NCBI RefSeq assembly: GCF_028710345.1
Contig: NZ_JAQTUH010000006.1
Span: forward strand, 62,001-126,000
Source: Sulfuricurvum sp.
GTDB taxonomy: Bacteria > Campylobacterota > Campylobacteria > Campylobacterales > Sulfurimonadaceae
Length of the DNA stretch: 64,000 nucleotides
Direction: 5' to 3'
The notes under the pieces: generated by a model
Told to the model about the DNA's origin: nothing
Databases searched by the model: none
What the model saw: only the letters and a program-made list of their open reading frames with translations
Shown: positions 1 to 64,000 of the stretch, piece by piece
Numbering within the stretch: position 1 is the stretch's first letter
Layout: every line of letters begins with the position of its first letter
Position numbers and translations under genes: made by a program

Positions 1-708
1 TTGGTTCGAAGTGATATTATTTCATTGCTCAATAATTTCTTATCACATAAAATTATTGATCTCAATATCGTACCTAAATCAGCCGATGAGCTTATTACAC
101 AAGAACAAGATGAGAACGTATTAGATAGTAGTGATAGCGAAATTATGAGCGAATCTGAAACCCTCATGGACGAAAGATCTCTATTGGACGATGCAGTAGA
201 GCTTAATGAATTTGCTCCCGATATAACTACGGACGATGCAGAAGAAGCGATATTACCTCAAGATGATAACACTGAGATGGATAATGAAGATACAATCTCA
301 TTAGATGAGATTAATGAACCTTTTGCAACGCAAGAGAGTCCATTACCAATCTCAAGTCATGCAGCCGATATTATCTTGGCAAAAGAGAATCCATTAGAGC
401 TTAAATTATTTATACATATTCTTGAAGACTTAGGTTATACCTATATAGCCGTTAGTACAACCGATGAATTCTATTCTTTTCTAGCATCAGAGGATTATAA
501 ATTAGCTTTATTTGATAAATCGTTGCCTAATCTAAATCTAAAAGAACTCTATGATATAATTCGTTCTAACGATAGTGATACTTCATTAGTGATGCTCGTC
601 GATCCTTCGATTGAGAACGATGAGAATGATGCGATGTACGTCCATGAGATGATTAAAAATAGTGTTAATAAAGACTTATTGCGTCTTGTGTTTGAAAAAT
701 TTATCTAG
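1..708 (+). CDS. C-terminal part of a receiver-like signalling protein (5' end outside window)
   Basis: The reading frame is open at the left edge, so the first codon TTG is probably not the true start. Residues about 25-115 are an acidic, Asp/Glu/Ser-rich linker without obvious fold. Residues about 122-235 resemble a CheY-type receiver domain: a first strand ending in AKENP where a receiver has its acidic pair, and a third strand LALFDKSLP that carries an aspartate at the phosphorylation position. The acidic pair is incomplete and no clear conserved Lys/Thr is seen, so phosphorylation is doubtful. A CheY-like regulator follows after 15 bases, suggesting a signalling operon. The missing N-terminus could be a kinase or another receiver; this cannot be judged here. 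Confidence 0.55.
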   Translation: MVRSDIISLLNNFLSHKIIDLNIVPKSADELITQEQDENVLDSSDSEIMSESETLMDERSLLDDAVELNEFAPDITTDDAEEAILPQDDNTEMDNEDTISLDEINEPFATQESPLPISSHAADIILAKENPLELKLFIHILEDLGYTYIAVSTTDEFYSFLASEDYKLALFDKSLPNLNLKELYDIIRSNDSDTSLVMLVDPSIENDENDAMYVHEMIKNSVNKDLLRLVFEKFI

Positions 709-723
709 GATGGGAACTTACTA

Positions 724-1101
724 ATGGACGGTAAAAAACTAAAAGTTCTTGCAGTTGATGATGATATGATCAACTTGAAACTTCTGAAATCGATGCTTAT
801 GAAAGCGCCAAATGTTGCTCAAGTTATTGAAGCAAAAAATGGTGCAGATGCTATCGGTGTACTAAAATCACAAGATGATATTGATATTATTTTGCTCGAT
901 ATTATTATGCCGGTTATGGGAGGAATTGAGATGCTCAAAGTTATCCGTGCCGATGACTCTCTTCGACAATTACCTGTTATTATCCTCACAACAGATGAGA
1001 CCAAAAAAACTGAGGCACTAGAGTGTGGAGCAAACGGTTTTCTTATGAAACCGGTTCGTGAAAAAGATGTTGTTGCTAAAATAGCACAACTTACTATCTA
1101 A
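724..1101 (+). CDS. CheY-like single-domain response regulator
   Basis: A 125-residue protein that is a complete receiver domain and nothing more. The acidic pair is in VDDD near residues 11-13, the phospho-acceptor aspartate in LLDIIMPVMGG near residue 59, the switch threonine in ILTTDE and the conserved lysine in LMKPV near residue 109. Such proteins are phosphorylated by a histidine kinase and act by binding a target protein, because no output domain is present. The start follows a GGATGGGAA stretch. It lies 15 bases after a receiver-like protein and is probably co-transcribed with it. It could serve chemotaxis or another pathway; no cognate kinase is in the window. Confidence 0.88.
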   Translation: MDGKKLKVLAVDDDMINLKLLKSMLMKAPNVAQVIEAKNGADAIGVLKSQDDIDIILLDIIMPVMGGIEMLKVIRADDSLRQLPVIILTTDETKKTEALECGANGFLMKPVREKDVVAKIAQLTI

Positions 1102-1117
1102 TATCTTCTTTCTTCTG

Positions 1118-1135
1118 TTCCCGTATATACGGGAA
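1118..1135. terminator. Palindrome between convergent genes, possible bidirectional terminator
   Basis: A perfect 18-base palindrome (TTCCCGTATATACGGGAA) lies in the 47-base gap between the rightward response regulator and the leftward pseudopilin-like gene. Its position suits a bidirectional terminator. It lacks a real loop and a strong T run, so this is tentative. Confidence 0.4.
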
Positions 1136-1148
1136 TTTACTTACTCTT

Positions 1149-1607
1149 CTAAAGCACTTGCCAAGAACGTTTATACACTCTAATAGGTTGCAATGACAAA
1201 TTAGCATCATCATTCGTTTTTACTACGGTATCTATTAGCATCATAGTAGGGTTTCCAGTATTGTCAGTTAACGTGTTACATTGATTATTTACCGGTCGAA
1301 TACCTTTAAATGAATAACGTATTGTTACATTTACATCATACGCAGCTGCACCAGATGAATCATTAACGGTAACATTTACTTGATTAAGACAATTTGCACC
1401 CGATGTATTAAAATCCTGCGCACGCATTACGGCAAACTCTGTTGCACTCATTGCTAACATTTCTGCTTGGGTATGAACGTATTTATCTCCTATCATTCTG
1501 TCGCTCAAGACCGTTTTACCAAGCAATAGAACCCCCCCCATGGATACAAGAACGACAATGAATATCGCCAATATCATAGCAAAACCACCATGTTTAGTAA
1601 CGTACAC
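1149..1607 (-). CDS. Pseudopilin-like / PilX-like protein
   Basis: An N-terminal lysine/histidine-glycine leader (KHGG) precedes FAMILAIFIVVLVSMGG, a hydrophobic helix of the type cut by prepilin peptidase, followed by a roughly 120-residue soluble part rich in Asn and Thr. The residue after the cleavage site is Phe, but the usual Glu5 is absent, as in PilX- or GspK-like minor pilins. I start it at the GTG at 1607, because an AAAGGAGAG stretch lies just upstream; longer frames run into the preceding gene. It overlaps the end of the upstream pseudopilin gene by 14 bases, indicating translational coupling. It is the last gene of a four-gene leftward group headed by the giant exported protein. 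Confidence 0.7.
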   Translation of the reverse strand: MYVTKHGGFAMILAIFIVVLVSMGGVLLLGKTVLSDRMIGDKYVHTQAEMLAMSATEFAVMRAQDFNTSGANCLNQVNVTVNDSSGAAAYDVNVTIRYSFKGIRPVNNQCNTLTDNTGNPTMMLIDTVVKTNDDANLSLQPIRVYKRSWQVL

Positions 1608-2532
1608 GGACTCTCCTTTCACGGCAAATTGCCTGTTGTACTTCATCTGATGTCGATAGATTTGATTCTAACCCACGCATACATACTTTTAGTCTCAATA
1701 CCCCACCTCGTTCATTATACGAGTTAGTGTTATTATAATCAGCATAAAGACTTGAAACATTTTGACCTAACAATACCGTTTTTCCAGAGGTATATTTCTC
1801 ATTTTTCCATGGTCTAAAATTAGTGTATAAAGTTAAATCTCCAGTGTTCAATACCCGAAGAGCATATCCAGAACGGATCAAATATTTTTGGTCATTTTTT
1901 GGTGTTGCAACGGGATAATGAGTGGTTAAAGTCAATGTATTGTTACCATCGAAATTATTGATAGTATAGTAAGCTCCCAATCCATTTGATCCATCCCAAT
2001 TGAAATCACTACACGCCCCTACAACCCCTTCATGATTATATATAACCGAATTTGCAAGGTTAGATGCAGGATAATAGTCGGTGATAATCGTGTTTGCTAT
2101 AGATAAATTTGCATCCGCAGGTGTTAATGCTGTCCCATTAAATGCTGCAGGTGCATTCTCACTCCATCCCGGCGTAGTATCTCCATAAAGGCTGTCGACA
2201 TCAACTCCTAAAAAACCAACCGTATAGTCATGCATTACATTTTCAGTTTCAAATTTCGGATCACCTTCACATGTTCCTACAAGTGCATTATCTGCAGCAT
2301 CTTGATCTAAATTGACAATAGAAACATAAATTGAGTTTTCAAAATATTTAGATAATTTTTCAAGGATCAAATCTGCTTCATTAATCCGTTTAGTATACGT
2401 TTGAGTTCGATATATCCCCTCATAATATTGTCGAACAGCTTCAAGCGCCACGCCACCGACAATACCTAAAACAACAATCACAAAAAGCAACTCTATAAGA
2501 GTAAAAGCACGGTACTTCCTATGAGATTTCAT
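1594..2532 (-). CDS. Type IV pilin-like / type II secretion pseudopilin
   Basis: 312 residues. The start MKSHRKYRA is followed by FTLIELLFVIVVLGIVGG, a textbook prepilin peptidase site and N-terminal helix with Phe1 and Glu5, so the protein should be processed and methylated and inserted in the inner membrane before assembly. The C-terminal 270 residues are a large soluble domain with a few cysteines, longer than a major pilin, which fits a minor pseudopilin of the PilW/GspJ class. The start codon touches the stop of the preceding pseudopilin gene. The three pseudopilin-like genes probably form a minor pilin complex; the assembly ATPase and secretin are not nearby. Confidence 0.8.
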   Translation of the reverse strand: MKSHRKYRAFTLIELLFVIVVLGIVGGVALEAVRQYYEGIYRTQTYTKRINEADLILEKLSKYFENSIYVSIVNLDQDAADNALVGTCEGDPKFETENVMHDYTVGFLGVDVDSLYGDTTPGWSENAPAAFNGTALTPADANLSIANTIITDYYPASNLANSVIYNHEGVVGACSDFNWDGSNGLGAYYTINNFDGNNTLTLTTHYPVATPKNDQKYLIRSGYALRVLNTGDLTLYTNFRPWKNEKYTSGKTVLLGQNVSSLYADYNNTNSYNERGGVLRLKVCMRGLESNLSTSDEVQQAICRERRVRVRY

Positions 2533-3236
2533 TATCTTCCGCCAATATTTGATTTAAAAAAAGAGAGTGTTGAGTCAACCCCTAGTGTATTATCGTAAAA
2601 ACGGACAACAACCCTCTTAAGGTGGGTTCGATCTGCCACATTGCTACCTAATGAACCATCCGGCATCATATTAGATGATGATCCTAACTGCCATGTAGCA
2701 CTCTCAATATTGCCATTTTGAACTACTGAAGCACTCACATAAGAAACTCTATAGTTTGCACTTAAACTAATATTTTCACCTGTAGTGGATGTAATTGCTA
2801 ATGTTTCCGTACCACCATTTAGTTTTTCAATCCCTTTGGATACATTCCCATCTGCTTCCGTCGCACCATTACCAACAGTTGAAGGGATTGCGAGTGGAAT
2901 TTGTGTAATATTACAGTCAGTCCCGTTTGCATCAGGATTTTTTCGATAATAACGAACACCATCCGTACGAGAACAATTCAAATCTGCTTGAGCCGATAAT
3001 ACTGAAATATATGCAGGAGGGGTTCTAGAACTGTTAATATCGTATTCACCACCCCAACGTGCTTGGAATTTATCCATTACTTGTCCACTTAGACGTGACA
3101 TTACATCATCATCCACTGAAGCTCGCTTAGCCGAATCGGCGGCAATATTCATCATCGAGGGAATCGTCATCACACTGATTGCCATAATAACTATCGCAAA
3201 TATCAATTCTATCAATGCTATAGCTTTACGGTGCAT
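2532..3236 (-). CDS. Type IV pilin-like / pseudopilin protein
   Basis: About 234 residues beginning MHRKA, then IALIELIFAIVIMAIS, a prepilin-type leader and hydrophobic helix with Glu5. The start at 3236 has AAAGGAGTA at suitable distance; the ATG three bases earlier is the alternative. The soluble part carries two cysteines and ends in a conserved-looking beta-rich segment. It sits 14 bases downstream of the giant exported protein and one base from the next pseudopilin, so the genes are co-transcribed. Known role of the class: minor pilins prime assembly of a pilus or pseudopilus and may carry a tip adhesin. The exact subclass is not clear from sequence alone. Confidence 0.78.
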   Translation of the reverse strand: MHRKAIALIELIFAIVIMAISVMTIPSMMNIAADSAKRASVDDDVMSRLSGQVMDKFQARWGGEYDINSSRTPPAYISVLSAQADLNCSRTDGVRYYRKNPDANGTDCNITQIPLAIPSTVGNGATEADGNVSKGIEKLNGGTETLAITSTTGENISLSANYRVSYVSASVVQNGNIESATWQLGSSSNMMPDGSLGSNVADRTHLKRVVVRFYDNTLGVDSTLSFFKSNIGGR

Positions 3237-3250
3237 CATTACTCCTTTAT

Positions 3251-6200
3251 TCATCGTGTTGATGGCGCATATTCACTACTACTTTGCCATCCTGTACCTG
3301 ACTTGGTATTTTTATTTTGTTTTTGAGCTTCCGATTCGGTTTTTGCACTTCCGGTATTACCGATAATCCGACCATAAGAAATATTAAAACATGGGTGGGT
3401 CAAACAATCTACATTATTATTTACATCAGGATCAGAGTATGTTTTTGCAAAAGTACCGTTCCATAACCATGATTCGGTATCGATATGCGCCGTATACCCT
3501 TGTCGAATTGTAAAAATACCAAATTTATAGTGTTCAGTACCATTATTATCATAATAAGATGCAGCTGTCGGTAATGATGACGCCCCTGCTGGTACTACAA
3601 CGGTTACCGATGCATTTCCATCTTTTGCCTCAGAATGTAGCGCATTAATAAACCATGATGCACCAGTTGCTGATGTATCCGCAGCTAATGGCGTGTCTAA
3701 AAGCGTAGCGGTATTATATACTTCATAATGGGCAATTGCATCAAATGCGACCAATCCTCCGATTACATGAACATCTATTGGAGCAACTCTTCCATAGACG
3801 TGGGTAACATTAAAATCCATTGCCGCAGTTCCTGCCGCCGTATTCGCTACAATAGAGTTACGCATTGAACTTTGATTACAATCACTTGCATTCAAACATG
3901 AAACATTAATATCGGTATAATGGACAGTTTGTGGATTCTGTGTTGTAGTCTGATTTCTATCAAAATTGAACCGTAGTGTATTCATTAGTGATCCATTACC
4001 ATCCTTAAGAAAACTGCTTTGTGTTATAGCCCCGTTCCAAACATTCATATTGGTTTTGTTGGTATCAGCTACGGTATTTGTCTCAGCCAAATTAGTCGTA
4101 ATCATGCGAGCATTAAATGGGGTAGCATAAGTAAGATTTGCATCCGTTGATACAGAGACATTGATATCGCGTGCAAAACATCCCGAAACAAAGTTACTCA
4201 GTGTAGCATTATTGTCTCCCAATGCTTTGATTTGACCTTTAGCGCGTACCGACATATTCATATCACTTGATTTATTGAGATCACTCATATAAACGAATCC
4301 TTTGTTCGCAACCAAAGGTGAAAAATTCATCCCCAATCCATACGTGGTGGTATTGAGATCAAATTTAGCCGGTTTAAACGTCAAACTTTGGTCTTTATAG
4401 AGTAATGGAGTATTAGTATGTGCTGTTGATATTTCACATCCGTATTGTCCACTACCATCTTTGACAGTGTCATTAACATTTAATCGGCAATCTGTTCCAG
4501 CTAAGAATCCATTGGCATTTGTATGATTCACTTGGTCTACCGCCGTCCAACTTTTATCAATCATATTAAGGAGATAATCACCCACTTGATCTTGATGATT
4601 TGCTTGATTACTTAATGAGCCGTTAGCGATATAAAATGTTAGATTACGCGCTGCAATATCGTTACATGTCGTAGTCGTTAGAGCTGAATCCCAAAGCATC
4701 GTCGCATTATAATCGGTATTTGCACCTTTAAACTCTCGTGTATATCGAGGAACACCTATCAACCCGCTCGTATTATTCTCATACCCTGTGGCATTAATAT
4801 CGTATTTATAATCATACCCTGCCGCTAAATTCATCCGGGTTGTAGGCGTAGTATCCGGTGCGTATTTGTAGACATCATGAGTTAAATCGGTCGTAACCGT
4901 ACCCGCCGTATTGTAATCTTTAATACGGATATCAAACGCTTCAGGACGTACTGAAAAATTGTCACGTGAACAGAGTGGCTTAGCATAGTTTTGTTTCATA
5001 CACTCAAAACATGCACCTTCATATCCAGCAGTTGTATCATGACCTATACATGAAGTATTACACTCACCATGACTCGCACTGTTAAACAATCCGCTAATCC
5101 CCGTTATCGATTTATTGGCATTGGATAACCCAGCAGCATTCCATGTGCGCAAAGTACCATTACTATCAGTAAAGTACCAAACACGATACGCCCCGTTTTT
5201 GAGTGCAAAGTTATAATACGAACTATCCTGTGAAGCAACTTTTGTTTGATACTTTGCAGGGGTAAACGCTATTGGAACATATACCGGTTCCGATACGCTT
5301 GCACCCGGATTCGCACACGATGCATTCACATCCGCGAAAGCATCCACGTCGATCATCTCTACTTGTACTGTTGTGTTTACATTAACAGTCGGAGCAGCAT
5401 TATCACCCGTAGCAATAGTCGAATCATAAATAACATCCACATCAAACGGTTTACGAGAAATCTGGGTCGTGAGGTTGTTGGTTTTTAATCCATTTTGGAC
5501 GACATTAAATAGTCCCCATGTCGGTGTATACGAAGAGACTTGAGTACAAATCGGTACAGTTGCGCTTCCCAATACATAATCGGTATAAGGCATCGTTACC
5601 CCACCCGCAGTAATCTGATAATCTATCGTTAACCCTAACGATTCATTGATATCCCCGATTGCTCCTCCAATAGCTTTTGGCATCAGAGTGAACTGATTGT
5701 ATATATACTGTTCACTTCCTAAAGAGCCGATCCCTTTTCGGACACGACGTTGATCATCATCTGTTGTTAAAAGGTTATTATCCAAATAGGCTACACACCC
5801 CTGACTGCTTAATGTATTTCCCGATGCAGTCTGATAGGTACAGTTTTCCGGAGAGTTGTCTGCAGGTACACCTCGGTCGATAAATGCTGAACCGTTTATG
5901 TTTGAAACATACATCTTGTCGCTCATTGTATAATCGAAACGCGATGCATTGAGATCGGCTTTCATCGAGATATCCTGAGCAATTATATCTGCCTCTTTAT
6001 TTTTCAAATAGACAGTTAATTCAAGCGGAGAACTACTAATCCCTTGGGTAATGTGAGGTAACGGATTGGAACGGTCAAGATTTAAAAATCGACCATCTTG
6101 TTTGAGTGAGTAATCGTAACAGAGTTGAGGCATATAAAGTTCGGTAGAAAATGCAAATACACCAGGAAAATATTGATCATTTCCAGTACCTTTTAGTGTA

Positions 6201-8836
6201 ATCGTTGTACTCGTTTGATCGTTTCCGATAATCGAAGTAGTACTAGATGTTCCTATGCTAAAGGTACGCATATCAATCCCGATCGTATTTTGACAACTTG
6301 GGTATCGATTACCAACGTTAACACCATTAATGTCTTCACTAGAACCCCACACACTCGTCGTCCCTGATGGAGTTGCCGGAGCATTAGGTAATGATATTTC
6401 TGTACCAGCCGAATTTGTCAGCGTAAGACCATCAGAATAACTAATATCTCCTTCTCCCCCGAACATCAAGAATTTCGCATCGACCAACCCTGTTTTAGGG
6501 GTTAAAAATCCATTCAAAGAAAATGAATTATCACTACTAAATACCTCTAAATATCCGTCAAACAATGTAATACTTCTGAATTTTGCCGTCGTGTTAATAT
6601 TTGTATTTTCTTTATAAACAACCACCAATGACCATGCACCAAAATCATTGTTACCACTTGTTATTGTTGAATATACATCAGCACCCCATACCGGCTGATC
6701 GTATCCGCTTGAATTAATGGTTGCTAAAGGTACTTGGTCGATACTGCGTTTGATTTGATCCGTAACATCCGCAGTTCCTTGATAATCTCCAGAACCGTTC
6801 CAGTTAAACTTTGATGCATTAGATTCAACGGTTGTATACCCCGCGTCCCCATAGGTTTTTAATTTCATTGTTCGACCTAATGGTACAGTATTTTTATTAT
6901 GTGTGCGTCCTTGCCAATAGAGGTAGGCGTATTGGATTCTCGTACTATCTACCCCTTTGGGAAGCTTCAAATTAGCCGAAGTTGAATTAAATGTCGTTTT
7001 ATCATAATCTTTATCCGCGAATATTGCGCTAATATCATTATTGGGTGTCGTAAAATCTGCACAACCATCAGCAGTACTGCTATCAAGCATGATAGAGTTA
7101 CCGATGATTTGCATATCCCCATAAATATTATCTTGGCGTTGGAGGGTAAAATCTCTCAAATTAGCACTAGAGTTCCAAACAGTGATTGTAAATGTATCTG
7201 AAATAGAACCTTTATTATTACTTACCGTAATCGTGATAGACCAAGTTCCAGTCGTTGTTGGTGTACCAGTGATTTGATGGGTACTACTACTATAAGATAA
7301 TCCAGTGGGAAGCCCCGATATAGCGCTAGGGAAAGTAATTGCACCACTATTTGATGTAAAGTAATTGTCTAAATCGAGTGCCGTCATACTAGCATTTAAA
7401 CTCAAATATTGATCAGGAACACTCCCTGTTGGAGGAGAGGGTTGAGTCACTGTGATCAAAAATCCATTTGGCAGAGCAGAAGTACCATCCTTATCCGTAG
7501 CTGTTACGCTCATCGTACTGATTCCTACAGCTGCATTTGTCGGCGTACCACTAATAACATGTGTTGCGGTGTTGTAAGTCAAACCATCCGGTAATGTTCC
7601 AATTAGAGTTATAGCGGTGATAGGATCACCATCTGTAAGTGTGACAAAGTCGTCTAAATCTATACTAAATGCTATTCCTACCGTTGCTGTTTGATTTTGT
7701 ACAGTGATACCTGGAGGGTTTTGTTTAGATGTCCATTGTGCATACAGTGTTATATTAGTAGCGATGTTAAATGTATCACCAACTGCATATGAAGTGCCCG
7801 AACCATCTGCTGCTGTATTCCAGTTTGTAAACACATAGTTGGTTCTCGTGAATCCACTATCACTCATAACGGTTACACTTGAACCGGATGTATATGGGCT
7901 ATTCGAATCCGTTATAGTTCCATAACCATTATTACTATTATAAGTAACAGAATATACACGAATCCATTTTGCATACAGCGTAGTATTAGCAGTAATTGGA
8001 AACGTTTGCCCTGCCGTATACGTCGTCCCTGTTCCACTTGAATTAGTATTCCAACCTGCGAAGATATAGTTCGTTCTAACCAACGAACCTGTATTATCCA
8101 AAACGGTTACATCTGTACCAGATAAGTATGGACTACTCGCATCGGTCGGAACAGTTCCGCTTGTAGCACTATTACTGTTATAAGTAACCTTGTAGACAGG
8201 TGTCCATTTTGCATACAGCGTAGTATTAGCAGCAGGCATTGAAAATGTATCACCTGCCGCATACGTCGTCCCTGTTCCACTTGAATTAGTATTCCAACCT
8301 GCGAAGATATAGTTCGTTCTAACCAATGAACCTGTATTATCTTTAACCGTTACGGTTGCACCACTAGCATAGTTAGTCGTATCGGTCGGAACAGTTCCAC
8401 TTGTAGCACTATTTTTATTGTAAGTAACCTTGTAGACAGGTGTCCATTTTGCATACAGCGTAGTATTAGCAGCAGGCATTGAAAATGTATCACCTGCCGC
8501 ATACGTCGTCCCTGTTCCACTTGAATTAGTATTCCAACCTGCGAAGATATAGTTCGTTCTAACCAATGAACCTGTATTATCTTTAACCGTTACGGTTGCA
8601 CCACTAGCATAGTTAGTCGTATCGGTCGGAACAGTTCCACTTGTAGCACTATTTTTATTGTAAGTAACCTTGTAGGTTGCCGCCATGCTCTCTGATGAAA
8701 ATGCCATCAATAGAGCGATGACCATCAGAGCACGTAAAATAAAATCAATCAGTGGATTTCGTGTTGTGTCACTGGATGGGGGGAGTTTTGATTGCCACGC
8801 TTCGCTCGCAATGACAGGGAAAATTTCAGTTTTCAT
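3251..8836 (-). CDS. Giant exported repeat protein with InlB-type and Ig-like domains, candidate surface or pilus-tip adhesin
   Basis: About 1861 residues. I start at the ATG at 8836, which has AAGGAGG five bases upstream. A hydrophobic export segment lies at about residues 31-53 and ends in SMA. Four tandem 80-residue modules follow (about 54-372), with the pattern VTYN...G..P.......G..V.V......L...Y.F.GWNT...G.G..Y..G......T.LYAKW, which is the Listeria-Bacteroides/InlB B repeat. Two putative Ig domains follow (about 380-550, with LPDGLTYN...ISGTPT and LPTGLSYS...ITGTPT). The rest is a long beta-rich region with a Cys-rich segment near 1200. Three pseudopilin genes follow directly, an arrangement like MSHA-type clusters with a large MshQ-like partner. 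Adhesin function is inferred. The leader includes a translated dispersed repeat (8790-8816). Confidence 0.75.
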   Translation of the reverse strand: MKTEIFPVIASEAWQSKLPPSSDTTRNPLIDFILRALMVIALLMAFSSESMAATYKVTYNKNSATSGTVPTDTTNYASGATVTVKDNTGSLVRTNYIFAGWNTNSSGTGTTYAAGDTFSMPAANTTLYAKWTPVYKVTYNKNSATSGTVPTDTTNYASGATVTVKDNTGSLVRTNYIFAGWNTNSSGTGTTYAAGDTFSMPAANTTLYAKWTPVYKVTYNSNSATSGTVPTDASSPYLSGTDVTVLDNTGSLVRTNYIFAGWNTNSSGTGTTYTAGQTFPITANTTLYAKWIRVYSVTYNSNNGYGTITDSNSPYTSGSSVTVMSDSGFTRTNYVFTNWNTAADGSGTSYAVGDTFNIATNITLYAQWTSKQNPPGITVQNQTATVGIAFSIDLDDFVTLTDGDPITAITLIGTLPDGLTYNTATHVISGTPTNAAVGISTMSVTATDKDGTSALPNGFLITVTQPSPPTGSVPDQYLSLNASMTALDLDNYFTSNSGAITFPSAISGLPTGLSYSSSTHQITGTPTTTGTWSITITVSNNKGSISDTFTITVWNSSANLRDFTLQRQDNIYGDMQIIGNSIMLDSSTADGCADFTTPNNDISAIFADKDYDKTTFNSTSANLKLPKGVDSTRIQYAYLYWQGRTHNKNTVPLGRTMKLKTYGDAGYTTVESNASKFNWNGSGDYQGTADVTDQIKRSIDQVPLATINSSGYDQPVWGADVYSTITSGNNDFGAWSLVVVYKENTNINTTAKFRSITLFDGYLEVFSSDNSFSLNGFLTPKTGLVDAKFLMFGGEGDISYSDGLTLTNSAGTEISLPNAPATPSGTTSVWGSSEDINGVNVGNRYPSCQNTIGIDMRTFSIGTSSTTSIIGNDQTSTTITLKGTGNDQYFPGVFAFSTELYMPQLCYDYSLKQDGRFLNLDRSNPLPHITQGISSSPLELTVYLKNKEADIIAQDISMKADLNASRFDYTMSDKMYVSNINGSAFIDRGVPADNSPENCTYQTASGNTLSSQGCVAYLDNNLLTTDDDQRRVRKGIGSLGSEQYIYNQFTLMPKAIGGAIGDINESLGLTIDYQITAGGVTMPYTDYVLGSATVPICTQVSSYTPTWGLFNVVQNGLKTNNLTTQISRKPFDVDVIYDSTIATGDNAAPTVNVNTTVQVEMIDVDAFADVNASCANPGASVSEPVYVPIAFTPAKYQTKVASQDSSYYNFALKNGAYRVWYFTDSNGTLRTWNAAGLSNANKSITGISGLFNSASHGECNTSCIGHDTTAGYEGACFECMKQNYAKPLCSRDNFSVRPEAFDIRIKDYNTAGTVTTDLTHDVYKYAPDTTPTTRMNLAAGYDYKYDINATGYENNTSGLIGVPRYTREFKGANTDYNATMLWDSALTTTTCNDIAARNLTFYIANGSLSNQANHQDQVGDYLLNMIDKSWTAVDQVNHTNANGFLAGTDCRLNVNDTVKDGSGQYGCEISTAHTNTPLLYKDQSLTFKPAKFDLNTTTYGLGMNFSPLVANKGFVYMSDLNKSSDMNMSVRAKGQIKALGDNNATLSNFVSGCFARDINVSVSTDANLTYATPFNARMITTNLAETNTVADTNKTNMNVWNGAITQSSFLKDGNGSLMNTLRFNFDRNQTTTQNPQTVHYTDINVSCLNASDCNQSSMRNSIVANTAAGTAAMDFNVTHVYGRVAPIDVHVIGGLVAFDAIAHYEVYNTATLLDTPLAADTSATGASWFINALHSEAKDGNASVTVVVPAGASSLPTAASYYDNNGTEHYKFGIFTIRQGYTAHIDTESWLWNGTFAKTYSDPDVNNNVDCLTHPCFNISYGRIIGNTGSAKTESEAQKQNKNTKSGTGWQSSSEYAPSTR
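7721..8675 (-). repeat. Four tandem 240-bp coding repeats (InlB-type modules)
   Basis: The 240-bp unit is repeated inside the giant exported gene. Positions 8181-8435 are identical to 8421-8675 over 255 bases at an offset of 240. The unit at 7961-8200 is clearly related with scattered changes, and the one at about 7721-7960 is more diverged. The gradient means that the N-terminal units were duplicated or homogenised recently. Confidence 0.93.
8790..8816. repeat. Dispersed repeat inside the leader of the giant exported gene
   Basis: The stretch around GCCACGCTTCGCTCGCAATG matches, from memory, a short intergenic repeat found in many bacterial genomes whose translation in one frame is VIASEAWQS. 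Here it lies within codons 8-17 of the giant exported protein, before the hydrophobic export segment. Only one copy is in this window, so the assignment rests on recognition and not on internal comparison. Confidence 0.5.
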
Positions 8837-9078
8837 TTTATCCTCCTTGGGGATTTTTGAGGCACACACTATTAGGGCTCGGTGGTAAAGTACACACAGA
8901 CCTAATATTAATAGTGTAAGATCGGCAAAAAACCGAATTTATAAATTTCTTATTCTCGTAAACTATAGAGAAAACGCCATCTTCCTAAGTGTATTCCTAA
9001 TAATATTAATAAAGCATTAAAATATGTTATTATATATTTTATTTTTAACTTAGTGCTTCTTTTTGTTTCTTTTTTCTA

Positions 9079-9087
9079 TGCTATAAT
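9079..9087 (+). promoter_or_regulatory. Extended -10 promoter of the hibernation factor gene
   Basis: TGCTATAAT is a TGn-TATAAT extended -10 box 36 bases before the hpf start codon, in an AT-rich, T-rich tract typical of epsilonproteobacterial promoters. No convincing -35 box is seen. The rest of the 287-base gap (8837-9123) must also hold the leftward promoter of the giant exported gene, which I cannot place. Confidence 0.55.
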
Positions 9088-9123
9088 CAAAATCGATCAA
9101 AAATTTACCATAAGGTGTAACCC

Positions 9124-9660
9124 ATGAATATCTCTCTCGTCGGACGCCACATCGAGCTTAGCGATGCGATCAAAGAACATTTGATCCACTCTATCGATAC
9201 ACTAAGCAAATTTCATCTCGACATTATCAGTGTCAGTGCCATCGCCAGTATGAATGAACGTAAAAAAGGGGTAAGCATCGAGTTTACGATCAATGTTGCG
9301 GGAAAAAACACTATCGTTATCTCCCAACGTGATGATGACCTCTACGCCGCTATCGATATCGCCATCGATCGTGCCCAAAAAGCACTTCGCCGTCTCCATG
9401 AGCGTTTGAGCGATCATAAAAACGAAGGGATTAATGAGGCTAAGCTTGCCGCTTCTCATTCTGTCGATTTACACGCTATGAGTGAAGCGATGGAGGATGA
9501 GATTGTTCCGGCAGAACCGATTCTCTTTAAACCGCAAGAGGTGGCGGAAGTTCTCGAAAAATTAAAAGAGAGTAATAAAGTTTTTGAAGTGTTTTATGAC
9601 AATGATGGAAAAATGAGAGTTCTCTACAAAAGGTCTGATGGACGGTTTGGGATGTATTGA
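9124..9660 (+). CDS. hpf: Ribosome hibernation promoting factor (long form)
   Basis: 178 residues, the size of long HPF proteins. Residues 1-100 form the RaiA/YfiA-type ribosome-binding domain (MNISLVGRHIELSDAIK at the start, then the basic helix RAQKALRRLHERL). Residues about 120-178 match the C-terminal dimerisation domain, with the motif KPQEVAEVLEKL and a YKRSDGRFGMY end. The long form binds the decoding region of the 30S subunit and joins 70S ribosomes into inactive 100S dimers in starvation. The start has AAGGTG upstream and a single promoter; it is monocistronic and followed by a dispersed repeat. Confidence 0.92.
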   Translation: MNISLVGRHIELSDAIKEHLIHSIDTLSKFHLDIISVSAIASMNERKKGVSIEFTINVAGKNTIVISQRDDDLYAAIDIAIDRAQKALRRLHERLSDHKNEGINEAKLAASHSVDLHAMSEAMEDEIVPAEPILFKPQEVAEVLEKLKESNKVFEVFYDNDGKMRVLYKRSDGRFGMY

Positions 9661-9669
9661 GTCTTTTAC

Positions 9670-9729
9670 GTTCGTGGTGAGCTTGTCGAACCATGAACGT
9701 TTACCGTTCGACTGGCTCAGGGCGAACGG
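9670..9729. repeat. Dispersed palindromic repeat at the 3' end of recG
   Basis: Two inverted halves, TTCGTGGTGAGCTTGTCGAA and TTCGACTGGCTCAGGGCGAA, flank a short spacer between convergent hpf and recG. From memory this GTTCGAC...GAAC type is a widespread intergenic repeat in proteobacteria. The right half encodes the last residues (VRPEPVER) of RecG. Confidence 0.6.
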
Positions 9730-11512
9730 TACCTAAATACTCTTTAACTTCCCTCACTATCTCCTCATCTTCACCGATATCAACCCACCGTAATTTTTTC
9801 CCGCTTTGGATACTCCCCTCTAACAAATCACCGCTGGAGCGGAATTTGAGATCCAGTGCCGCAATGTCAAAACCACTCATACAGGTGCTAAAGGCTTCTA
9901 AGCGTTCATTTTTTCCGCTCGTGTTGGTATAGAGATAGCAGTACCCCTGTAAACCTGTACGGCTCACCCGACCGCGTAGCTGATGGAGGGTGGAGAGCCC
10001 CAAACGCTCAGCTCCGACGATAATCACGGTGGTGAGGCGCGGAAGTGAAATCCCCACTTCGACAACGGTGGTTGCGAGTAATATCGTCCCTTTGTCTCGA
10101 AACTCCCTCAACACCTCTTCTTTCTCTTTATCTTTACCGTGGGTAACGTAGACGTTACTAAATTTGCCCTCCCAAAATCCGCGCGCTTCGTCGATGCTTT
10201 GGTAATTGATATTTTCGCTTTGCTCCACCAAAGGATAGACGATCAACACTTGGTGCTCTTGTGAGACTTCGGAACGGATATGCTCTAATAAAGTGGAAAA
10301 ATCGGGTTTATGGATAATACGGGTAGTGATGTTTTTCGTAAACGGGGTTTGCTGTATCAAACTCACGTCGATGTGGGCGGAGTCTATCATCGCCTGTGTG
10401 CGGGGGATGGGGGTGGCTGAGAATTGGAGAAAGTGCGGTGGAGAGTTGTTTTCACTAAGACGACTGAGTGCATGACGCTGGGCAGTGCCGAAGCGGTGTT
10501 GTTCATCCACCATCACTAAAGCCGCTTCGGGGAGTTCACGGTAGAGAAGGGCGTGGGTTCCGATAATAAAATCAAACGCCTCTAATGACCCTTTTTTGGT
10601 CGCATTGGTGATAAGGGCAATTTTTAGATGGGGGAGGTACTTTTGCGCCTCTTCAAAAAGCTGTGCGGCAAGTATTGTCGTCGGTGCCATGAGGATAGAG
10701 CGATAAGGGTACATCAGAACCACAGAGGCGAGTATCACCATCGTTTTGCCTGAACCGACATCACCTACTATCATACGACGGGCGGCATTCTCTCCACGTA
10801 AATCGTGGGCAATATCGTGAATGGCGTTTTGCTGATCACGGGTGAGGGTAAAGGGGAGTGTTTTACTCCAACTCTTCGCATCGCCTGAGGCTTTGTAGAG
10901 GGTGGGGTGATAACGGCGTTTGAGGCGGAGACGGCGCATGTAATCATAGAGCTCGGCAAATTTCAGCGCGTGGATTTGCTCCTCACTCAGAGGCTGTGGG
11001 AAATCGGGGAAATGGACACCGTAAAGCTCTTTGGCTATTGGTTCGGGAAGTCCATCAGTAACGAGGTTGTCAATGCTAATATATTTTTCGATAAGACGGC
11101 GCATAACATCGGCACGCAACGGGGTTTTGTAGATAGGGACGAGAGAGCCTATCGCACTGATTTTTATGGGGTGAACCATCGTCCATCTCCCCTGCTCTAG
11201 CACTGCTTTTCCACTAAAAAAAGCTCTCTCATTTTTCGGAAATTGGTGAATCATATAGGGTTTGGGATTAAAGATGACTCCATCTATCAGAGATTCGAGA
11301 TTGTGGGCAAAAAAGGTGATTTTGAGGGTTTTAGGGGTTCGAACGATATTCTCGACTGTTGCATCGATGACGCATGAGGAATTAGGGGTGAGCTGTGTGC
11401 TCAAACGGCGGTCTTCAAACGAGGATGGGGCAATAAGAGAGAGTTCTAAAATGCTCCCGACGTTTAGACGACGGAATTTGTCGGCGTCTTCAGTAGATAA
11501 AATACTTATCAT
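9701..11512 (-). CDS. recG: ATP-dependent DNA helicase RecG
   Basis: About 603 residues, in the range of epsilonproteobacterial RecG. An N-terminal OB-fold wedge region is followed by helicase motifs: Walker A GDVGSGKT near residue 249, DEQHRFG (the RecG form of the DEAD box) near 334, SATPIPRT, and the C-terminal helicase lobe with RGRVSRTG. RecG reverses stalled replication forks and branch-migrates Holliday junctions. The start is placed at the ATG at 11512, because a longer frame would translate the upstream REP-like repeat. Odd point: the last eight residues are encoded by a dispersed repeat, so the native C-terminus was probably altered by insertion. It ends a leftward gene group from kdsA. 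Confidence 0.93.
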   Translation of the reverse strand: MISILSTEDADKFRRLNVGSILELSLIAPSSFEDRRLSTQLTPNSSCVIDATVENIVRTPKTLKITFFAHNLESLIDGVIFNPKPYMIHQFPKNERAFFSGKAVLEQGRWTMVHPIKISAIGSLVPIYKTPLRADVMRRLIEKYISIDNLVTDGLPEPIAKELYGVHFPDFPQPLSEEQIHALKFAELYDYMRRLRLKRRYHPTLYKASGDAKSWSKTLPFTLTRDQQNAIHDIAHDLRGENAARRMIVGDVGSGKTMVILASVVLMYPYRSILMAPTTILAAQLFEEAQKYLPHLKIALITNATKKGSLEAFDFIIGTHALLYRELPEAALVMVDEQHRFGTAQRHALSRLSENNSPPHFLQFSATPIPRTQAMIDSAHIDVSLIQQTPFTKNITTRIIHKPDFSTLLEHIRSEVSQEHQVLIVYPLVEQSENINYQSIDEARGFWEGKFSNVYVTHGKDKEKEEVLREFRDKGTILLATTVVEVGISLPRLTTVIIVGAERLGLSTLHQLRGRVSRTGLQGYCYLYTNTSGKNERLEAFSTCMSGFDIAALDLKFRSSGDLLEGSIQSGKKLRWVDIGEDEEIVREVKEYLGTVRPEPVER

Positions 11513-11521
11513 GTTTTTTCC

Positions 11522-11579
11522 CGTCATCCTCGGGCTTGACCCGGGGATCCAGTTGGATTCCCGCCTTCGCGGGAATGAC
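11522..11579. repeat. REP-like inverted doublet between M16-like gene and recG
   Basis: Two palindromic units face each other: 11522-11551 (GTCATCCTCGGG...CCGGGGATCC) and 11554-11579 (TGGATTCCCGC...GCGGGAATGAC). They share the outer GTCAT/ATGAC and inner GGATCCA/TGGAT frame but have different stem sequences. The doublet fills almost the entire 69-base gap. Confidence 0.85.
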
Positions 11580-11581
11580 AA

Positions 11582-12970
11582 CTATTTTGTTACTATTGCA
11601 TAACTAAGTTGCGTAATCTCGTTATGGCGTTTGATAAAATCGTTCAACTCCTCCAAACTCAATCCACGTATCATCTCTAGCTCTTGGAGTGAACTTCCTA
11701 GCTCTTTGCCCTGATAATACTCGCTAAATGTTCGTCCTAATCGCTGAGAGAGGGTTTCAACACGGAGCGGTTCGGAACCTAGGAGAAATTTACGTGCTTG
11801 ATCGAGTTCGCTCTGTGTTACCCCCGATTTTACAAAGGTATCGATAACTTCAATAACGCTTTTTTTTGCTTCATCCCCTGATTCGAGTTTGGTTTGGAGA
11901 TAGCCGCTAAAATAGGTGTTGGTTTTAGCCACGCTCAAACGTGAATAGGCAGAATAGGCAAGTCCCCGTTTGACACGTATCTCTTCCATCAGACGGCTAC
12001 CAAATCCGCTAGAGCCTAAAATAAACATCGCTACACGGGCTTTGTAAAATTCGCTATCCCCTTCATTCATCGCAAACGGCGCGCCGAAATAGAGATAGGT
12101 TTGTTCGGTTTGAGGTCGCTTTAGAATCGACTCTTTTGGCGATTTTCGTACCTCATAATGACGAGGTGCGGAGAGTTTTCCCACTTCCAGTGAAGAGATA
12201 AGGGTGGTTGCTTTTTTCTTAGCATCCTCGATAGTGATATCTCCTCCCATAATAATCAAGGCGTTTGAGAGAACCATTTTTGATTTTAAAAACGACTCTA
12301 CATCGGAAAGTTTGATTTTTTCAATCGACTCTTTGGTTCCGATATTCGGGGTTGCCATAGGGGTTGCTTCGAATAAAATCGCTTTGAGCTCATCGGAAGC
12401 TACGGTATCGAAATCCGCCTCTTTACGGGCTATATCACTCATCGTGCGGGTTTTTACTTTATTGAGTGACTCTTTAGTAAGATTTGGAGAGCGAAGTAAC
12501 TCATCCATAAGTGAAAGTCCCGTATCAAATTCATCACGAAGTGTTCCGAGTTCCATCACAAGGGTTTCATTTCCGGCATTGGTACTCAACTGAATCGCAC
12601 GCGCATCGAGTGCATCGGCAAACCCTACTGATCCACGTTTGAGTGTCCCCTCGTTCATCATTTTGGCACTAAGGCGTGCAAGACCGATATTTTTACCCTC
12701 ATCGATGCTACCGCTTCCGGTAAAAATCACCTGCATTGAGACGATAGGCAGCCGTTTATCCTGCTCAAAAATAAAAGGTATTTTTACCCCTTTTATGTCG
12801 ATGTGTTCCAATGTGCTTGCCATAAGAGAGTGTCCTAGTAATAAAATTGTTGCTGATATTATAATTTTTAAATTCAAGCTGGATTCCCGCCTTCGCGGGA
12901 ATGACGACTTCCGTTCATCCTCACATCCTGCACAAAAAGCCATCCAAAAAAAATTTCTAAAAAATATCAT
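11582..12970 (-). CDS. M16-family peptidase-like protein lacking the zinc motif
   Basis: 462 residues from the ATG at 12970, which overlaps the mqnC stop in an ATGA. A hydrophobic signal-like segment is at about residues 34-50 (KIIISATILLLGHSLMAS). The body has the M16 fold pattern, including SGFGSRLMEEIRVKRGLAYS near two thirds of the length, the substrate-binding Arg/Tyr region of pitrilysin-type proteins. The zinc-binding HxxEH helix is replaced by LARLSAKMMNEG, so it should be proteolytically inactive. M16 enzymes often act as an active/inactive pair, but no active partner is adjacent. Residues about 21-32 are encoded by a REP-like unit. Likely periplasmic; substrate unknown. Confidence 0.8.
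   Translation of the reverse strand: MIFFRNFFWMAFCAGCEDERKSSFPRRRESSLNLKIIISATILLLGHSLMASTLEHIDIKGVKIPFIFEQDKRLPIVSMQVIFTGSGSIDEGKNIGLARLSAKMMNEGTLKRGSVGFADALDARAIQLSTNAGNETLVMELGTLRDEFDTGLSLMDELLRSPNLTKESLNKVKTRTMSDIARKEADFDTVASDELKAILFEATPMATPNIGTKESIEKIKLSDVESFLKSKMVLSNALIIMGGDITIEDAKKKATTLISSLEVGKLSAPRHYEVRKSPKESILKRPQTEQTYLYFGAPFAMNEGDSEFYKARVAMFILGSSGFGSRLMEEIRVKRGLAYSAYSRLSVAKTNTYFSGYLQTKLESGDEAKKSVIEVIDTFVKSGVTQSELDQARKFLLGSEPLRVETLSQRLGRTFSEYYQGKELGSSLQELEMIRGLSLEELNDFIKRHNEITQLSYAIVTK
12876..12906. repeat. REP-like unit within the 5' coding region of the M16-like gene
   Basis: This 31-base unit is identical to the right arm of the GIY-YIG cassette (31327-31357): AAGCTGGATTCCCGC, four loop bases, GCGGGAATGACG. 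In the gene it reads in frame as SSFPRRRESS ahead of the export segment. Confidence 0.9.
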
Positions 12971-14013
12971 GCAAATTTCTCAAGAGTTTCATACGCGGTA
13001 TTGCGTATAGCGGGTGTTTCGCCGATGTCACGGATGAGACGAATCATCTCCTCTTTTGCCATTCGAAACCCTGCACCTGCACTTCGGACAACATTCTCTT
13101 CCATCATTGTAGAACCCAAATCATTTGCACCGTACATGAGTGCCATTTGACCGATATAAGGTCCTTGGGTTACCCATGAGCTTTGGATATTTTGAAAATT
13201 ATCCAAAAAGAGTCGCGCAACGGCGAGGAGTCTCAAATAGCGGTTAGAGGATTGTTTCTCTATCTCAGGATGCTCTTCCATGAGTTTGGTATTTTGTCCT
13301 TGGAACGACCACATGATAAAGGCGCGAAATCCGTGTGTCTCGTCTTGGAGGTCGCGAATGAGGTTCCAATGTTCGATAATCTCCTCATCGGTCTCGACAG
13401 TACCGTACATCATAGTCGCGGTAGACATGATACCCAGCTTGTGCGCTTCGCGGTGGACGTTTATCCAATCGAGTGAATCCATTTTTTTCGGAGCGATGAT
13501 GTCTCGTACACGGTCGCTCAGAATCTCAGCACCCGCACCCGGTATCGAAGCAAGCCCTTTGGCATGAAGACGGCTCAAGCACTCAGCGATTGTGATATGG
13601 GAGACTTTGGCGATGTAGTCAAGTTCGATGGAGGAGAAGCCGTGAATCGTGATGGTGGGGTATTTGGTGTGGATATGTTCTACTAAATCCTCATACCATT
13701 CGATTTTGAGCTTCGGGTGGACGCCACCTTGGAATAAAATCTGTGTTCCGCCGATTTCTAAAAGCTCATCGATTTTTTGGTCAATCTCTTCAAAAGTGAG
13801 AACATACGAATCGTCATCTTTGCCGTGGCGATAGAACGCACAAAATTTACAATCGACCCAGCAGACATTAGTATAGTTGATATTTCGATCGACGACAAAC
13901 GTCGTAATACCATCAGGGTGAAGCTCCTTTTTACGAGCTGTTGCCATCCGTCCAAGTTCTATTAAATCACCGTGTCGGATAAGCTCTAATGCTTGTTCTT
14001 TGGTAAGGCGCAT
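12967..14013 (-). CDS. mqnC: Cyclic dehypoxanthine futalosine synthase (radical SAM)
   Basis: 348 residues. The radical SAM cluster motif is C51-x3-C55-x2-C58 within NYTNVCWVDCKFCAFYR. The surrounding FVVDRNINYTN block and the C-terminal SSWVTQGP and GANDLGSTMMEENVV segments are typical of MqnC and its relatives. It catalyses the cyclisation step of the futalosine route to menaquinone, the main respiratory quinone of this phylum. The other mqn genes are not adjacent; a UbiA-type prenyltransferase likely acting later in the route is at 41985. It overlaps the M16-like gene by four bases and starts six bases after nusB. Confidence 0.92.
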   Translation of the reverse strand: MRLTKEQALELIRHGDLIELGRMATARKKELHPDGITTFVVDRNINYTNVCWVDCKFCAFYRHGKDDDSYVLTFEEIDQKIDELLEIGGTQILFQGGVHPKLKIEWYEDLVEHIHTKYPTITIHGFSSIELDYIAKVSHITIAECLSRLHAKGLASIPGAGAEILSDRVRDIIAPKKMDSLDWINVHREAHKLGIMSTATMMYGTVETDEEIIEHWNLIRDLQDETHGFRAFIMWSFQGQNTKLMEEHPEIEKQSSNRYLRLLAVARLFLDNFQNIQSSWVTQGPYIGQMALMYGANDLGSTMMEENVVRSAGAGFRMAKEEMIRLIRDIGETPAIRNTAYETLEKFA

Positions 14014-14019
14014 AAACTG

Positions 14020-14418
14020 TTACTTCTCTTTGGATATCGCGTCGAGGACACCGTTGATAAACTTCGGTGATTGTTCGCTTCCAAACGCTTTGGTCACTTC
14101 AATCGCTTCGTTGATGATTACGGCAGAATCGAGTTCACCGAACATAATTTCATATGCACCCAAACGGAGTGTCGCACGCTCGATAGAGCCTAAACGGTCG
14201 AAATCCCAATCTTTGAGATGTTTCACAATCGCTTCATCGATTTTTATGAGATGCTCTACTACACCGCGAAAAAGATCCATCGCAAAATCACGCTGTTTGT
14301 TACGAATTTTTTTCTCTTCCATAATTTCATCGCTAAAATCGGCGATACTTTGGTTTCCCAAATCATATGCGTACAATAAACTTACTACCGCCATACGGGC
14401 TTGGTGACGTGTTGCCAT
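14020..14418 (-). CDS. nusB: Transcription antitermination factor NusB
   Basis: 132 residues, all helical, with the family start MATRHQARMAVVSLLYAYDL and the C-terminal block SAVIINEAIEVTKAFGSEQSPKFINGVLDAI. NusB pairs with NusE (ribosomal protein S10) on boxA RNA to support antitermination of rRNA operons. A strong AGGAGG lies just ahead of the ATG. It lies between ribH and mqnC in the leftward group; ribH-nusB adjacency is common in bacteria. The gap upstream holds a two-hairpin repeat (14446-14505). Confidence 0.95.
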   Translation of the reverse strand: MATRHQARMAVVSLLYAYDLGNQSIADFSDEIMEEKKIRNKQRDFAMDLFRGVVEHLIKIDEAIVKHLKDWDFDRLGSIERATLRLGAYEIMFGELDSAVIINEAIEVTKAFGSEQSPKFINGVLDAISKEK

Positions 14419-14445
14419 TATGCGCCTCCTACAATTTTATACGCT

Positions 14446-14505
14446 ATAGCGGCAAAGCCACTATTAGCTACGTTAACACTATGTTTACTTCGGCAGTAAG
14501 CCCAC
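14446..14505 (-). repeat. Two-hairpin dispersed element, copy A (upstream of nusB)
   Basis: Read on the minus strand it has a conserved core GGGCTTACTGCCGAAGTAAA and on through GTTAACGTAGC, followed by a second stem with 8-base arms around a TTT loop (ATAGTGGC-TTT-GCCGCTAT). Related copies are at 35315-35375 and 42919-42978. A TATAAA box follows at 14436-14441. It begins right after the ribH stop codon. Confidence 0.85.
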
Positions 14506-14506
14506 A

Positions 14507-14974
14507 TCATCCGATTTCCTCATAAAGGTCAAGCATTTCAATAACAACGGTCATCGCTTCAAACCCTTTGTTCCCTGCTTTGGTTCCAGCACGCTCAATC
14601 GCTTGCTCGATGGTATCGGTCGTCAAAAGACCGAATGAAACCGGTTTTTTATGTTTTAAACTCATGGTAGCGATCCCTTTGGTCGCTTCGGCAGAGACGT
14701 AATCAAAATGAGGCGTTGAACCACGGATAACTGCACCTAATGCACAAACAGCATCAAATTTTCCACTGCCGAGAAGCTGATCGATTACCATCGGAAGTTC
14801 AAACGCACCCGGTGCCAAAACATGAGTCAATTCATCCGCGTTACCACCATGACGTGCATAGGCATCTTTCGCCCCTTCAACCAGACGATCAACAATAAAA
14901 TGGTTCCAACGTGTACTGACGATTGCTACTCTTTTATCCGTGCGAACACGGAGCTGTCCTTCTATTAACTTCAT
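14507..14974 (-). CDS. ribH: 6,7-dimethyl-8-ribityllumazine synthase
   Basis: About 155 residues from the ATG at 14974, which has AAAGGAA just upstream; the longer frame would translate repeat sequence. Family blocks are visible: [20 protein letters not shown], the PGAFELP substrate loop, [14 protein letters not shown] with the catalytic histidine, and [17 protein letters not shown] near the C-terminus. It condenses the ribityl-uracil with dihydroxybutanone phosphate in the penultimate step of riboflavin synthesis and forms icosahedral or pentameric shells. No FMN riboswitch is seen upstream. It is flanked by repeats on both sides. Confidence 0.95.
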
Positions 14975-14997
14975 AAAATTCCTTTTGTTTAAAATTT

Positions 14998-15067
14998 CGT
15001 CATTCCGTGCCACGACACGGAATCTCTAACTATGTAATGCAGATCCCGTATCAAGTACGGGATGACG
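14998..15067. repeat. REP-like inverted doublet of a third stem type
   Basis: Unit 14998-15024 (GTCATTCCGTG...CACGGAAT) and unit 15041-15067 (ATCCCGTA...TACGGGATGAC) face each other. The outer GTCAT/ATGAC frame matches the other REP-like units, while the stems differ. It fills the gap between kdsA and ribH. Confidence 0.75.
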
Positions 15068-15069
15068 AC

Positions 15070-15864
15070 TTATTTGATCGCATCCAACTGCAATAATTTT
15101 TCGCTAAGTTCTTCCAGTTGTTCTAATTTTAGCATATTTGGTCCGTCACTCAAAGCACAAATCGGATCAAAGTGGGTTTCAAAGAAAAATCCATCCACTC
15201 CAACAGCGGCGGCGGCGCGTGCGAGGTGAGGAACCATCGAGCTATCCCCTCCCGTTTTACCTGTACCATTACCCGGCATCTGCACCGAGTGAGTCGCATC
15301 GAAAATAACAGGAGCATATTCGCGCATAATGACGAGTGAGCGCATATCAACGACAAGATTTCCGTATCCGAATGAGGAGCCACGCTCACAGAGTAACACG
15401 CCGTGTTTTTGTGACGCTTCGTATGTGACCTCATCGCATCCGCGTGTTTTGAGTACCTTTCCTACCGAAAAGCGCATATCGGCCGGGGTCATAAATTGCC
15501 CTTTTTTGATGTTGACGATTTTATCGGTTTTAGCAGCCGCTACGAGTAAATCGGTTTGACGGCATAAAAAAGCGGGGATTTGAATCATATCGATTACCTC
15601 TGCCGCGATGGGAACTTGATAGCTCTCGTGGACATCGGTAACGATTTTATAGCCGAAATCGTCTTTCACTTTTTGCAAAATGCGAAGACCCTCTTCTAGA
15701 CCAGGCCCGCGATAGCTATCGAGTGAGGTACGGTTAGCTTTATCAAAGCTCGATTTAAAATAAAAATCAAATCGTGGGTCATTTTGGTAACGTTCTAAGC
15801 TTTTAGCAATTTTAAAAATCGACTCTTCGCTCTCGATGACACACGGTCCGGCAAGTAGGATCAT
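15070..15864 (-). CDS. kdsA: 3-deoxy-D-manno-octulosonate 8-phosphate synthase
   Basis: 264 residues with the usual KdsA length. Key blocks are [10 protein letters not shown] at the start, [12 protein letters not shown], the [11 protein letters not shown] segment, [21 protein letters not shown] and [11 protein letters not shown]. It condenses arabinose 5-phosphate with phosphoenolpyruvate to make KDO-8-phosphate for the lipopolysaccharide inner core. AGGAG precedes the ATG. It is the first gene of the leftward group kdsA-ribH-nusB-mqnC-M16-recG. Confidence 0.95.
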
Positions 15865-15897
15865 CTTTTCTCCTATAAGTTAATCTTCATATTGTAC

Positions 15898-17061
15898 TCA
15901 TTTTCGTTTAAAGGACATTGAGCCTATCGCCTTAGCACACACAACCGCCGAACTAAACGCCCACTGAAAGTTGTATCCCCCAAGCTCCCCCGTCACGTCC
16001 ACCGTCTCGCCGATAAAATAGAGCCCATCGATTTTGGTGCACTCCATCGTAGAGGGGTTAATCTCGCCACACGCTACCCCGCCACGACACGCTTCGGCTT
16101 TAGAGAGACCAAACGTCCCCGAAGGTGCCATCGCGTAGTTACGAATCGTGAGCAATTTTTCAAACTCTTGCGGGTTTAATCGGTTGCACCCTTTATCCTC
16201 CAACCCTATCGCATCCAAAAACGCTTTCATGAACCGCTTGGGCAGAGGGATTGCCGTTGAGATAGCTTTTTTTTCATTTTTAAGTCTACTCACATCAAAA
16301 TCGGGGACAAAATCAATCACTATCTCCCCTCTATGCCAATAAAGCGATGCAGAGAGGACGACGAGACCACTAATCCCTTTGTGAGCAAACAGCAAATCTT
16401 CATCGAGCGTTTTCCCAGCCACATGGATACGTGCTCTGCAACTGATTCCGCTGAGCTCTTTCATCCAGAACTCTTTGGGTTGCAGTGTGAGTCCCACCAA
16501 GGCGGGAGAAAACGGAACCGTTTGTATCCCATAACTTTGAGCGATTCTCAACCCGATGTCGCTCGAGCCTAACTCTTTGTAACTTGCTCCCCCTGTGGCT
16601 ACTACGACACGAGAGGCTTGGAATCTCCCTTTATCGGTGGTGAGTATAAAAGGGTTTTGCCCCTCTAGGGAGAGGATTTTATGACCCAAAAGCAAATCGC
16701 ATCCGTCTGCTTTTCCCATCAAAATGGAGATGATTTCATCGGAGCTTTTGGGACAAAAATAGTACCGCTCTTTTCGGATTACCGGACGCAATCCGCCGGA
16801 GCGAAAATAATCCAGAAGCTCACGTTGAGTAAAATTTGAAAGGGCTGATTTGATGAGCGTTTCATCCCCGAGATAGTGACTCTCATCGACCTCTACGTTG
16901 GTAAGGTTGCATTTTCCTCCACCACTGGCTTTGAGCTTTAATGCGGGGCGAGTGTTCCCCTCGATAAGTGCAACGCTAAGAGAGCTGTTTTGACGCAACT
17001 GCGCCGCACACATCAGCCCGCTTGCCCCCGCTCCTAGGATAATGACATCGTAGTGTTTCAT
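15898..17061 (-). CDS. HI0933-family FAD-dependent oxidoreductase
   Basis: 387 residues. The N-terminus VIILGAGASGLMCA is a Rossmann dinucleotide-binding motif, followed by ASGGGKCNLTN, a hallmark of the HI0933/BaiN flavoprotein family. VVATGGASYKELGSSDIG and the C-terminal GLYFIGETVDVTGELGGYN further fit. Members bind FAD; some act on bile acids, but the role in most bacteria is unknown. Its ATG directly follows the stop of the upstream membrane protein, so the two are co-transcribed. A general annotation is safer than a substrate. Confidence 0.88.
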   Translation of the reverse strand: MKHYDVIILGAGASGLMCAAQLRQNSSLSVALIEGNTRPALKLKASGGGKCNLTNVEVDESHYLGDETLIKSALSNFTQRELLDYFRSGGLRPVIRKERYYFCPKSSDEIISILMGKADGCDLLLGHKILSLEGQNPFILTTDKGRFQASRVVVATGGASYKELGSSDIGLRIAQSYGIQTVPFSPALVGLTLQPKEFWMKELSGISCRARIHVAGKTLDEDLLFAHKGISGLVVLSASLYWHRGEIVIDFVPDFDVSRLKNEKKAISTAIPLPKRFMKAFLDAIGLEDKGCNRLNPQEFEKLLTIRNYAMAPSGTFGLSKAEACRGGVACGEINPSTMECTKIDGLYFIGETVDVTGELGGYNFQWAFSSAVVCAKAIGSMSFKRK

Positions 17062-17631
17062 TTAACGCTTTATTAATCGAAGGGCTAACCCTAGGCTGAG
17101 TAATGAAATCGCGATAATATGGTTCATCTCTAACGTGCGGTATCCCAAAAGCAGATGGATAATGACCAAAACGACCCCGATGTAGATGATTTTATTCCAT
17201 GCCTTGACATTGGGGGTGATGATGAGCACCACTAAAGCCCCAAATCCGACCGCCAAAAAGAGGTGATTGAGAAACAACTCCCCTATATGTGCCAAAGAAT
17301 AGTTGTGAGCAGCGATAAACAACACTAGATGCAACACCCCATACCCAATCGCAAAACCGCCGAGGAGTTTTTTAAACTCCACCAAATCAAAACGGATGTA
17401 GGTACGAAGAGGCTGTACCCAAAAAGCGAAGATGAGGAGCCATAACGCACTCAACCCTGAAATTTTCGAGAGATAATAGAGTTTACTATTTACGATGGGA
17501 AAATGGAAAGAGAAGAGTTTTTCCAACCACACAACCAGTGCATCAAACCATTCGATTCCTGTTCCATAGAGGAAGAAGAGGCTCATATAGGCTAAAGGGA
17601 TTAAAGATAAAAGGACGATTATATATTTCAT
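17062..17631 (-). CDS. Ferric-reductase-like transmembrane protein (MsrQ/YedZ-like)
   Basis: 189 residues with five to six predicted membrane helices. Histidines fall inside helices (GYGVLHLVLF, VLVIIHLLLGYRT), a pattern used for haem binding in the ferric reductase-like superfamily, and the layout ISGLSALWLLIFAF...LRTYIRFD resembles MsrQ. MsrQ passes quinone electrons to the periplasmic methionine sulfoxide reductase MsrP, but no msrP is adjacent; its neighbour is a cytoplasmic flavoprotein. Assignment to the superfamily is fairly good, the MsrQ role is uncertain. Confidence 0.6.
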   Translation of the reverse strand: MKYIIVLLSLIPLAYMSLFFLYGTGIEWFDALVVWLEKLFSFHFPIVNSKLYYLSKISGLSALWLLIFAFWVQPLRTYIRFDLVEFKKLLGGFAIGYGVLHLVLFIAAHNYSLAHIGELFLNHLFLAVGFGALVVLIITPNVKAWNKIIYIGVVLVIIHLLLGYRTLEMNHIIAISLLSLGLALRLIKR

Positions 17632-17660
17632 GTTGAAAGTGTATCAAAATCTCTCTTGGA

Positions 17661-17666
17661 TATAAT
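17661..17666 (+). promoter_or_regulatory. -10 box of the rimO-tilS operon
   Basis: TATAAT 32 bases before the rimO start codon, in an AT-rich context; the preceding GGA rather than TGn means it is not an extended -10. No clear -35 at standard spacing. An AAGG ribosome site precedes the ATG. Confidence 0.5.
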
Positions 17667-17698
17667 TACATTTAATTAACATTCCCTCAAGGTTTAAA

Positions 17699-19015
17699 AT
17701 GTCCAAAAAACTCCACATCGTCTCTTTAGGCTGTACTAAAAATCTCGTTGATACCGAAGTGATGCTCGGACGACTCAAAGATTTCGAAATGACTGATGAG
17801 AGCGGTGAAGCCGATGTTATCATTGTCAATACCTGCGGGTTTATCGATGCGGCGAAACAAGAGTCGCTCAATACCATCTTTAACCTCGATGCGGGGCGCA
17901 AGAGCGAGTCGGTTCTCGTTATGGCGGGATGCCTCTCAGAGCGATACAAAGAGGAGCTTTCCCGTGAACTCAAAGAGGTCGATATTTTTACCGGTGTCGG
18001 CGATTACGATAAAATCGATGAGCTTTTGGCAGCGAAACAGAGCCGTTTTACCCCTGAAGTTTACCTCATCGACGGTGCCGAGCGGGTTGTAACAGGTTCA
18101 TCCTATCACGCCTATGTCAAACTCTCAGAAGGGTGCAACCAAGTGTGCAGCTTCTGCGCCATCCCCTCGTTCAAAGGGAAACTCCACTCACGCGATTTGG
18201 AGAGTATTGCCCGTGAAGTGGAAAGTCTCGTTACCAAAGGGTTTTATGATTTTAGTTTCGTCTCCCAAGACTCCAGCTCCTATCTGCGCGATCAAAATAT
18301 CTCTGATGGACTTATCCACCTCATCAAACGAGTTGAGCTAATCGAGGGGGTAAAAAGTGCCCGTATCCTCTATCTCTATCCCTCAACCACGACGTTAAAA
18401 TTGATTAAAACCATCGGGGATTCGAGCGTTTTCCACAACTATTTCGATATGCCGATTCAACACATCAACGACGATATGCTCCGTATCATGAAGCGCGGAT
18501 TCGGAAAAGCGAAAACGTTAGAACTCCTCAATGCGATGAAAGCGTTACCAAATGCGTTTATCCGCACCAGCTTCATCGTCGGTCATCCGCAAGAGAGCGA
18601 TGCCATGTTCGAAGAGATGGCGGAGTTTGCGGAGAGTTTCGGATTTGATCGCCTCAATGTTTTTGGCTACTCCGATGAAGAGGGGACAAGTGCGCACGAG
18701 ATGGAGGATAAAATCCCATCGAAAATCATCAATGCCCGTGCCAAAAAATTGGGGAAAATCGCTACGAAAATCGAAGTAGAGAGTCTCGCACAACTCGTAG
18801 GAACAGAAATTTCTCTCGTCATCGACGGTGAAAGTGACGAACATGAGTTTCTCCTCAGCGCACGTACACTGAATTGGGCACCCGATGTGGACGGTGAAAT
18901 CTATGTCAATGACCGTGAAATAGAGGAAGAACTAACGTTTGGTAAAATCTACCGTGCCCGTATCACTGAGCTCTCAGGAACTCGCCCTCTGGCGACTATC
19001 ACAGGTAATGCGTAA
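17699..19015 (+). CDS. rimO: Ribosomal protein S12 methylthiotransferase
   Basis: 438 residues in the three-domain methylthiotransferase order: N-terminal UPF0004 domain (VSLGCTKNLVDTEVMLGRL, with its three cluster cysteines), radical SAM core with C146-x3-C150-x2-C153 in EGCNQVCSFCAIPS, and C-terminal TRAM domain. The TKNLVDTE signature separates RimO from MiaB. It adds a methylthio group to an aspartate of ribosomal protein S12. It overlaps tilS by eight bases and has its own promoter. Confidence 0.96.
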   Translation: MSKKLHIVSLGCTKNLVDTEVMLGRLKDFEMTDESGEADVIIVNTCGFIDAAKQESLNTIFNLDAGRKSESVLVMAGCLSERYKEELSRELKEVDIFTGVGDYDKIDELLAAKQSRFTPEVYLIDGAERVVTGSSYHAYVKLSEGCNQVCSFCAIPSFKGKLHSRDLESIAREVESLVTKGFYDFSFVSQDSSSYLRDQNISDGLIHLIKRVELIEGVKSARILYLYPSTTTLKLIKTIGDSSVFHNYFDMPIQHINDDMLRIMKRGFGKAKTLELLNAMKALPNAFIRTSFIVGHPQESDAMFEEMAEFAESFGFDRLNVFGYSDEEGTSAHEMEDKIPSKIINARAKKLGKIATKIEVESLAQLVGTEISLVIDGESDEHEFLLSARTLNWAPDVDGEIYVNDREIEEELTFGKIYRARITELSGTRPLATITGNA

Positions 19016-20024
19016 TCTTCTCCATCTTGAACGCTTACGAGAGGGGAGAATCCTCCTCGCGTTTTCAGGAGGTGTTGATTCGACCACCCTTTTTCACCTT
19101 TTACTCGAAAACAAGATTGCTTTTGATATTGCTCACGTCAACTACCATACACGCCCCAGTAGTGACGAGGAAGCACTCAGTGCACAAAACCTCGCCCAAA
19201 GACACAATCTCCATTGCTATAACCACTCTTGCCGCTTGAGCGGAACCAATTTCGAACACCATGCCCGCGAAGAGCGTTATCGCTTTTTTGAGTATCTTAT
19301 GGGTAAATACCACTATACCTACCTCCTCACTGCCCATCAACTCAATGACCGTGTGGAGTGGATGTTTATGCAACTCACACGAGGTGCAGGGCTTCCAGAG
19401 ATGCTCGGTATCCGCTCACTCGATCATCGAGGAGAGATTACCATCCTCCGCCCCCTCCTCCAACACTCCCGCGAAGAGATAGAAGGGTATTTAGAGCAAC
19501 ACAACGTCAATGCCTTTATCGATGAGAGTAACTACGATGAGCGATACACCCGTAACCGCTTTCGCCACCGCTTTAGCACCCCTCTTATGCATGAGCATGC
19601 CGATGCAATTCGACGCAGTTTCGCCTACCTCGAAGAGGATAGTGATTTGTTGATCGATGAGATACATTTTGAAGAGTGTGAAGGATTTTTTTGGGGCAAT
19701 AACAGCGATAATCTCCGCTCAACCATCTACGCTATTGATAGAGTATTAAAATCGATAGGGATTTTGATGAGTTCGCATGAAAAAGAGGAGTTGAAAAAAG
19801 AGAAATCGGCGATTATCTCTCGTCAATATTTTGTTATTATCGATGAAGCCTATACTTTTATCGCCCCTTACCATCGCGATGTCATCATGGATAAAGGGTT
19901 TCGGGAAGAGTGCCGCCGTCTCCGTATCGAGCCAAAACTTCGGGGATTCCTCTACGGTTCCCCCAAAGCGTACGCCATTATACGTCGATTAAAAGGGTCT
20001 CTAACACTTCCTCTATCCGACTGA
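19008..20024 (+). CDS. tilS: tRNA(Ile)-lysidine synthetase
   Basis: About 338 residues from the ATG at 19008, which overlaps the rimO stop; the longer frame inside rimO has no support. The PP-loop ATP-binding motif SGGVDS is at residues 20-25, followed by DIAHVNYHTRPSSDEEA and the RNRFRH segment typical of TilS. The enzyme converts C34 of the CAU-anticodon isoleucine tRNA to lysidine so that AUA is read correctly; it is essential. Its last 47 bases overlap the 3' end of lon on the other strand. Confidence 0.93.
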   Translation: MRNLLHLERLREGRILLAFSGGVDSTTLFHLLLENKIAFDIAHVNYHTRPSSDEEALSAQNLAQRHNLHCYNHSCRLSGTNFEHHAREERYRFFEYLMGKYHYTYLLTAHQLNDRVEWMFMQLTRGAGLPEMLGIRSLDHRGEITILRPLLQHSREEIEGYLEQHNVNAFIDESNYDERYTRNRFRHRFSTPLMHEHADAIRRSFAYLEEDSDLLIDEIHFEECEGFFWGNNSDNLRSTIYAIDRVLKSIGILMSSHEKEELKKEKSAIISRQYFVIIDEAYTFIAPYHRDVIMDKGFREECRRLRIEPKLRGFLYGSPKAYAIIRRLKGSLTLPLSD

Positions 20025-22401
20025 CTCCACGAATTTCGAGGACATTTTTTACCTCATCGGGAATATCAACCAAATCACGCTCATAGTTTTTTTGAGGAAT
20101 CAACCCCAATTTCATCCCTGCACGGTGCGCGGCAATCAGTTTCTCTTTAAGTCCGCCGATAGGAAGGACATTTCCGGTCAATGATACCTCTCCCGTCATC
20201 GCGATATCAGCACGCACTTTTTTATTGGAGAGGATTGAAGCGATAACGGTAGACATCGCAATCCCCGCACTCGGACCATCTTTTGGGGTAGCACCATCTG
20301 GTACATGGAGATGGAGATCGAAACGTTTATACACCTCACTCGCTTCTACCACCACCTCGGTTTCACGTTCGGTGACACTGAGAGGGATAATAGAGTGATC
20401 AATAGTGAGTTTACCGGTATCAATCAATGTTTTAACCACTGAGAGGGCAATACGAGCCGATTCTTTCATCACATCGCCCAAACTACCGGTGAGCTGTAAC
20501 ACCCCTTTTCCGTTGATACGGATCGCTTCGATTTTGAGGACATCTCCCCCGACTGCCGTCCACGCCAGTCCATTAACCACACCTACACGATCAATATGAT
20601 CGGTTTTTTCGATCTCAAATACCGTTTTTTCTAAAAACTCTTTGAGATTTTTCAGTGTCACGCTCACTTTTTGAGTGGAGGGATCTTCGAGAATCTTTTT
20701 AGCCGTTTTACGGACGATATCGGCGACACGACGGCGGAGGTTACGCACCCCCGCTTCACGGGTATGTTTTTCGATTACATCATACAATGCCGTTTTCGAA
20801 ATCGAGAGCTCACTTGGTTTTAACCCATGTTTTTTAAGCTCTTGCGGGATGAGATACTGCTTGGCAATCTCATATTTCTCTTGCGGTGTATACGAGCTGA
20901 CCGAGATGAACTCCATACGATCACGCAATGGTCCCGGAATTTGTCCTACATCATTCGCCGTTGCGATAAAAATCGCTTTGGAGAGATCGAGATTAAAGTT
21001 GAGATAATAATCTCTAAAATGGGTATTTTGTTCGGGATCGAGAATCTCTAACAACACGGCGGTTGGATCACCCCGATGCGATTTCGCCACTTTATCGATC
21101 TCATCGAGGACGATAATCGGATTCATCTTTTTCGCCTCAATCACCCCTTGCACAATACGTCCGGGCATTGCACCCACGTAGGTGCGTCGATGACCGCGAA
21201 GTTCATTCACATCCTCAAGTCCCCCCAGTGCAATACGAACCAGTGGACGTTTGAGCGCGGTAGCGATAGAGTTTGCCAACGAAGTTTTACCCACACCCGG
21301 AGGACCCGCGAAACAAAGAATCGCACCACGCCCCTCTTTATCCGCATGACCGCGAAGTTCGAGTAATTCACGAACCGAAAAATACTCCAAAATACGCTGT
21401 TTTGGTTTTTTAAGTGAAAAGTGATCTTTATTGAGCTGTGTTTCGACATCGTGTACATTGAGTGCTTTTTTAGACTCTTCCCCAAACGGAATCTCTAAAA
21501 CGTATTCGAGGTAAGTTTGCAACATTCCTGCATCACCGCTATCGGGATGCATACGAGCAAATCGCTCTAATTGCTTATTGGTCTCTTTATACGCATCGGG
21601 GTGCATTTTATCTTTTTTGGCTTCGAGTTTTTTACGGAACTCTTCGATTTCTTCTTCTCGGTGGGTGTCGGTTCCCAACTCTTTTTGTATCTGTTTGAGC
21701 TGCTCTTTGAGAAAATACTCTTTATTCACTTTTTCGATACGGGTGTGCACTTTGGATCGAATCTCTTTTTGGAGCTTGTTCGCTTCAGTCTCTTCGATTA
21801 ACTCATCGATCAACATCAAAAACCGTTTTTCGGGATCTCGCTCGATAAAGAGTTTATAAGCATTTTCCCGTTTCATTTTGATTGTACTGCAAATCAAATC
21901 GACGATTCGGTTATACTCATTATTGTCTTCGATAGTGCGGAGTAAATCGGGAGGGAAATAGTTACTCACTTGTGACAATGCACGCACTTTTTCACGCAAT
22001 ATTTCTAAAATTGCATCCATCTTTAACGGGTTTGCTTCTGTCGATTCTATAATATCGACCTGCGCACGGAGTGGATTATCATGGACCATTTTCTCAACAT
22101 GACCACGTGCCAATCCTTGGAAAAGGACTTTAATACGACCATCAGGGAGAACCACTTTACGCATAATAGAGCCGATTACCCCTGCATCATAAACCGAATC
22201 GAGTTCACGTAAACCTTCATGCTCAGGCTTTACCGGACATACAATAACCAATGAATTATTCTCAATCGCTTCGGCAGCAGCTGCAATATTTTTTTCATCA
22301 CTTAAAAAGAGTGGTGAAATCATAAACGGGTATAAAAACAGATCATCCTCAGCGATTACCGGTAAGGTAGTAGGGAATGAAGCATAATTACTAAGTTGCA
22401 T
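19978..22401 (-). CDS. lon: ATP-dependent protease Lon
   Basis: 807 residues, full length for Lon. N-terminal substrate-binding domain (about 1-200), a coiled-coil region with KVNKEYFLKEQLKQIQKELG, the AAA+ module with Walker A GPPGVGKTS near residue 366 and Walker B IIVLDEIDK, then the protease domain with the catalytic Ser in PKDGPSAG near 711 and Lys in GGLKEKL near 751. Lon degrades misfolded and regulatory proteins in the cytoplasm. bamD lies upstream on the same strand; its 3' end overlaps tilS. Confidence 0.97.
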   Translation of the reverse strand: MQLSNYASFPTTLPVIAEDDLFLYPFMISPLFLSDEKNIAAAAEAIENNSLVIVCPVKPEHEGLRELDSVYDAGVIGSIMRKVVLPDGRIKVLFQGLARGHVEKMVHDNPLRAQVDIIESTEANPLKMDAILEILREKVRALSQVSNYFPPDLLRTIEDNNEYNRIVDLICSTIKMKRENAYKLFIERDPEKRFLMLIDELIEETEANKLQKEIRSKVHTRIEKVNKEYFLKEQLKQIQKELGTDTHREEEIEEFRKKLEAKKDKMHPDAYKETNKQLERFARMHPDSGDAGMLQTYLEYVLEIPFGEESKKALNVHDVETQLNKDHFSLKKPKQRILEYFSVRELLELRGHADKEGRGAILCFAGPPGVGKTSLANSIATALKRPLVRIALGGLEDVNELRGHRRTYVGAMPGRIVQGVIEAKKMNPIIVLDEIDKVAKSHRGDPTAVLLEILDPEQNTHFRDYYLNFNLDLSKAIFIATANDVGQIPGPLRDRMEFISVSSYTPQEKYEIAKQYLIPQELKKHGLKPSELSISKTALYDVIEKHTREAGVRNLRRRVADIVRKTAKKILEDPSTQKVSVTLKNLKEFLEKTVFEIEKTDHIDRVGVVNGLAWTAVGGDVLKIEAIRINGKGVLQLTGSLGDVMKESARIALSVVKTLIDTGKLTIDHSIIPLSVTERETEVVVEASEVYKRFDLHLHVPDGATPKDGPSAGIAMSTVIASILSNKKVRADIAMTGEVSLTGNVLPIGGLKEKLIAAHRAGMKLGLIPQKNYERDLVDIPDEVKNVLEIRGVSRIEEVLETLLIDV

Positions 22402-22438
22402 GATAAAAAAATCCTTGATGATAAATTATAAACGTGAT

Positions 22439-23161
22439 CTATTTACTCTTATTATCGTCCATCGAGATAACACTACGAGTTTGAGGAATCATAAATTCGT
22501 ACCAGCTACTCGTGCCATCACCCTCAAACATTTTTCGATACCATGGAATATTTACAGGGACAACATCCGCCGAATCGATCCACGTCACCGGTGCAATAGC
22601 ACGATAATACTGAGCACCCTTAGGCTTACCCAAACGATCATACAATTGGGCGATTTGTTCATTTAGTATCCCTTTACCTAACTGCAACTGCGTCTCCATT
22701 GTATTAAGCATTGGCAAATAGGTTGAATGAGGATAACTTGTTTTAAATGCCGCAGCGCTTTTTAACGTTTCATCAATCAACCCTTGATCTCGTCCCTGAT
22801 TCGGAAGTGCTAAAAATTTTGCTTTTACTTTCAAAAATTCGGTATATTCTCGCCCTGCAGTTGTTGAATAACGGCGATTATACTCATCTAAAAAATGCTC
22901 AGCCAACAAATACTCATCGTATGCCATATGCGCTTGCGCCATAATCAACGTTGCTTCACCCAAAAGAGGAGAACTCACATGTTCACTTTGCAAAGAGCTA
23001 AAATAGCTATCCGCTTTCTCTAAATTACCGCTAGAGACTGCTGCAATCATTTTTTCATACCAATAATCGGCCGGTTTATTGTATTCATCAACTTCTTTAC
23101 CACATCCACTCATAAAGAGTATCACTGTAATCGCTAATAATGCGCTTCGAACTATCGTCAT
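22439..23161 (-). CDS. bamD: Outer membrane protein assembly lipoprotein BamD
   Basis: 240 residues. A lipoprotein signal ends in LFMSGC with Cys20 as the lipidation site. The mature part is built of TPR-like helical pairs (WYEKMIAAVSSGNLEKADSYFSSLQSEH and ATLIMAQAHMAYDEYLLAEHFLDEYNRRY), the BamD/ComL pattern. BamD is the essential helical partner of BamA in inserting beta-barrel proteins such as the porin at 32408. The AGGAA site is somewhat far from the ATG, so the start could shift slightly. It precedes lon on the same strand. Confidence 0.88.
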   Translation of the reverse strand: MTIVRSALLAITVILFMSGCGKEVDEYNKPADYWYEKMIAAVSSGNLEKADSYFSSLQSEHVSSPLLGEATLIMAQAHMAYDEYLLAEHFLDEYNRRYSTTAGREYTEFLKVKAKFLALPNQGRDQGLIDETLKSAAAFKTSYPHSTYLPMLNTMETQLQLGKGILNEQIAQLYDRLGKPKGAQYYRAIAPVTWIDSADVVPVNIPWYRKMFEGDGTSSWYEFMIPQTRSVISMDDNKSK

Positions 23162-23237
23162 CTAAAATCCATTTCCTATTAAAGTAGTGATAATTTTACC
23201 CTAAAGAGATTAATACTACATTGTTTGAGCGTATTTG

Positions 23238-23246
23238 TGTTAAAAT
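23238..23246 (+). promoter_or_regulatory. Extended -10 promoter of fliW-proC
   Basis: TGTTAAAAT (TGn-TAAAAT) lies 33 bases before the fliW start in the 118-base gap between divergent bamD and fliW. Weak -35; assignment tentative. Confidence 0.4.
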
Positions 23247-23279
23247 CAACCTAATCACTACACCAGCACAGAGGCAATA

Positions 23280-23657
23280 ATGCAATTTGATCTTAAGTTA
23301 CCCCTACTCGGATTTGAATCCTTATCTACAATGGAGCTTCAAAAAATCGACGATATTTTTATGCGTTTAGAGAGTGTAGGTGATGGGCCATCATTTACCC
23401 TTATCAACCCTTATGCCCTACGTGAATATGCATTTGATATTCCCTCATCACTGCAAGCGTTAATGGAGATACACGACCAAAGCAATTTATTGGTTTACAA
23501 TATCGTTATCTTAACGACCCCTATCGAAAATTCAACCATTAATTTTGTAGCTCCTCTTATTTTTAATACCGATAACAGCACAATGGCACAAATTATTATT
23601 GACAATCGTAATGATTTTAGTATTGCTGAACCGATTAAAAATTATCTCAAAGATTAA
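23280..23657 (+). CDS. fliW: Flagellar assembly factor FliW
   Basis: 125 residues with the FliW pattern: LPLLGFESLSTMELQKIDDIF near the start, FTLINPYALREYAFDIP in the middle and INFVAPLIFNTDNSTMAQIIID near the end. FliW binds flagellin and the translational regulator CsrA, coupling flagellin synthesis to export. Its presence implies a motile cell, in line with the PflA-like protein at 43903. proC follows after four bases and is probably co-transcribed. Confidence 0.92.
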   Translation: MQFDLKLPLLGFESLSTMELQKIDDIFMRLESVGDGPSFTLINPYALREYAFDIPSSLQALMEIHDQSNLLVYNIVILTTPIENSTINFVAPLIFNTDNSTMAQIIIDNRNDFSIAEPIKNYLKD

Positions 23658-23661
23658 TCCC

Positions 23662-24426
23662 ATGAGTAAACCAACAATCACCCTTATCGGCAATGGTAAA
23701 ATGGCTCTCTCTATCGCAAAAGGTTTATCTGCCACCTATGCTATTGAAGTAATCGGGAGAGATTTAGTAAAATTAGAGCAGTTTGAAGCAACTCTCAAAA
23801 CTCCTATTATAAAAACTCTTTACTCCAACGCAACCATAGAGGGTAAAACAGTTATTCTCTGCGTTAAGCCGGCCAATCTTTCTGAAATTGCCCCTAAACT
23901 TGTAGGAAAACCAGACGTTCTTTATTCTGTACTTGCAGGAACTTCTCTAGAATCACTCAAGACTATCGATTCATTTAAATATTGTCGTGCTATGCCCAAT
24001 CTTGCAGCGCAAAATGCCCTCTCTATGACAGCACTTGTCGGAGATGCAACACTACGTGATGAAGCGATAAAACTCTTCTCTTCGATAGGGATGACCTTAT
24101 GGGTTGAGAGTGAAAAAGAGCTCGATATTGCTACGGCACTCAGTGGAAGTGGTCCCGCGTATCTAGCACTCGTTGCGGAAGCACTCTGTGATGGAGCAGT
24201 ACGCGAAGGGCTCAAACGAGATGATGCAATGGTGTTGATGCGGGGACTCTTTAAAGGGTTTGGAGAGCTTGTCTCCACTACCCATCCTGCACTCCTCAAA
24301 GATAGTGTCATGAGCCCAGGAGGGACAACAGCAGCTGGATATGGAGCACTAGAAGATTCAAACGTCCGTAATGGATTTATGGAAGCTATACGACGCGCTT
24401 ATGAGCGAGCAAAAGGGATGAAATAA
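23662..24426 (+). CDS. proC: Pyrroline-5-carboxylate reductase
   Basis: About 254 residues from the ATG at 23662; the longer frame lies inside fliW. The N-terminal NAD(P)-binding motif is LIGNGKMALSIAKGL, followed by CVKPANLSEIAP. The C-terminal signature ALSGSGPAYLALVAEAL and the block MSPGGTTAAGYGALE are diagnostic. It reduces pyrroline-5-carboxylate to proline in the last step of proline synthesis. It lies four bases after fliW and has no obvious functional link to it. Confidence 0.95.
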   Translation: MSKPTITLIGNGKMALSIAKGLSATYAIEVIGRDLVKLEQFEATLKTPIIKTLYSNATIEGKTVILCVKPANLSEIAPKLVGKPDVLYSVLAGTSLESLKTIDSFKYCRAMPNLAAQNALSMTALVGDATLRDEAIKLFSSIGMTLWVESEKELDIATALSGSGPAYLALVAEALCDGAVREGLKRDDAMVLMRGLFKGFGELVSTTHPALLKDSVMSPGGTTAAGYGALEDSNVRNGFMEAIRRAYERAKGMK

Positions 24427-24446
24427 AGAGTTTAATGCTCTTTTTT
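24425..24446. terminator. Weak intrinsic terminator between convergent proC and pilO-like gene
   Basis: AAAGAG (24425-24430) pairs with CTCTTT (24438-24443) around a seven-base loop and runs into a T tract. It overlaps the end of the leftward gene and could serve both strands. The stem is short and AT-rich. Confidence 0.4.
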
Positions 24447-25001
24447 GGGGGTTACTTTTCCCTCATCTTCATCGCTCTTTACTTCTTCCAAATGATGTAC
24501 TTTCATCGTAAAAGAGGATTTAATAAGATCGCCTTCTCTCTCAAAATGAATCGGGAAATCAACACCGATAATCCAATCGCTTTTATTTACTTTATCTAAA
24601 AAATTATAAAACGTTTGAGGGGAAGATATCTTTGCCGTTGCATTCACTTCATAGATTTTAAATGACCCATTTTGATCTGCCATATTTATTTCACTCACAT
24701 AAAGGTCTTGAAACTCTTTTTTATAGTGACGGGTAAATTTTACAGGATCAAAAGATGATTTAAACCCTTTAATGGTCTTTTTATGACTCTCTTGAAGTTT
24801 TAGAAGTTTTTCATGAACGCTATCATAATGTTCTCGCGAAGCAATCAACATTTTCTCTTCTTTTTTATTTTCAAGACGGAGAGTTCTATACTCTTTCCCC
24901 TTTGGAATCAAAAAAAAGAAAGAAAAAACCAGCACTCCTACCAGCAACACAAACGAAAGTAAAATGAGATAAATAGTACGATGGTTTATAGCACTTTTCA
25001 T
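24432..25001 (-). CDS. PilO-like inner membrane protein
   Basis: 189 residues. One transmembrane helix at about 10-32 (TIYLILLSFVLLVGVLVFSFFF), then a coiled coil (about 38-80) and a C-terminal ferredoxin-like alpha/beta region that includes TFYNFLDKVNKSDWIIGVDFP. This is the architecture of PilO/GspM, which forms the inner membrane platform of type IV pili or type II secretion. It overlaps the PilN-like gene by four bases in the run pilM-pilN-pilO order. Sequence similarity to known PilO is not obvious by eye, so the call rests on architecture and gene order. Confidence 0.55.
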   Translation of the reverse strand: MKSAINHRTIYLILLSFVLLVGVLVFSFFFLIPKGKEYRTLRLENKKEEKMLIASREHYDSVHEKLLKLQESHKKTIKGFKSSFDPVKFTRHYKKEFQDLYVSEINMADQNGSFKIYEVNATAKISSPQTFYNFLDKVNKSDWIIGVDFPIHFEREGDLIKSSFTMKVHHLEEVKSDEDEGKVTPKKEH

Positions 25002-25525
25002 TCTACCACCTCCAGTGCACTTTCATCTTCCAAATAATTTGTTGATACGAAGTTATACCATCCATTTGCTATTGGGTAAAAACTGGTATAAGTACGATGA
25101 AATATCGATCTCAGCGGAGCATGAAGCATAAATTCATACGTATCCTTGTTAGGGGTAACTCCGTATAAAATCAACGATTTTTCATCCAGTTCGGCACGAT
25201 TAAGGGTGATTGTATCGGGGACTAAATCAAAAAGATTTCGGATACTCTCTTTAATTACCGAGTTATTGGTAGAAATTTCTTCCGATATTTTTACTTCGGA
25301 TTCAATCGTATTTATCTCTTTACTCAATGCTCCGGTTGATTCTTCTAAATGTGTCATATTACTTGAGAAAGAGTCATGTTCCTCTTGAAAACGGGTTACT
25401 TTATAGGCTAAAAAGAAATAGGCAAGGAGAACCATTGCAATACTGACCATAAAGAAAAAGAGTGCTAAACGGAGCTCTCCACTGATGAGATGTTTACTTC
25501 TCGGAGTAATAAAACTGTACTTCAC
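24998..25525 (-). CDS. PilN-like inner membrane protein
   Basis: 175 residues. A cytoplasmic N-terminus (about 1-20), one transmembrane helix at about 20-43 (LALFFFMVSIAMVLLAYFFLAYKV), a coiled coil (45-90) and a C-terminal alpha/beta domain with LFDLVPDTITLNRAELDEKSLILYGVT, which is close to the PilN/GspL pattern of asking what a residue pair does in the periplasm. It overlaps both neighbours by four bases. PilN links the cytoplasmic PilM to the periplasmic PilO ring. Confidence is moderate. Confidence 0.58.
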   Translation of the reverse strand: MKYSFITPRSKHLISGELRLALFFFMVSIAMVLLAYFFLAYKVTRFQEEHDSFSSNMTHLEESTGALSKEINTIESEVKISEEISTNNSVIKESIRNLFDLVPDTITLNRAELDEKSLILYGVTPNKDTYEFMLHAPLRSIFHRTYTSFYPIANGWYNFVSTNYLEDESALEVVE

Positions 25526-26565
25526 AGCCCCTCCTCTTCGAGAATTGCAAGGGCATTAATCCCCTCGCATACATTAACCCGACGGATTAACACATTCAAA
25601 AAAAGCTCTTCTTCCAAATAACGTTTGAGTTCATCTCCTCCATTATCCCCATCTGCAATACAAACTGTTTCAATAAATCGATTTTGACACTCATCACTGA
25701 GATAAAAACGGTGCAGCAGTGTTTGTATAAATTCAAAACGCTGATATTCTGCACTTGAAGCATCAAGATTACTTTTAATCGCGTCAATATTACGCTCTTT
25801 TTCAATCCGAAGTTCTTCAGGTGTTAAAACGTCTTCGCTAAATTCACTCACCTCATCCAACGAGTCAAGATCGGCAATATCGCTCAAAGAATCCAAATCA
25901 TCCAAGAGATCAAGATCTTCGAGATCTTCAATATCATCGAGATTAATCGAGTTATCATCGAGATGTTCATCAGGGATAGCGTGAGAAAATTCCATCGAGG
26001 AGTCTGATTCGCCTGAAACGCTGAGAAGATTACTGTGTGCAGTAGTAAAGTAGTGCCCGTATTCTAATTTTCCGTTATCAAAAATGGCAACACAAAAAAA
26101 ATCTTCCATTCCAAAAGCATAAAGAGCCAACGTAGTTTTAATTTTATCGGCAAAATAGTGCTCAATCATCGAAAAAGGGGAAAATACAAAATCGAGACCT
26201 ACACTTGAGTAATGGTGGCGAAGCTGATAAAGCTCATCGTAAGAAGCGTATTGTGTCCACTCATTTTGGCGACATAATATTTGGATACCGACAATATCTT
26301 CATGATGAAGCGGTACAAGCTTGGAACAACCGGCATACGCACCTTGATTGGGGAGAAGATTAAGAGTACTGATATAAAAATAGGGAGAGGCATCCACCAT
26401 CTCCTCGATATATTTATTCATGGCATTAGATGGGGAAGTTCCCTCAAAATGGCGCTGTTCTTTAAACAGAACTTTTTTATTTTTGGTCACCATACATAAA
26501 ACATCATACCCGTTATCTTTAGAGACAATGGCAACAAATATTTTTTTAAATAGTCGTTCCAGCAC
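25522..26565 (-). CDS. PilM/GspL-like cytoplasmic protein with acidic Asp/Leu tract
   Basis: 347 residues starting at a GTG that shares one base with the stop of the recombinase gene (TAGTG), with AAAGGG upstream. Its place ahead of PilN- and PilO-like genes suggests the actin-like PilM/GspL component. Residues about 199-246 are a striking low-complexity acidic tract (DDIEDLEDLDLLDDLDSL and similar) that would be disordered or helical and highly charged, and it separates an N-terminal from a C-terminal half. Classical ATP-binding motifs of PilM are not evident. The identity is an inference from context. Confidence 0.5.
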   Translation of the reverse strand: MLERLFKKIFVAIVSKDNGYDVLCMVTKNKKVLFKEQRHFEGTSPSNAMNKYIEEMVDASPYFYISTLNLLPNQGAYAGCSKLVPLHHEDIVGIQILCRQNEWTQYASYDELYQLRHHYSSVGLDFVFSPFSMIEHYFADKIKTTLALYAFGMEDFFCVAIFDNGKLEYGHYFTTAHSNLLSVSGESDSSMEFSHAIPDEHLDDNSINLDDIEDLEDLDLLDDLDSLSDIADLDSLDEVSEFSEDVLTPEELRIEKERNIDAIKSNLDASSAEYQRFEFIQTLLHRFYLSDECQNRFIETVCIADGDNGGDELKRYLEEELFLNVLIRRVNVCEGINALAILEEEGL

Positions 26566-27410
26566 TAAGACCCTTTCGATGTTTTACACAATGGATGCGA
26601 TTGTAAATAATTTTCCATCTTGAGCGCATTTCCCAATTTTGTGTATATCTGTGTTGTTGCCATACTTTTGTGACCGAGCAATTCACTCACATCAGAAATT
26701 CGTGCTCCATGATTTAACAGCTCCGTTGCGTACGCGTGTCTAAGCTGATGAGGGGTCACTTTCAGTCCATGATGTGCAAATGCCTTGGTAAGGATATATC
26801 TTAGACTATTTTCGCTTAATTTTTCTCCTCCCTCCTCAAAAACATACTCTTTTGTAGGAAAAATGGTCTGGTATTCCTGCATCATTGTATGCACCTCAGG
26901 GAGGATGGGAATATCACGTTCCTTGGAACCTTTTCCTAAAACTCGGCACCATCTCTCGTTAACATCGGAGCGTTTTAAGTGAGAAAGTTCTGAAATACGA
27001 AGCCCCATCGTATAAAGCAATGTAATCACTAATTTTTCTATTGGCTCTGCCGTGGAGAGTACTTGCACTATATGGAGATGGGATACAGGTTTTGGTAACG
27101 ATTTGGGAACTTTAATACTCTCATCACCACGCAAGAGTAGATTATGTTTTTCTGATTTCAAGTATTTAACAAAGCTTCTTATAGCACTCAGTTTTGCCGA
27201 AATTGTTTTGGGTTTTAAAGAGGCAATTTCTAGACGTAACGGCATCAGATTAATCGTAATCACGCCATCTTCTTCAACAGTCTCAGCCTTATTAATCATC
27301 TCTTCCAATGCATGAGCGTAACTTCTAATACTTAATAGCGAATACCCCTGCATCCCTTCACACTGCTTTAAAAACTCCTCTTTAAAACGGTGAAGTTTTT
27401 CTTTAATCAC
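26565..27410 (-). CDS. Xer-type tyrosine recombinase
   Basis: 281 residues. N-terminal SAM-like core-binding domain (about 5-95) and C-terminal catalytic domain with a complete active site: R138 in GLRISEL, K160 in LGKGSKERDIPI, H221 and R224 in HQLRHAYATELL, H247 in LGHKSM and the nucleophile Y256 in TTQIYT. This is the layout of XerC/XerD/XerH, which resolve chromosome dimers at dif. In this phylum a single Xer (XerH) often acts alone, so that is the likely role; an integrase function is less likely because it lies in a housekeeping run overlapping DUF374 by four bases. Confidence 0.85.
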   Translation of the reverse strand: MIKEKLHRFKEEFLKQCEGMQGYSLLSIRSYAHALEEMINKAETVEEDGVITINLMPLRLEIASLKPKTISAKLSAIRSFVKYLKSEKHNLLLRGDESIKVPKSLPKPVSHLHIVQVLSTAEPIEKLVITLLYTMGLRISELSHLKRSDVNERWCRVLGKGSKERDIPILPEVHTMMQEYQTIFPTKEYVFEEGGEKLSENSLRYILTKAFAHHGLKVTPHQLRHAYATELLNHGARISDVSELLGHKSMATTQIYTKLGNALKMENYLQSHPLCKTSKGS

Positions 27411-28030
27411 AACGGATGCTCCATGAGTGCATCGTATAAAATTTTCTTTGCCTCTTCGATCTCCAACCCCGTAAGATCAATCGGCTCGGAGGCATAAAAA
27501 TCTAACGTTCCAAAGGGTTTTGGAACTACGAACCTGTCCCAACTGGAGAGCTGCCAGTAACGACTCGGTTGACAGTGAACTGCAATCACTTTTGTTTGAC
27601 GTTTTTGGGCTAGCACCACAACTCCGTCACTAACGCTGTATCGAGGCCCCTTGGGTCCATCGGGGGTAATCCCGATATCATACCCCTCGTCGAGAGCTTT
27701 TAATCCTTGAATCAGCACCTTTGCACCGCCACGCGTAGAGGAGCCGTAAATACTCTCTAACCCAAAAAATTTAATGACACCGGCGATAATCTGCCCATCG
27801 AAATGTTCACTAATAATGACTTTGGCTTTTGGAATAGAGCGAAAATGGTAATAGAGATAAGGTTGCATGAGTAAACTTCCATGCCAAGAGGCAAAAATAA
27901 CCGGCTCGTTTGGAATAGTAGAGGGGAGATGAAACCGTTTTTTAGAAGTAGCGTAAATTAAACGGATGAGAAGTGAACCGATTAGAGGAAGACTCCACAG
28001 CGAAAACGCCCTAAGAAAACGTTTACGCAA
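27407..28030 (-). CDS. DUF374 lysophospholipid acyltransferase-like protein
   Basis: 207 residues with an N-terminal hydrophobic segment (about 10-28). Family blocks are [15 protein letters not shown], which holds the catalytic-type histidine, [25 protein letters not shown] and [13 protein letters not shown]374 belongs to the LPLAT superfamily; some members act as KDO-dependent or lipid A-related acyltransferases, but the substrate here is unknown. It overlaps miaB by eight bases and the recombinase by four, so translation is coupled. Confidence 0.85.
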
Positions 28031-29321
28031 TGATCTCTCCGTGTGCGACGGTACGATTAACCTCCCCGATCTTCACACGAGCAATTTGCCCTAGCAACTC
28101 TTCACTCCCTTTAACCTTTACCATAATGTTGTTATCACTACGCCCTGCTACATATCCATCACTGCGTAACTCTTCGAAATAGACTTCAACTATCTGTCCC
28201 ATTCGAACCTCTTTGAGCTCATCCAAAATCTCATCGTGGCGTGACTGGAGAATATGCAATCTCTCTGAGCCTACTTCCGAATCAACCTCTTCCATTTTTT
28301 CTGCTTCGGTCATTGGACGAGGAGAGTATTTAAAACTAAATACCTGCTCAAAACGCACCTTGTTGAGGACATCCATCGTATCGGCAAAATCCTCTTCACT
28401 CTCACCGGGAAAAGCGACGATAATATCGGTACTGATATTGACATCCGGTGCCATCTCGCGAAGCTTCGCCGCACGGTTTAAAAACCACTCTTTGGTATAT
28501 CCCCGTTTCATCGCTTTTAAAATAGCATTAGAGCCACTTTGGAGTGGCATGTGCATTGATTTACAGATTTTTGGATTTCGGGCGAACTCTTCGAGAAACT
28601 CATCATCCATATGGAGCGGATGAGGAGAGGTAAATCGGATACGCTCCAGATCCTCTATCGCACTCACACGACGTAAAAGCTCCGTAAAGTTTACCTTCTC
28701 ATGTTCTCCTGAGAATCTGCGACCGTAATTATTAACATTTTGTCCGAGTAAAAAAACTTCACGAGCACCACTTTCCACCGCGCGACGCACTTCCGTTAAA
28801 ATCAAATCGGTCGGAATCGATATCTCATCGCCACGTGTTTTTGGGACAATACAAAAGGTACACTGCTTATCACACCCGATGGAGATGTTAATATACGCTT
28901 TATAAGGGCTAGAGCGAAAATCTTTAAAGGCAAACTGCGACTCATCATAATTAATCTCAATCTCTACCGCTTTATCTTTATGGATAATCTCACCGATTTT
29001 AGAGACATTACGAGCCCCGAGAACGAAATTGACATAGGGTGCTTTCTTAATGATTTCGTTGCCGAGATGAGAGGCGGTGCATCCGCATACACCGATTTTT
29101 GCATCCGCTTTTTTGAGTTTATTAAAAACACCCAATTCGGAGAAAAGCTTATGAACCGGCTTTTCACGTACCGAACAGGTATTAATCAAAATCAAATCGG
29201 CTACGCTCGCATCATCGGTGAGGACATATCCTTCGCGTGCATTGAGCTCCGCAATCATATGCTCAGAATCACGATTGTTCATCGCGCATCCGAGCGTCTC
29301 AATAAAAAGTTTTTTGGACAT
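28023..29321 (-). CDS. miaB: tRNA-2-methylthio-N6-dimethylallyladenosine synthase
   Basis: 432 residues. UPF0004 domain starting [16 protein letters not shown], the CSVREKP block typical of MiaB, radical SAM cysteines C150-x3-C154-x2-C157 in [16 protein letters not shown], and a C-terminal TRAM domain. It adds the methylthio group at position 2 of i6A37, the base made by MiaA (43029 in this window). An AAGG site precedes the ATG. It is the first gene of the leftward run down to pilO. Confidence 0.96.
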
Positions 29322-29353
29322 TTAAGTTACCTTATTCCTTAAAAGACGACTAC

Positions 29354-29427
29354 CGTCATCCTCGGGCTTGACCCGGGGATCCATCCCCAAAATTCAAAGC
29401 TGGATTCCCGCCTACGCGGGAATGACG
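29354..29427. repeat. REP-like inverted doublet upstream of miaB
   Basis: Unit 29354-29383 (the CCTCGGGCTTGACCCGGGG stem) and unit 29397-29427 (TTCCCGC-CTAC-GCGGGAA stem) face each other across a 13-base spacer. It is the same composite as at 11522-11579 with a different spacer. Confidence 0.88.
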
Positions 29428-29443
29428 AAAATAAAGATTGTTA

Positions 29444-29686
29444 TTAGAGAATATGCACTTCGTACATATATTCATTCGCAGAGAGTCCAAATTTTACTTC
29501 ACGCATATAGAAGCTTTTCCCTTCATTTTCAAAATGCTCTTGCAATGCCAAAAGATCTTTGTGTGAATTTTCACGATCGAAATAGAGGATCAACGAATTG
29601 GTTTTTTCTACCATCTCCGTGATTTTTTTCAAATCAATTTTTTTTGGTTTTGCATCTTGTTCAGTACGTGCGACTTTTAATTCCAT
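29444..29686 (-). CDS. HP0268-family nuclease domain protein
   Basis: 80 residues, close in length and pattern to Helicobacter HP0268, a small protein described as a nicking endonuclease/RNase: a short N-terminal strand MELKVAR, the central block LILYFDRENSHKDLLALQEHFENEG and the end YMYEVHIL. The family is restricted to this phylum, which supports the taxonomic call. AAGGG precedes the ATG. It is divergent from nusA. The match is from memory of the family, not from a search. Confidence 0.78.
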   Translation of the reverse strand: MELKVARTEQDAKPKKIDLKKITEMVEKTNSLILYFDRENSHKDLLALQEHFENEGKSFYMREVKFGLSANEYMYEVHIL

Positions 29687-29770
29687 GATTGTTCCCTTAC
29701 AATAGAGTTTCTTTAAGTTATGGGGATTATAGCGATGAATGAATAAATATCCTATTAAGCGTTTTTTTTG

Positions 29771-29776
29771 TATAAT
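29771..29776 (+). promoter_or_regulatory. -10 box of nusA
   Basis: TATAAT after a T-rich stretch (GTTTTTTTTG), 76 bases before the nusA start codon at 29852, leaving a leader of about 70 bases. Many nusA operons are autoregulated; no specific structure is visible here. Confidence 0.45.
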
Positions 29777-29851
29777 ACTTACCCTTCATAAAAAAGCTTT
29801 CCCATAACGACACTTTATTTTTTTATGATCAACCCTAGTGAGGATACACCT

Positions 29852-30979
29852 ATGGAAAATATGTTAGATATTATCGACTCTATCGCCAGTGAAAAAGGTC
29901 TCAGCCGTGAGAACGTTACCGAAGCGATCAAAACCTCTTTTGTTCAAACAGCTAAACGTATTATCAACCCTACTTTTGCTTTTGAAGCCGATGTTGATGA
30001 GCGTACCAAACAAGTAAAACTTCGACAAGTGATCACTGTTATCGCTGATGGTGCAGAAGAATTAGAGAGTGATTCTGCGGGTGCATACATGTCTATTAGC
30101 GCGGCTAAAGAGATTGATGATGAAGCTGAAATTGGCGATCAACTCCAAATGGAACATGAACTTGAAACGTATGGTCGCAGTGCATTTGCAACACTCCACC
30201 GTGAAATCGAATTTCATATTCAACGCCTTGTTGAAAACGAACTCTACGACAAATACAAAAACAAAATTAATACCATCGTATCGGGTCGTGTTACCCGCGT
30301 CGACAACGACCAAAACACCACCATCGAAATTGATGAGATTCGTGCGATACTCCCTATGAAAAGTCGTATCAAAGGTGAAAAATTTAAAGTCGGCGATGTT
30401 GTCAGTGCTCTAGTACGCCGTGTTAACGTTGATAAGGTAACCGGAATCTCTATGGAGCTTTCCCGTACTGCTCCGAAATTTCTTGAAGAGCTTCTCGCAC
30501 TCGAAGTTCCTGAGATTAAAGACGGTATCGTTATTGTCGAAAAATGTGCCCGTATCCCAGGGGAACGTGCCAAAATCGCCCTCTATACCAACCGTCCTCA
30601 AATCGATCCAATCGGTGCAACCGTCGGAGTACGGGGAGTCCGTATTAATGCGGTGAGCGAAGAGCTGTGCGGTGAAAATATCGACTGTGTCGAGTACAGT
30701 GCTTCCCCTGAATTGTTTATCTCTCGTGCCATGAGCCCTGCAATCATTAGTGCGGTTAGTGTTAGCGAAGATGCAAATGGGGATAAAAAAGCAGTTGTAA
30801 CCCTCCCAAGCGATCAAAAATCCAAAGCTATCGGTAAAAGCGGTATCAATATCCGCCTTGCATCCATGCTTACAGGATACACCATTGAGCTTAATGAAGT
30901 GGGTGGAACGGTAACGGGTGAGAGAGCCGAAGAGAAAAAAGAGGGGATTGGTTCTCTCGAAGCACTTTTTGGGAATTAG
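29852..30979 (+). CDS. nusA: Transcription termination/antitermination factor NusA
   Basis: About 375 residues from the ATG at 29852, preceded by GAGGATA; nine upstream codons are in frame but have no better site. N-terminal RNA polymerase-binding domain (MLDIIDSIASEKGLSRENV), S1 domain (about 135-200, INTIVSGRVTRVDNDQNTTIEIDEIRAILP), then two KH domains with GERAKIALYT, DPIGATVGVRGVRI and SKAIGKSGINIRLAS. It lacks the acidic repeats of E. coli NusA, as most bacteria do. It works with NusB (14020). It stands alone, not in the usual rimP-nusA-infB order. Confidence 0.96.
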   Translation: MENMLDIIDSIASEKGLSRENVTEAIKTSFVQTAKRIINPTFAFEADVDERTKQVKLRQVITVIADGAEELESDSAGAYMSISAAKEIDDEAEIGDQLQMEHELETYGRSAFATLHREIEFHIQRLVENELYDKYKNKINTIVSGRVTRVDNDQNTTIEIDEIRAILPMKSRIKGEKFKVGDVVSALVRRVNVDKVTGISMELSRTAPKFLEELLALEVPEIKDGIVIVEKCARIPGERAKIALYTNRPQIDPIGATVGVRGVRINAVSEELCGENIDCVEYSASPELFISRAMSPAIISAVSVSEDANGDKKAVVTLPSDQKSKAIGKSGINIRLASMLTGYTIELNEVGGTVTGERAEEKKEGIGSLEALFGN

Positions 30980-30995
30980 TATATTAGATAAAGTC

Positions 30996-31026
30996 CGTCA
31001 TTCCCGCGAAGGCGGGAATCCAGCTT
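30996..31026 (+). repeat. Left arm of the GIY-YIG cassette (REP-like unit)
   Basis: CGTCATTCCCGC-GAAG-GCGGGAATCCAGCTT. Exact reverse complement of 31327-31357. It lies 16 bases after the nusA stop and its hairpin could also terminate nusA transcripts. Confidence 0.95.
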
Positions 31027-31316
31027 TAAAAAAGAATACTTTCATATAAATCTTTCCATTCAGGATTAAACTCTTCTATAATTCTCAATTTCCAATGACG
31101 ATTCCATTTTTTGATTGCTTTTTCTCTTGATATTGCTATTTCCATACTCTCATGTAATTCGTACCATACAAGTATTCCAACATCATATTTATCACTAAAC
31201 CCTTGAGCTAAATGATTTTTATGCTCATATATACGTTTTGATAAATTTGAAGTTACACCAAGATAAAGTGTTCCATTAGGTTGTGATGCTAGGATATAAA
31301 CAGCAGACTGTTTCAT
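31026..31316 (-). CDS. GIY-YIG domain endonuclease (small, single-domain)
   Basis: 96 residues that are a single GIY-YIG domain. The two name motifs appear as VYIL at 6-9 and LYLGVT at 17-22, the conserved arginine as R28 in SKRIYEH, and the helix with the metal-site residue as SREKAIKKWNRHWK at 63-76; the end NPEWKDLYES is typical of the family. The domain cleaves DNA, in this size class with unknown target. AAGGAA lies at the correct distance from the ATG. The gene fits precisely between inverted repeats, which suggests it is linked to REP-like elements, perhaps acting on them. Alternative: a host gene by chance bracketed by repeats. Confidence 0.88.
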   Translation of the reverse strand: MKQSAVYILASQPNGTLYLGVTSNLSKRIYEHKNHLAQGFSDKYDVGILVWYELHESMEIAISREKAIKKWNRHWKLRIIEEFNPEWKDLYESILF

Positions 31317-31326
31317 GAAATTCCTT

Positions 31327-31357
31327 AAGCTGGATTCCCGCCTTCGCGGGAATGACG
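31327..31357 (-). repeat. Right arm of the GIY-YIG cassette (REP-like unit)
   Basis: Exact reverse complement of 30996-31026 and identical in sequence to the unit at 12876-12906. It ends four bases before the stop codon of the neighbouring ABC permease. Confidence 0.95.
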
Positions 31358-31361
31358 AAAA

Positions 31362-32315
31362 TTACCTTTTCACAAACGGATTCAACTTCAATAACACCGC
31401 ATCCGCAATCTGATTACCAATCAACGTCAAAAATGCAGACATCATCAAGATTCCCATAATGACCGGATAATCCCGACCCATAGCTGATAGATAAAAGAGC
31501 TGTCCCATCCCCTCTATCCCAAAAATAGACTCCAATATCACCGAACCGCCGATAAGTCCCGGTAACGACAATCCCAGCATCGTCACAATAGGAGGGAGAA
31601 GATTAGGCAATATGTATCGACGTATAATCCATTTTTCCTCTATTCCCCGCGCACGTGCAAAATAGATATAGTCGCTTTTGAGTATTTCAAGTGTTAAAGA
31701 GCGTATATAAAGAGCCAAACTTCCTATGCCAACAAAGACCATTACAGCGATTGGCAACATCAAATGCCATAACATATCCCAATAATATCCTAACCCCTCT
31801 GGTGGTTCAAGAGAGTGCAATCCACTGATAGGAAACCACCCCAAGGTCACACTAAAACCCATCATCAACACTAATGCGAGATAGTATGAGGGCATTGCAA
31901 AACTGATAAGGGAGAATTGTGACAGGATAACGTCTTTTTTCTTTTCATACGAGAGGGCAGAGCTTATCCCCATCCATAGGGAAAGGAGAAACGTAAATAC
32001 CAACGCAATCATATTCATCCACAGTGTTACTGGAAGCCTATCAGCTATCACATCTCTCACTTCCTGACCACTCACAAAAGAGATACCAAAATCGAGTTTT
32101 ACTAGATTAATCATCCAACTGGTGTATTGCTCCCAAAGAGGTTTATCGAGTCCATAAATCGCTTTGAGATGGGCAATATTTTCAGGAGTCATATTGGGGT
32201 TCAGTTCAGAGCCCATAAAGCTATTTGGAGCGGCATGCATCGCACCAAAAGAGATCAGCGAAATCAGAACAAGCATTAAAACAGTATAGGCTAAAGATCG
32301 GAGTAAATAGTTCAT
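31362..32315 (-). CDS. Dipeptide/oligopeptide ABC transporter permease (DppB/OppB type)
   Basis: 317 residues, with the N-terminal helix and conserved start typical of OppB/DppB (LLRSLAYTVLMLVLISLISFGAMHAAP), the loop IYGLDKPLWEQYTSWM, and six membrane helices in total. The EAA-like loop ARARGIEEKWIIRRYILPNLLPPIV contacts the ATPase. The end VIMGILMMSAFLTLIGNQIADAVLLKLNPFVK is standard. The partner permease, ATPase and binding protein are absent nearby, so the gene is an orphan. Its downstream side abuts the GIY-YIG cassette. Confidence 0.9.
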   Translation of the reverse strand: MNYLLRSLAYTVLMLVLISLISFGAMHAAPNSFMGSELNPNMTPENIAHLKAIYGLDKPLWEQYTSWMINLVKLDFGISFVSGQEVRDVIADRLPVTLWMNMIALVFTFLLSLWMGISSALSYEKKKDVILSQFSLISFAMPSYYLALVLMMGFSVTLGWFPISGLHSLEPPEGLGYYWDMLWHLMLPIAVMVFVGIGSLALYIRSLTLEILKSDYIYFARARGIEEKWIIRRYILPNLLPPIVTMLGLSLPGLIGGSVILESIFGIEGMGQLFYLSAMGRDYPVIMGILMMSAFLTLIGNQIADAVLLKLNPFVKR

Positions 32316-32364
32316 AAAGTGATTATAACGGATGGATAAGAAGGAGTCAAGAAGATTGTAATAT

Positions 32365-32392
32365 CGTCATACCCGCGTAGGTGGGAATGACG
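32365..32392. repeat. Degenerate REP-like unit downstream of the porin gene
   Basis: CGTCATACCCGCG...GTGGGAATGACG keeps the outer frame but has mismatches in the stem. It sits in the 92-base gap between porin and permease genes and could act as terminator or processing site for the abundant porin mRNA. Confidence 0.75.
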
Positions 32393-32407
32393 AAAGAAAA
32401 GAAACTC

Positions 32408-33709
32408 TTAGAAGTTAAGAGTCAAGTATGCTTGAACAGTGTTAGCACGTTTCAAACCATCGTGTTTTTCATTGATATAAGCAGCTGTTACATCCAATGG
32501 TCCAAATGATTTAGTTGCAGTAACTGCAAGCTCATTCATATCTCCTGCGTTAGCAGCAGCTCCATTGCTCACATTTGTATAGTATGCACCAAATTTAGCA
32601 AGATTTTTTGCATCGTACTCAGCTGTAAGATTCATTGATGTTGCATCCGGAGCTCCTACATAACCGTAATCCCACCATGCTTCTGTGTACAATTTAGATT
32701 GAGCAGCAGCAAGGTTATCAGTTGCAACGTTAGCAACTTTCAAAGTACCGTCTTTATCTGTTGAAGAGTATGCAGCTGATACTTTAAGCGCATCGATACC
32801 GTATCCAACTTTAAGTGCGTACGCTTTTGAATCTTTAACACCTTCTAAAACACCTTTAGGTGCCATATCAGCATATTGTAGACCAATTGTCAAACCTGGA
32901 ACCAAACGGCAGTTAATATCACCTTGCAACCAGTAAGCATTAGCAACGTTAACAACGTTATAATACCATGCTTGTGCTGTAAGCGGTTTGAAAGAGTTAT
33001 TTACCGCTGCGAATGCATACGCACCACCGTTCATAAATGTATTAAATTTACCAGCTGTACCTACAACATTATCACCAATTGGTGTATGATTGATTGTACC
33101 TTTATTTTGGACGCCTGCAGTATTTGGATCTAAATCACGACCAAGTGGATTTACACCATTTCCTTTTCCAACCCATGCACCTACCAAAGTAGTGTCCGGA
33201 AGATCTTGGTTAATAACAAGTGCTGCATCAAATGTATTTGGAACGATTGACCATTTTTCAGAGAATGCTAAAGGTGAATCAATCTCCATACGCCCTAGTT
33301 TTACAGTAGTTTTAGCTACAGTAGCTGCTACCCATGCTTCGCCCATCCATGATGCATCATCAACTTGAAGTCCATTAGTACCAAGTGGATCAAATGAAGC
33401 ACCATTTCCTGTAGCTACACCGTGTGCACCTGTCCATGTATTTGAAACAAGGTTGTTTTCAAGTCCAAGAGTACTTACTGCATACCCAGTTACACCAAAT
33501 GATACACCTTTAAGCAAATCACCCGTTGCACCGATACGAAGTGCTGTATCAGCTGCACTTGCATCTTTGTCAAATAGATCCAAGTTTGCTCCACGATCAC
33601 TTGTAGTATAGAAAAGTTTAGCGTCACCGCTAACTTTTACATTATCCAACGCGAACGCACTCGTACCGAGCAACACTGCTGCTGCAAGAGACATTTTAAC
33701 TAATTTCAT
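32408..33709 (-). CDS. Outer membrane porin (major outer membrane protein type)
   Basis: 433 residues. Signal peptide at 1-20 (MKLVKMSLAAAVLLGTSAFA), then alternating hydrophobic beta strands throughout and a C-terminal aromatic end (TVQAYLTLNF), the recognition signal for the Bam complex. Two plausible features of Campylobacterota porins are the opening DNVKVSGDAKLFYTT and TVKLGRMEIDSPLAFSEKW. It forms a diffusion channel in the outer membrane. A strong AAGGAG precedes the ATG. The leader is long (at least 130 bases), see 33845-33883. Confidence 0.85.
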   Translation of the reverse strand: MKLVKMSLAAAVLLGTSAFALDNVKVSGDAKLFYTTSDRGANLDLFDKDASAADTALRIGATGDLLKGVSFGVTGYAVSTLGLENNLVSNTWTGAHGVATGNGASFDPLGTNGLQVDDASWMGEAWVAATVAKTTVKLGRMEIDSPLAFSEKWSIVPNTFDAALVINQDLPDTTLVGAWVGKGNGVNPLGRDLDPNTAGVQNKGTINHTPIGDNVVGTAGKFNTFMNGGAYAFAAVNNSFKPLTAQAWYYNVVNVANAYWLQGDINCRLVPGLTIGLQYADMAPKGVLEGVKDSKAYALKVGYGIDALKVSAAYSSTDKDGTLKVANVATDNLAAAQSKLYTEAWWDYGYVGAPDATSMNLTAEYDAKNLAKFGAYYTNVSNGAAANAGDMNELAVTATKSFGPLDVTAAYINEKHDGLKRANTVQAYLTLNF

Positions 33710-33844
33710 TGATTCTCCTTAAATAAAGCTTGACTTTGGGGTTTACCCAAGAATTGTTTCGTCGGAGTTAATTGTAACGCTCGAAATCTTAAACTATGCT
33801 GTTATTTGCTAAATATATTTACTATTGGTTTACTGCGTGTAAAC

Positions 33845-33883
33845 TCCCTACTTTAGGGAATATTATAATCTTATCACATTATA
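33845..33883 (-). promoter_or_regulatory. Candidate porin promoter region with palindrome
   Basis: Two TATAAT boxes on the minus strand (33862-33867 and 33878-33883) and a TCCCTA-CTT-TAGGGA inverted repeat (33845-33859) lie about 140-175 bases ahead of the porin start. The palindrome lies just after the downstream box and might be an operator or leader hairpin. The 277-base gap 33710-33986 also serves the rightward lipoprotein gene. Nothing else is visible in it. Confidence 0.4.
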
Positions 33884-33986
33884 GTGTTTACTATTTCTAG
33901 CTAAACAAATCCCCTCTTCTTTATGGTATAGTATGTTTTCTCTGATTTATGCTTTGTATAATTTATTAAAAAGGAAAACCATAATT

Positions 33987-34406
33987 ATGGATAAAAAGCA
34001 GCTATTTCTCGCTTCAGCTACAACCATCTTACTATTAAGTGGCTGTACTGCTATAACCCCTACTCAAAACAACACTTTAAATACCGTATCTCCCAGTGTA
34101 ACCGCTGAATCTGAGGGTGGGATAATGCAACGCTCGCTGGATAAATGGCTCAAAGAGGAGTGGTCACCAATGACATCATCTCCGTCCAATATCCCAACAA
34201 AAACACCAGCGGATACAAATGCATCTTCATCATCTACTAGTGTTACCACAGCCACTCAACCTACTGCTGAAGAGCGCTTTACGTTACAAGAATATCTCGA
34301 TAAGTGGAAAAAATATCGTGAAAATAAATCAAAAATAGAAGAGACTCAGCCAAAAGAGCCTTCTCATGTGGATAGTATGAAAAAGTTGCCAGTGATAGGG
34401 AAGTAA
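33987..34406 (+). CDS. Putative small lipoprotein of unknown function
   Basis: 139 residues from the ATG at 33987. The lipobox is LLLSGC, so Cys is probably lipidated. The rest is Ser/Thr/Pro-rich and probably disordered. Two short related stretches, LDKWLKEEW near residue 54 and LDKWKKYRE near 103, suggest an internal duplication of a helix. It ends in MKKLPVIGK. I do not recognise the family. AAGGA lies somewhat far (11 bases) from the ATG. It is convergent with fabI, with a REP-like unit between them. Confidence 0.7.
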   Translation: MDKKQLFLASATTILLLSGCTAITPTQNNTLNTVSPSVTAESEGGIMQRSLDKWLKEEWSPMTSSPSNIPTKTPADTNASSSSTSVTTATQPTAEERFTLQEYLDKWKKYRENKSKIEETQPKEPSHVDSMKKLPVIGK

Positions 34407-34422
34407 CTATTAGTAACGTTTG

Positions 34423-34450
34423 CGTCATTCCCGCCTACGCGGGAATGACG
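34423..34450. repeat. REP-like unit between lipoprotein and fabI genes
   Basis: CGTCATTCCCGC-CTAC-GCGGGAATGACG, a near-perfect palindrome with 12-base arms, between convergent genes; it could serve as a bidirectional terminator. Confidence 0.92.
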
Positions 34451-34455
34451 AGATA

Positions 34456-35280
<825 letters not shown>

Positions 35281-35314
35281 CTATTATTCTCCTTTTATAT
35301 TTAAATTATTACCC

Positions 35315-35375
35315 CATCGGAGCAAAGCCCCGCATGGCTACGCTAACGCTTTGTTTCCTTCGGCAGGAAGCCCAT
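35315..35375 (-). repeat. Two-hairpin dispersed element, copy B (upstream of fabI)
   Basis: On the minus strand: core GGGCTTCCTGCCGAAGGAAA through GTTAGCGTAGC, then a stem CATGCGGGGC-TTT-GCTCCGATG. Against copy A, the first stem shows a compensatory A-T to C-G change (TTACT/AGTAA versus TTCCT/AGGAA). It starts four bases after the tpiA stop codon. Confidence 0.87.
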
Positions 35376-35378
35376 TTC

Positions 35379-36083
35379 TTATTGAAGCTCTGTGGCTTGT
35401 GCGATCATTGTACAAAAATCATTGGCGCTCAGCGATGCTGACCCGACCAAAACTCCATCTACATTGGCAAGTGCCATAATGTCACCGGCATTATCAACCT
35501 TAACACTTCCACCATACAATAGCGGTGCACTTATTGTTTGTCGCAGGGCATTATGTACCTCTTCGATCTCACGATTACTCGCCGTTAGTCCGGTACCGAT
35601 TGCCCAAACCGGTTCATACGCAACAATCAAATCAGGATAATTAAGATCGATACCTACGAATTGAGCATTAATATATTCCATTAATACATCATAACCATAT
35701 TCACGAACCTCTAACGGTTCTCCTACACAATAGACAATCGCAAAACCTTGTTGTGCAAAAAAACGAAATTTTGCCGCAATTTGCTCCTGCGTCTCACCCA
35801 AAATATGACGACGCTCACTGTGACCGATAAGGATTGTTTTGATCTCAAACTCTTCGAGTTGTTCAAGGGTAATTTCCCCTGTGAATGCACCATTAGCAGC
35901 GGGATAACCATTTTGTACCCCGATCAATACGTTACGGGAAATATGTTCCAATGCCGTAAAAGGGGGAAATACCATAATGGTGTCTTCTATTGCATTAGCA
36001 CTCACAAACGATTCAACAACCGCCATATAGGCACGTGTCTCTTGACGTGTTTTATTCGCTTTAAAGTTGGCACATAAAATCAT
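35379..36083 (-). CDS. tpiA: Triosephosphate isomerase
   Basis: 234 residues, on the short side as in other Campylobacterota. Active site residues are K8 in ANFKAN, H88 in LIGHSERR and E157 in AYEPVWAIGTG; the phosphate loop YGGSVK is near the C-terminus. It interconverts dihydroxyacetone phosphate and glyceraldehyde 3-phosphate. It follows pgk and gap on the same strand, so the three triose-phase enzymes lie together. Confidence 0.96.
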   Translation of the reverse strand: MILCANFKANKTRQETRAYMAVVESFVSANAIEDTIMVFPPFTALEHISRNVLIGVQNGYPAANGAFTGEITLEQLEEFEIKTILIGHSERRHILGETQEQIAAKFRFFAQQGFAIVYCVGEPLEVREYGYDVLMEYINAQFVGIDLNYPDLIVAYEPVWAIGTGLTASNREIEEVHNALRQTISAPLLYGGSVKVDNAGDIMALANVDGVLVGSASLSANDFCTMIAQATELQ

Positions 36084-36104
36084 GACAATCTCCTTTTAGA
36101 ATTT

Positions 36105-36158
36105 GTCATTCCCGCGAAGGCGGGAATCCAGCTAGACTCCCGCCTTCGCGGGAGTGAC
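36105..36158. repeat. REP-like inverted doublet between pgk and tpiA
   Basis: Units 36105-36132 and 36133-36158 abut directly. The second unit has ACTCCCGC/GCGGGAGT in place of ATTCCCGC/GCGGGAAT, a compensatory pair of changes that keeps the stem. Confidence 0.9.
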
Positions 36159-36188
36159 GACAAATATACTTTACAATATTCACCACTA

Positions 36189-37382
36189 TTATTTCAGTAA
36201 CGCTTTAACTCCGGGAAGAACTTTACCTTCTAACAGTTCTAACGATGCACCGCCGCCTGTGGAGATAAAGGTAATCTCTTCATCCAATCCTACCCGTTGA
36301 ACCAAATCCGCCGTATCTCCGCCACCGACTACCGTTGTAGCATACGAATCGGCAACAAAATGGGCAATTTTATTAGATCCTCGTGCAAATCGTTCCATCT
36401 CATAAACACCCATCGGGCCATTCCAAAGAATGGTTTGGACATCGGCTAACACTTGGCGATACAGTCGTACTGTTGCCGGTCCGATATCTAATCCCATCCA
36501 CCCCTCAGGGATCTCTTGAGCACTTACTAAACGGCTCATCGAATCAGGAGCAAACTTCTCGGCGGCAACCACATCAACAGGGAGATAAAATTTAACTCCT
36601 AATCGTCTCGCCTCTTCCATCACTTTTATCGCTTCGGGAATGAGATCGTCTTCAACGAGAGATTTTCCAACATCGTATCCCAGCGCTTTAAGAAATGTAA
36701 ACGCCATTCCTCCACCAATTAATATTTTATCTACTTTTGGTAAAAGATTAATGAGTGCTTCGAGTTTACCGGAAACTTTTGATCCACCGACAATTGCCGC
36801 AAACGGTCTTACTGGACGCTCAAGCAATACCCCAAAAAACTGAATCTCTTTTTGGAGGAGAAATCCTGCCGCTTTATGCTCTTTGTCAAAAAATTGGGTA
36901 ATTCCTTCTACTGATGCATGGGCACGATGACTCACACCAAACGCATCATTGATATAGATATCCACCATTGATGCCAGTGCACGACTAAACTCAGCATCAT
37001 TTTTGGTCTCCCCTTTTTCAAAGCGAAGATTTTCAAGCAAAAGGATCTCTCCACCTTTGAGTTCGCTTGAGAGTTTCATTGCACTCTCTCCCACGACATC
37101 TTCGGCAAGTTGAATATCAAGTTTAAGCAGTTGATGTAACCGCCGTGCAACCGGTGAAAGGGAGTATTTTTCATCTTTAACACCATCTTTCGGGCGACCA
37201 AAATGGGACCCTAAAATAATGGCACATTTTTGATCCAAACAATAATTAATAGTAGCCAGTGCTGAGCGTATACGACGATCATCGGTAATATTATTATAAT
37301 CATCCATCGGGACATTAAAATCACATCGGATAAATACTTTTTTGTTAGCGATATCGCACTCTTTGATATTCAATAATTCCAT
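36189..37382 (-). CDS. pgk: Phosphoglycerate kinase
   Basis: 397 residues, full length. The N-terminal block [13 protein letters not shown] and the substrate loop LGSHFGRPK, then [23 protein letters not shown] and the nucleotide motif GGGDTADLV with [14 protein letters not shown] at the end. It transfers phosphate between 1,3-bisphosphoglycerate and ADP. It lies between gap and tpiA. Confidence 0.97.
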
Positions 37383-37416
37383 ATATTTCCTCTACCTGTA
37401 AGATATAAATTTTATT

Positions 37417-38421
37417 TTAGACTTTACTAATAAACAATGCCATCTCAATGAGGCGATTAGAGTATCCCCATTCATTGTCATACCATGCCATGATTTTTAT
37501 CATGTCGCCGTCAATAACTTGTATTAAGTCATCTGCAATTGTAGCACTATAACATGAACCCACAAAATCTTGGGAAACACGATAACGCTCATCAATTTCC
37601 AAGATACCTTTTAACGTTGTTTCAGCATACCTCTTAAAAAGTTGACTTAACTCCTCCTTCGTGGTTTGACGTCCGATTAATACATTCAAATCCACCATAG
37701 AGACATCCGCCGTAGGGACACGAACACTCTGACCGTGAAGCTTCCCTTCTAAAGCAGGAAGTACCAACGAAATTGCCTTTGCCGCTCCCGTCGTTGTCGG
37801 AACCATATTGAGTGCTGCCGCACGTGAACGGCGCATATCGGTTCCATGTGCCGAATCTATAATCGCTTGACCGTTCGTGTATGCATGAATGGTCGTCATA
37901 AGACCCTTTTGTATCCCGAACTCCTCATCCAAAATACGGGCAATCGGTCCTAGACAATTCGTCGTACATGATGCATTAGAGAGAATGTTCTCACCATCGT
38001 AGAGATGATGATTAACCCCTAATACATACGTCGGAATAGTCGCATCTTGCGTCGGAGCGGAGAGAATTACTTTTTTCACCCCTTTTCCCAAATGATGCGA
38101 CACGGTATCGCGTGTCAAAAACAAACCACTGCACTCAAATACGACCTCAGCACCCAGTAAAGCAAAATTCAAATTTTCAGGATTTTTTTCACAGACTATT
38201 TGAACCCTGTCGGAACCTATCAAGAGGCTATTTTCATCGATATATTCAAGATTATACTCAAACGCTCCATGAACCGAATCATTTTGCAATAGATAGTGCA
38301 TCATTGTCGTTGATGCCATATCATTTATCGCCACCAACTCTATATCATCACGAGTAGCGATGAGACGAGTGAGAGAACGTCCTATACGGCCAAAACCGTT
38401 AATCGCAACTTTTAATGCCAT
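37417..38421 (-). CDS. gap: Glyceraldehyde-3-phosphate dehydrogenase
   Basis: About 334 residues from the ATG at 38421, which is preceded by GGTAGGG; a longer frame reaches back to nadD but has no support. NAD motif INGFGRIGR near the start, catalytic C152 in SNASCTTNCLGP, the paired histidine in TTIHAYTNGQ, and the conserved end WYDNEWGYSNRLIEM. It oxidises glyceraldehyde 3-phosphate to 1,3-bisphosphoglycerate, or works in reverse for gluconeogenesis, which is the more likely direction in an autotroph. First gene of gap-pgk-tpiA-fabI. Confidence 0.96.
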   Translation of the reverse strand: MALKVAINGFGRIGRSLTRLIATRDDIELVAINDMASTTMMHYLLQNDSVHGAFEYNLEYIDENSLLIGSDRVQIVCEKNPENLNFALLGAEVVFECSGLFLTRDTVSHHLGKGVKKVILSAPTQDATIPTYVLGVNHHLYDGENILSNASCTTNCLGPIARILDEEFGIQKGLMTTIHAYTNGQAIIDSAHGTDMRRSRAAALNMVPTTTGAAKAISLVLPALEGKLHGQSVRVPTADVSMVDLNVLIGRQTTKEELSQLFKRYAETTLKGILEIDERYRVSQDFVGSCYSATIADDLIQVIDGDMIKIMAWYDNEWGYSNRLIEMALFISKV

Positions 38422-38468
38422 TATCCCTACCTGCAACCATAATAGGGGAGATTTTACCAAAAGTTGGT

Positions 38469-38474
38469 TATAAT
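38469..38474 (+). promoter_or_regulatory. -10 box of nadD-rsfS
   Basis: TATAAT 32 bases upstream of the nadD start, in the 85-base gap between divergent gap and nadD. GGAG lies ten bases before the ATG. Confidence 0.5.
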
Positions 38475-38506
38475 TTTGATTAAAAGAGGCTTGGAGCGTC
38501 GTAAAT

Positions 38507-39052
38507 ATGAACATTGCGCTCTTTGGCGGAAGTTTCGATCCTCCCCATTTCGGTCATATACAGATTGTCCTTGCGGCACTCTCTACTTTAGAGATTGATA
38601 AACTTATCATTGTTCCTGCCTATCGCAATCCCTTAAAACATTCGATATGTGCGAACGGTGCGAAACGGGTAGAATGGTTAAAAACCATTTTTAAATCCTA
38701 CCCAAAAGTGGAAATCAGTGATTTTGAAGTTTCTCAAAATCGACCTGTGTATACGATTGAAACTGTATTACATTATGAAACTGCAACCGATAAGATTTTT
38801 CTTATCCTTGGAGCGGACAATGTAGAAAAACTATCGCAATGGCATCAATTTGACCTCCTTAAAAATAAGGTCACTTTTGTAGTTGCCACGCGAGATAACC
38901 ATCATGTACCCGCAAACATGATAACACTTAAAATCAATGAGCCTATCAGCTCAACCCTTTTTCGAAACTCTTTTGGCTCACTTGGGCTAGATGAGATGGT
39001 CGAAAATGAAATTATTACCTACTACAAGGAAAACCATGAATCCACGAATTGA
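38507..39052 (+). CDS. nadD: Nicotinate-nucleotide adenylyltransferase
   Basis: 181 residues. The nucleotidyl transferase signature is ALFGGSFDPPHFGHI near the start, with the H-x-G-H motif, and the C-terminal ISSTLFRNS matches the ISSTxIR motif. It makes nicotinate adenine dinucleotide from nicotinate mononucleotide and ATP in NAD synthesis. rsfS overlaps its end by 17 bases; nadD-rsfS pairing is widespread in bacteria. Confidence 0.95.
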   Translation: MNIALFGGSFDPPHFGHIQIVLAALSTLEIDKLIIVPAYRNPLKHSICANGAKRVEWLKTIFKSYPKVEISDFEVSQNRPVYTIETVLHYETATDKIFLILGADNVEKLSQWHQFDLLKNKVTFVVATRDNHHVPANMITLKINEPISSTLFRNSFGSLGLDEMVENEIITYYKENHESTN

Positions 39053-39365
39053 AAAAATGTCCCATATCCTCGATATGAATAAAGCCGAAAACATCGAAGT
39101 GTTTGACCTCGCAGGGAGCGATTATTTTGCTGACTATGTCATTATCGCCTCTTCACTGGGTGAACGTCACACATTAGCCCTTCTTGACCACCTCAAAAAA
39201 GGGCTTAAACCGGAAGAACAATTTTTATATGTCGATGAGAGCGGTGATTGGGTTGCTATCGATTTGGGAGATATCTTAATCCATATCCTTACACCGCAAT
39301 ACCGTGCAAAATACGATTTAGAGAGCTTTTTAAAAGAAGTATCGGCACGTAAAAACAAAAATTAA
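39036..39365 (+). CDS. rsfS: Ribosome silencing factor RsfS
   Basis: About 109 residues from the ATG at 39036, which has AAGGA five bases upstream inside nadD. Family blocks: IEVFDLAGSDYFADYVIIASSLGERH and VDESGDWVAIDLGDILIHILTPQYRAKYDLE. RsfS binds ribosomal protein uL14 and blocks subunit joining when nutrients are short. Together with HPF (9124) it provides ribosome down-regulation in this window. Confidence 0.95.
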   Translation: MNPRIEKMSHILDMNKAENIEVFDLAGSDYFADYVIIASSLGERHTLALLDHLKKGLKPEEQFLYVDESGDWVAIDLGDILIHILTPQYRAKYDLESFLKEVSARKNKN

Positions 39366-39370
39366 TAGCT

Positions 39371-39393
39371 AAAAAGCATCTTTTAAGCTTTTT
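39371..39393 (+). terminator. Intrinsic terminator after rsfS
   Basis: AAAAAGC (39371-39377) pairs with GCTTTTT (39387-39393), giving a stem with a terminal T run six bases after the rsfS stop codon. Confidence 0.55.
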
Positions 39394-39397
39394 AAGC

Positions 39398-39403
39398 TAT
39401 AAT
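39398..39403 (+). promoter_or_regulatory. -10 box of tRNA-Arg
   Basis: TATAAT 18 bases before the tRNA 5' end, directly after the rsfS terminator, so the tRNA has its own promoter. Confidence 0.55.
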
Positions 39404-39420
39404 TTCGTTCTCTCAAATAT

Positions 39421-39497
39421 GCGTCCGTAGCTCAGCTGGATAGAGCACCGGTTTGCGGTACCGGCGGTCAGGGATTCGAATTCCTTCGGGCGCACCA
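39421..39497 (+). tRNA. tRNA-Arg, anticodon GCG
   Basis: 77 bases with encoded CCA. Acceptor GCGTCCG/CGGGCGC (one G-T pair), D stem GCTC/GAGC, anticodon stem CCGGT/ACCGG with loop TTGCGGT, variable CGGTC, T stem AGGGA/TCCTT with loop TTCGAAT. The anticodon read from the loop is GCG, which pairs with the arginine codon CGC. Most bacteria read CGU/CGC/CGA with an ACG (inosine) tRNA instead. Its last base starts a 17-base direct repeat. Confidence 0.94.
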
Positions 39498-39513
39498 CTT
39501 ACAAACACCGTAA
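39497..39513 (+). repeat. Left 17-bp direct repeat (att-like)
   Basis: ACTTACAAACACCGTAA, beginning at the final A of tRNA-Arg. Identical to 40872-40888. Confidence 0.93.
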
Positions 39514-39608
39514 TCATCAATTTTAGTTTTATTTTTAAAATCAAACTGTTAACAGTATAAAGTATAAATGCACACAACAGTTTTATATACAAAGAATAGG
39601 TTGTATTT

Positions 39609-40856
39609 ATGTTGAAAGTTATAATTTTTGGAACTTCAAACTCAGTTATGAGAAATGGTTGGGTGGCTGGCTTAAGTTCAAATAGTAAAATTGAAGTAAA
39701 AAATATTTCGATAGGTAGATCACCTTCTTTAATGCATATAGCAAATATAATTAAATATAAAGAAGAACTTAAGCAGGTAGATTTAATATTACTTGAGCAT
39801 TATGTAAATGATATTAACTTTTATATTGGCAATTTTGAAGATAACTACTATATAAAATTAATCGAAGATTTATTAGCATTTATTTCAACTTTAAATAAAC
39901 CGATAATAAGTGTTATGTTGCCAATTTTCAATATTCAAAAAAAAATATCATATGCATCAGTTGATATCCTTAAAAAACTCTATAGCATATATAATATAAT
40001 GTATATAGACTTCAATAATTTCAGTGAGTTTAAATTTGATTATCATAATGATGAAATCCATTTAAAACATTATATTGCTTTTTTTTTAGGAAGTGAGCTT
40101 TCAAAAATATTATATGAATATAAGTTTCCAAAATTTGATGCACAAAAACTACAATCTCAACCATATAAAATTTTCGAGTGCCATGATATCGTATCATCTT
40201 CTTCTAACTACACTGAAAATGATATAGTAAAAATTTCAAACTCTTTAACTAAATATGAGTACATACAACTTATACATGATATAGATATTTCCTCTTTTAA
40301 GGACTATGAACTCATTGCTATAGCCTATCATAATTGTGAAAATATAAATCATATTTTTCAAATTAGCACAGAAAAAGAATCTATATCATACAAAACAGTA
40401 GGGGTGCAATATTTTGTAGAAACACTTAATAAACCTATAAGAATTGATTCTTCCACTACCATTTCTGTGCCTAAGAATAATTTTGCTGATATCAAACCTT
40501 TAATGAATAGAAATGATCAAACAGACTTTACTAATAAGTTTTCTGGAGTTTATCTATCTTATTTACTGTTTAAATTAAAAAATAATCATATTTCTGTATC
40601 AACAAAACAAATGCAAATCAAAAATGATATAACGTTTTTAATGGAAGAGAGTGTAAAAAAAATCCCTATAATGTTTGACGAGTTAATAGTAAAAAATTCA
40701 AATGATAAAGTTGATATAATAAGAGAAGCAGCACTAGCTGTAGAAAAAATCAATCTGAAACTTGCTTATGATTTAATGATGATTGCCCATCAATTAAGAC
40801 CTAATGGTCCTTTCATCAAAATCAAATTAGATGAGTATCGAATGCAATTAAGTTGA
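39609..40856 (+). CDS. SGNH/GDSL hydrolase-like protein of unknown function, AT-rich
   Basis: 415 residues, much richer in Ile, Asn, Lys and AT-ending codons than its neighbours, which suggests transfer. The N-terminal half has an SGNH-like layout: IIFGTSNSV with S10 as possible nucleophile, HYVNDIN with N67 in the position of block III, and NDEIHL with D148 and H151 as the DxxH of block V. The C-terminal half (about 170-415) is unrecognised and ends in a helical segment. SGNH enzymes deacylate sugars or lipids and are frequent in surface glycan islands. No signal peptide. Function remains open. Confidence 0.7.
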   Translation: MLKVIIFGTSNSVMRNGWVAGLSSNSKIEVKNISIGRSPSLMHIANIIKYKEELKQVDLILLEHYVNDINFYIGNFEDNYYIKLIEDLLAFISTLNKPIISVMLPIFNIQKKISYASVDILKKLYSIYNIMYIDFNNFSEFKFDYHNDEIHLKHYIAFFLGSELSKILYEYKFPKFDAQKLQSQPYKIFECHDIVSSSSNYTENDIVKISNSLTKYEYIQLIHDIDISSFKDYELIAIAYHNCENINHIFQISTEKESISYKTVGVQYFVETLNKPIRIDSSTTISVPKNNFADIKPLMNRNDQTDFTNKFSGVYLSYLLFKLKNNHISVSTKQMQIKNDITFLMEESVKKIPIMFDELIVKNSNDKVDIIREAALAVEKINLKLAYDLMMIAHQLRPNGPFIKIKLDEYRMQLS

Positions 40857-40871
40857 TTAATGTTAGTTATT

Positions 40872-40888
40872 ACTTACAAACACCGTAA
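40872..40888 (+). repeat. Right 17-bp direct repeat (att-like)
   Basis: ACTTACAAACACCGTAA, 15 bases after the stop codon of the AT-rich gene. Identical to 39497-39513. Confidence 0.93.
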
Positions 40889-40957
40889 AAATAAAACTTC
40901 CCTTAACTTTTAGTAATCACAACAATCGTTTCGTTACCTATCACGCTTTCTCAATAA

Positions 40958-41467
40958 CTATCGTAACTGATTAATCTTTAACACAAACTCCACTTCTGCT
41001 TTGGATAATCGTAGCTCTTTGGCGATACCATCAACATCCATCCCTTGATTGTATCGGCTCACCACTTTTTCATCATCCAATCCACTGATTGAACTTGGGA
41101 GGGATAAATTTCGGATACGCTCTTCGAGGTAACGAAGACGATTTTCTGTTTTCTCTTTGTAGGCACTAAACGTCCCCTCAATGTGTCCCAAAGATTCCAT
41201 AATCGGAATTGAAATTTCATTCATGTTATCCGATGCATGTGCATGATTTGAGTTGATAGCTACATTCTCTTGCAAGGATGCAATCAACTCCATCTCCGCA
41301 CTCAAACGCTTATCCACTTTATAGAGCTCGCGATGAAGCTCTTCAACTGCATGAGCGATAGAGCGAAGTTTTGCAGTCGTTTCATTCTCCCTATTGATCG
41401 AATAATAAATCAACCCCAAGACCAGAGCAGCAATAGCTATAAGTATTATCTCTATCCCTATACTCAT
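40958..41467 (-). CDS. Membrane-anchored coiled-coil protein with C-terminal helix-turn-helix-like segment
   Basis: 169 residues. One N-terminal transmembrane helix at about 3-23 (IGIEIILIAIAALVLGLIYY), then a long coiled coil (about 28-125) and a C-terminal block DDEKVVSRYNQGMDVDGIAKELRLSKAEVEFVLKI that reads like a small helix-turn-helix. I do not recognise a named family. It overlaps the PilZ-like gene by four bases and is the third gene of a leftward run with the prenyltransferase. A role near the membrane is likely; DNA binding is possible but unproven. Confidence 0.65.
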   Translation of the reverse strand: MSIGIEIILIAIAALVLGLIYYSINRENETTAKLRSIAHAVEELHRELYKVDKRLSAEMELIASLQENVAINSNHAHASDNMNEISIPIMESLGHIEGTFSAYKEKTENRLRYLEERIRNLSLPSSISGLDDEKVVSRYNQGMDVDGIAKELRLSKAEVEFVLKINQLR

Positions 41468-41988
41468 TCGAATCCCTTTAGATGTCGAATCATAGCCCGC
41501 TCACGCGCTGTCATATAAATACTCCATTCATTTTCATCTTTCACGTGCATACGGATAATTTTAGCTAACGTTGGGGAGATGGCTTCAAAAAATATCGGTG
41601 TTTCATGACGTGGCAGTACCGGTAATTCAACTCTGCCATAATAGTGTTTGGCTGGATCTAATAACGGTTCAGAAAGTTCAAAATATTCTAAACCTATTTT
41701 TTCAATCATACCGGTTTGTTGCAGTTTTATCCTCTCCGGTGTTTGATTTAAAATCAGTTTTTCCAAACGATCCATTTTACGATAAAGCTCAACGATAAGA
41801 TGGAGCGTTACAGGATCGCTATCGCTGGTTTCCCCTTTTGCGCGCGCCGTACGAAGCCATTGCCCTATTGCATCATCGTCATGTTCACTGATTGTATTAA
41901 ACTCTTTTTCAAACATATCTACATTACTCTCTAAGGAGCTAAATACAATATCAATCGATGCGTTCACAAGCCGTACATTATTATTCAT
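41464..41988 (-). CDS. PilZ-like beta-barrel protein (tentative)
   Basis: 174 residues, no signal or membrane segment. Residues about 1-85 are helical. The C-terminal part has the rhythm of a PilZ domain: a strand block IGLEYFELSEPLLDPAKHYYGRVELPVLP and an end ARERAMIRHLKGFE like the closing helix of PilZ proteins. The c-di-GMP motif RxxxR...DxSxxG is not visible, so ligand binding is doubtful. It overlaps mqnP and the coiled-coil gene by four bases each, indicating translational coupling. Confidence 0.45.
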   Translation of the reverse strand: MNNNVRLVNASIDIVFSSLESNVDMFEKEFNTISEHDDDAIGQWLRTARAKGETSDSDPVTLHLIVELYRKMDRLEKLILNQTPERIKLQQTGMIEKIGLEYFELSEPLLDPAKHYYGRVELPVLPRHETPIFFEAISPTLAKIIRMHVKDENEWSIYMTARERAMIRHLKGFE

Positions 41989-42845
41989 ACCAATACCTTA
42001 TCTAAAATTACACATCCAAAAAAGACAAAACCCAAATAGCCGTTAACGGTAAAAAAAGCACGATCGATCTTTGTAAAATCGAGCCGAACCAAATAGTGCT
42101 CATATCCTAACATAAGTATCGATAAAAAAACACCACCCCATACGCTTAATCCCAAGTGTGCTTCATAAACAAACAATCCCCAAAATACAATTGTCAATAA
42201 ATGGAATAGAAAAGAGATTTTTAGTGTAGCACCACTGCCGTATTTTGAGGGGATTGAGTGAAGTTTATTGGTTTTATCAAACTCCATATCTTGCAGGGAA
42301 TAAAGCAGATCAAATCCTGCTACCCAAAACATAACCCCGATACTGAGCCAAAGTGACCATAGCGGAACAGAGGATAAAACAGCGATAGCCCCCGCCATCG
42401 GAGCCAATCCCAACGATATCCCCAAAACGATATGCGCCATTGAGCTAAACCGTTTAAAATAGGAGTAACTGAGCAAAACGATAAGAACCGGTACACTTAG
42501 ATAAAATGCCATCTCATTCACCATATAGGTTACCCCGATAAATACCAATGCATTAACCAATGTAAAAATTGCGATAGAACTCCCCTCTAATCGCCCATCA
42601 ACACTCGGTCGGTTGGCAGTACGGGGGTTGTGAACATCATAGGCACGGTCTACATAGCGATTAAACCCCATCGCCGTATTACGTGCACTGATTGCCGCTA
42701 ATGCCCCTAAAATAAGTAATTTAAATCCAAACCATCCATTCGCCGCAACGATCATAGCGATAAAAATAAACGGGAGAGAAAAAACACTGTGTTGAAACAT
42801 CACCAACTCATTAAAATCTCTCAACCGTTTCGCAATTCTTTTCAC
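41985..42845 (-). CDS. mqnP: UbiA-family prenyltransferase, probable menaquinone pathway (MqnP)
   Basis: 286 residues and about eight to nine membrane helices. The first aspartate-rich motif is NRYVDRAYD (N62, D66, D70) followed by NPRTANRP, the second is YSLQDMEFDK near residue 187. It starts at a GTG with AAAGGG upstream. UbiA enzymes attach a polyprenyl chain to an aromatic acid; in futalosine-pathway organisms the homologue MqnP prenylates the naphthoate intermediate, and mqnC is present here. Ubiquinone synthesis is not expected in this phylum, hence the MqnP assignment. Confidence 0.82.
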   Translation of the reverse strand: MKRIAKRLRDFNELVMFQHSVFSLPFIFIAMIVAANGWFGFKLLILGALAAISARNTAMGFNRYVDRAYDVHNPRTANRPSVDGRLEGSSIAIFTLVNALVFIGVTYMVNEMAFYLSVPVLIVLLSYSYFKRFSSMAHIVLGISLGLAPMAGAIAVLSSVPLWSLWLSIGVMFWVAGFDLLYSLQDMEFDKTNKLHSIPSKYGSGATLKISFLFHLLTIVFWGLFVYEAHLGLSVWGGVFLSILMLGYEHYLVRLDFTKIDRAFFTVNGYLGFVFFGCVILDKVLV

Positions 42846-42918
42846 ACGTACCCTTTATTTCGCTTAATAGCTTTTATTTTATCGTAAAATCACTTTGTCC
42901 TTATAAAAAAGCCTACTT

Positions 42919-42978
42919 ATGAGCCTACTGCTGAAGTAAACCTAGTGTTAACATAGTCAATCGGAATTTTATTCCGAT
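42919..42978 (+). repeat. Two-hairpin dispersed element, copy C (upstream of miaA)
   Basis: Core GAGCCTACTGCTGAAGTAAA through GTTAACATAG, then ATCGGAAT-TTT-ATTCCGAT, a perfect 8-base stem with the same TTT loop as copies A and B but unrelated arm sequence. Oriented like miaA, 50 bases upstream of its start. Confidence 0.83.
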
Positions 42979-43006
42979 AGCGTTACCTCCTCTAGAGGTT
43001 CTCGTG

Positions 43007-43022
43007 CCCTATAGGGTATAAT
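43007..43022 (+). promoter_or_regulatory. miaA promoter with adjoining palindrome, possibly leaderless transcript
   Basis: TATAAT at 43017-43022 ends six bases before the miaA ATG (43029), so transcription would start at or next to the start codon. The palindrome CCCTATAGGG (43007-43016) abuts the box and could bind a regulator. A small CCTCTAGAGG palindrome lies at 42989-42998. Confidence 0.5.
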
Positions 43023-43028
43023 ATAAAT

Positions 43029-43928
43029 ATGAAACAATTAGCGATTATCGGCTCAACTGCCTCAGGGAAAAGTGATTTAGCACTCTCACTTGCTCACAAA
43101 CACAATGCCATTATCCTCTCCATCGATTCGCTCAGTATCTACCGTGAAATCGACATTGCATCGGCAAAACCTTCCAAAGAAGAGCTCGCAAGCGTCTATC
43201 ATTTTGGAATCGATGTTTTAAAGCCCGATGTAAATGCCACCGTATTTACCTTTATCGACGAATACCACCGTGCAGTAAGTTATGCCCATGCCCACTCTAA
43301 AAATCTCATTATCGTCGGCGGGAGCAGTTTTTATCTCAAAAGTATGGTTGATGGACTCTCCTATGTCCCCCCTATTACGGATGAGACAAAAGAGAACGCA
43401 TCAGTGATGCTTCATAATCTTTTCGACACCTATCAATTTCTTGCAGATATCGATCCGATCAGCATGGATAAAATTACCCCTACAGATGCGTACAGAATCG
43501 AAAAAATGCTCCATCTTTATCTCCAAACCTCTACTCCACCCTCTCTATGGTTTAAAGAGCATCCTCCGCAACCGATTATTCACGAGTGCCCTATCCTCAA
43601 TATAGAGAGCGAACGTTCCTATTTACGTGAACGGATTGGATTGCGTACCCATAAAATGGTTTGTAACGACTTGATCGATGAAGTGGCTGAGCTGGAGCGT
43701 CTGTATGGGAGAATTCCCAATAGTATGAAAGCGATTGGCATCATCGAAACATTAGAGTTTTTGGATGGCAAAATTACGAAAAATCAACTAATCGAGGATA
43801 TTTCAACTCACACGGCTCAACTCGCCAAGCGTCAACAGACCTTTAATGCCCATCAGTTTAAAGAGGTGATAAACGGATCAGTGAAAGAGTTATACGATAG
43901 GGCTACAATAACCCTAATGCATCCTTAG
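43029..43928 (+). CDS. miaA: tRNA dimethylallyltransferase
   Basis: 299 residues. P-loop GSTASGKSDLALSLA at the start, the LSIDSLSIYREIDIASAKPS block that holds the catalytic aspartate, VGGSSFYLKSMVDGL and the C-terminal AKRQQTF. It attaches a dimethylallyl group to A37 of tRNAs reading UNN codons; MiaB (28023) then methylthiolates it. No ribosome-binding site precedes the ATG, in line with a leaderless start. Its last 26 bases overlap the 3' end of the pflA-like gene. Confidence 0.95.
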   Translation: MKQLAIIGSTASGKSDLALSLAHKHNAIILSIDSLSIYREIDIASAKPSKEELASVYHFGIDVLKPDVNATVFTFIDEYHRAVSYAHAHSKNLIIVGGSSFYLKSMVDGLSYVPPITDETKENASVMLHNLFDTYQFLADIDPISMDKITPTDAYRIEKMLHLYLQTSTPPSLWFKEHPPQPIIHECPILNIESERSYLRERIGLRTHKMVCNDLIDEVAELERLYGRIPNSMKAIGIIETLEFLDGKITKNQLIEDISTHTAQLAKRQQTFNAHQFKEVINGSVKELYDRATITLMHP

Positions 43929-46242
43929 CCAATTTTCCCCATGCCGAGTTTTTATCGGCTTTTATACTAGCATTAAAAGAGGAGCGCGCTTCGGTATTAT
44001 TACCGAGTTTCATAGAGAGTGACCCCATCAAATAGTATTGGCGTGAACGTTTTTCATCGGAGAGCTTCACTCCGTTTAACCCTTTTAAAATTTCTAACGC
44101 CTCTTTATTTTTATCCTGATTAATCAACGATTGTGCCAACGTAAATTCAACAAATGGGGATTGTGTCGCTGTTTTAGTCCGTTTTTGTAATGCTATCACT
44201 TTTTGTCCGTAAGTTTGAACCATCGCTTCATCTTTACGGCTTAGCCCCAAACTCATCATTTGGGTATAACGTTCTATATCTTTAAAATCGCTCCCAAATA
44301 CATTTTCACACTCTTTTATATACTGTACCATGTTTACGCTATCACCACTGCGTTGCGCACTGTCAAAAAGGATTCGATAAGCATCATTAAGGGGAGGATT
44401 TTGCTGAACACTTAACAATGCACTCAAGTCCCTCCCCCCTGAAAGTGCTTTTTTATATTCTCCAAGGGCAAAATTCATCTTTATCGACCGATAAAGCCAT
44501 TGTTGACGCGTTGCCATATCTTTGGACTTGATATTTTTACTCACTAATTGTTCTGCAAGGGGAAATTTGCTCATTTTTAAAGCGCACTCAAATGTTAATC
44601 CATCCCACTCTGTCGGTAGCTTTATCTGATACATTTTATGCATCGACATTGCCTCTTCGCATTTGCTATTTTGTAAATTTTTCTTAGTTATCTCTATTGC
44701 ACTTTTACCGATTAATCCGTTAGCATCCGGATAAGCAGTGGTATCGAGTTTATACAACTCATTCTCCATTTTCAATATCTCATCATATTTGCCCTGTTTA
44801 AAAAGTAATTGAGCTTTTTTATAAAGAGCTTTATTCCCTATCGAATCGTTTCCGTAACGTTCTATCAATTCATCGTATTTTTTGATACCACTAGTGTTAT
44901 TCCCATCTTCTTTCTCAAAAAATAACCCATCTTTTTGTCGTTGTACTTCAGTTAAATACTCCCCATAAGGAAAAAGCTTTAGATATTCATTAAAGGCATC
45001 AAGTGCTTGATTTTTCTTCCCCGCTTCTGCGTATAAAATTCCTAAATTTTTTAGTAGTTTGCCATGCTCCGGAGATTTATGGTTCACACCTTCAATCAAG
45101 CTTTGGGTAATTTTTGCGGCAATAAGGTAATCTTTTCGTCCATCTAAAATATCAATCATTTCTAGTGATTCAGGAGTCACCTTTGTAAAATAGTGGGGAT
45201 TTACGCGTGCAATTTTATCAATATAGTCACGCGCTTTTTCGGGGGTTTTCCCCCCTATCTCCATCTGCGCTAATTCAAATGCACAAGCAGAGGCTAAATC
45301 AACATCTTTCGTTCGAGAAAGTGCTTCTCGATAATATTTTGCCGCCTTAGTGGGGCTACCAACAACTTCGAGATGTTTTGCTTTATAATACATCCCTTTT
45401 TGGGCAAATAGCTCACTGGGATGTTCACTAAAGAGTCGGTCATAAAAATAATCCGAATCACTATTTTGTCCCATTTGACTGTAGGCATCTCCTGTGTACG
45501 CTAACACCTCAGCCATGTTCGGATCACCCGAATACTGACGTAAAAACTGTTTTGATAGTGGTAACAATCCTTCGTAATTTCCCATCGCATAGTAAGCACG
45601 GATTTGGTATAAAATCAATTCATTAGAAAAGATGGTTTTAGGATAATGTTTTAAGATGTCTTGAGCAATGTAAAGTACTTTTGTATAATCACTCGCAGCA
45701 TACGCTTTTTTAAGATCCATGTATCCGTTAACATCTTCAACATTTTTCATCTTAATTGGATTGCCTTTAAGATCAAGTCCTCCTACATAAGGATATGACT
45801 CTTTAGCAAGCTTCATCGGAAGGTTAATACCATTAGATGAACGTTTTTCATTGGGAAGCATCGGAATGGTTTTACTATAGCCGATAATATTCCAATGGTT
45901 AACACCTTTTGCATTTGCTGTATAAATCTGAGAATCGTATCGAAGATCAAATCCAACCGGAAAAAGTGCTATTTTAGTTTTAGGGGTAATTATCAATATT
46001 GAGGCTGTTTTGGCTAATGTAAAATGGGGATTATTAATATTGGGAAGAGTAGATGAATCGTTCAATGTACATTCAATTCGACTAATTTGATCAAAATCAT
46101 TTTTTGTTGAAACACAGTTGAAAGGTTTTGTATCACGCAGGTGCAAAATACTGTACGGTTCAGAAGACTCTTTACCGCTTTGGATAGAGATATCTAATGC
46201 GAATAAAGGGAGCCAAATGAACAGCAATAAAAAGCGTATCAT
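43903..46242 (-). CDS. pflA: TPR-repeat exported protein, probable flagellar disk protein PflA
   Basis: 779 residues. Signal peptide at 1-16 (MIRFLLLFIWLPLFA), an N-terminal beta-rich domain (about 17-150), a linker, and then TPR-like helical repeats to the end (for example YTKVLYIAQDILKHYPKTIF, NMAEVLAYTGDAYSQMGQNS and KNLGILYAEAGKKNQALDAF). Length and architecture match PflA, which builds the periplasmic scaffold that holds the wide stator ring of the Campylobacterota flagellar motor. AGGAGG lies ahead of the ATG. It follows nuoN by 21 bases and may be read from the nuo operon. Other TPR proteins remain possible. Confidence 0.7.
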   Translation of the reverse strand: MIRFLLLFIWLPLFALDISIQSGKESSEPYSILHLRDTKPFNCVSTKNDFDQISRIECTLNDSSTLPNINNPHFTLAKTASILIITPKTKIALFPVGFDLRYDSQIYTANAKGVNHWNIIGYSKTIPMLPNEKRSSNGINLPMKLAKESYPYVGGLDLKGNPIKMKNVEDVNGYMDLKKAYAASDYTKVLYIAQDILKHYPKTIFSNELILYQIRAYYAMGNYEGLLPLSKQFLRQYSGDPNMAEVLAYTGDAYSQMGQNSDSDYFYDRLFSEHPSELFAQKGMYYKAKHLEVVGSPTKAAKYYREALSRTKDVDLASACAFELAQMEIGGKTPEKARDYIDKIARVNPHYFTKVTPESLEMIDILDGRKDYLIAAKITQSLIEGVNHKSPEHGKLLKNLGILYAEAGKKNQALDAFNEYLKLFPYGEYLTEVQRQKDGLFFEKEDGNNTSGIKKYDELIERYGNDSIGNKALYKKAQLLFKQGKYDEILKMENELYKLDTTAYPDANGLIGKSAIEITKKNLQNSKCEEAMSMHKMYQIKLPTEWDGLTFECALKMSKFPLAEQLVSKNIKSKDMATRQQWLYRSIKMNFALGEYKKALSGGRDLSALLSVQQNPPLNDAYRILFDSAQRSGDSVNMVQYIKECENVFGSDFKDIERYTQMMSLGLSRKDEAMVQTYGQKVIALQKRTKTATQSPFVEFTLAQSLINQDKNKEALEILKGLNGVKLSDEKRSRQYYLMGSLSMKLGNNTEARSSFNASIKADKNSAWGKLAKDALGLL

Positions 46243-46263
46243 TTGACCTCCTACAGGTATATA

Positions 46264-47769
46264 TTAATACCCGCTATTATACACAAATAATGTAAGAACT
46301 TTAAGAAGTGGATTAACGGCAACCAAAGCGAAGATAGTTACTACCGCAGCAATACCGATAATGGTTTTTAATGATAATGAGGCATTCATTAAATAGTATT
46401 TTTGGTACTGTGGAATCGGATCTTTCATAAACATAAAGACAATCAGTTTAAGATAGTAGTACGCTGCAATAGCAGAGTTCAATGCCATAATCAGTGCCAA
46501 TACAGTATATCCTCCGGTTACCGCTGAACCGATCATATACATTTTACCCAAAAAAAGTCCAAACGGAGGGATACCCGCAAGGGAGAGCATAAATAATCCC
46601 ATCATCACGGCCGCCATTGGCATTGTATGAACAAGTCCCGCAAATTTCTCGTACGGATGGTCTGAACTTTGACCCGGAAGGAGGTTTTTTTGACGGCTTA
46701 TCCATAACATAGCAAATGCTCCGAGATTGGTAAAGCTAAAAAGTGCCCAATACAAAAAGAGTCCTGTATTAGATTGGGTTGTACCGATCAAAATAGCCGC
46801 CATAACAAAACCGGCATGAGAGATTGAACTGTACGCCAACATACGTTTAACATCACTTTGTACCAATGCCCAAATATTCGATGCCGTCATAGTGACAACA
46901 ACACCTACGTATAAAATTACTTGAAGCCATACAACACCGCTATGAACCAAAAATTCAAACAGACGCATTGCCACAACAAAAGCTGCAAGTTTAGGGACGA
47001 TAGACATGTATCCTGCCAATGGCGCAGATGAGCCTTCATAAACGTCCGGTGTCCATGTGTGAAACGGTACCATTGAGAGTTTAAATCCAAATGCAGCAAT
47101 CATGAAAACTACTGCAGTAAGGACGAAACCGATATTAACGTATTCATCTTTGGCTAGCGTTACGGCTATTTTGTTGATTTCAACTGAACCGGTAATCGCA
47201 TACAAAATCATCGAACCGAATGCGAAAAAACCTGCAGCTAATGCACCCATAGTGAAATATTTTACCGCAGCTTCAAACGATTTAGATCGGTTATGCAATG
47301 CAATCATTGTGTACAATGCCAATGAAGCTGTTTCTAATCCAACGAAAATCAAAATCAAATTATCGGTTGCCACCATAAACTGAAAACCGGCAATCATAAA
47401 TAAGAAAAGGGCAAAATACTCTGGATAGTGGTATTCATGGAAACGTTTTGAGGTTAATGCTAAAGGGATAAAAAGCATTGAACCACCCACGATAATAATC
47501 TGTGAGATGATAGCAAGCCCATCAATCAGCATCATATCAAACATACCGAGTACTGTACCGCTTTTAAGAAAGATTTGTCCGAAATCAATCACAGCGCCCA
47601 AATCAAGTAACAAAAATAATAAACTCACCATAACATAAAAAGAACGGTGAAGCCCCTCTTTGAGTAAGTCAATACATAAAATAGCCAAAGCACCTACAAT
47701 AGCGATAAGCATTGGTGCCATAGTCGAAATATTTAGCGACGCGAGGGAGATAGTAGCCGGCTCTAACAT
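46264..47769 (-). CDS. nuoN: NADH-quinone oxidoreductase subunit N
   Basis: 501 residues with about 14 membrane helices, one of the three antiporter-like proton channel subunits of complex I. Typical blocks are YFTMGALAAGFFAFGSMILYAITGS, FKLSMVPFHTWTPDVYEGSSAP with the charged residues of the channel, and KRMLAYSSISHAGF. Last nuo gene of the operon; its start touches the nuoM stop. Confidence 0.96.
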   Translation of the reverse strand: MLEPATISLASLNISTMAPMLIAIVGALAILCIDLLKEGLHRSFYVMVSLLFLLLDLGAVIDFGQIFLKSGTVLGMFDMMLIDGLAIISQIIIVGGSMLFIPLALTSKRFHEYHYPEYFALFLFMIAGFQFMVATDNLILIFVGLETASLALYTMIALHNRSKSFEAAVKYFTMGALAAGFFAFGSMILYAITGSVEINKIAVTLAKDEYVNIGFVLTAVVFMIAAFGFKLSMVPFHTWTPDVYEGSSAPLAGYMSIVPKLAAFVVAMRLFEFLVHSGVVWLQVILYVGVVVTMTASNIWALVQSDVKRMLAYSSISHAGFVMAAILIGTTQSNTGLFLYWALFSFTNLGAFAMLWISRQKNLLPGQSSDHPYEKFAGLVHTMPMAAVMMGLFMLSLAGIPPFGLFLGKMYMIGSAVTGGYTVLALIMALNSAIAAYYYLKLIVFMFMKDPIPQYQKYYLMNASLSLKTIIGIAAVVTIFALVAVNPLLKVLTLFVYNSGY

Positions 47770-49319
47770 TAGTGCGCCTCCTGTACAGAATTCATGCTAT
47801 CCGATTGTGTTAAATTCGGAATACGTTTTTGTGCTTCGGGTGTTTGTGCTTTATCATGCATCAATTGTACGATTGCTTCAACACTATTATTAATTGGCTC
47901 TAGTACCGGTTTTGGATAGACACCCAACCAAATAGCAATGATAACCAATGGAATAAGACCGTAAAGCTCAGTACGATTTATATCTTTAAGGTTTTTATTC
48001 TCTTCCTTAGTAACCGGTCCAAAAAATGCTTTTTTATAGGCAGAGAGCATATAAATTGCCCCTACGATAATCGCTGTTCCCGCCACAAGGGTATAAGAGT
48101 GTGATTGTTTATAAAAACCGAGCAAACTCAAAAACTCTCCGACAAAGTTAATTGTTAACGGCAATCCGACCGATGCCATCATCATAATTCCAAAAATAGT
48201 TGCGTAGCGTGGCATTACTGATGCCAAACCGCCAAACTCCGACATCAGTTTGGTATGACGTCGATCATAAATAACTCCAACAAGCAAGAAGAGTGCTCCC
48301 GATACTACCCCGTGAGCAATCATTAAAAAGACTGAACCGCTGATCCCCTCAACATTAAGGGCGAAAGTTCCGAGGATAATAACCCCCATGTGCGATACAG
48401 AACTGTAGGCAACAACTTGTTTGATATCCTCTTGGGCGTATGCTACCATTGCGGTATAGACGATCATAATAATCGCCAATATGGCAATCGGAAACATAAA
48501 CGCTACCGATGCATCCGGAAATAACGGCAATGAGAAACGGACAAACGCATAAGTTCCCATTTTAAGCAAGATAGCCGCAAGAATCACTGACCCGATAGTA
48601 GGTGCTTGACCGTGTGCGTATGGCAACCATGTATGGAACGGGAACATCGGAACTTTGATTGCAAACCCTAAGAAAAAGGCTGCAAAAAGCCACATTTGAA
48701 AATTAGCCGGCAAAATTAGGCGATACCACTCTAAAAGAGAGAAACTCCATTGACCTGTCGCTTGAAAGTAAAAATAGGCCATAAACAACATACCGACCAA
48801 CATGACGAGCGATCCGGTAAACGTATAGAGGAAAAATTTGATCGACGCATAAATACGAAGCGGTCCACCCCATGCACCAATGATATACAACATCGGAATA
48901 AGAGAGAGCTCCCAAAAAACGTAAAATACGATTGCATCAAGTGCAGCGAAAACACCGACCATCGTCATCTCTAAAAAGAGTAACGTAATAATCAAATCTT
49001 TAATACGACGAGTCTCTGTTAAAGAAGCAATACCAATCATCGTGAAAAACGTTGAAAGGATAATGATAAACAGTGATATACCATCTATCCCGACAAGATA
49101 ATTAATACCAAACGCTGAAATCAATGGAGCGCTCTCCATAAACTGCATCCCCGATGTCATCGGGTCATACATCTTCCACAGCCATAACGAGAGGAAAAAC
49201 TCGACAGCCGCTACGGTAATACCGTATGCACGCGCGCTATCTTTGTGAACCACAAATCCAAGCATTGCTGCCAATGCCGGAAAGAAAATCAAAATCGATA
49301 AAATATGTTCTTGCATCAA
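47769..49319 (-). CDS. nuoM: NADH-quinone oxidoreductase subunit M
   Basis: 516 residues and about 14 membrane helices. The start region MQEHILSILIFFPALAAM and blocks YFVF-type WELSLIPMLYIIGAWGG, FAIKVPMFPFHTWLPYAHGQAPT and DIKQVVAYSSVSHMGV identify NuoM, a proton-pumping antiporter-like subunit in the membrane arm. It carries a short soluble C-terminal tail (about 490-516) rich in Gln, Ser and Asn. Confidence 0.96.
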   Translation of the reverse strand: MMQEHILSILIFFPALAAMLGFVVHKDSARAYGITVAAVEFFLSLWLWKMYDPMTSGMQFMESAPLISAFGINYLVGIDGISLFIIILSTFFTMIGIASLTETRRIKDLIITLLFLEMTMVGVFAALDAIVFYVFWELSLIPMLYIIGAWGGPLRIYASIKFFLYTFTGSLVMLVGMLFMAYFYFQATGQWSFSLLEWYRLILPANFQMWLFAAFFLGFAIKVPMFPFHTWLPYAHGQAPTIGSVILAAILLKMGTYAFVRFSLPLFPDASVAFMFPIAILAIIMIVYTAMVAYAQEDIKQVVAYSSVSHMGVIILGTFALNVEGISGSVFLMIAHGVVSGALFLLVGVIYDRRHTKLMSEFGGLASVMPRYATIFGIMMMASVGLPLTINFVGEFLSLLGFYKQSHSYTLVAGTAIIVGAIYMLSAYKKAFFGPVTKEENKNLKDINRTELYGLIPLVIIAIWLGVYPKPVLEPINNSVEAIVQLMHDKAQTPEAQKRIPNLTQSDSMNSVQEAH

Positions 49320-49326
49320 ATTCTCC

Positions 49327-51216
49327 TTACATTGCCCGCATAGTTACTGCGTTATAACCCGCAGTAAATGCAACAGCAAGTACCAATAAAACCACTAATC
49401 CGATAACCATCCAGCGTAGCATACTAGAGAGATTCCCATTTTGCATGGTATGTGTGTTTTCACCTGTTTGGTAAATGAGATTTGCAATCCCATCAACCGT
49501 TGCATCCACGATTTTCAAATCAAATTGTTTCCATGCAATCTTAGAGAGACGAAGATACGGTTTTGAAAATACTTCATCATAAATTTTTGGGATGTAGTAT
49601 TGGTTAAATAACAATTGATAGAAAAAACCGGACTCTACTTTTTTATCTACTTTTACCGCTTTTGCGTATTTTTTATACGCATAGGTGATTGCACCGATTA
49701 CAAACAGTTGTGTCCCGATAGTCATAATCCAAAATGTCATATGATTATGGATATGATAGGTCATAGCCGGCAAAAGCTCACTCACCATCAAATAATACGG
49801 GGTTTTAAATACCATCCCCGCAATAACGGCTAAAACAGCTAACGGTGCCATTGCGAAGAGCATAAAGTTATACGCTTCATGCGGATGGATACCGTGTTCG
49901 AGATGTCGCTCATCACCGTGGAAAATCAACGCAACAAGACGGAATGAATAGAACGCAGTCAATCCGGCAGTGAGCAACAAGACTGTATAAAGCACATAGT
50001 GTTGTTCAACAAATGCTACCTCTAGAATCAAATCTTTAGAGAAGAACCCTGCCAAAGGATAGATACCCGCTAACGCAACCGATGCGAGGGTCATGAGAAT
50101 CCATGTCCATTTCATCGGTTTTTTCAATCCACCCATTTTAAACGGATCGAGTTCATCGTGCATCGCATGCATTACGTTACCTGCACCAAGGAACAACAAC
50201 GCTTTGAAAAACGCATGCGCCATAAGGTGGAACAGTGCTACCCAATACGCGCCCAGCCCTGCGGCTACAAACATATATCCGAGTTGAGAGAGGGTAGAGT
50301 AAGCGATAATACGTTTCATATCACGGTTGACCAATGCCATGGTTGCGGCAAACATTGCCACAAATGCACCAAGTGATGCGATAACCATTCCCACTTCCGG
50401 AATCAAACCGTAAATAGGGTTTGCACGGACAACAAGATAAACTCCGGCAGTAACCATCGTCGCTGCGTGGATAAGAGCCGAAACCGGAGTAGGCCCTTCC
50501 ATCGCATCAGCAAGCCATGTGTGAAGAGGAAACTGTGCCGATTTACCCATCGCTCCAATAAAGAGGAAGATACCGATCCACGTTACGATATGGATAGGGA
50601 GATTAACAATATTAGCAAATACTACATCGTATTGTAATGAACCGAGATTCCAATAAATCATAAAGATACCGATCAACATCGCCAAGTCGGCAATGCGGTT
50701 CATAATAAACGCTTCGTTTGCTGCCCATGTTGCTGTTTCTTTGTGATACCAGAAACCAATTAATCCCCATGAACAGAGACCAACTCCTTCCCATCCAATA
50801 AAAAGACCTAAGAAGTTGTCACTCATGACAAGTACCATCATAGAGAATACGAACGCTGAAAGCCATGAGAAAAAGCGGTTAAACCCTTTATCATGATCCA
50901 TATAACCGATAGAATAAACGTGAACAACCGTAGAGACGACGCTCACAACCATCATCATGGTCACACTCACTTGATCGACGACGAATCCAAACGGAATATA
51001 CAAATCTCCCGTTGCAATCCATGTCATCATCTCAACATGAACCGTATGCCCTGACATTACATAACCTAATAAAATAGCACTGCTTACGAACGAAACAAAA
51101 AGCAATCCTGACGCAACTACTCCGGTAAGGAGAGTTTTAGGTGAAGCGCTAAAAAGTGCTGAAAACAGTGAACCCACCAACGGAGCAAACAGTGCAATGT
51201 ATAAATAAATTTCCAT
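49327..51216 (-). CDS. nuoL: NADH-quinone oxidoreductase subunit L
   Basis: 629 residues. The distal proton-pumping subunit with the conserved VDQVSVTMMMVVSVVSTVVHVYSIGYM, the GKSAQFPLHTWLADAMEGPTPVSALIHAATMVTAGVY signature in the middle, and a C-terminal section that contains the long lateral helix along the membrane arm (about 530-600). It lies three bases after nuoK and seven bases before nuoM on the leftward strand. Confidence 0.97.
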   Translation of the reverse strand: MEIYLYIALFAPLVGSLFSALFSASPKTLLTGVVASGLLFVSFVSSAILLGYVMSGHTVHVEMMTWIATGDLYIPFGFVVDQVSVTMMMVVSVVSTVVHVYSIGYMDHDKGFNRFFSWLSAFVFSMMVLVMSDNFLGLFIGWEGVGLCSWGLIGFWYHKETATWAANEAFIMNRIADLAMLIGIFMIYWNLGSLQYDVVFANIVNLPIHIVTWIGIFLFIGAMGKSAQFPLHTWLADAMEGPTPVSALIHAATMVTAGVYLVVRANPIYGLIPEVGMVIASLGAFVAMFAATMALVNRDMKRIIAYSTLSQLGYMFVAAGLGAYWVALFHLMAHAFFKALLFLGAGNVMHAMHDELDPFKMGGLKKPMKWTWILMTLASVALAGIYPLAGFFSKDLILEVAFVEQHYVLYTVLLLTAGLTAFYSFRLVALIFHGDERHLEHGIHPHEAYNFMLFAMAPLAVLAVIAGMVFKTPYYLMVSELLPAMTYHIHNHMTFWIMTIGTQLFVIGAITYAYKKYAKAVKVDKKVESGFFYQLLFNQYYIPKIYDEVFSKPYLRLSKIAWKQFDLKIVDATVDGIANLIYQTGENTHTMQNGNLSSMLRWMVIGLVVLLVLAVAFTAGYNAVTMRAM

Positions 51217-51219
51217 CTC

Positions 51220-51525
51220 TTATCCTCTCATCGATGTCATTTGATCAAGATCAATCTTGCCGGTACGTTTAAACCAAACGATTAATAGACCCAAACCAAC
51301 CGCAACTTCTGATGCCGCTATAGCAATAATAAAAAAGGCAAAAAGTTGCCCGGTATAATCGCCGCGATAATGGGAAATTGCTGCCAATGCGACATTAACC
51401 GCATTAAGTAAAATTTCGGTAGCGAAAAAAAGCATCAGTAAATTTTTACGACGCATAACCCCAATCAAACCGATTGCAAATAAAACGGTTGAGAGAACCA
51501 GATAATGGGTAAGTGTTACTTCCAT
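51220..51525 (-). CDS. nuoK: NADH-quinone oxidoreductase subunit K
   Basis: 101 residues and three membrane helices, with the conserved intramembrane glutamate in FFATEILLNAVNVALAA and the second glutamate in AIAASEVAVGLGLLI. These residues belong to the proton path next to the quinone module. Start and nuoJ stop share one base. Confidence 0.96.
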   Translation of the reverse strand: MEVTLTHYLVLSTVLFAIGLIGVMRRKNLLMLFFATEILLNAVNVALAAISHYRGDYTGQLFAFFIIAIAASEVAVGLGLLIVWFKRTGKIDLDQMTSMRG

Positions 51526-52112
51526 CAGTGTGCCTCCTCTATTGCTATTTCTTCTGTTGATGATGCAACCATCATCTCAATCTCATCTTCCGCCATAAGG
51601 GTTAATGAAGTATCCATTTTTTTACCTGCTAATACGATACCGGCAACCATAGCTACCAAGAGCATCACAGCGGCTAACTCAAACGGAACAAGATATTTTG
51701 TAAACAAAACCATCCCTACCGCTTGTGGATTACTTAAAGCAGGAGTGATAGGATACGCCGCTTGAAGATTGCCCGTAACAATCGGTGCAAGGACGATAAA
51801 GACCACCAATACTGCTGCCAAAGCGCCAAGAACGATAACAAAACGTGGATTGGTTCTTTTTTCAACAACATTTCGGGTAGTATCAAAGAACATCATCCCA
51901 AATGCATACAGTGCCATAACTGCACCGGTATAGACGATGATTTGTATCGCACCCAAAAAATCAGCACCCAAAATAAAGAAGAAAGCCGAAATAAAAATCA
52001 TACCCGCCGCCATAGAGGTGAGGGCATACAGTGCTTGCGACGTCATCACCGTGATAGTAAACATCACGATGGTAAGCGCTGCAAACAGATAAAAAGCGAT
52101 TGTTTCAAACAT
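51525..52112 (-). CDS. nuoJ: NADH-quinone oxidoreductase subunit J
   Basis: 195 residues and five membrane helices; the third helix GAIQIIVYTGAVMALYAFGMMF includes the typical conserved tyrosine and glycine that form the pi-bulge gate. The C-terminal 30 residues are an acidic tail (EDEIEMMVASSTEEIAIEEAH). Lies between nuoI and nuoK. Confidence 0.95.
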   Translation of the reverse strand: MFETIAFYLFAALTIVMFTITVMTSQALYALTSMAAGMIFISAFFFILGADFLGAIQIIVYTGAVMALYAFGMMFFDTTRNVVEKRTNPRFVIVLGALAAVLVVFIVLAPIVTGNLQAAYPITPALSNPQAVGMVLFTKYLVPFELAAVMLLVAMVAGIVLAGKKMDTSLTLMAEDEIEMMVASSTEEIAIEEAH

Positions 52113-52123
52113 TCTTTTTCTCC

Positions 52124-52738
52124 TTAATACGCTAAAGGCGTTGATTTAACGCCCTCATTCGGGTTAATAGCACCAAAGCCCGGATACTCTTCTTGCTGAC
52201 CTGAGGTTAACCAATCAAGCGGTGTGAGCATATCGTCTTTAATAACAAAGTGGGCACGTTGTTCGGAACCGTTTTCATAACGTTGTCCATGTACAATCGC
52301 CAGTTCAGGGCACACTTCGGCACAGTATCCGCAGAAAATACAACGACCAAGATTGATACTGTATTCACTAACCTCTTTACGGCTGTTCTCATCGATACGT
52401 GTCTCCATACGGATACAATCGGAGATACAGATTTTTTCACACAATCCGCATCCGATACAACGCTCATACCCTGATTCCCATAAACGCAACAGTTTGTGAA
52501 CTGCACGATAACGTGGGCCGATAGGGAGTTTCTCTTTTGGGTATTGGACAGTGTGAATATCAAATTTAATCATCTCACGCATTACGACCCAAAGACCGAC
52601 AAACAATTCACCTTTGAGTGAACGTTTAACTACTTGCTTGAATTTATCCCATCCTGTGGTTGGATACTCTTCAATATCGACGTAATAGTAGACTGACGAC
52701 TCAGTTATATTACGATCATTTAATGGTTCTATATGCAT
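52124..52738 (-). CDS. nuoI: NADH-quinone oxidoreductase subunit I
   Basis: 204 residues with two ferredoxin-type 4Fe-4S motifs, [15 protein letters not shown] and [15 protein letters not shown], that carry clusters N6a and N6b between NuoG and NuoB. The N-terminal amphipathic region anchors it to the membrane. The second motif is followed by a fairly long tail of about 70 residues. Confidence 0.96.
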
Positions 52739-52748
52739 CCATCCCTCC

Positions 52749-53738
52749 TTAAAACATCATCACAAGACCGGTGATCACAACATTGACCACGGCTATCGGC
52801 ATTAACACTTTCCAGCACAACCACATCAACTGATCCGGTCGAATATCCGGCCACGCGGCACGTGTCCAGAGGAAAAAGAAGAAGAAAAATGACACTTTCA
52901 AGAGCAATTGAACTGCACCTGCTATTGTCCCATCACCAAATCCACCCAAAAAGATGATGGAGATGACGAATGAGATAAAGAACATATTGGCGTATTCACC
53001 GATAAAGAAAAGTCCCCAACGCATACCCGCATACTCTGTACCGAAACCGTCAATAATCTCGTGATCGTTTGCCACCAAGTGAAACGGCGTACGCCCTGTT
53101 TCTGCAAATGCCGCAATCCAAAAGAGGATAAAGGCAACCGGTTGTGACCATATAATCCAATGACCGATACCACCCACTTGATAGTTGTTAATATCCACCA
53201 ATGACAATGAACCCACCATCATCAGCGGTGCAAGCAATGAAAGACCGCTGATTACCTCATACGAGATAAAAATAGCAGCACTACGGGCAGCAGAGAGCAA
53301 TGACCATTTGTTAGCCGATGCCATACCCCCAAGCAGTGGACCGTACAACCCAATAGCCATAATTCCCAAAACATACAAAATACCGATATTAACGTCAGCG
53401 ACAATCGGGTGAACGGTATACCCAAACACAGTAAACTGCGGCCAAAACGGAATAGCCGCTGAAGCCATGAAAGCAGTTGCCGCTGTTATAACCGGAGCAA
53501 TTTTAAAAATCGGTTTGACAACGTTTTGAGGGACGATATCCTCTTTGGTAAAGAGTTTAATACCATCGGCCGCTACTTGAAGCAATCCAAACGGCCCAAC
53601 GTGCATTGGTCCAAGACGACGTTGCATAAACGCCAAAACCTTACGTTCAAAATAGGTACCCAATCCCGCTAATGCTGAGAAAACCAATAATATGACAACG
53701 ATTTTAGCAATCGTTTCGATGATAAATGCGATATCCAT
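52749..53738 (-). CDS. nuoH: NADH-quinone oxidoreductase subunit H
   Basis: 329 residues and eight membrane helices. Blocks [22 protein letters not shown] and [13 protein letters not shown] near the start, [39 protein letters not shown] in the middle. It forms the quinone entrance and connects the hydrophilic and membrane arms. Confidence 0.97.
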
Positions 53739-53741
53739 CGT

Positions 53742-56228
53742 TTACACCTTTTCTATCGTGACATTATTAAAACGGTAACCGCTAAACAATGCTTGAGAAT
53801 TAATTTTGGAATCAAATGTCGGGAGATAGGTTATATCTCCATTGATTTTTGAGTCGATCATCGCTTTTAGCACCATCTCACCCATTTGCGTTTTCACACG
53901 GACACTCTCCCCTTCATTCAAACCGTTTGCTTCCATAAACGAAGAAGATCCGTATAAACCACCCTCTTCGTTAAGTTGGTGAGCACGTGCGGTAAATGGA
54001 GTGAATTGCAATACCGGATTAGCAAGATAGACAATCGAACCGCTAAGAGAGAGATTTTCATCCAGTTTTTCAACCGATTCATCACCGTTACAACTAACAA
54101 CCTTAGTTTCAAGGAGATAGCCGCGAACCTCTTCACCGCTATTGGTGTAATGGTTTGGTAAACAATCAAACGCCACGTTTTTAAATCCTGCTTCAACAGG
54201 AAGTTGTGCCGTATAATCAACTGTCAATTCGGTACAGACACCTAATGCACACGCAATATCTTTAAGAGTATATCCACCGTACGGTAATGCCGCATTGGTT
54301 GGATTTACCCGTTTATCGATACTCGTTAATGTCCCCTCTTGCTGATTAAGTGATGGCATATCCAAATCACCCTCCCCTAGCGCACTAAGGGTAAAAGAAC
54401 GTGGTGTATTATAACCAATTGTTTTACTTCCCTCAGTTGAATCCAGTTCACAAATGAGGGCAACACCTAGTGTATTGGCAATATTAGGAATCATTGTAAC
54501 ACTAAAGCGTGTATATTTCTCGATCAATGCCACCAAACGGGCACAATTGGTCGCATGTGGATGGGTGTAGAGGTCTGGTCCCACCATCAACGCGAACTTC
54601 TCTTTTTTCGCTAAATATTTGGTCATAGTGTCGGCAAATCCTGCTGGGGCATTTACCAAATCAAAGAGGCGGTTTTCATCTACATCCACCTCTTTAGAGA
54701 CTTTTTTCTTGATGGTTTTAGTGACCTCTTCACTCACCTCTTCTTCCACACCGCTCTCTTCATTCAACACTTTTTTCACAACTGTTTCAGTCACTTTTTC
54801 ATCGACGCTCTCTTCGATTGTGATTGTTTTAGTAGAGTGGAATGTTGCGAGATACTCTGTTACGGATGTCGGCATTGTTGCTTTATCCCCGAAAAGATCG
54901 AGCATAAGATACAATGCCGCCTCTTCCATCATCGGTGCATGGTTAAGCTGTGTGAGATTTTTGGACATCCCCTCAATCACAGGATCGTTAATCGGGTGGA
55001 AGTAAAGCCCCGCACCTTTGTTCATCGACAACGCATTATTCATCGCAAAGCGAGCATTGGGGTTATCGGTTTTGAGAGCACTTCCGATGGAGACCACGAA
55101 ATCGGCTTCATGAACCTGTTTCAAATCACCATTGTAGAGAGCTTTACCACTCACACCGCTGTAACTCATCAAGAATTTTTTCAATGCAAGAGCTTCGTTA
55201 TTCACTAAACGGTAACCGAATTTCTCTTTAAGACGTTGAAGAATCATCGCCTCTTCGTTCGTGATGGTGGAGGTAAAAGCAATCGTATCGCTATTTTTAA
55301 ATACTTCAATCGCACTAGTAAACGCTTCAGGATTTTTCACTACATCCCGATTCTCAAAATCGAACCCGTAACGTCCTGCACCACACAGTGATACATAGTT
55401 CCACTCATTTTTCACACGGTAGATTTTCGGATCAGAATTTTCGATAGAGGTGTGTTTAATATCGTAGCTGATTTGACATCCTGCACTACAGTGGGCACAC
55501 GTTGCCGGAATTTGGGTATGTTCCCATGCATTTGAGGTGTATTGGTAGTCACTGCTCACCAATGCACCGACCGGACACACAGAGCTACACTCTCCGCAAT
55601 TGGTACAATCGAGTGTATCACCGCCATTAGGAGCAATCAACGATTTGTTAAGTTTGTTCCACATCGCGTAGGCATCTTTAGGCATACTCTCTTTAAATGT
55701 TGCTTCAATCGCGTCACTTCCACGAGCCGAGGTAGAGAGTGCCCCATCCCCGATCATATCTTTACACACCGTAATACAACGCTCACACATGATACACAAC
55801 GCCGGATCATAGTGGATTAAACCCCAGTTTTGGGCTGGTTTATGGGTATCTTTGATTGAATAGTTTTGAGAATCTACCCCTATTTCTAACGTATAGTTTT
55901 GCAGTTCACATTCACCTGATTGGTCGCATACTCCACACTCTAATGGGTGATTGACATCATAAACTTCCATAATGGCACGACGTTCAGCCAAAATATTTGG
56001 GGTTGTCGTGACGATTTCCATCCCTTGTTTTGCTTTTGCATTACACGCATAGACCTGCTTACCATCCGCTTCCACCAAACAGACCCTACATGCCAAGGTT
56101 GGTGAACAACGGGTCAGATAACAAATGGCAGGGATAAATATCCCATTGGCACGTGCCGCATTGAGGAGATATTCACCCTCTTGCGTCGTGACCAATTTGC
56201 CATCTATGGTGATCGTTATTTCGTTCAT
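53742..56228 (-). CDS. nuoG: NADH-quinone oxidoreductase subunit G, first paralogue
   Basis: 828 residues. N-terminal 2Fe-2S ferredoxin domain (CYLTRCSPTLACRVC), His/Cys cluster HPLECGVCDQSGECEL, two 4Fe-4S motifs CIMCERCITVC and CTNCGECSSVC, and a further CAHCSAGC...LCGAGR cluster of the N7 type, followed by a molybdopterin-oxidoreductase-like domain. It carries electrons to NuoI. Odd: residues about 465-512 are a Glu/Lys/Val-rich charged insertion (EEVSEEVTKTIKKKVSKEV) missing from the second paralogue. The downstream gene nuoH and the upstream NuoG paralogue are each three bases away. Confidence 0.94.
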   Translation of the reverse strand: MNEITITIDGKLVTTQEGEYLLNAARANGIFIPAICYLTRCSPTLACRVCLVEADGKQVYACNAKAKQGMEIVTTTPNILAERRAIMEVYDVNHPLECGVCDQSGECELQNYTLEIGVDSQNYSIKDTHKPAQNWGLIHYDPALCIMCERCITVCKDMIGDGALSTSARGSDAIEATFKESMPKDAYAMWNKLNKSLIAPNGGDTLDCTNCGECSSVCPVGALVSSDYQYTSNAWEHTQIPATCAHCSAGCQISYDIKHTSIENSDPKIYRVKNEWNYVSLCGAGRYGFDFENRDVVKNPEAFTSAIEVFKNSDTIAFTSTITNEEAMILQRLKEKFGYRLVNNEALALKKFLMSYSGVSGKALYNGDLKQVHEADFVVSIGSALKTDNPNARFAMNNALSMNKGAGLYFHPINDPVIEGMSKNLTQLNHAPMMEEAALYLMLDLFGDKATMPTSVTEYLATFHSTKTITIEESVDEKVTETVVKKVLNEESGVEEEVSEEVTKTIKKKVSKEVDVDENRLFDLVNAPAGFADTMTKYLAKKEKFALMVGPDLYTHPHATNCARLVALIEKYTRFSVTMIPNIANTLGVALICELDSTEGSKTIGYNTPRSFTLSALGEGDLDMPSLNQQEGTLTSIDKRVNPTNAALPYGGYTLKDIACALGVCTELTVDYTAQLPVEAGFKNVAFDCLPNHYTNSGEEVRGYLLETKVVSCNGDESVEKLDENLSLSGSIVYLANPVLQFTPFTARAHQLNEEGGLYGSSSFMEANGLNEGESVRVKTQMGEMVLKAMIDSKINGDITYLPTFDSKINSQALFSGYRFNNVTIEKV

Positions 56229-56231
56229 GAT

Positions 56232-58475
56232 TTAACTCCCCATCTTTTTAAGTTTAATTTTTTCAAACCGATACCTTTTAGGCATTGCACCAAATGCCGT
56301 ATCATAAGCAGGCACAAGAGCAATAGTCCCTTTTAACGTTTCATCCAACACAAAAGTTCGTACTTGGTCGCATCCCTCTATTTGAACACTCTCACCATCT
56401 TGAAGACGTGCAGCAGCGGCAAATTGTGATGATCCACGCAACGCCGTATCCTCTTCTAGTTGAGATGTTCGTGCCGTGTAGCTATTGAATTGATTAATAG
56501 GATTACAATAGTAGGCAACCGTTCCATTGAATTCCGGTAAATCCTCTATCTCTTCGAGTTCACCACTAATCGGAGATTCTACACTCTCCAACATGTACCC
56601 TCGGTTATCCTCACCTAACACTCCGTAAAAATTGCCCAGTGTATCAAATTCAGCACCGCTAAACCCTTTTGAACGTGGCAGTTGAGCCGTATAATCAATC
56701 GTATACTTCGACACAACACCTAATGCACAAGCGATATCATTGAGGCAATACCCCTCAAAAGCGACCGCTACATTGGTGGAGAGAAGCTGATAATTGAGAC
56801 TTACAAACGTCCCCTCTTGGCTATTGAGTGCCGGAAGAGCCATATCTACATCCCCGATAGAACCGACAACAAAATCTCCCGAAGCGTTATATCCGATTAC
56901 AGGGGAGATCGCTTCATCATTGTCCAAATCACAGATGAGTGAAACACCAACGGTATTGACGTTTTGCGGTACTACCACCAAAGAAAAGTCGCTATTCGCT
57001 TCTATAAGCGCACACAGTTTTGCGATATTAGAAGCACGGTTATGCGCCAATACGTCTGAACCAATAATGAGTGTTTTGCGTTTTAAACGTCGGAATGTTG
57101 TTGTGATACGGCTAAACTCTTCATCACCGACATTACTTTCAGCACACAAGTATCCATCATCCAAGCCGTCCAAATAGCTTTTGAGTTCATCACTCAAATC
57201 ACCGCTTTCCAAAAGTGTTTTTGCGAGCATTGCCATAACACCCTCTTCTGAACCCGCTTCGTATCGGATGTTTTGGGTGATTATATTTTGCAGCAATGCA
57301 TCTTCCATCGGATGCATATAGACTACTTTTGCTCCGTTATGGCGTGCGGCGGTGGTCATTGCGTAACGGATGGCAGGATTATCACTGCTGATTCGTCCCC
57401 CTAGTACAATAATTCCATCGCTTTGCTTAATCGCATCGAGAGTTCCGCTAAAAGCACTTTTTCCACTGATAGAGCTGTAAGCACTCATAAACGATTGATA
57501 CGCACGTGCTTCTTCGTTGAACAATTTCACCCCAAGTTTCTCTTTGAGACGTTGCAGTATCATCGCCTCTTCGTTGGTAATGAGTGAACTAAAACGGATC
57601 GCTTTTGCCTCGCTAAACGCTTTAAGTGTCTGGTTGAATAGGGCTTCATCTTTAGAGGATTGAATGTCAAAATCAAACCCAAAACGTCCCGCCCCACACA
57701 ACGTTGCGTATTCAAAGTTATTCGTAACACGGTAGATTTTTGAGCTCCCGCCATTGGCAATCGAATCGTGTTTGACTTCATACATCAACGAACATCCCGC
57801 TGAACAGTGGGCACACGTAGCAGGGATTTGACTCAATTCCCAAGCGTTGGCAGTATATTGGAAATTAGAACTTACCAACGCACCAACAGGACATACCGCG
57901 ATACACTCTCCACAGAAAGTACAGTCGAGTTTGTCACTGTTTTTAGGGACAACAGCAGATTTATACCCCCCAAACTGTAAGGTAATCGCATCGTCTCCGA
58001 TAACTTCATTACAAACGTGAACACATTTCTCACACAAAATACACAATGAAGGGTCATAATTAATCAATCCCCAATGCTCAATGTGGCGATGCTGGTCTTT
58101 GGCACTAAAATGTTGTGAAGATACCCCAAACTCTAATGTTTTATTTTGGAGATCACACGCTCCCGATTTATCGCACACTCCACACTCTAAGGGGTGATTG
58201 ACATCGTAAAGACGCATGATATTAGTTCGCTCGTTTTTCAAACGTTCAGAATCGATGGTTACCTCTAACCCTTCGGTCGGAGGTGTTTGACAGCTGAGGA
58301 TGAACCCCTCAGTGACATTGGTTTCAACAACACACAAACGGCACGATGCACACGGTGTTGTTTTTTCGATGTAACACATTGTCGGGATATAAAACCCTGC
58401 CTTACGCGCCGCTTGGAGAATTGTTTCACCTTTTTGGGCGGTTACGGGTTGGTTATTGATTGTAAAATGTATCAT
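56232..58475 (-). CDS. NADH-quinone oxidoreductase subunit G, second paralogue
   Basis: About 747 residues from the ATG at 58475, which has GGAGG five bases upstream; the longer frame is rejected. All cluster motifs of NuoG are kept: CYIEKTTPCASCRLC, HPLECGVCDKSGACDL, CILCEKCVHVC, CTFCGECIAVC and CAHCSAGC...LCGAGR. It resembles the first paralogue along the whole length, so it arose by tandem duplication. Whether each complex holds both proteins or there are two forms of complex I cannot be told. The start is 11 bases after the flavoprotein gene, same strand. Confidence 0.92.
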   Translation of the reverse strand: MIHFTINNQPVTAQKGETILQAARKAGFYIPTMCYIEKTTPCASCRLCVVETNVTEGFILSCQTPPTEGLEVTIDSERLKNERTNIMRLYDVNHPLECGVCDKSGACDLQNKTLEFGVSSQHFSAKDQHRHIEHWGLINYDPSLCILCEKCVHVCNEVIGDDAITLQFGGYKSAVVPKNSDKLDCTFCGECIAVCPVGALVSSNFQYTANAWELSQIPATCAHCSAGCSLMYEVKHDSIANGGSSKIYRVTNNFEYATLCGAGRFGFDFDIQSSKDEALFNQTLKAFSEAKAIRFSSLITNEEAMILQRLKEKLGVKLFNEEARAYQSFMSAYSSISGKSAFSGTLDAIKQSDGIIVLGGRISSDNPAIRYAMTTAARHNGAKVVYMHPMEDALLQNIITQNIRYEAGSEEGVMAMLAKTLLESGDLSDELKSYLDGLDDGYLCAESNVGDEEFSRITTTFRRLKRKTLIIGSDVLAHNRASNIAKLCALIEANSDFSLVVVPQNVNTVGVSLICDLDNDEAISPVIGYNASGDFVVGSIGDVDMALPALNSQEGTFVSLNYQLLSTNVAVAFEGYCLNDIACALGVVSKYTIDYTAQLPRSKGFSGAEFDTLGNFYGVLGEDNRGYMLESVESPISGELEEIEDLPEFNGTVAYYCNPINQFNSYTARTSQLEEDTALRGSSQFAAAARLQDGESVQIEGCDQVRTFVLDETLKGTIALVPAYDTAFGAMPKRYRFEKIKLKKMGS

Positions 58476-58486
58476 GCCCGCCTCCA

Positions 58487-60523
58487 TTAGTGCGCTACCA
58501 TCGCGATATAATAACAACGCATACAGCGTTCCGCTTCTGCGAGTGCCTCTTCTTGGGTAAAGCCGTATTTCACCTCACGGTTATTATCCCGTCGTTCACC
58601 CACGGTAAGAACTTCACTGTGTTGACGCGGCAATCCCGGAAGCCAACCAGCAATCTTCTCTTTTTTGTTATAGACTTTGAGTTTGCGCAAGTGATCTTCC
58701 ATAATCTCATCGTTCGACAATGTGATTTCACCACTCTGGACATAACGACTCATCACTGACGCGGCACGCTTAGCTTGACCCACGGCATTAACGATGGTCA
58801 TTGGACCATACTCACAATCCCCAGCCGCAAAAATCCCTTTACGAGAGGTCATGTAATCTTTACCGTTGGTTTTGATCGTCGCCCACGAAGTACGTTCAAT
58901 CTCCCACTCTTCAGGAATCAGTTTCAAATCGGCACTTTGAGAAACGGCAGGGATGAGATAATCACACTCCATCTCAAAACTAGCCCCTTCGATTTTTTCC
59001 AACGTTGCACGTCCACCGTTAGGATCAGGTACGAGTTCAAATCGATCAATCAACAACGATTTGAGAACATTATTCTCATCACGCATCTCCGCAACCGCAG
59101 AGTGGAAAATAAATTCTACACCCTCTTCTACCGCTTCATGATACTCTTCATAGGTGGTGTTATTGATGATGGTTCGCTCATCACGACGATAGATCATTAC
59201 CACTTTTTTGGCATTGGCACGGATTGAACAGCGAACTACGTCCATAGAGGTAAATCCACCCCCGACACACACAACTGTTTTACCGCTCAAATCGACATAA
59301 TCTTTATCCAACATATGTCTTTTTTGATCCGCTTCGGGAACCATAATGCCGTATTTCACTTCGAGATTCACTTTATCGAGAAAATCGATTGCTCCCCAGT
59401 ACCCTTGAATCTCAGAACGTTCGTTATCACAATAGACTTTTTTCGAAATACGGGTACCCGTGGCGACCAATACCGCATCATAATCTGATTCATATTGACG
59501 CATCATATCGGCGGTCACTTTCGTATTCGTGATAAAGTTCACCCCCAAAGAGCGTACCGCTTCGATGTCTTGATTATATTTGTCAATCGGCATACGGTAT
59601 TCCGGTACACCAACCGCAACTTCACCGCCAAGAACCGGAAGTTCTTCGAAGACATCCACATCGATTCCATCGAGTGCGAGATAATACGCCCCCGTTAGTC
59701 CCGCAGGACCGGCACCAATAACCGCCACTTTTTTACCAATCTTCGGTTTTTGCTCACTTGGGTGAAAAAACCCAAAACCGTGATCAGTCTCGTAATCGGC
59801 ACCCAAACGTTTAAGTTCCATAATTGAAATCGGCTCATCGAGATTGGTACGTCGACACTCAGTCTCACATGGATGGGGACAAACACGTCCACACGTATGA
59901 GCAAGCGGCATTGTTTGACGCGTCGCCATCAACGAATCATCAAAACGCAAATCGCGAACACCCTCGATATAGGCAGGAATATCGACGTGTGCAGGACAAG
60001 CATCCATACACGGTGCGGTAATTTTCGCAATGTAGCTAGTATCTTCCAAATGGTAATGTTTGGACGGTGTTTGGTTCTCGATACACGCCATGAACTCAGA
60101 CTCAAAGTGGGTCATAAGATCTAGCAATGGATTAGGAACCGTTTTGCCGATTTCGCACTTAGAAGTCTCTTGCATCGTCCGAGAAACCTCTTTGAGGTGT
60201 TCCATATCAGAAAGCGCACCCTCACCGCGAGCGATTTTATCGAGCAAATCGTACAATATACGTCCGCCCCATCGCCCAGGTGCACAACGACCGCATGCTT
60301 CGGAATAGACCTGATACTGTGCAGCATATTCAGTGGCTAAACGGACAACATCAACATCGGGGTTAAACAACGCAACACCGTCCCAACCGATAAACGCTTT
60401 GGAATGGGCATGCTCGTTATACTGCTCCGGAAGATTGTAGGCTGATTTTTCCCACTCTTCTTCGGGCTTACCGATATTGTTGATCTGCTCTCCGCGCCAT
60501 GTGGAGAAATAGACTTTACTCAC
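58487..60523 (-). CDS. Complex I input protein: NuoF-type iron-sulfur segment fused to GltD/NfnB-like FAD oxidoreductase
   Basis: 678 residues in place of canonical nuoF. Residues about 70-150 resemble the C-terminal 4Fe-4S domain of NuoF (EACGRCAPGR with C77 and C80, and SKCEIG with C123); the third ligand cysteine of CxxCxxC is Gly83. Residues about 165-230 form the DPYD/GltD-type iron-sulfur domain (CMDACPAHVDIP and CGRVCPHPCETEC), then FAD-binding GAGPAGLTGAY near 270 and a second Rossmann motif GGGFTSMDVV near 401, ending ERCMRCYY. The FMN/NADH domain of NuoF is missing. It probably feeds electrons from NAD(P)H or another donor to NuoG. Donor unknown. Confidence 0.85.
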   Translation of the reverse strand: MSKVYFSTWRGEQINNIGKPEEEWEKSAYNLPEQYNEHAHSKAFIGWDGVALFNPDVDVVRLATEYAAQYQVYSEACGRCAPGRWGGRILYDLLDKIARGEGALSDMEHLKEVSRTMQETSKCEIGKTVPNPLLDLMTHFESEFMACIENQTPSKHYHLEDTSYIAKITAPCMDACPAHVDIPAYIEGVRDLRFDDSLMATRQTMPLAHTCGRVCPHPCETECRRTNLDEPISIMELKRLGADYETDHGFGFFHPSEQKPKIGKKVAVIGAGPAGLTGAYYLALDGIDVDVFEELPVLGGEVAVGVPEYRMPIDKYNQDIEAVRSLGVNFITNTKVTADMMRQYESDYDAVLVATGTRISKKVYCDNERSEIQGYWGAIDFLDKVNLEVKYGIMVPEADQKRHMLDKDYVDLSGKTVVCVGGGFTSMDVVRCSIRANAKKVVMIYRRDERTIINNTTYEEYHEAVEEGVEFIFHSAVAEMRDENNVLKSLLIDRFELVPDPNGGRATLEKIEGASFEMECDYLIPAVSQSADLKLIPEEWEIERTSWATIKTNGKDYMTSRKGIFAAGDCEYGPMTIVNAVGQAKRAASVMSRYVQSGEITLSNDEIMEDHLRKLKVYNKKEKIAGWLPGLPRQHSEVLTVGERRDNNREVKYGFTQEEALAEAERCMRCYYIAMVAH

Positions 60524-60525
60524 AT

Positions 60526-60756
60526 TTAGTCCTTAAGCTTGACCACGATGGTCCAATCGACTTCATTGAATTTCAATGAGTTTACAAGTTCAAATCCGTT
60601 CTCTTTGACCACATCGGCTGAACGCTGAATAGGGGAAAAATCACCGATCTCAAACAAGAAAATTAAAACCTCTTTTGGCTCTTTCTCTTCTTTTAAAATC
60701 TCAACCATGCGGTTTTCAAAAGCACCTTTTAGGTGACGAAGGTCGTAACGTTTCAT
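60526..60756 (-). CDS. NuoE-like small subunit of the Campylobacterota complex I
   Basis: 76 residues, in length and pattern like Helicobacter HP1264, annotated NuoE there: MKRYDLRHLKGAFENRM start, EVLIFLFEIGDFSPIQRSADVV in the middle and LKFNEVDWTIVVKLKD at the end. It has none of the four cysteines of a real NuoE 2Fe-2S domain. It lies two bases from the flavoprotein gene, in the place of nuoE between nuoD and nuoF. Likely a structural part of the electron input module. Confidence 0.85.
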   Translation of the reverse strand: MKRYDLRHLKGAFENRMVEILKEEKEPKEVLIFLFEIGDFSPIQRSADVVKENGFELVNSLKFNEVDWTIVVKLKD

Positions 60757-60768
60757 AAAGTGCTCCTC

Positions 60769-61995
60769 TTAGCGGTCAACTTCACCGAAGACGATGTTGG
60801 TCGTCCCGATGATCGATACTACGTCTGGGATATAGTGTCCCGGTAATAAGTCTGTCAAAATTCCGGTGTGCCAAAATGACGGTGCACGAAGTTTTAGACG
60901 ATACGGATAAGCTCCACCTTGGCTATTGATGTAATACCCAAGCTCCCCTTTAGGTGATTCGGTTGGGATATACACCTCTCCTACCGGAGGACGCATTCCC
61001 TGAGTCACAAGGACGAAATGTTGCATCAATGAGTAGTTTTGGGTCATGATGTCGAGTTTCGGTGCAGAGATATATTGCGGTGCGTGTGCCATCAATGCCG
61101 GTTCAGTCCCCGCATACATGTCGATTACTTGGTACAAGATTTTTGCCGACTCACGCATCTCTGCCATGTAAAGTTTATAACGTGCGTAGTTGTCCCCTTT
61201 ATCCGAAACCGGAACATTGAACTCAACTTCATCATAAAGCTCATACGGCTCCTCTTTACGGATATCCCACTCAACACCCGAAGCACGGAGCATTACCCCT
61301 GAACATCCCCAACTAAGCGCCATCTCTTTAGAGATTACACCCACATTCTCCATACGCATTTTCCAGATACGGTTTGTATCGAGCAAGTCTTCGTAGTCTT
61401 TGATGTTTTCCGGTAATTTATCCAAAAATTTACGGAGATCACCCAAGAAGTTATCCGGTAGATCAAGCGGAACACCACCGATACGCACTGCTGAATGGGT
61501 TAAACGGGCACCACAGTAATCTTCGATCAAATCCATCAAATATTCGCGCTCACGGAAAGCAAACAAGAAAACGGTCATAGCACCGATATCCAAAGCGGTT
61601 GTCGCCAACCAAAAGAGGTGTGACATCAAACGGTTCGTTTCCAACAGCAACATACGGATTACTTTCGCACGACGTGGTACTTCCAAGCCGATTAAACGCT
61701 CAACTGCCAATGCAAACCCGTAGTTATTTGAGCTTGAAGCGATATAGTCCATACGATCCGTTGTCGGCATGAACTCATTATAGATCATGTTTTCCGCCAT
61801 CTTCTCCATACCACGGTGAAGATATCCTATATCGGGATGCGCTTTGGTGATTTGTTCTTGTTGCATGTGCAACATAAGGCGTAATTGTCCGTGTGCCGAT
61901 GGGTGTTGAGGCCCAAAGTTGAGGATCATTTCATTGTCAGCACGATCAAACGTGATGTTTTCAAAAAAGGGTCTAAGACGATTGGATTGTTGCAT
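60769..61995 (-). CDS. nuoD: NADH-quinone oxidoreductase subunit D
   Basis: 408 residues. The conserved [14 protein letters not shown] block forms part of the quinone site, followed by [16 protein letters not shown] and the C-terminal [25 protein letters not shown]. It is the 49-kDa-type subunit beside cluster N2 of NuoB. NuoC and NuoD are separate here, unlike the fused form in enterobacteria. Confidence 0.97.
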
Positions 61996-62005
61996 TCATA
62001 GCTCC

Positions 62006-62812
62006 TTAACGGTCACGATCAGAGATCACAACCGATTTCTCTGCATCAAATTTTTCGATCAAGAATACACCTTCAGCTTCTTGATAAACAAGCGGGGTAT
62101 CCGGTTCACCATTCGTGATATCTGTTCCACGAGGCACTTCGTGACCCAAACGGGCAAAACGTTCCGTATCATAACGATCGATTCGGGCTGGATCGCGGTT
62201 TTCAGGTCCGATAATCTCACGCGCCTCTTTACCGAAGATTTTGTCCACTTCATACCATGCGGCAAACTCATCCCCTTGGAGTGGGTAGGTTTTACGCAAT
62301 GGGAACCCTTCCCAATCATCCGGCATCAAAATACGTTTCATAAACGGATGGTTGTTGACCACAACACCGAACATATCGTACATCTCACGCTCAGACCAAT
62401 CAGCGGAGCGGAACAATGATGAGAGGCTTTGGATCGACTCTTTCTCATCGATTTTGCATTTCACCCGAACACGTTTGCGTTTGGACATACTGAGCATTTG
62501 GTAGAAAATTTCAAATTTCCCCTCTGCCGCTAACCAATCGATGGCTGAGAGCTCAGAGAGCTGATTATACTCAAGCTCATTTTTCATCAACTCGATAACG
62601 CCGAAATTATCAGCAGCCTTAATAATGACTACCATTTGGTCTACTTGGATATACGCATCCAATACGTCAAATTTTGCTTTAATCGCTTCGAGGTCGTGCG
62701 TAAACACATCATCACTGCTCACATCGTGTTTCGCCACTTGCGGAGCAACCCAAAAACGGTCAGTATAATACGGTTTTGCTTGGACGTTGTCTTTTGGAGT
62801 ATACGCTCTCAT
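62006..62812 (-). CDS. nuoC: NADH-quinone oxidoreductase subunit C
   Basis: 268 residues, longer than many NuoC because of an N-terminal part of about 80 residues (KPYYTDRFWVAPQVAKHDVSS) before the 30-kDa domain. The domain block is SADWSEREMYDMFGVVVNNHPFMKRILMPDDWEGFPLRKTYPLQGDE. Start and nuoB stop share one base. Confidence 0.95.
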   Translation of the reverse strand: MRAYTPKDNVQAKPYYTDRFWVAPQVAKHDVSSDDVFTHDLEAIKAKFDVLDAYIQVDQMVVIIKAADNFGVIELMKNELEYNQLSELSAIDWLAAEGKFEIFYQMLSMSKRKRVRVKCKIDEKESIQSLSSLFRSADWSEREMYDMFGVVVNNHPFMKRILMPDDWEGFPLRKTYPLQGDEFAAWYEVDKIFGKEAREIIGPENRDPARIDRYDTERFARLGHEVPRGTDITNGEPDTPLVYQEAEGVFLIEKFDAEKSVVISDRDR

Positions 62813-63321
62813 TACATCAACCTTTTTGGCTTTTGAGCACGAGACGCACTCTCACGACGAATTTTTTGTTGGAGCATCATCACCCCATATTGCAACGTCT
62901 CAGGACGTGGGGCACACCCTGGAAGATACAAATCGACAGGGATAACACGATCTACCCCTTGAACCGTTGCGTAAGTGTTAAACATCCCGCCGGTATTCGC
63001 ACATGAGCCCATAGAGATGACCCATTTCGGCTCTGCCATTTGGTCGTACAAACGGCGAATAAACTCAGCATGTTTTTTGGTCAACGTCCCTGCAACGACC
63101 ATAAGCTCTGCTTGACGCGGAGAAGCACGGAAAATCGTACCGAAACGGTCAAAGTCATAGCGTGATGCACCCGAAGCCATCATCTCGATACCACAACACG
63201 CCAAGCCGTATGTCAACGCCCAAAGTGAATTAGATCGACCCCAGTTAACCACTTTATCAATCGTGGTTAATGCGACAGGTAGACCGCCGTCTTTTAAATA
63301 ATTTACTTGATGTTGTGCCAT
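62812..63321 (-). CDS. nuoB: NADH-quinone oxidoreductase subunit B
   Basis: About 169 residues from the ATG at 63321, with AAAGGAG upstream inside nuoA; it overlaps nuoA by 19 bases. Cluster N2 ligands are in [22 protein letters not shown] and LPGCAPRPE. The conserved GTLTKKHA and [11 protein letters not shown] loops are intact. It passes electrons to quinone. Confidence 0.96.
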
Positions 63322-63692
63322 TCGAGGGCTCCTTTCTTCCACGCATAAACAAATCCGATAGCCAGTAGCAAGATGAACATCATCATCTCAACAAAACCAA
63401 ACCAACCAAGCAATTTAAAATCAATCGCCCACGGAAACATAAAAACGATCTCGACATCGAAAAGCAAAAATAGCAATGCAAACAGATAAAACTGTGTCGA
63501 AATACGGTTAGGTTGTTTACTCACCTCAGGTCCGCATTCGTACGGAGAGAGTTTTATTTTTTCCGTATCTTTAGCCGCGAGCGCGCGACTGGCTAAACGT
63601 GCAATCACCGTGGTTGCATAGAATGCCCCGAAGGTGAGAACAAACAGTACAAATACCCCAAAATAAGGATTTGCTACGTTGTAGTGCTCCAT
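63303..63692 (-). CDS. nuoA: NADH-quinone oxidoreductase subunit A
   Basis: 129 residues and three membrane helices, with the conserved SPYECGPE segment in the loop and [15 protein letters not shown] in the second helix. First gene of the 15-gene operon nuoABCD-E-like-flavoprotein-G2-G1-HIJKLMN. AAGG lies nine bases ahead of the ATG. Confidence 0.95.
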
Positions 63693-64000
63693 GAATCCGA
63701 CCTTTTGTGTTGATGGTATCTCCGCAGTTTTACGTGCGGGAAATTAACAATTATTGCACTATAGCCAAGTTTTAGTTAAACATCCCCTTATGCAAAAGAA
63801 CTTATATCCCTTCTGTTACCTTTCTAAACACTGATGTTTAATTCATAAGTTATCATGTTAAATTATGTCTGGCAACTGTGATTAAAAGCTCATTTAAGCC
63901 GTGAATAGGAAAGTTAAGGGGAAGTTATTATTCTCTTTTCGAATAGTTTATGCATTAGGAGATTGTTGAGATTAACAAAAACGTTACTAAAGGGAACAAA
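63693..64000. promoter_or_regulatory. Upstream region of the nuo operon, mostly without recognisable genes
   Basis: TATAGT at 63758-63763 (minus strand) is a candidate -10 box of the operon. A CCGCA/TGCGG inverted repeat (63722-63739) lies in the leader. Between 63800 and 63950 I see nothing that I can name. Confidence 0.35.
63966..64000 (+). CDS. Possible 5' end of a rightward gene leaving the window
   Basis: A TTG codon at 63966 follows AGGAG by four bases and opens a frame (LRLTKTLLKG) that is still open at the window edge. Only 11 codons are visible, so no product can be named. Confidence 0.3.
   Translation, partial: MRLTKTLLKGT

Follow-up and report, generated by a model that had tools for sequence, protein, structure and literature searches.

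A single AT-rich gene inserted behind tRNA-Arg in Sulfuricurvum and the source of the 17-bp repeat on either side of it

A lone gene in a Sulfuricurvum genome lies between two copies of a 17-bp sequence, ACTTACAAACACCGTAA, of which the left begins at the last base of tRNA-Arg (gcg) and the right lies 15 bases past the stop codon of the gene. This raised the question of whether the repeat is a recombination site or has some other source, and of how the gene came to be there. We analysed the window, a stretch of 64,000 nucleotides containing the locus, within its source genome (3.01 Mb in 46 contigs) and against 40 congeners, with tRNA genes called by ARAGORN. The two copies are exact direct repeats at the positions listed in Table 1, as an earlier note on this DNA had reported, and a scan of the whole window tolerating up to 3 mismatches returned no further match. 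They are also the only two exact copies in the genome, which excludes the outcome that the note had set against its own reading, a motif common genome-wide; one additional site carries 2 mismatches and has no tRNA beside it. By our own arithmetic, about 5e-6 chance recurrences of an exact 17-mer within 2 kb are expected at such composition. The flanks of the two identical copies diverge immediately outside them. It could be that the last A of the tRNA belongs to both copies by chance, in which case the true repeat would start one base later, immediately behind the tRNA.

The 1,375-bp unit is a foreign insertion directly behind tRNA-Arg. The GC content of the gene is 25.2%, compared with a mean of 41.8% (s.d. 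4.2%) for the 50 open reading frames of the window, and its GC3 is 18.8%; both values are the lowest of the set, and the description of the gene as conspicuously AT-rich is upheld. We observed no copy of the gene in 227 other genomes of the family, all congeners included, so that its presence in all relatives, a second outcome that the note had held against itself, is likewise excluded. Apart from the protein itself, family matches to its 415 residues cover only the C-terminal 45-60 residues and lie within other proteins. Two congeners, G478 and G481, share the gene order and have tRNA-Arg, one 17-bp copy and then the right-hand neighbour gene with nothing coding in the interval, which is the empty single-copy site that the note had proposed to look for; the distance from the tRNA end to the right-hand neighbour is approximately 190 nt in G478 and 270 nt in G481. 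When the flanks of the window are joined they match the G478 junction with no gap, through the tRNA, 16 bp, five variable bases and then AACTTCCCTTAACTTTTA. By this ungapped fit, the 1,375 bp precisely separate the tRNA from what formerly followed it. An insertion beside an intact tRNA that is missing in relatives is what a tRNA-targeted element would leave, and identical short repeats at the exact ends together with a single-copy empty site are what would be seen for a cassette with a 17-bp att site. Between the two copies there is one gene, no second open reading frame of at least 60 residues and no match to a recombinase or integrase, in agreement with the note. A consensus scan of the leader for a promoter or terminator found none that was convincing.

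Table 1. Features of the tRNA-Arg site, in window coordinates
Feature	Position	Strand	Remarks
Gene taken to be RsfS-like	38991..39365	+	Left-hand core boundary in congeners
tRNA-Arg (gcg), intact	39421..39497	+	Called by ARAGORN; target of integrating elements in the genus; partial 3' copies at the islands of G002, G008 and G013
Left 17-bp copy, head of the conserved post-tRNA segment	39497..39513	+	Agreement with the consensus runs to about 39520 (TCATCAA)
AT-rich leader of the insert	39514..39608	+	
Foreign gene, 415 aa	39609..40856	+	N-terminal SGNH-like domain, middle of unknown fold, C-terminal module common to polysaccharide-cluster proteins
Right end of the insert, 15 bp	40857..40871	+	Carries no tRNA 3'-half fragment, unlike the right ends of real islands
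Right 17-bp copy	40872..40888	+	
Post-tRNA segment, continued	40889..40927	+	Corresponds to the right half of the empty G478 site
Conserved neighbour gene, 169 aa, function unknown	40958..41467	-	Right-hand core boundary in congeners

In the genus, tRNA-Arg is an integration hot spot at which integrase-free occupants are common. Six congeners carry other cargo there (G002, G008, G013, G025, G005 and G007), as the earlier note had suggested a comparison might reveal. In the first four of these, cargo follows the tRNA and ends in a repeat of the tRNA 3' half, beyond which lies chromosome or a further unit. This repeated part is approximately 45 bp long and starts in the anticodon loop (TTGCGGTACC...). 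The G008 island is 32 kb in length, and a tyrosine recombinase is found near the right end in both G008 and G013. The G002 unit, of 6.1 kb, has no recombinase and terminates in a tRNA 3'-half copy (L050:311-6519); we take its genes to encode a MarC-like protein, a thiamine-diphosphate enzyme and a catalase-peroxidase (KatG). G025 contains two tandem units, neither with a recombinase. They repeat the sequence that follows the tRNA, as the window does, except that in G025 a 3' fragment of the tRNA precedes the second copy. These units are two tandem giant RTX/adhesin-like genes (L087:5222-16116) with the tRNA 3'-half copy between them. In many other congeners one or a few genes are inserted in the interval from tRNA-Arg to the adjacent core gene, with no att remnants. 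G036 encodes an integrase with 67% identity to that of G013, and two complete tRNA-Met genes, separated by 7.2 kb, flank it (L135:3751-11020), so this integrase group uses both tRNAs. The site is thus one where surface and stress genes, among them an SGNH-like enzyme, RTX-type giant proteins, KatG and what is presumably a phosphoethanolamine-transferase-like gene, come and go, often with no integrase. A literature search on islands of the genus found nothing on the tRNA-Arg site.

The unit in the window lacks the parts that define these islands. The source genome contains no second tRNA-Arg 3' half, and a degenerate tRNA fragment sought ahead of the right 17-bp copy was not found. The right arm of the kind common to G002 and G013 is absent from the unit, which has no att parts on its right side and encodes no integrase; the source genome encodes several tyrosine recombinases, none of them a close relative of the G013 integrase. 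With no second tRNA 3' half, right arm or integrase, the unit is not an intact island.

Where, then, does the 17-bp repeat come from? A conserved segment of approximately 70 nt, with the consensus CTTACAAACACCGTAATCATCGAACTTCCCTCAACTTTTATCAAACACTAAAATCACTTAAGAATTC, stands behind tRNA-Arg in many congeners, and the 17 bp are the head of this segment. Of the exact copies viewed in their context in the genus, all but the right copy in the window lie directly behind the 3' end of a tRNA. This right copy goes on as the post-tRNA segment, with 82% identity to the consensus over 55 nt from position 40873, and the left copy follows it for just 21-24 nt before the insert begins. This difference suggests that the two copies are different alleles of the segment, with the resident version on the right and an incoming version, which would have arrived with the insert, on the left. 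The proposal that the 17 bp are a duplicated core is not supported: they are the head of a segment that normally stands behind the tRNA, and true islands at this site repeat the tRNA 3' half. The repeat is most likely the best-conserved head of two segment copies and not a crossover core. A convincing flanking repeat can thus arise from the usual sequence behind a tRNA.

The post-tRNA segment also stands behind tRNA-Met in G015, and a variant of it behind tRNA-Met in G018. The G015 tRNA-Met version (L066:1400-1600) and the G008 tRNA-Arg version are 90% identical over 70 nt and then share GGGACATACCTTGGGACATACTTT, and the segment at tRNA-Arg in G025 is nearly identical to the G008 and G015 version. 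From these comparisons the segment appears to move with elements across tRNA targets.

On balance we think it probable that the insert is decayed cargo of a tRNA-targeted island, or of a composite of such elements. A local element targeting tRNA genes, or a composite, would have delivered the gene behind tRNA-Arg along with a post-tRNA segment of its own. A subsequent deletion would then have taken any integrase along with the right arm and the second tRNA 3' half, leaving one gene with the resident segment copy on its right and the incoming copy on its left. The unit is probably immobile now. A shortened post-tRNA segment without a tRNA fragment in G010 indicates that decay of this sort does happen. 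The weak point of the account is that the right junction coincides exactly with the point at which the tRNA end meets the post-tRNA segment, a point that a random deletion would hit in only a few percent of cases (an estimate of about 3 in 115 positions). It is also at odds with the account that no integrase, right arm or second gene has left any trace, and that the left copy retains only approximately 21-24 nt of the 70-nt segment. We nonetheless favour a remnant over a cassette mobilised in trans; the source of the repeat is ordinary, and the unit is most likely what remains of an element of a common kind.

The exact right boundary would be explained by a single-gene circular cassette with a crossover inside the 16-17-bp sequence, driven by a recombinase acting in trans. 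We regard this as rather unlikely. The boundaries are exact on both sides, with identical copies whose flanks differ just outside, and the four junctions fit an attP x attB exchange. The ends of the repeat also form a 4-bp inverted repeat with a 7-bp spacer (TTAC-N7-GTAA), which resembles a small tyrosine-recombinase core; the segment starts immediately behind the 3' end of tRNA-Arg, behind tRNA-Met and behind the window gene, and the genome encodes several tyrosine recombinases. However, about one match to the TTAC-N7-GTAA pattern is expected by chance per window, and post-tRNA segments of other types at tRNA-Arg do not have the inverted repeat. The tRNA context of the other exact copies and the crossover of known islands within the tRNA 3' half also speak against it, and a family-wide pattern search found no second gene bounded by 17-bp copies, the second copy in G025 being preceded by a tRNA fragment. 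No cognate recombinase was found. In a more specific form, which seems doubtful to us, the insert would be a minimal one-gene mobile cassette using a 16-bp sequence, TTAC-N7-GTAA, that lies in the trailer of tRNA-Arg (and of tRNA-Met), and moved by a tyrosine recombinase of the chromosome or of an island. If the 17-bp site were recombinogenic it would represent a new minimal cassette system, and if the cassette reading were true, single surface-modification genes would have an integron-like route in the genus.

The Xer-type recombinase gene at 26565-27410, put forward in the earlier note as a candidate mover, was rejected as an enzyme specific to the cassette. Its score is under the NCBIfam cut-offs for XerC and XerD, and it lies approximately 12 kb from tRNA-Arg both here and in seven congeners that do not carry the cassette (G002, G005, G007, G008, G013, G029 and G478). 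This synteny marks it as a core gene, with nothing tying it to the insert.

It is also conceivable, at a still lower probability than for a crossover in the short repeat, that the gene arrived by DNA uptake followed by homologous or homology-facilitated illegitimate recombination. Donor DNA carrying tRNA-Arg, the segment and the gene would have recombined on the left through tRNA homology and on the right illegitimately. Anchors for such an event exist, as the tRNA and approximately 23 nt beyond it are 100% identical even in a member of another genus (G467), and the one- or few-gene inserts lacking att remnants at this site in many congeners are of the kind it would produce. Against it, we found no donor locus with the gene beside a tRNA, and the exact right boundary would again be a coincidence. 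Transposon-like insertion with a target-site duplication would account for direct repeats bounding the insert and is very improbable. The insert ends have no terminal inverted repeats and there is no transposase; target duplications of transposons are usually shorter than 17 bp. We rejected it on the flanks, which are different alleles, as the left copy matches the segment consensus past the 17 bp and the right differs, in place of a fresh duplication. That the gene is native and was lost in relatives, with the repeat arising by chance, has nothing in its favour beyond the presence of the gene and can be practically dismissed, given its absence from the 227 family genomes, its extreme GC content, the empty sites in several congeners and the chance expectation for the repeat.

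The known systems closest to this site are tRNA/tmRNA-targeted genomic islands in tandem arrays and cis-mobilizable elements (CIMEs). The Dehalococcoides ssrA islands form tandem arrays that include integrase-less units (PMC3146451). They resemble the tRNA-Arg site of the genus in having tandem, variable, low-GC cargo behind one RNA gene, with several units lacking an integration module. In contrast to them, the far end of the window unit carries no RNA-gene 3' fragment, and the repeat stands behind the tRNA instead of within it. Accretion and CIMEs are likewise described, and in CIMEs attL and attR are retained and the recombination and transfer genes are lost (PMC5704250). The units of G002 and G025 fit this description well. 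The window unit is CIME-like in being integrase-less cargo at a site that elements with an integrase also use; its recombination genes are gone, but it has no recognisable functional attR, the tRNA 3' half and the right arm being missing, and strictly speaking it is not a CIME.

The protein encoded by the insert appears to be SGNH-like. No Pfam or NCBIfam family scored above cut-off, and a sequence search of the PDB gave no significant match. The SGNH/GDSL hydrolase superfamily is defined by residues in four sequence blocks: Ser (block I), Gly (II), Asn (III) and Asp-x-x-His (V). Across seven distant homologues of the window protein Ser10, Gly36 and His151 are invariant, and Asn67 and Asp148 are conserved in part only; it is on these three residues and on the homologues themselves that the assignment rests. 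A structure prediction from a two-sequence alignment had a pLDDT of 45, too low to confirm the fold. Full-length relatives with 26-31% identity and the conserved Ser, Gly and His are SGNH/GDSL proteins of surface-polysaccharide clusters, one on a Sulfitobacter plasmid (NZ_CP083563) and one in a Halomonas MAG, the latter being the sole relative from a contig scan with a two-sequence profile. The neighbours of the Sulfitobacter gene are glycosyltransferase, GalE and sulfotransferase genes, whereas the window gene stands alone, outside any cluster. Genomes of the same order contain relatives of the N-terminal part, phage and plasmid records contain distant relatives only, and no homologue was found in viral contigs.

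The last 45 residues of the protein (..AxxLRPxGPxIxxKLxEY) also terminate a sulfotransferase-like protein in the source genome's own AT-rich polysaccharide cluster. Because this C-terminal module is common to polysaccharide-cluster proteins, a role in surface-glycan modification is likely, and the gene product would most likely be an SGNH-type esterase or acyltransferase acting on surface polysaccharide. The module, for which no Pfam model matched in the window protein, is possibly a docking module. We also observed it (window 40710-40853; L121:14296-15486; L147; L148) on SGNH-like, sulfotransferase-like and other polysaccharide-cluster enzymes in several genera.

Three further observations concern the tRNA block and the repeat. 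The match in G467 (L149:10489-10565, minus strand) is in a different chromosomal place, and on sequence comparison the tRNA unit itself may have been transferred between genera. The 17-bp motif was seen in two viral contigs, away from any tRNA and apparently within unrelated coding sequence. Finally, the block formed by the promoter region, tRNA-Arg and post-tRNA segment (window 39381-39513) is inverted between the same two core genes among congeners (L051, L052, L053 and L137); its orientation is that of the window in G002, G005, G007, G008, G013, G478 and G481, and opposite in most others.
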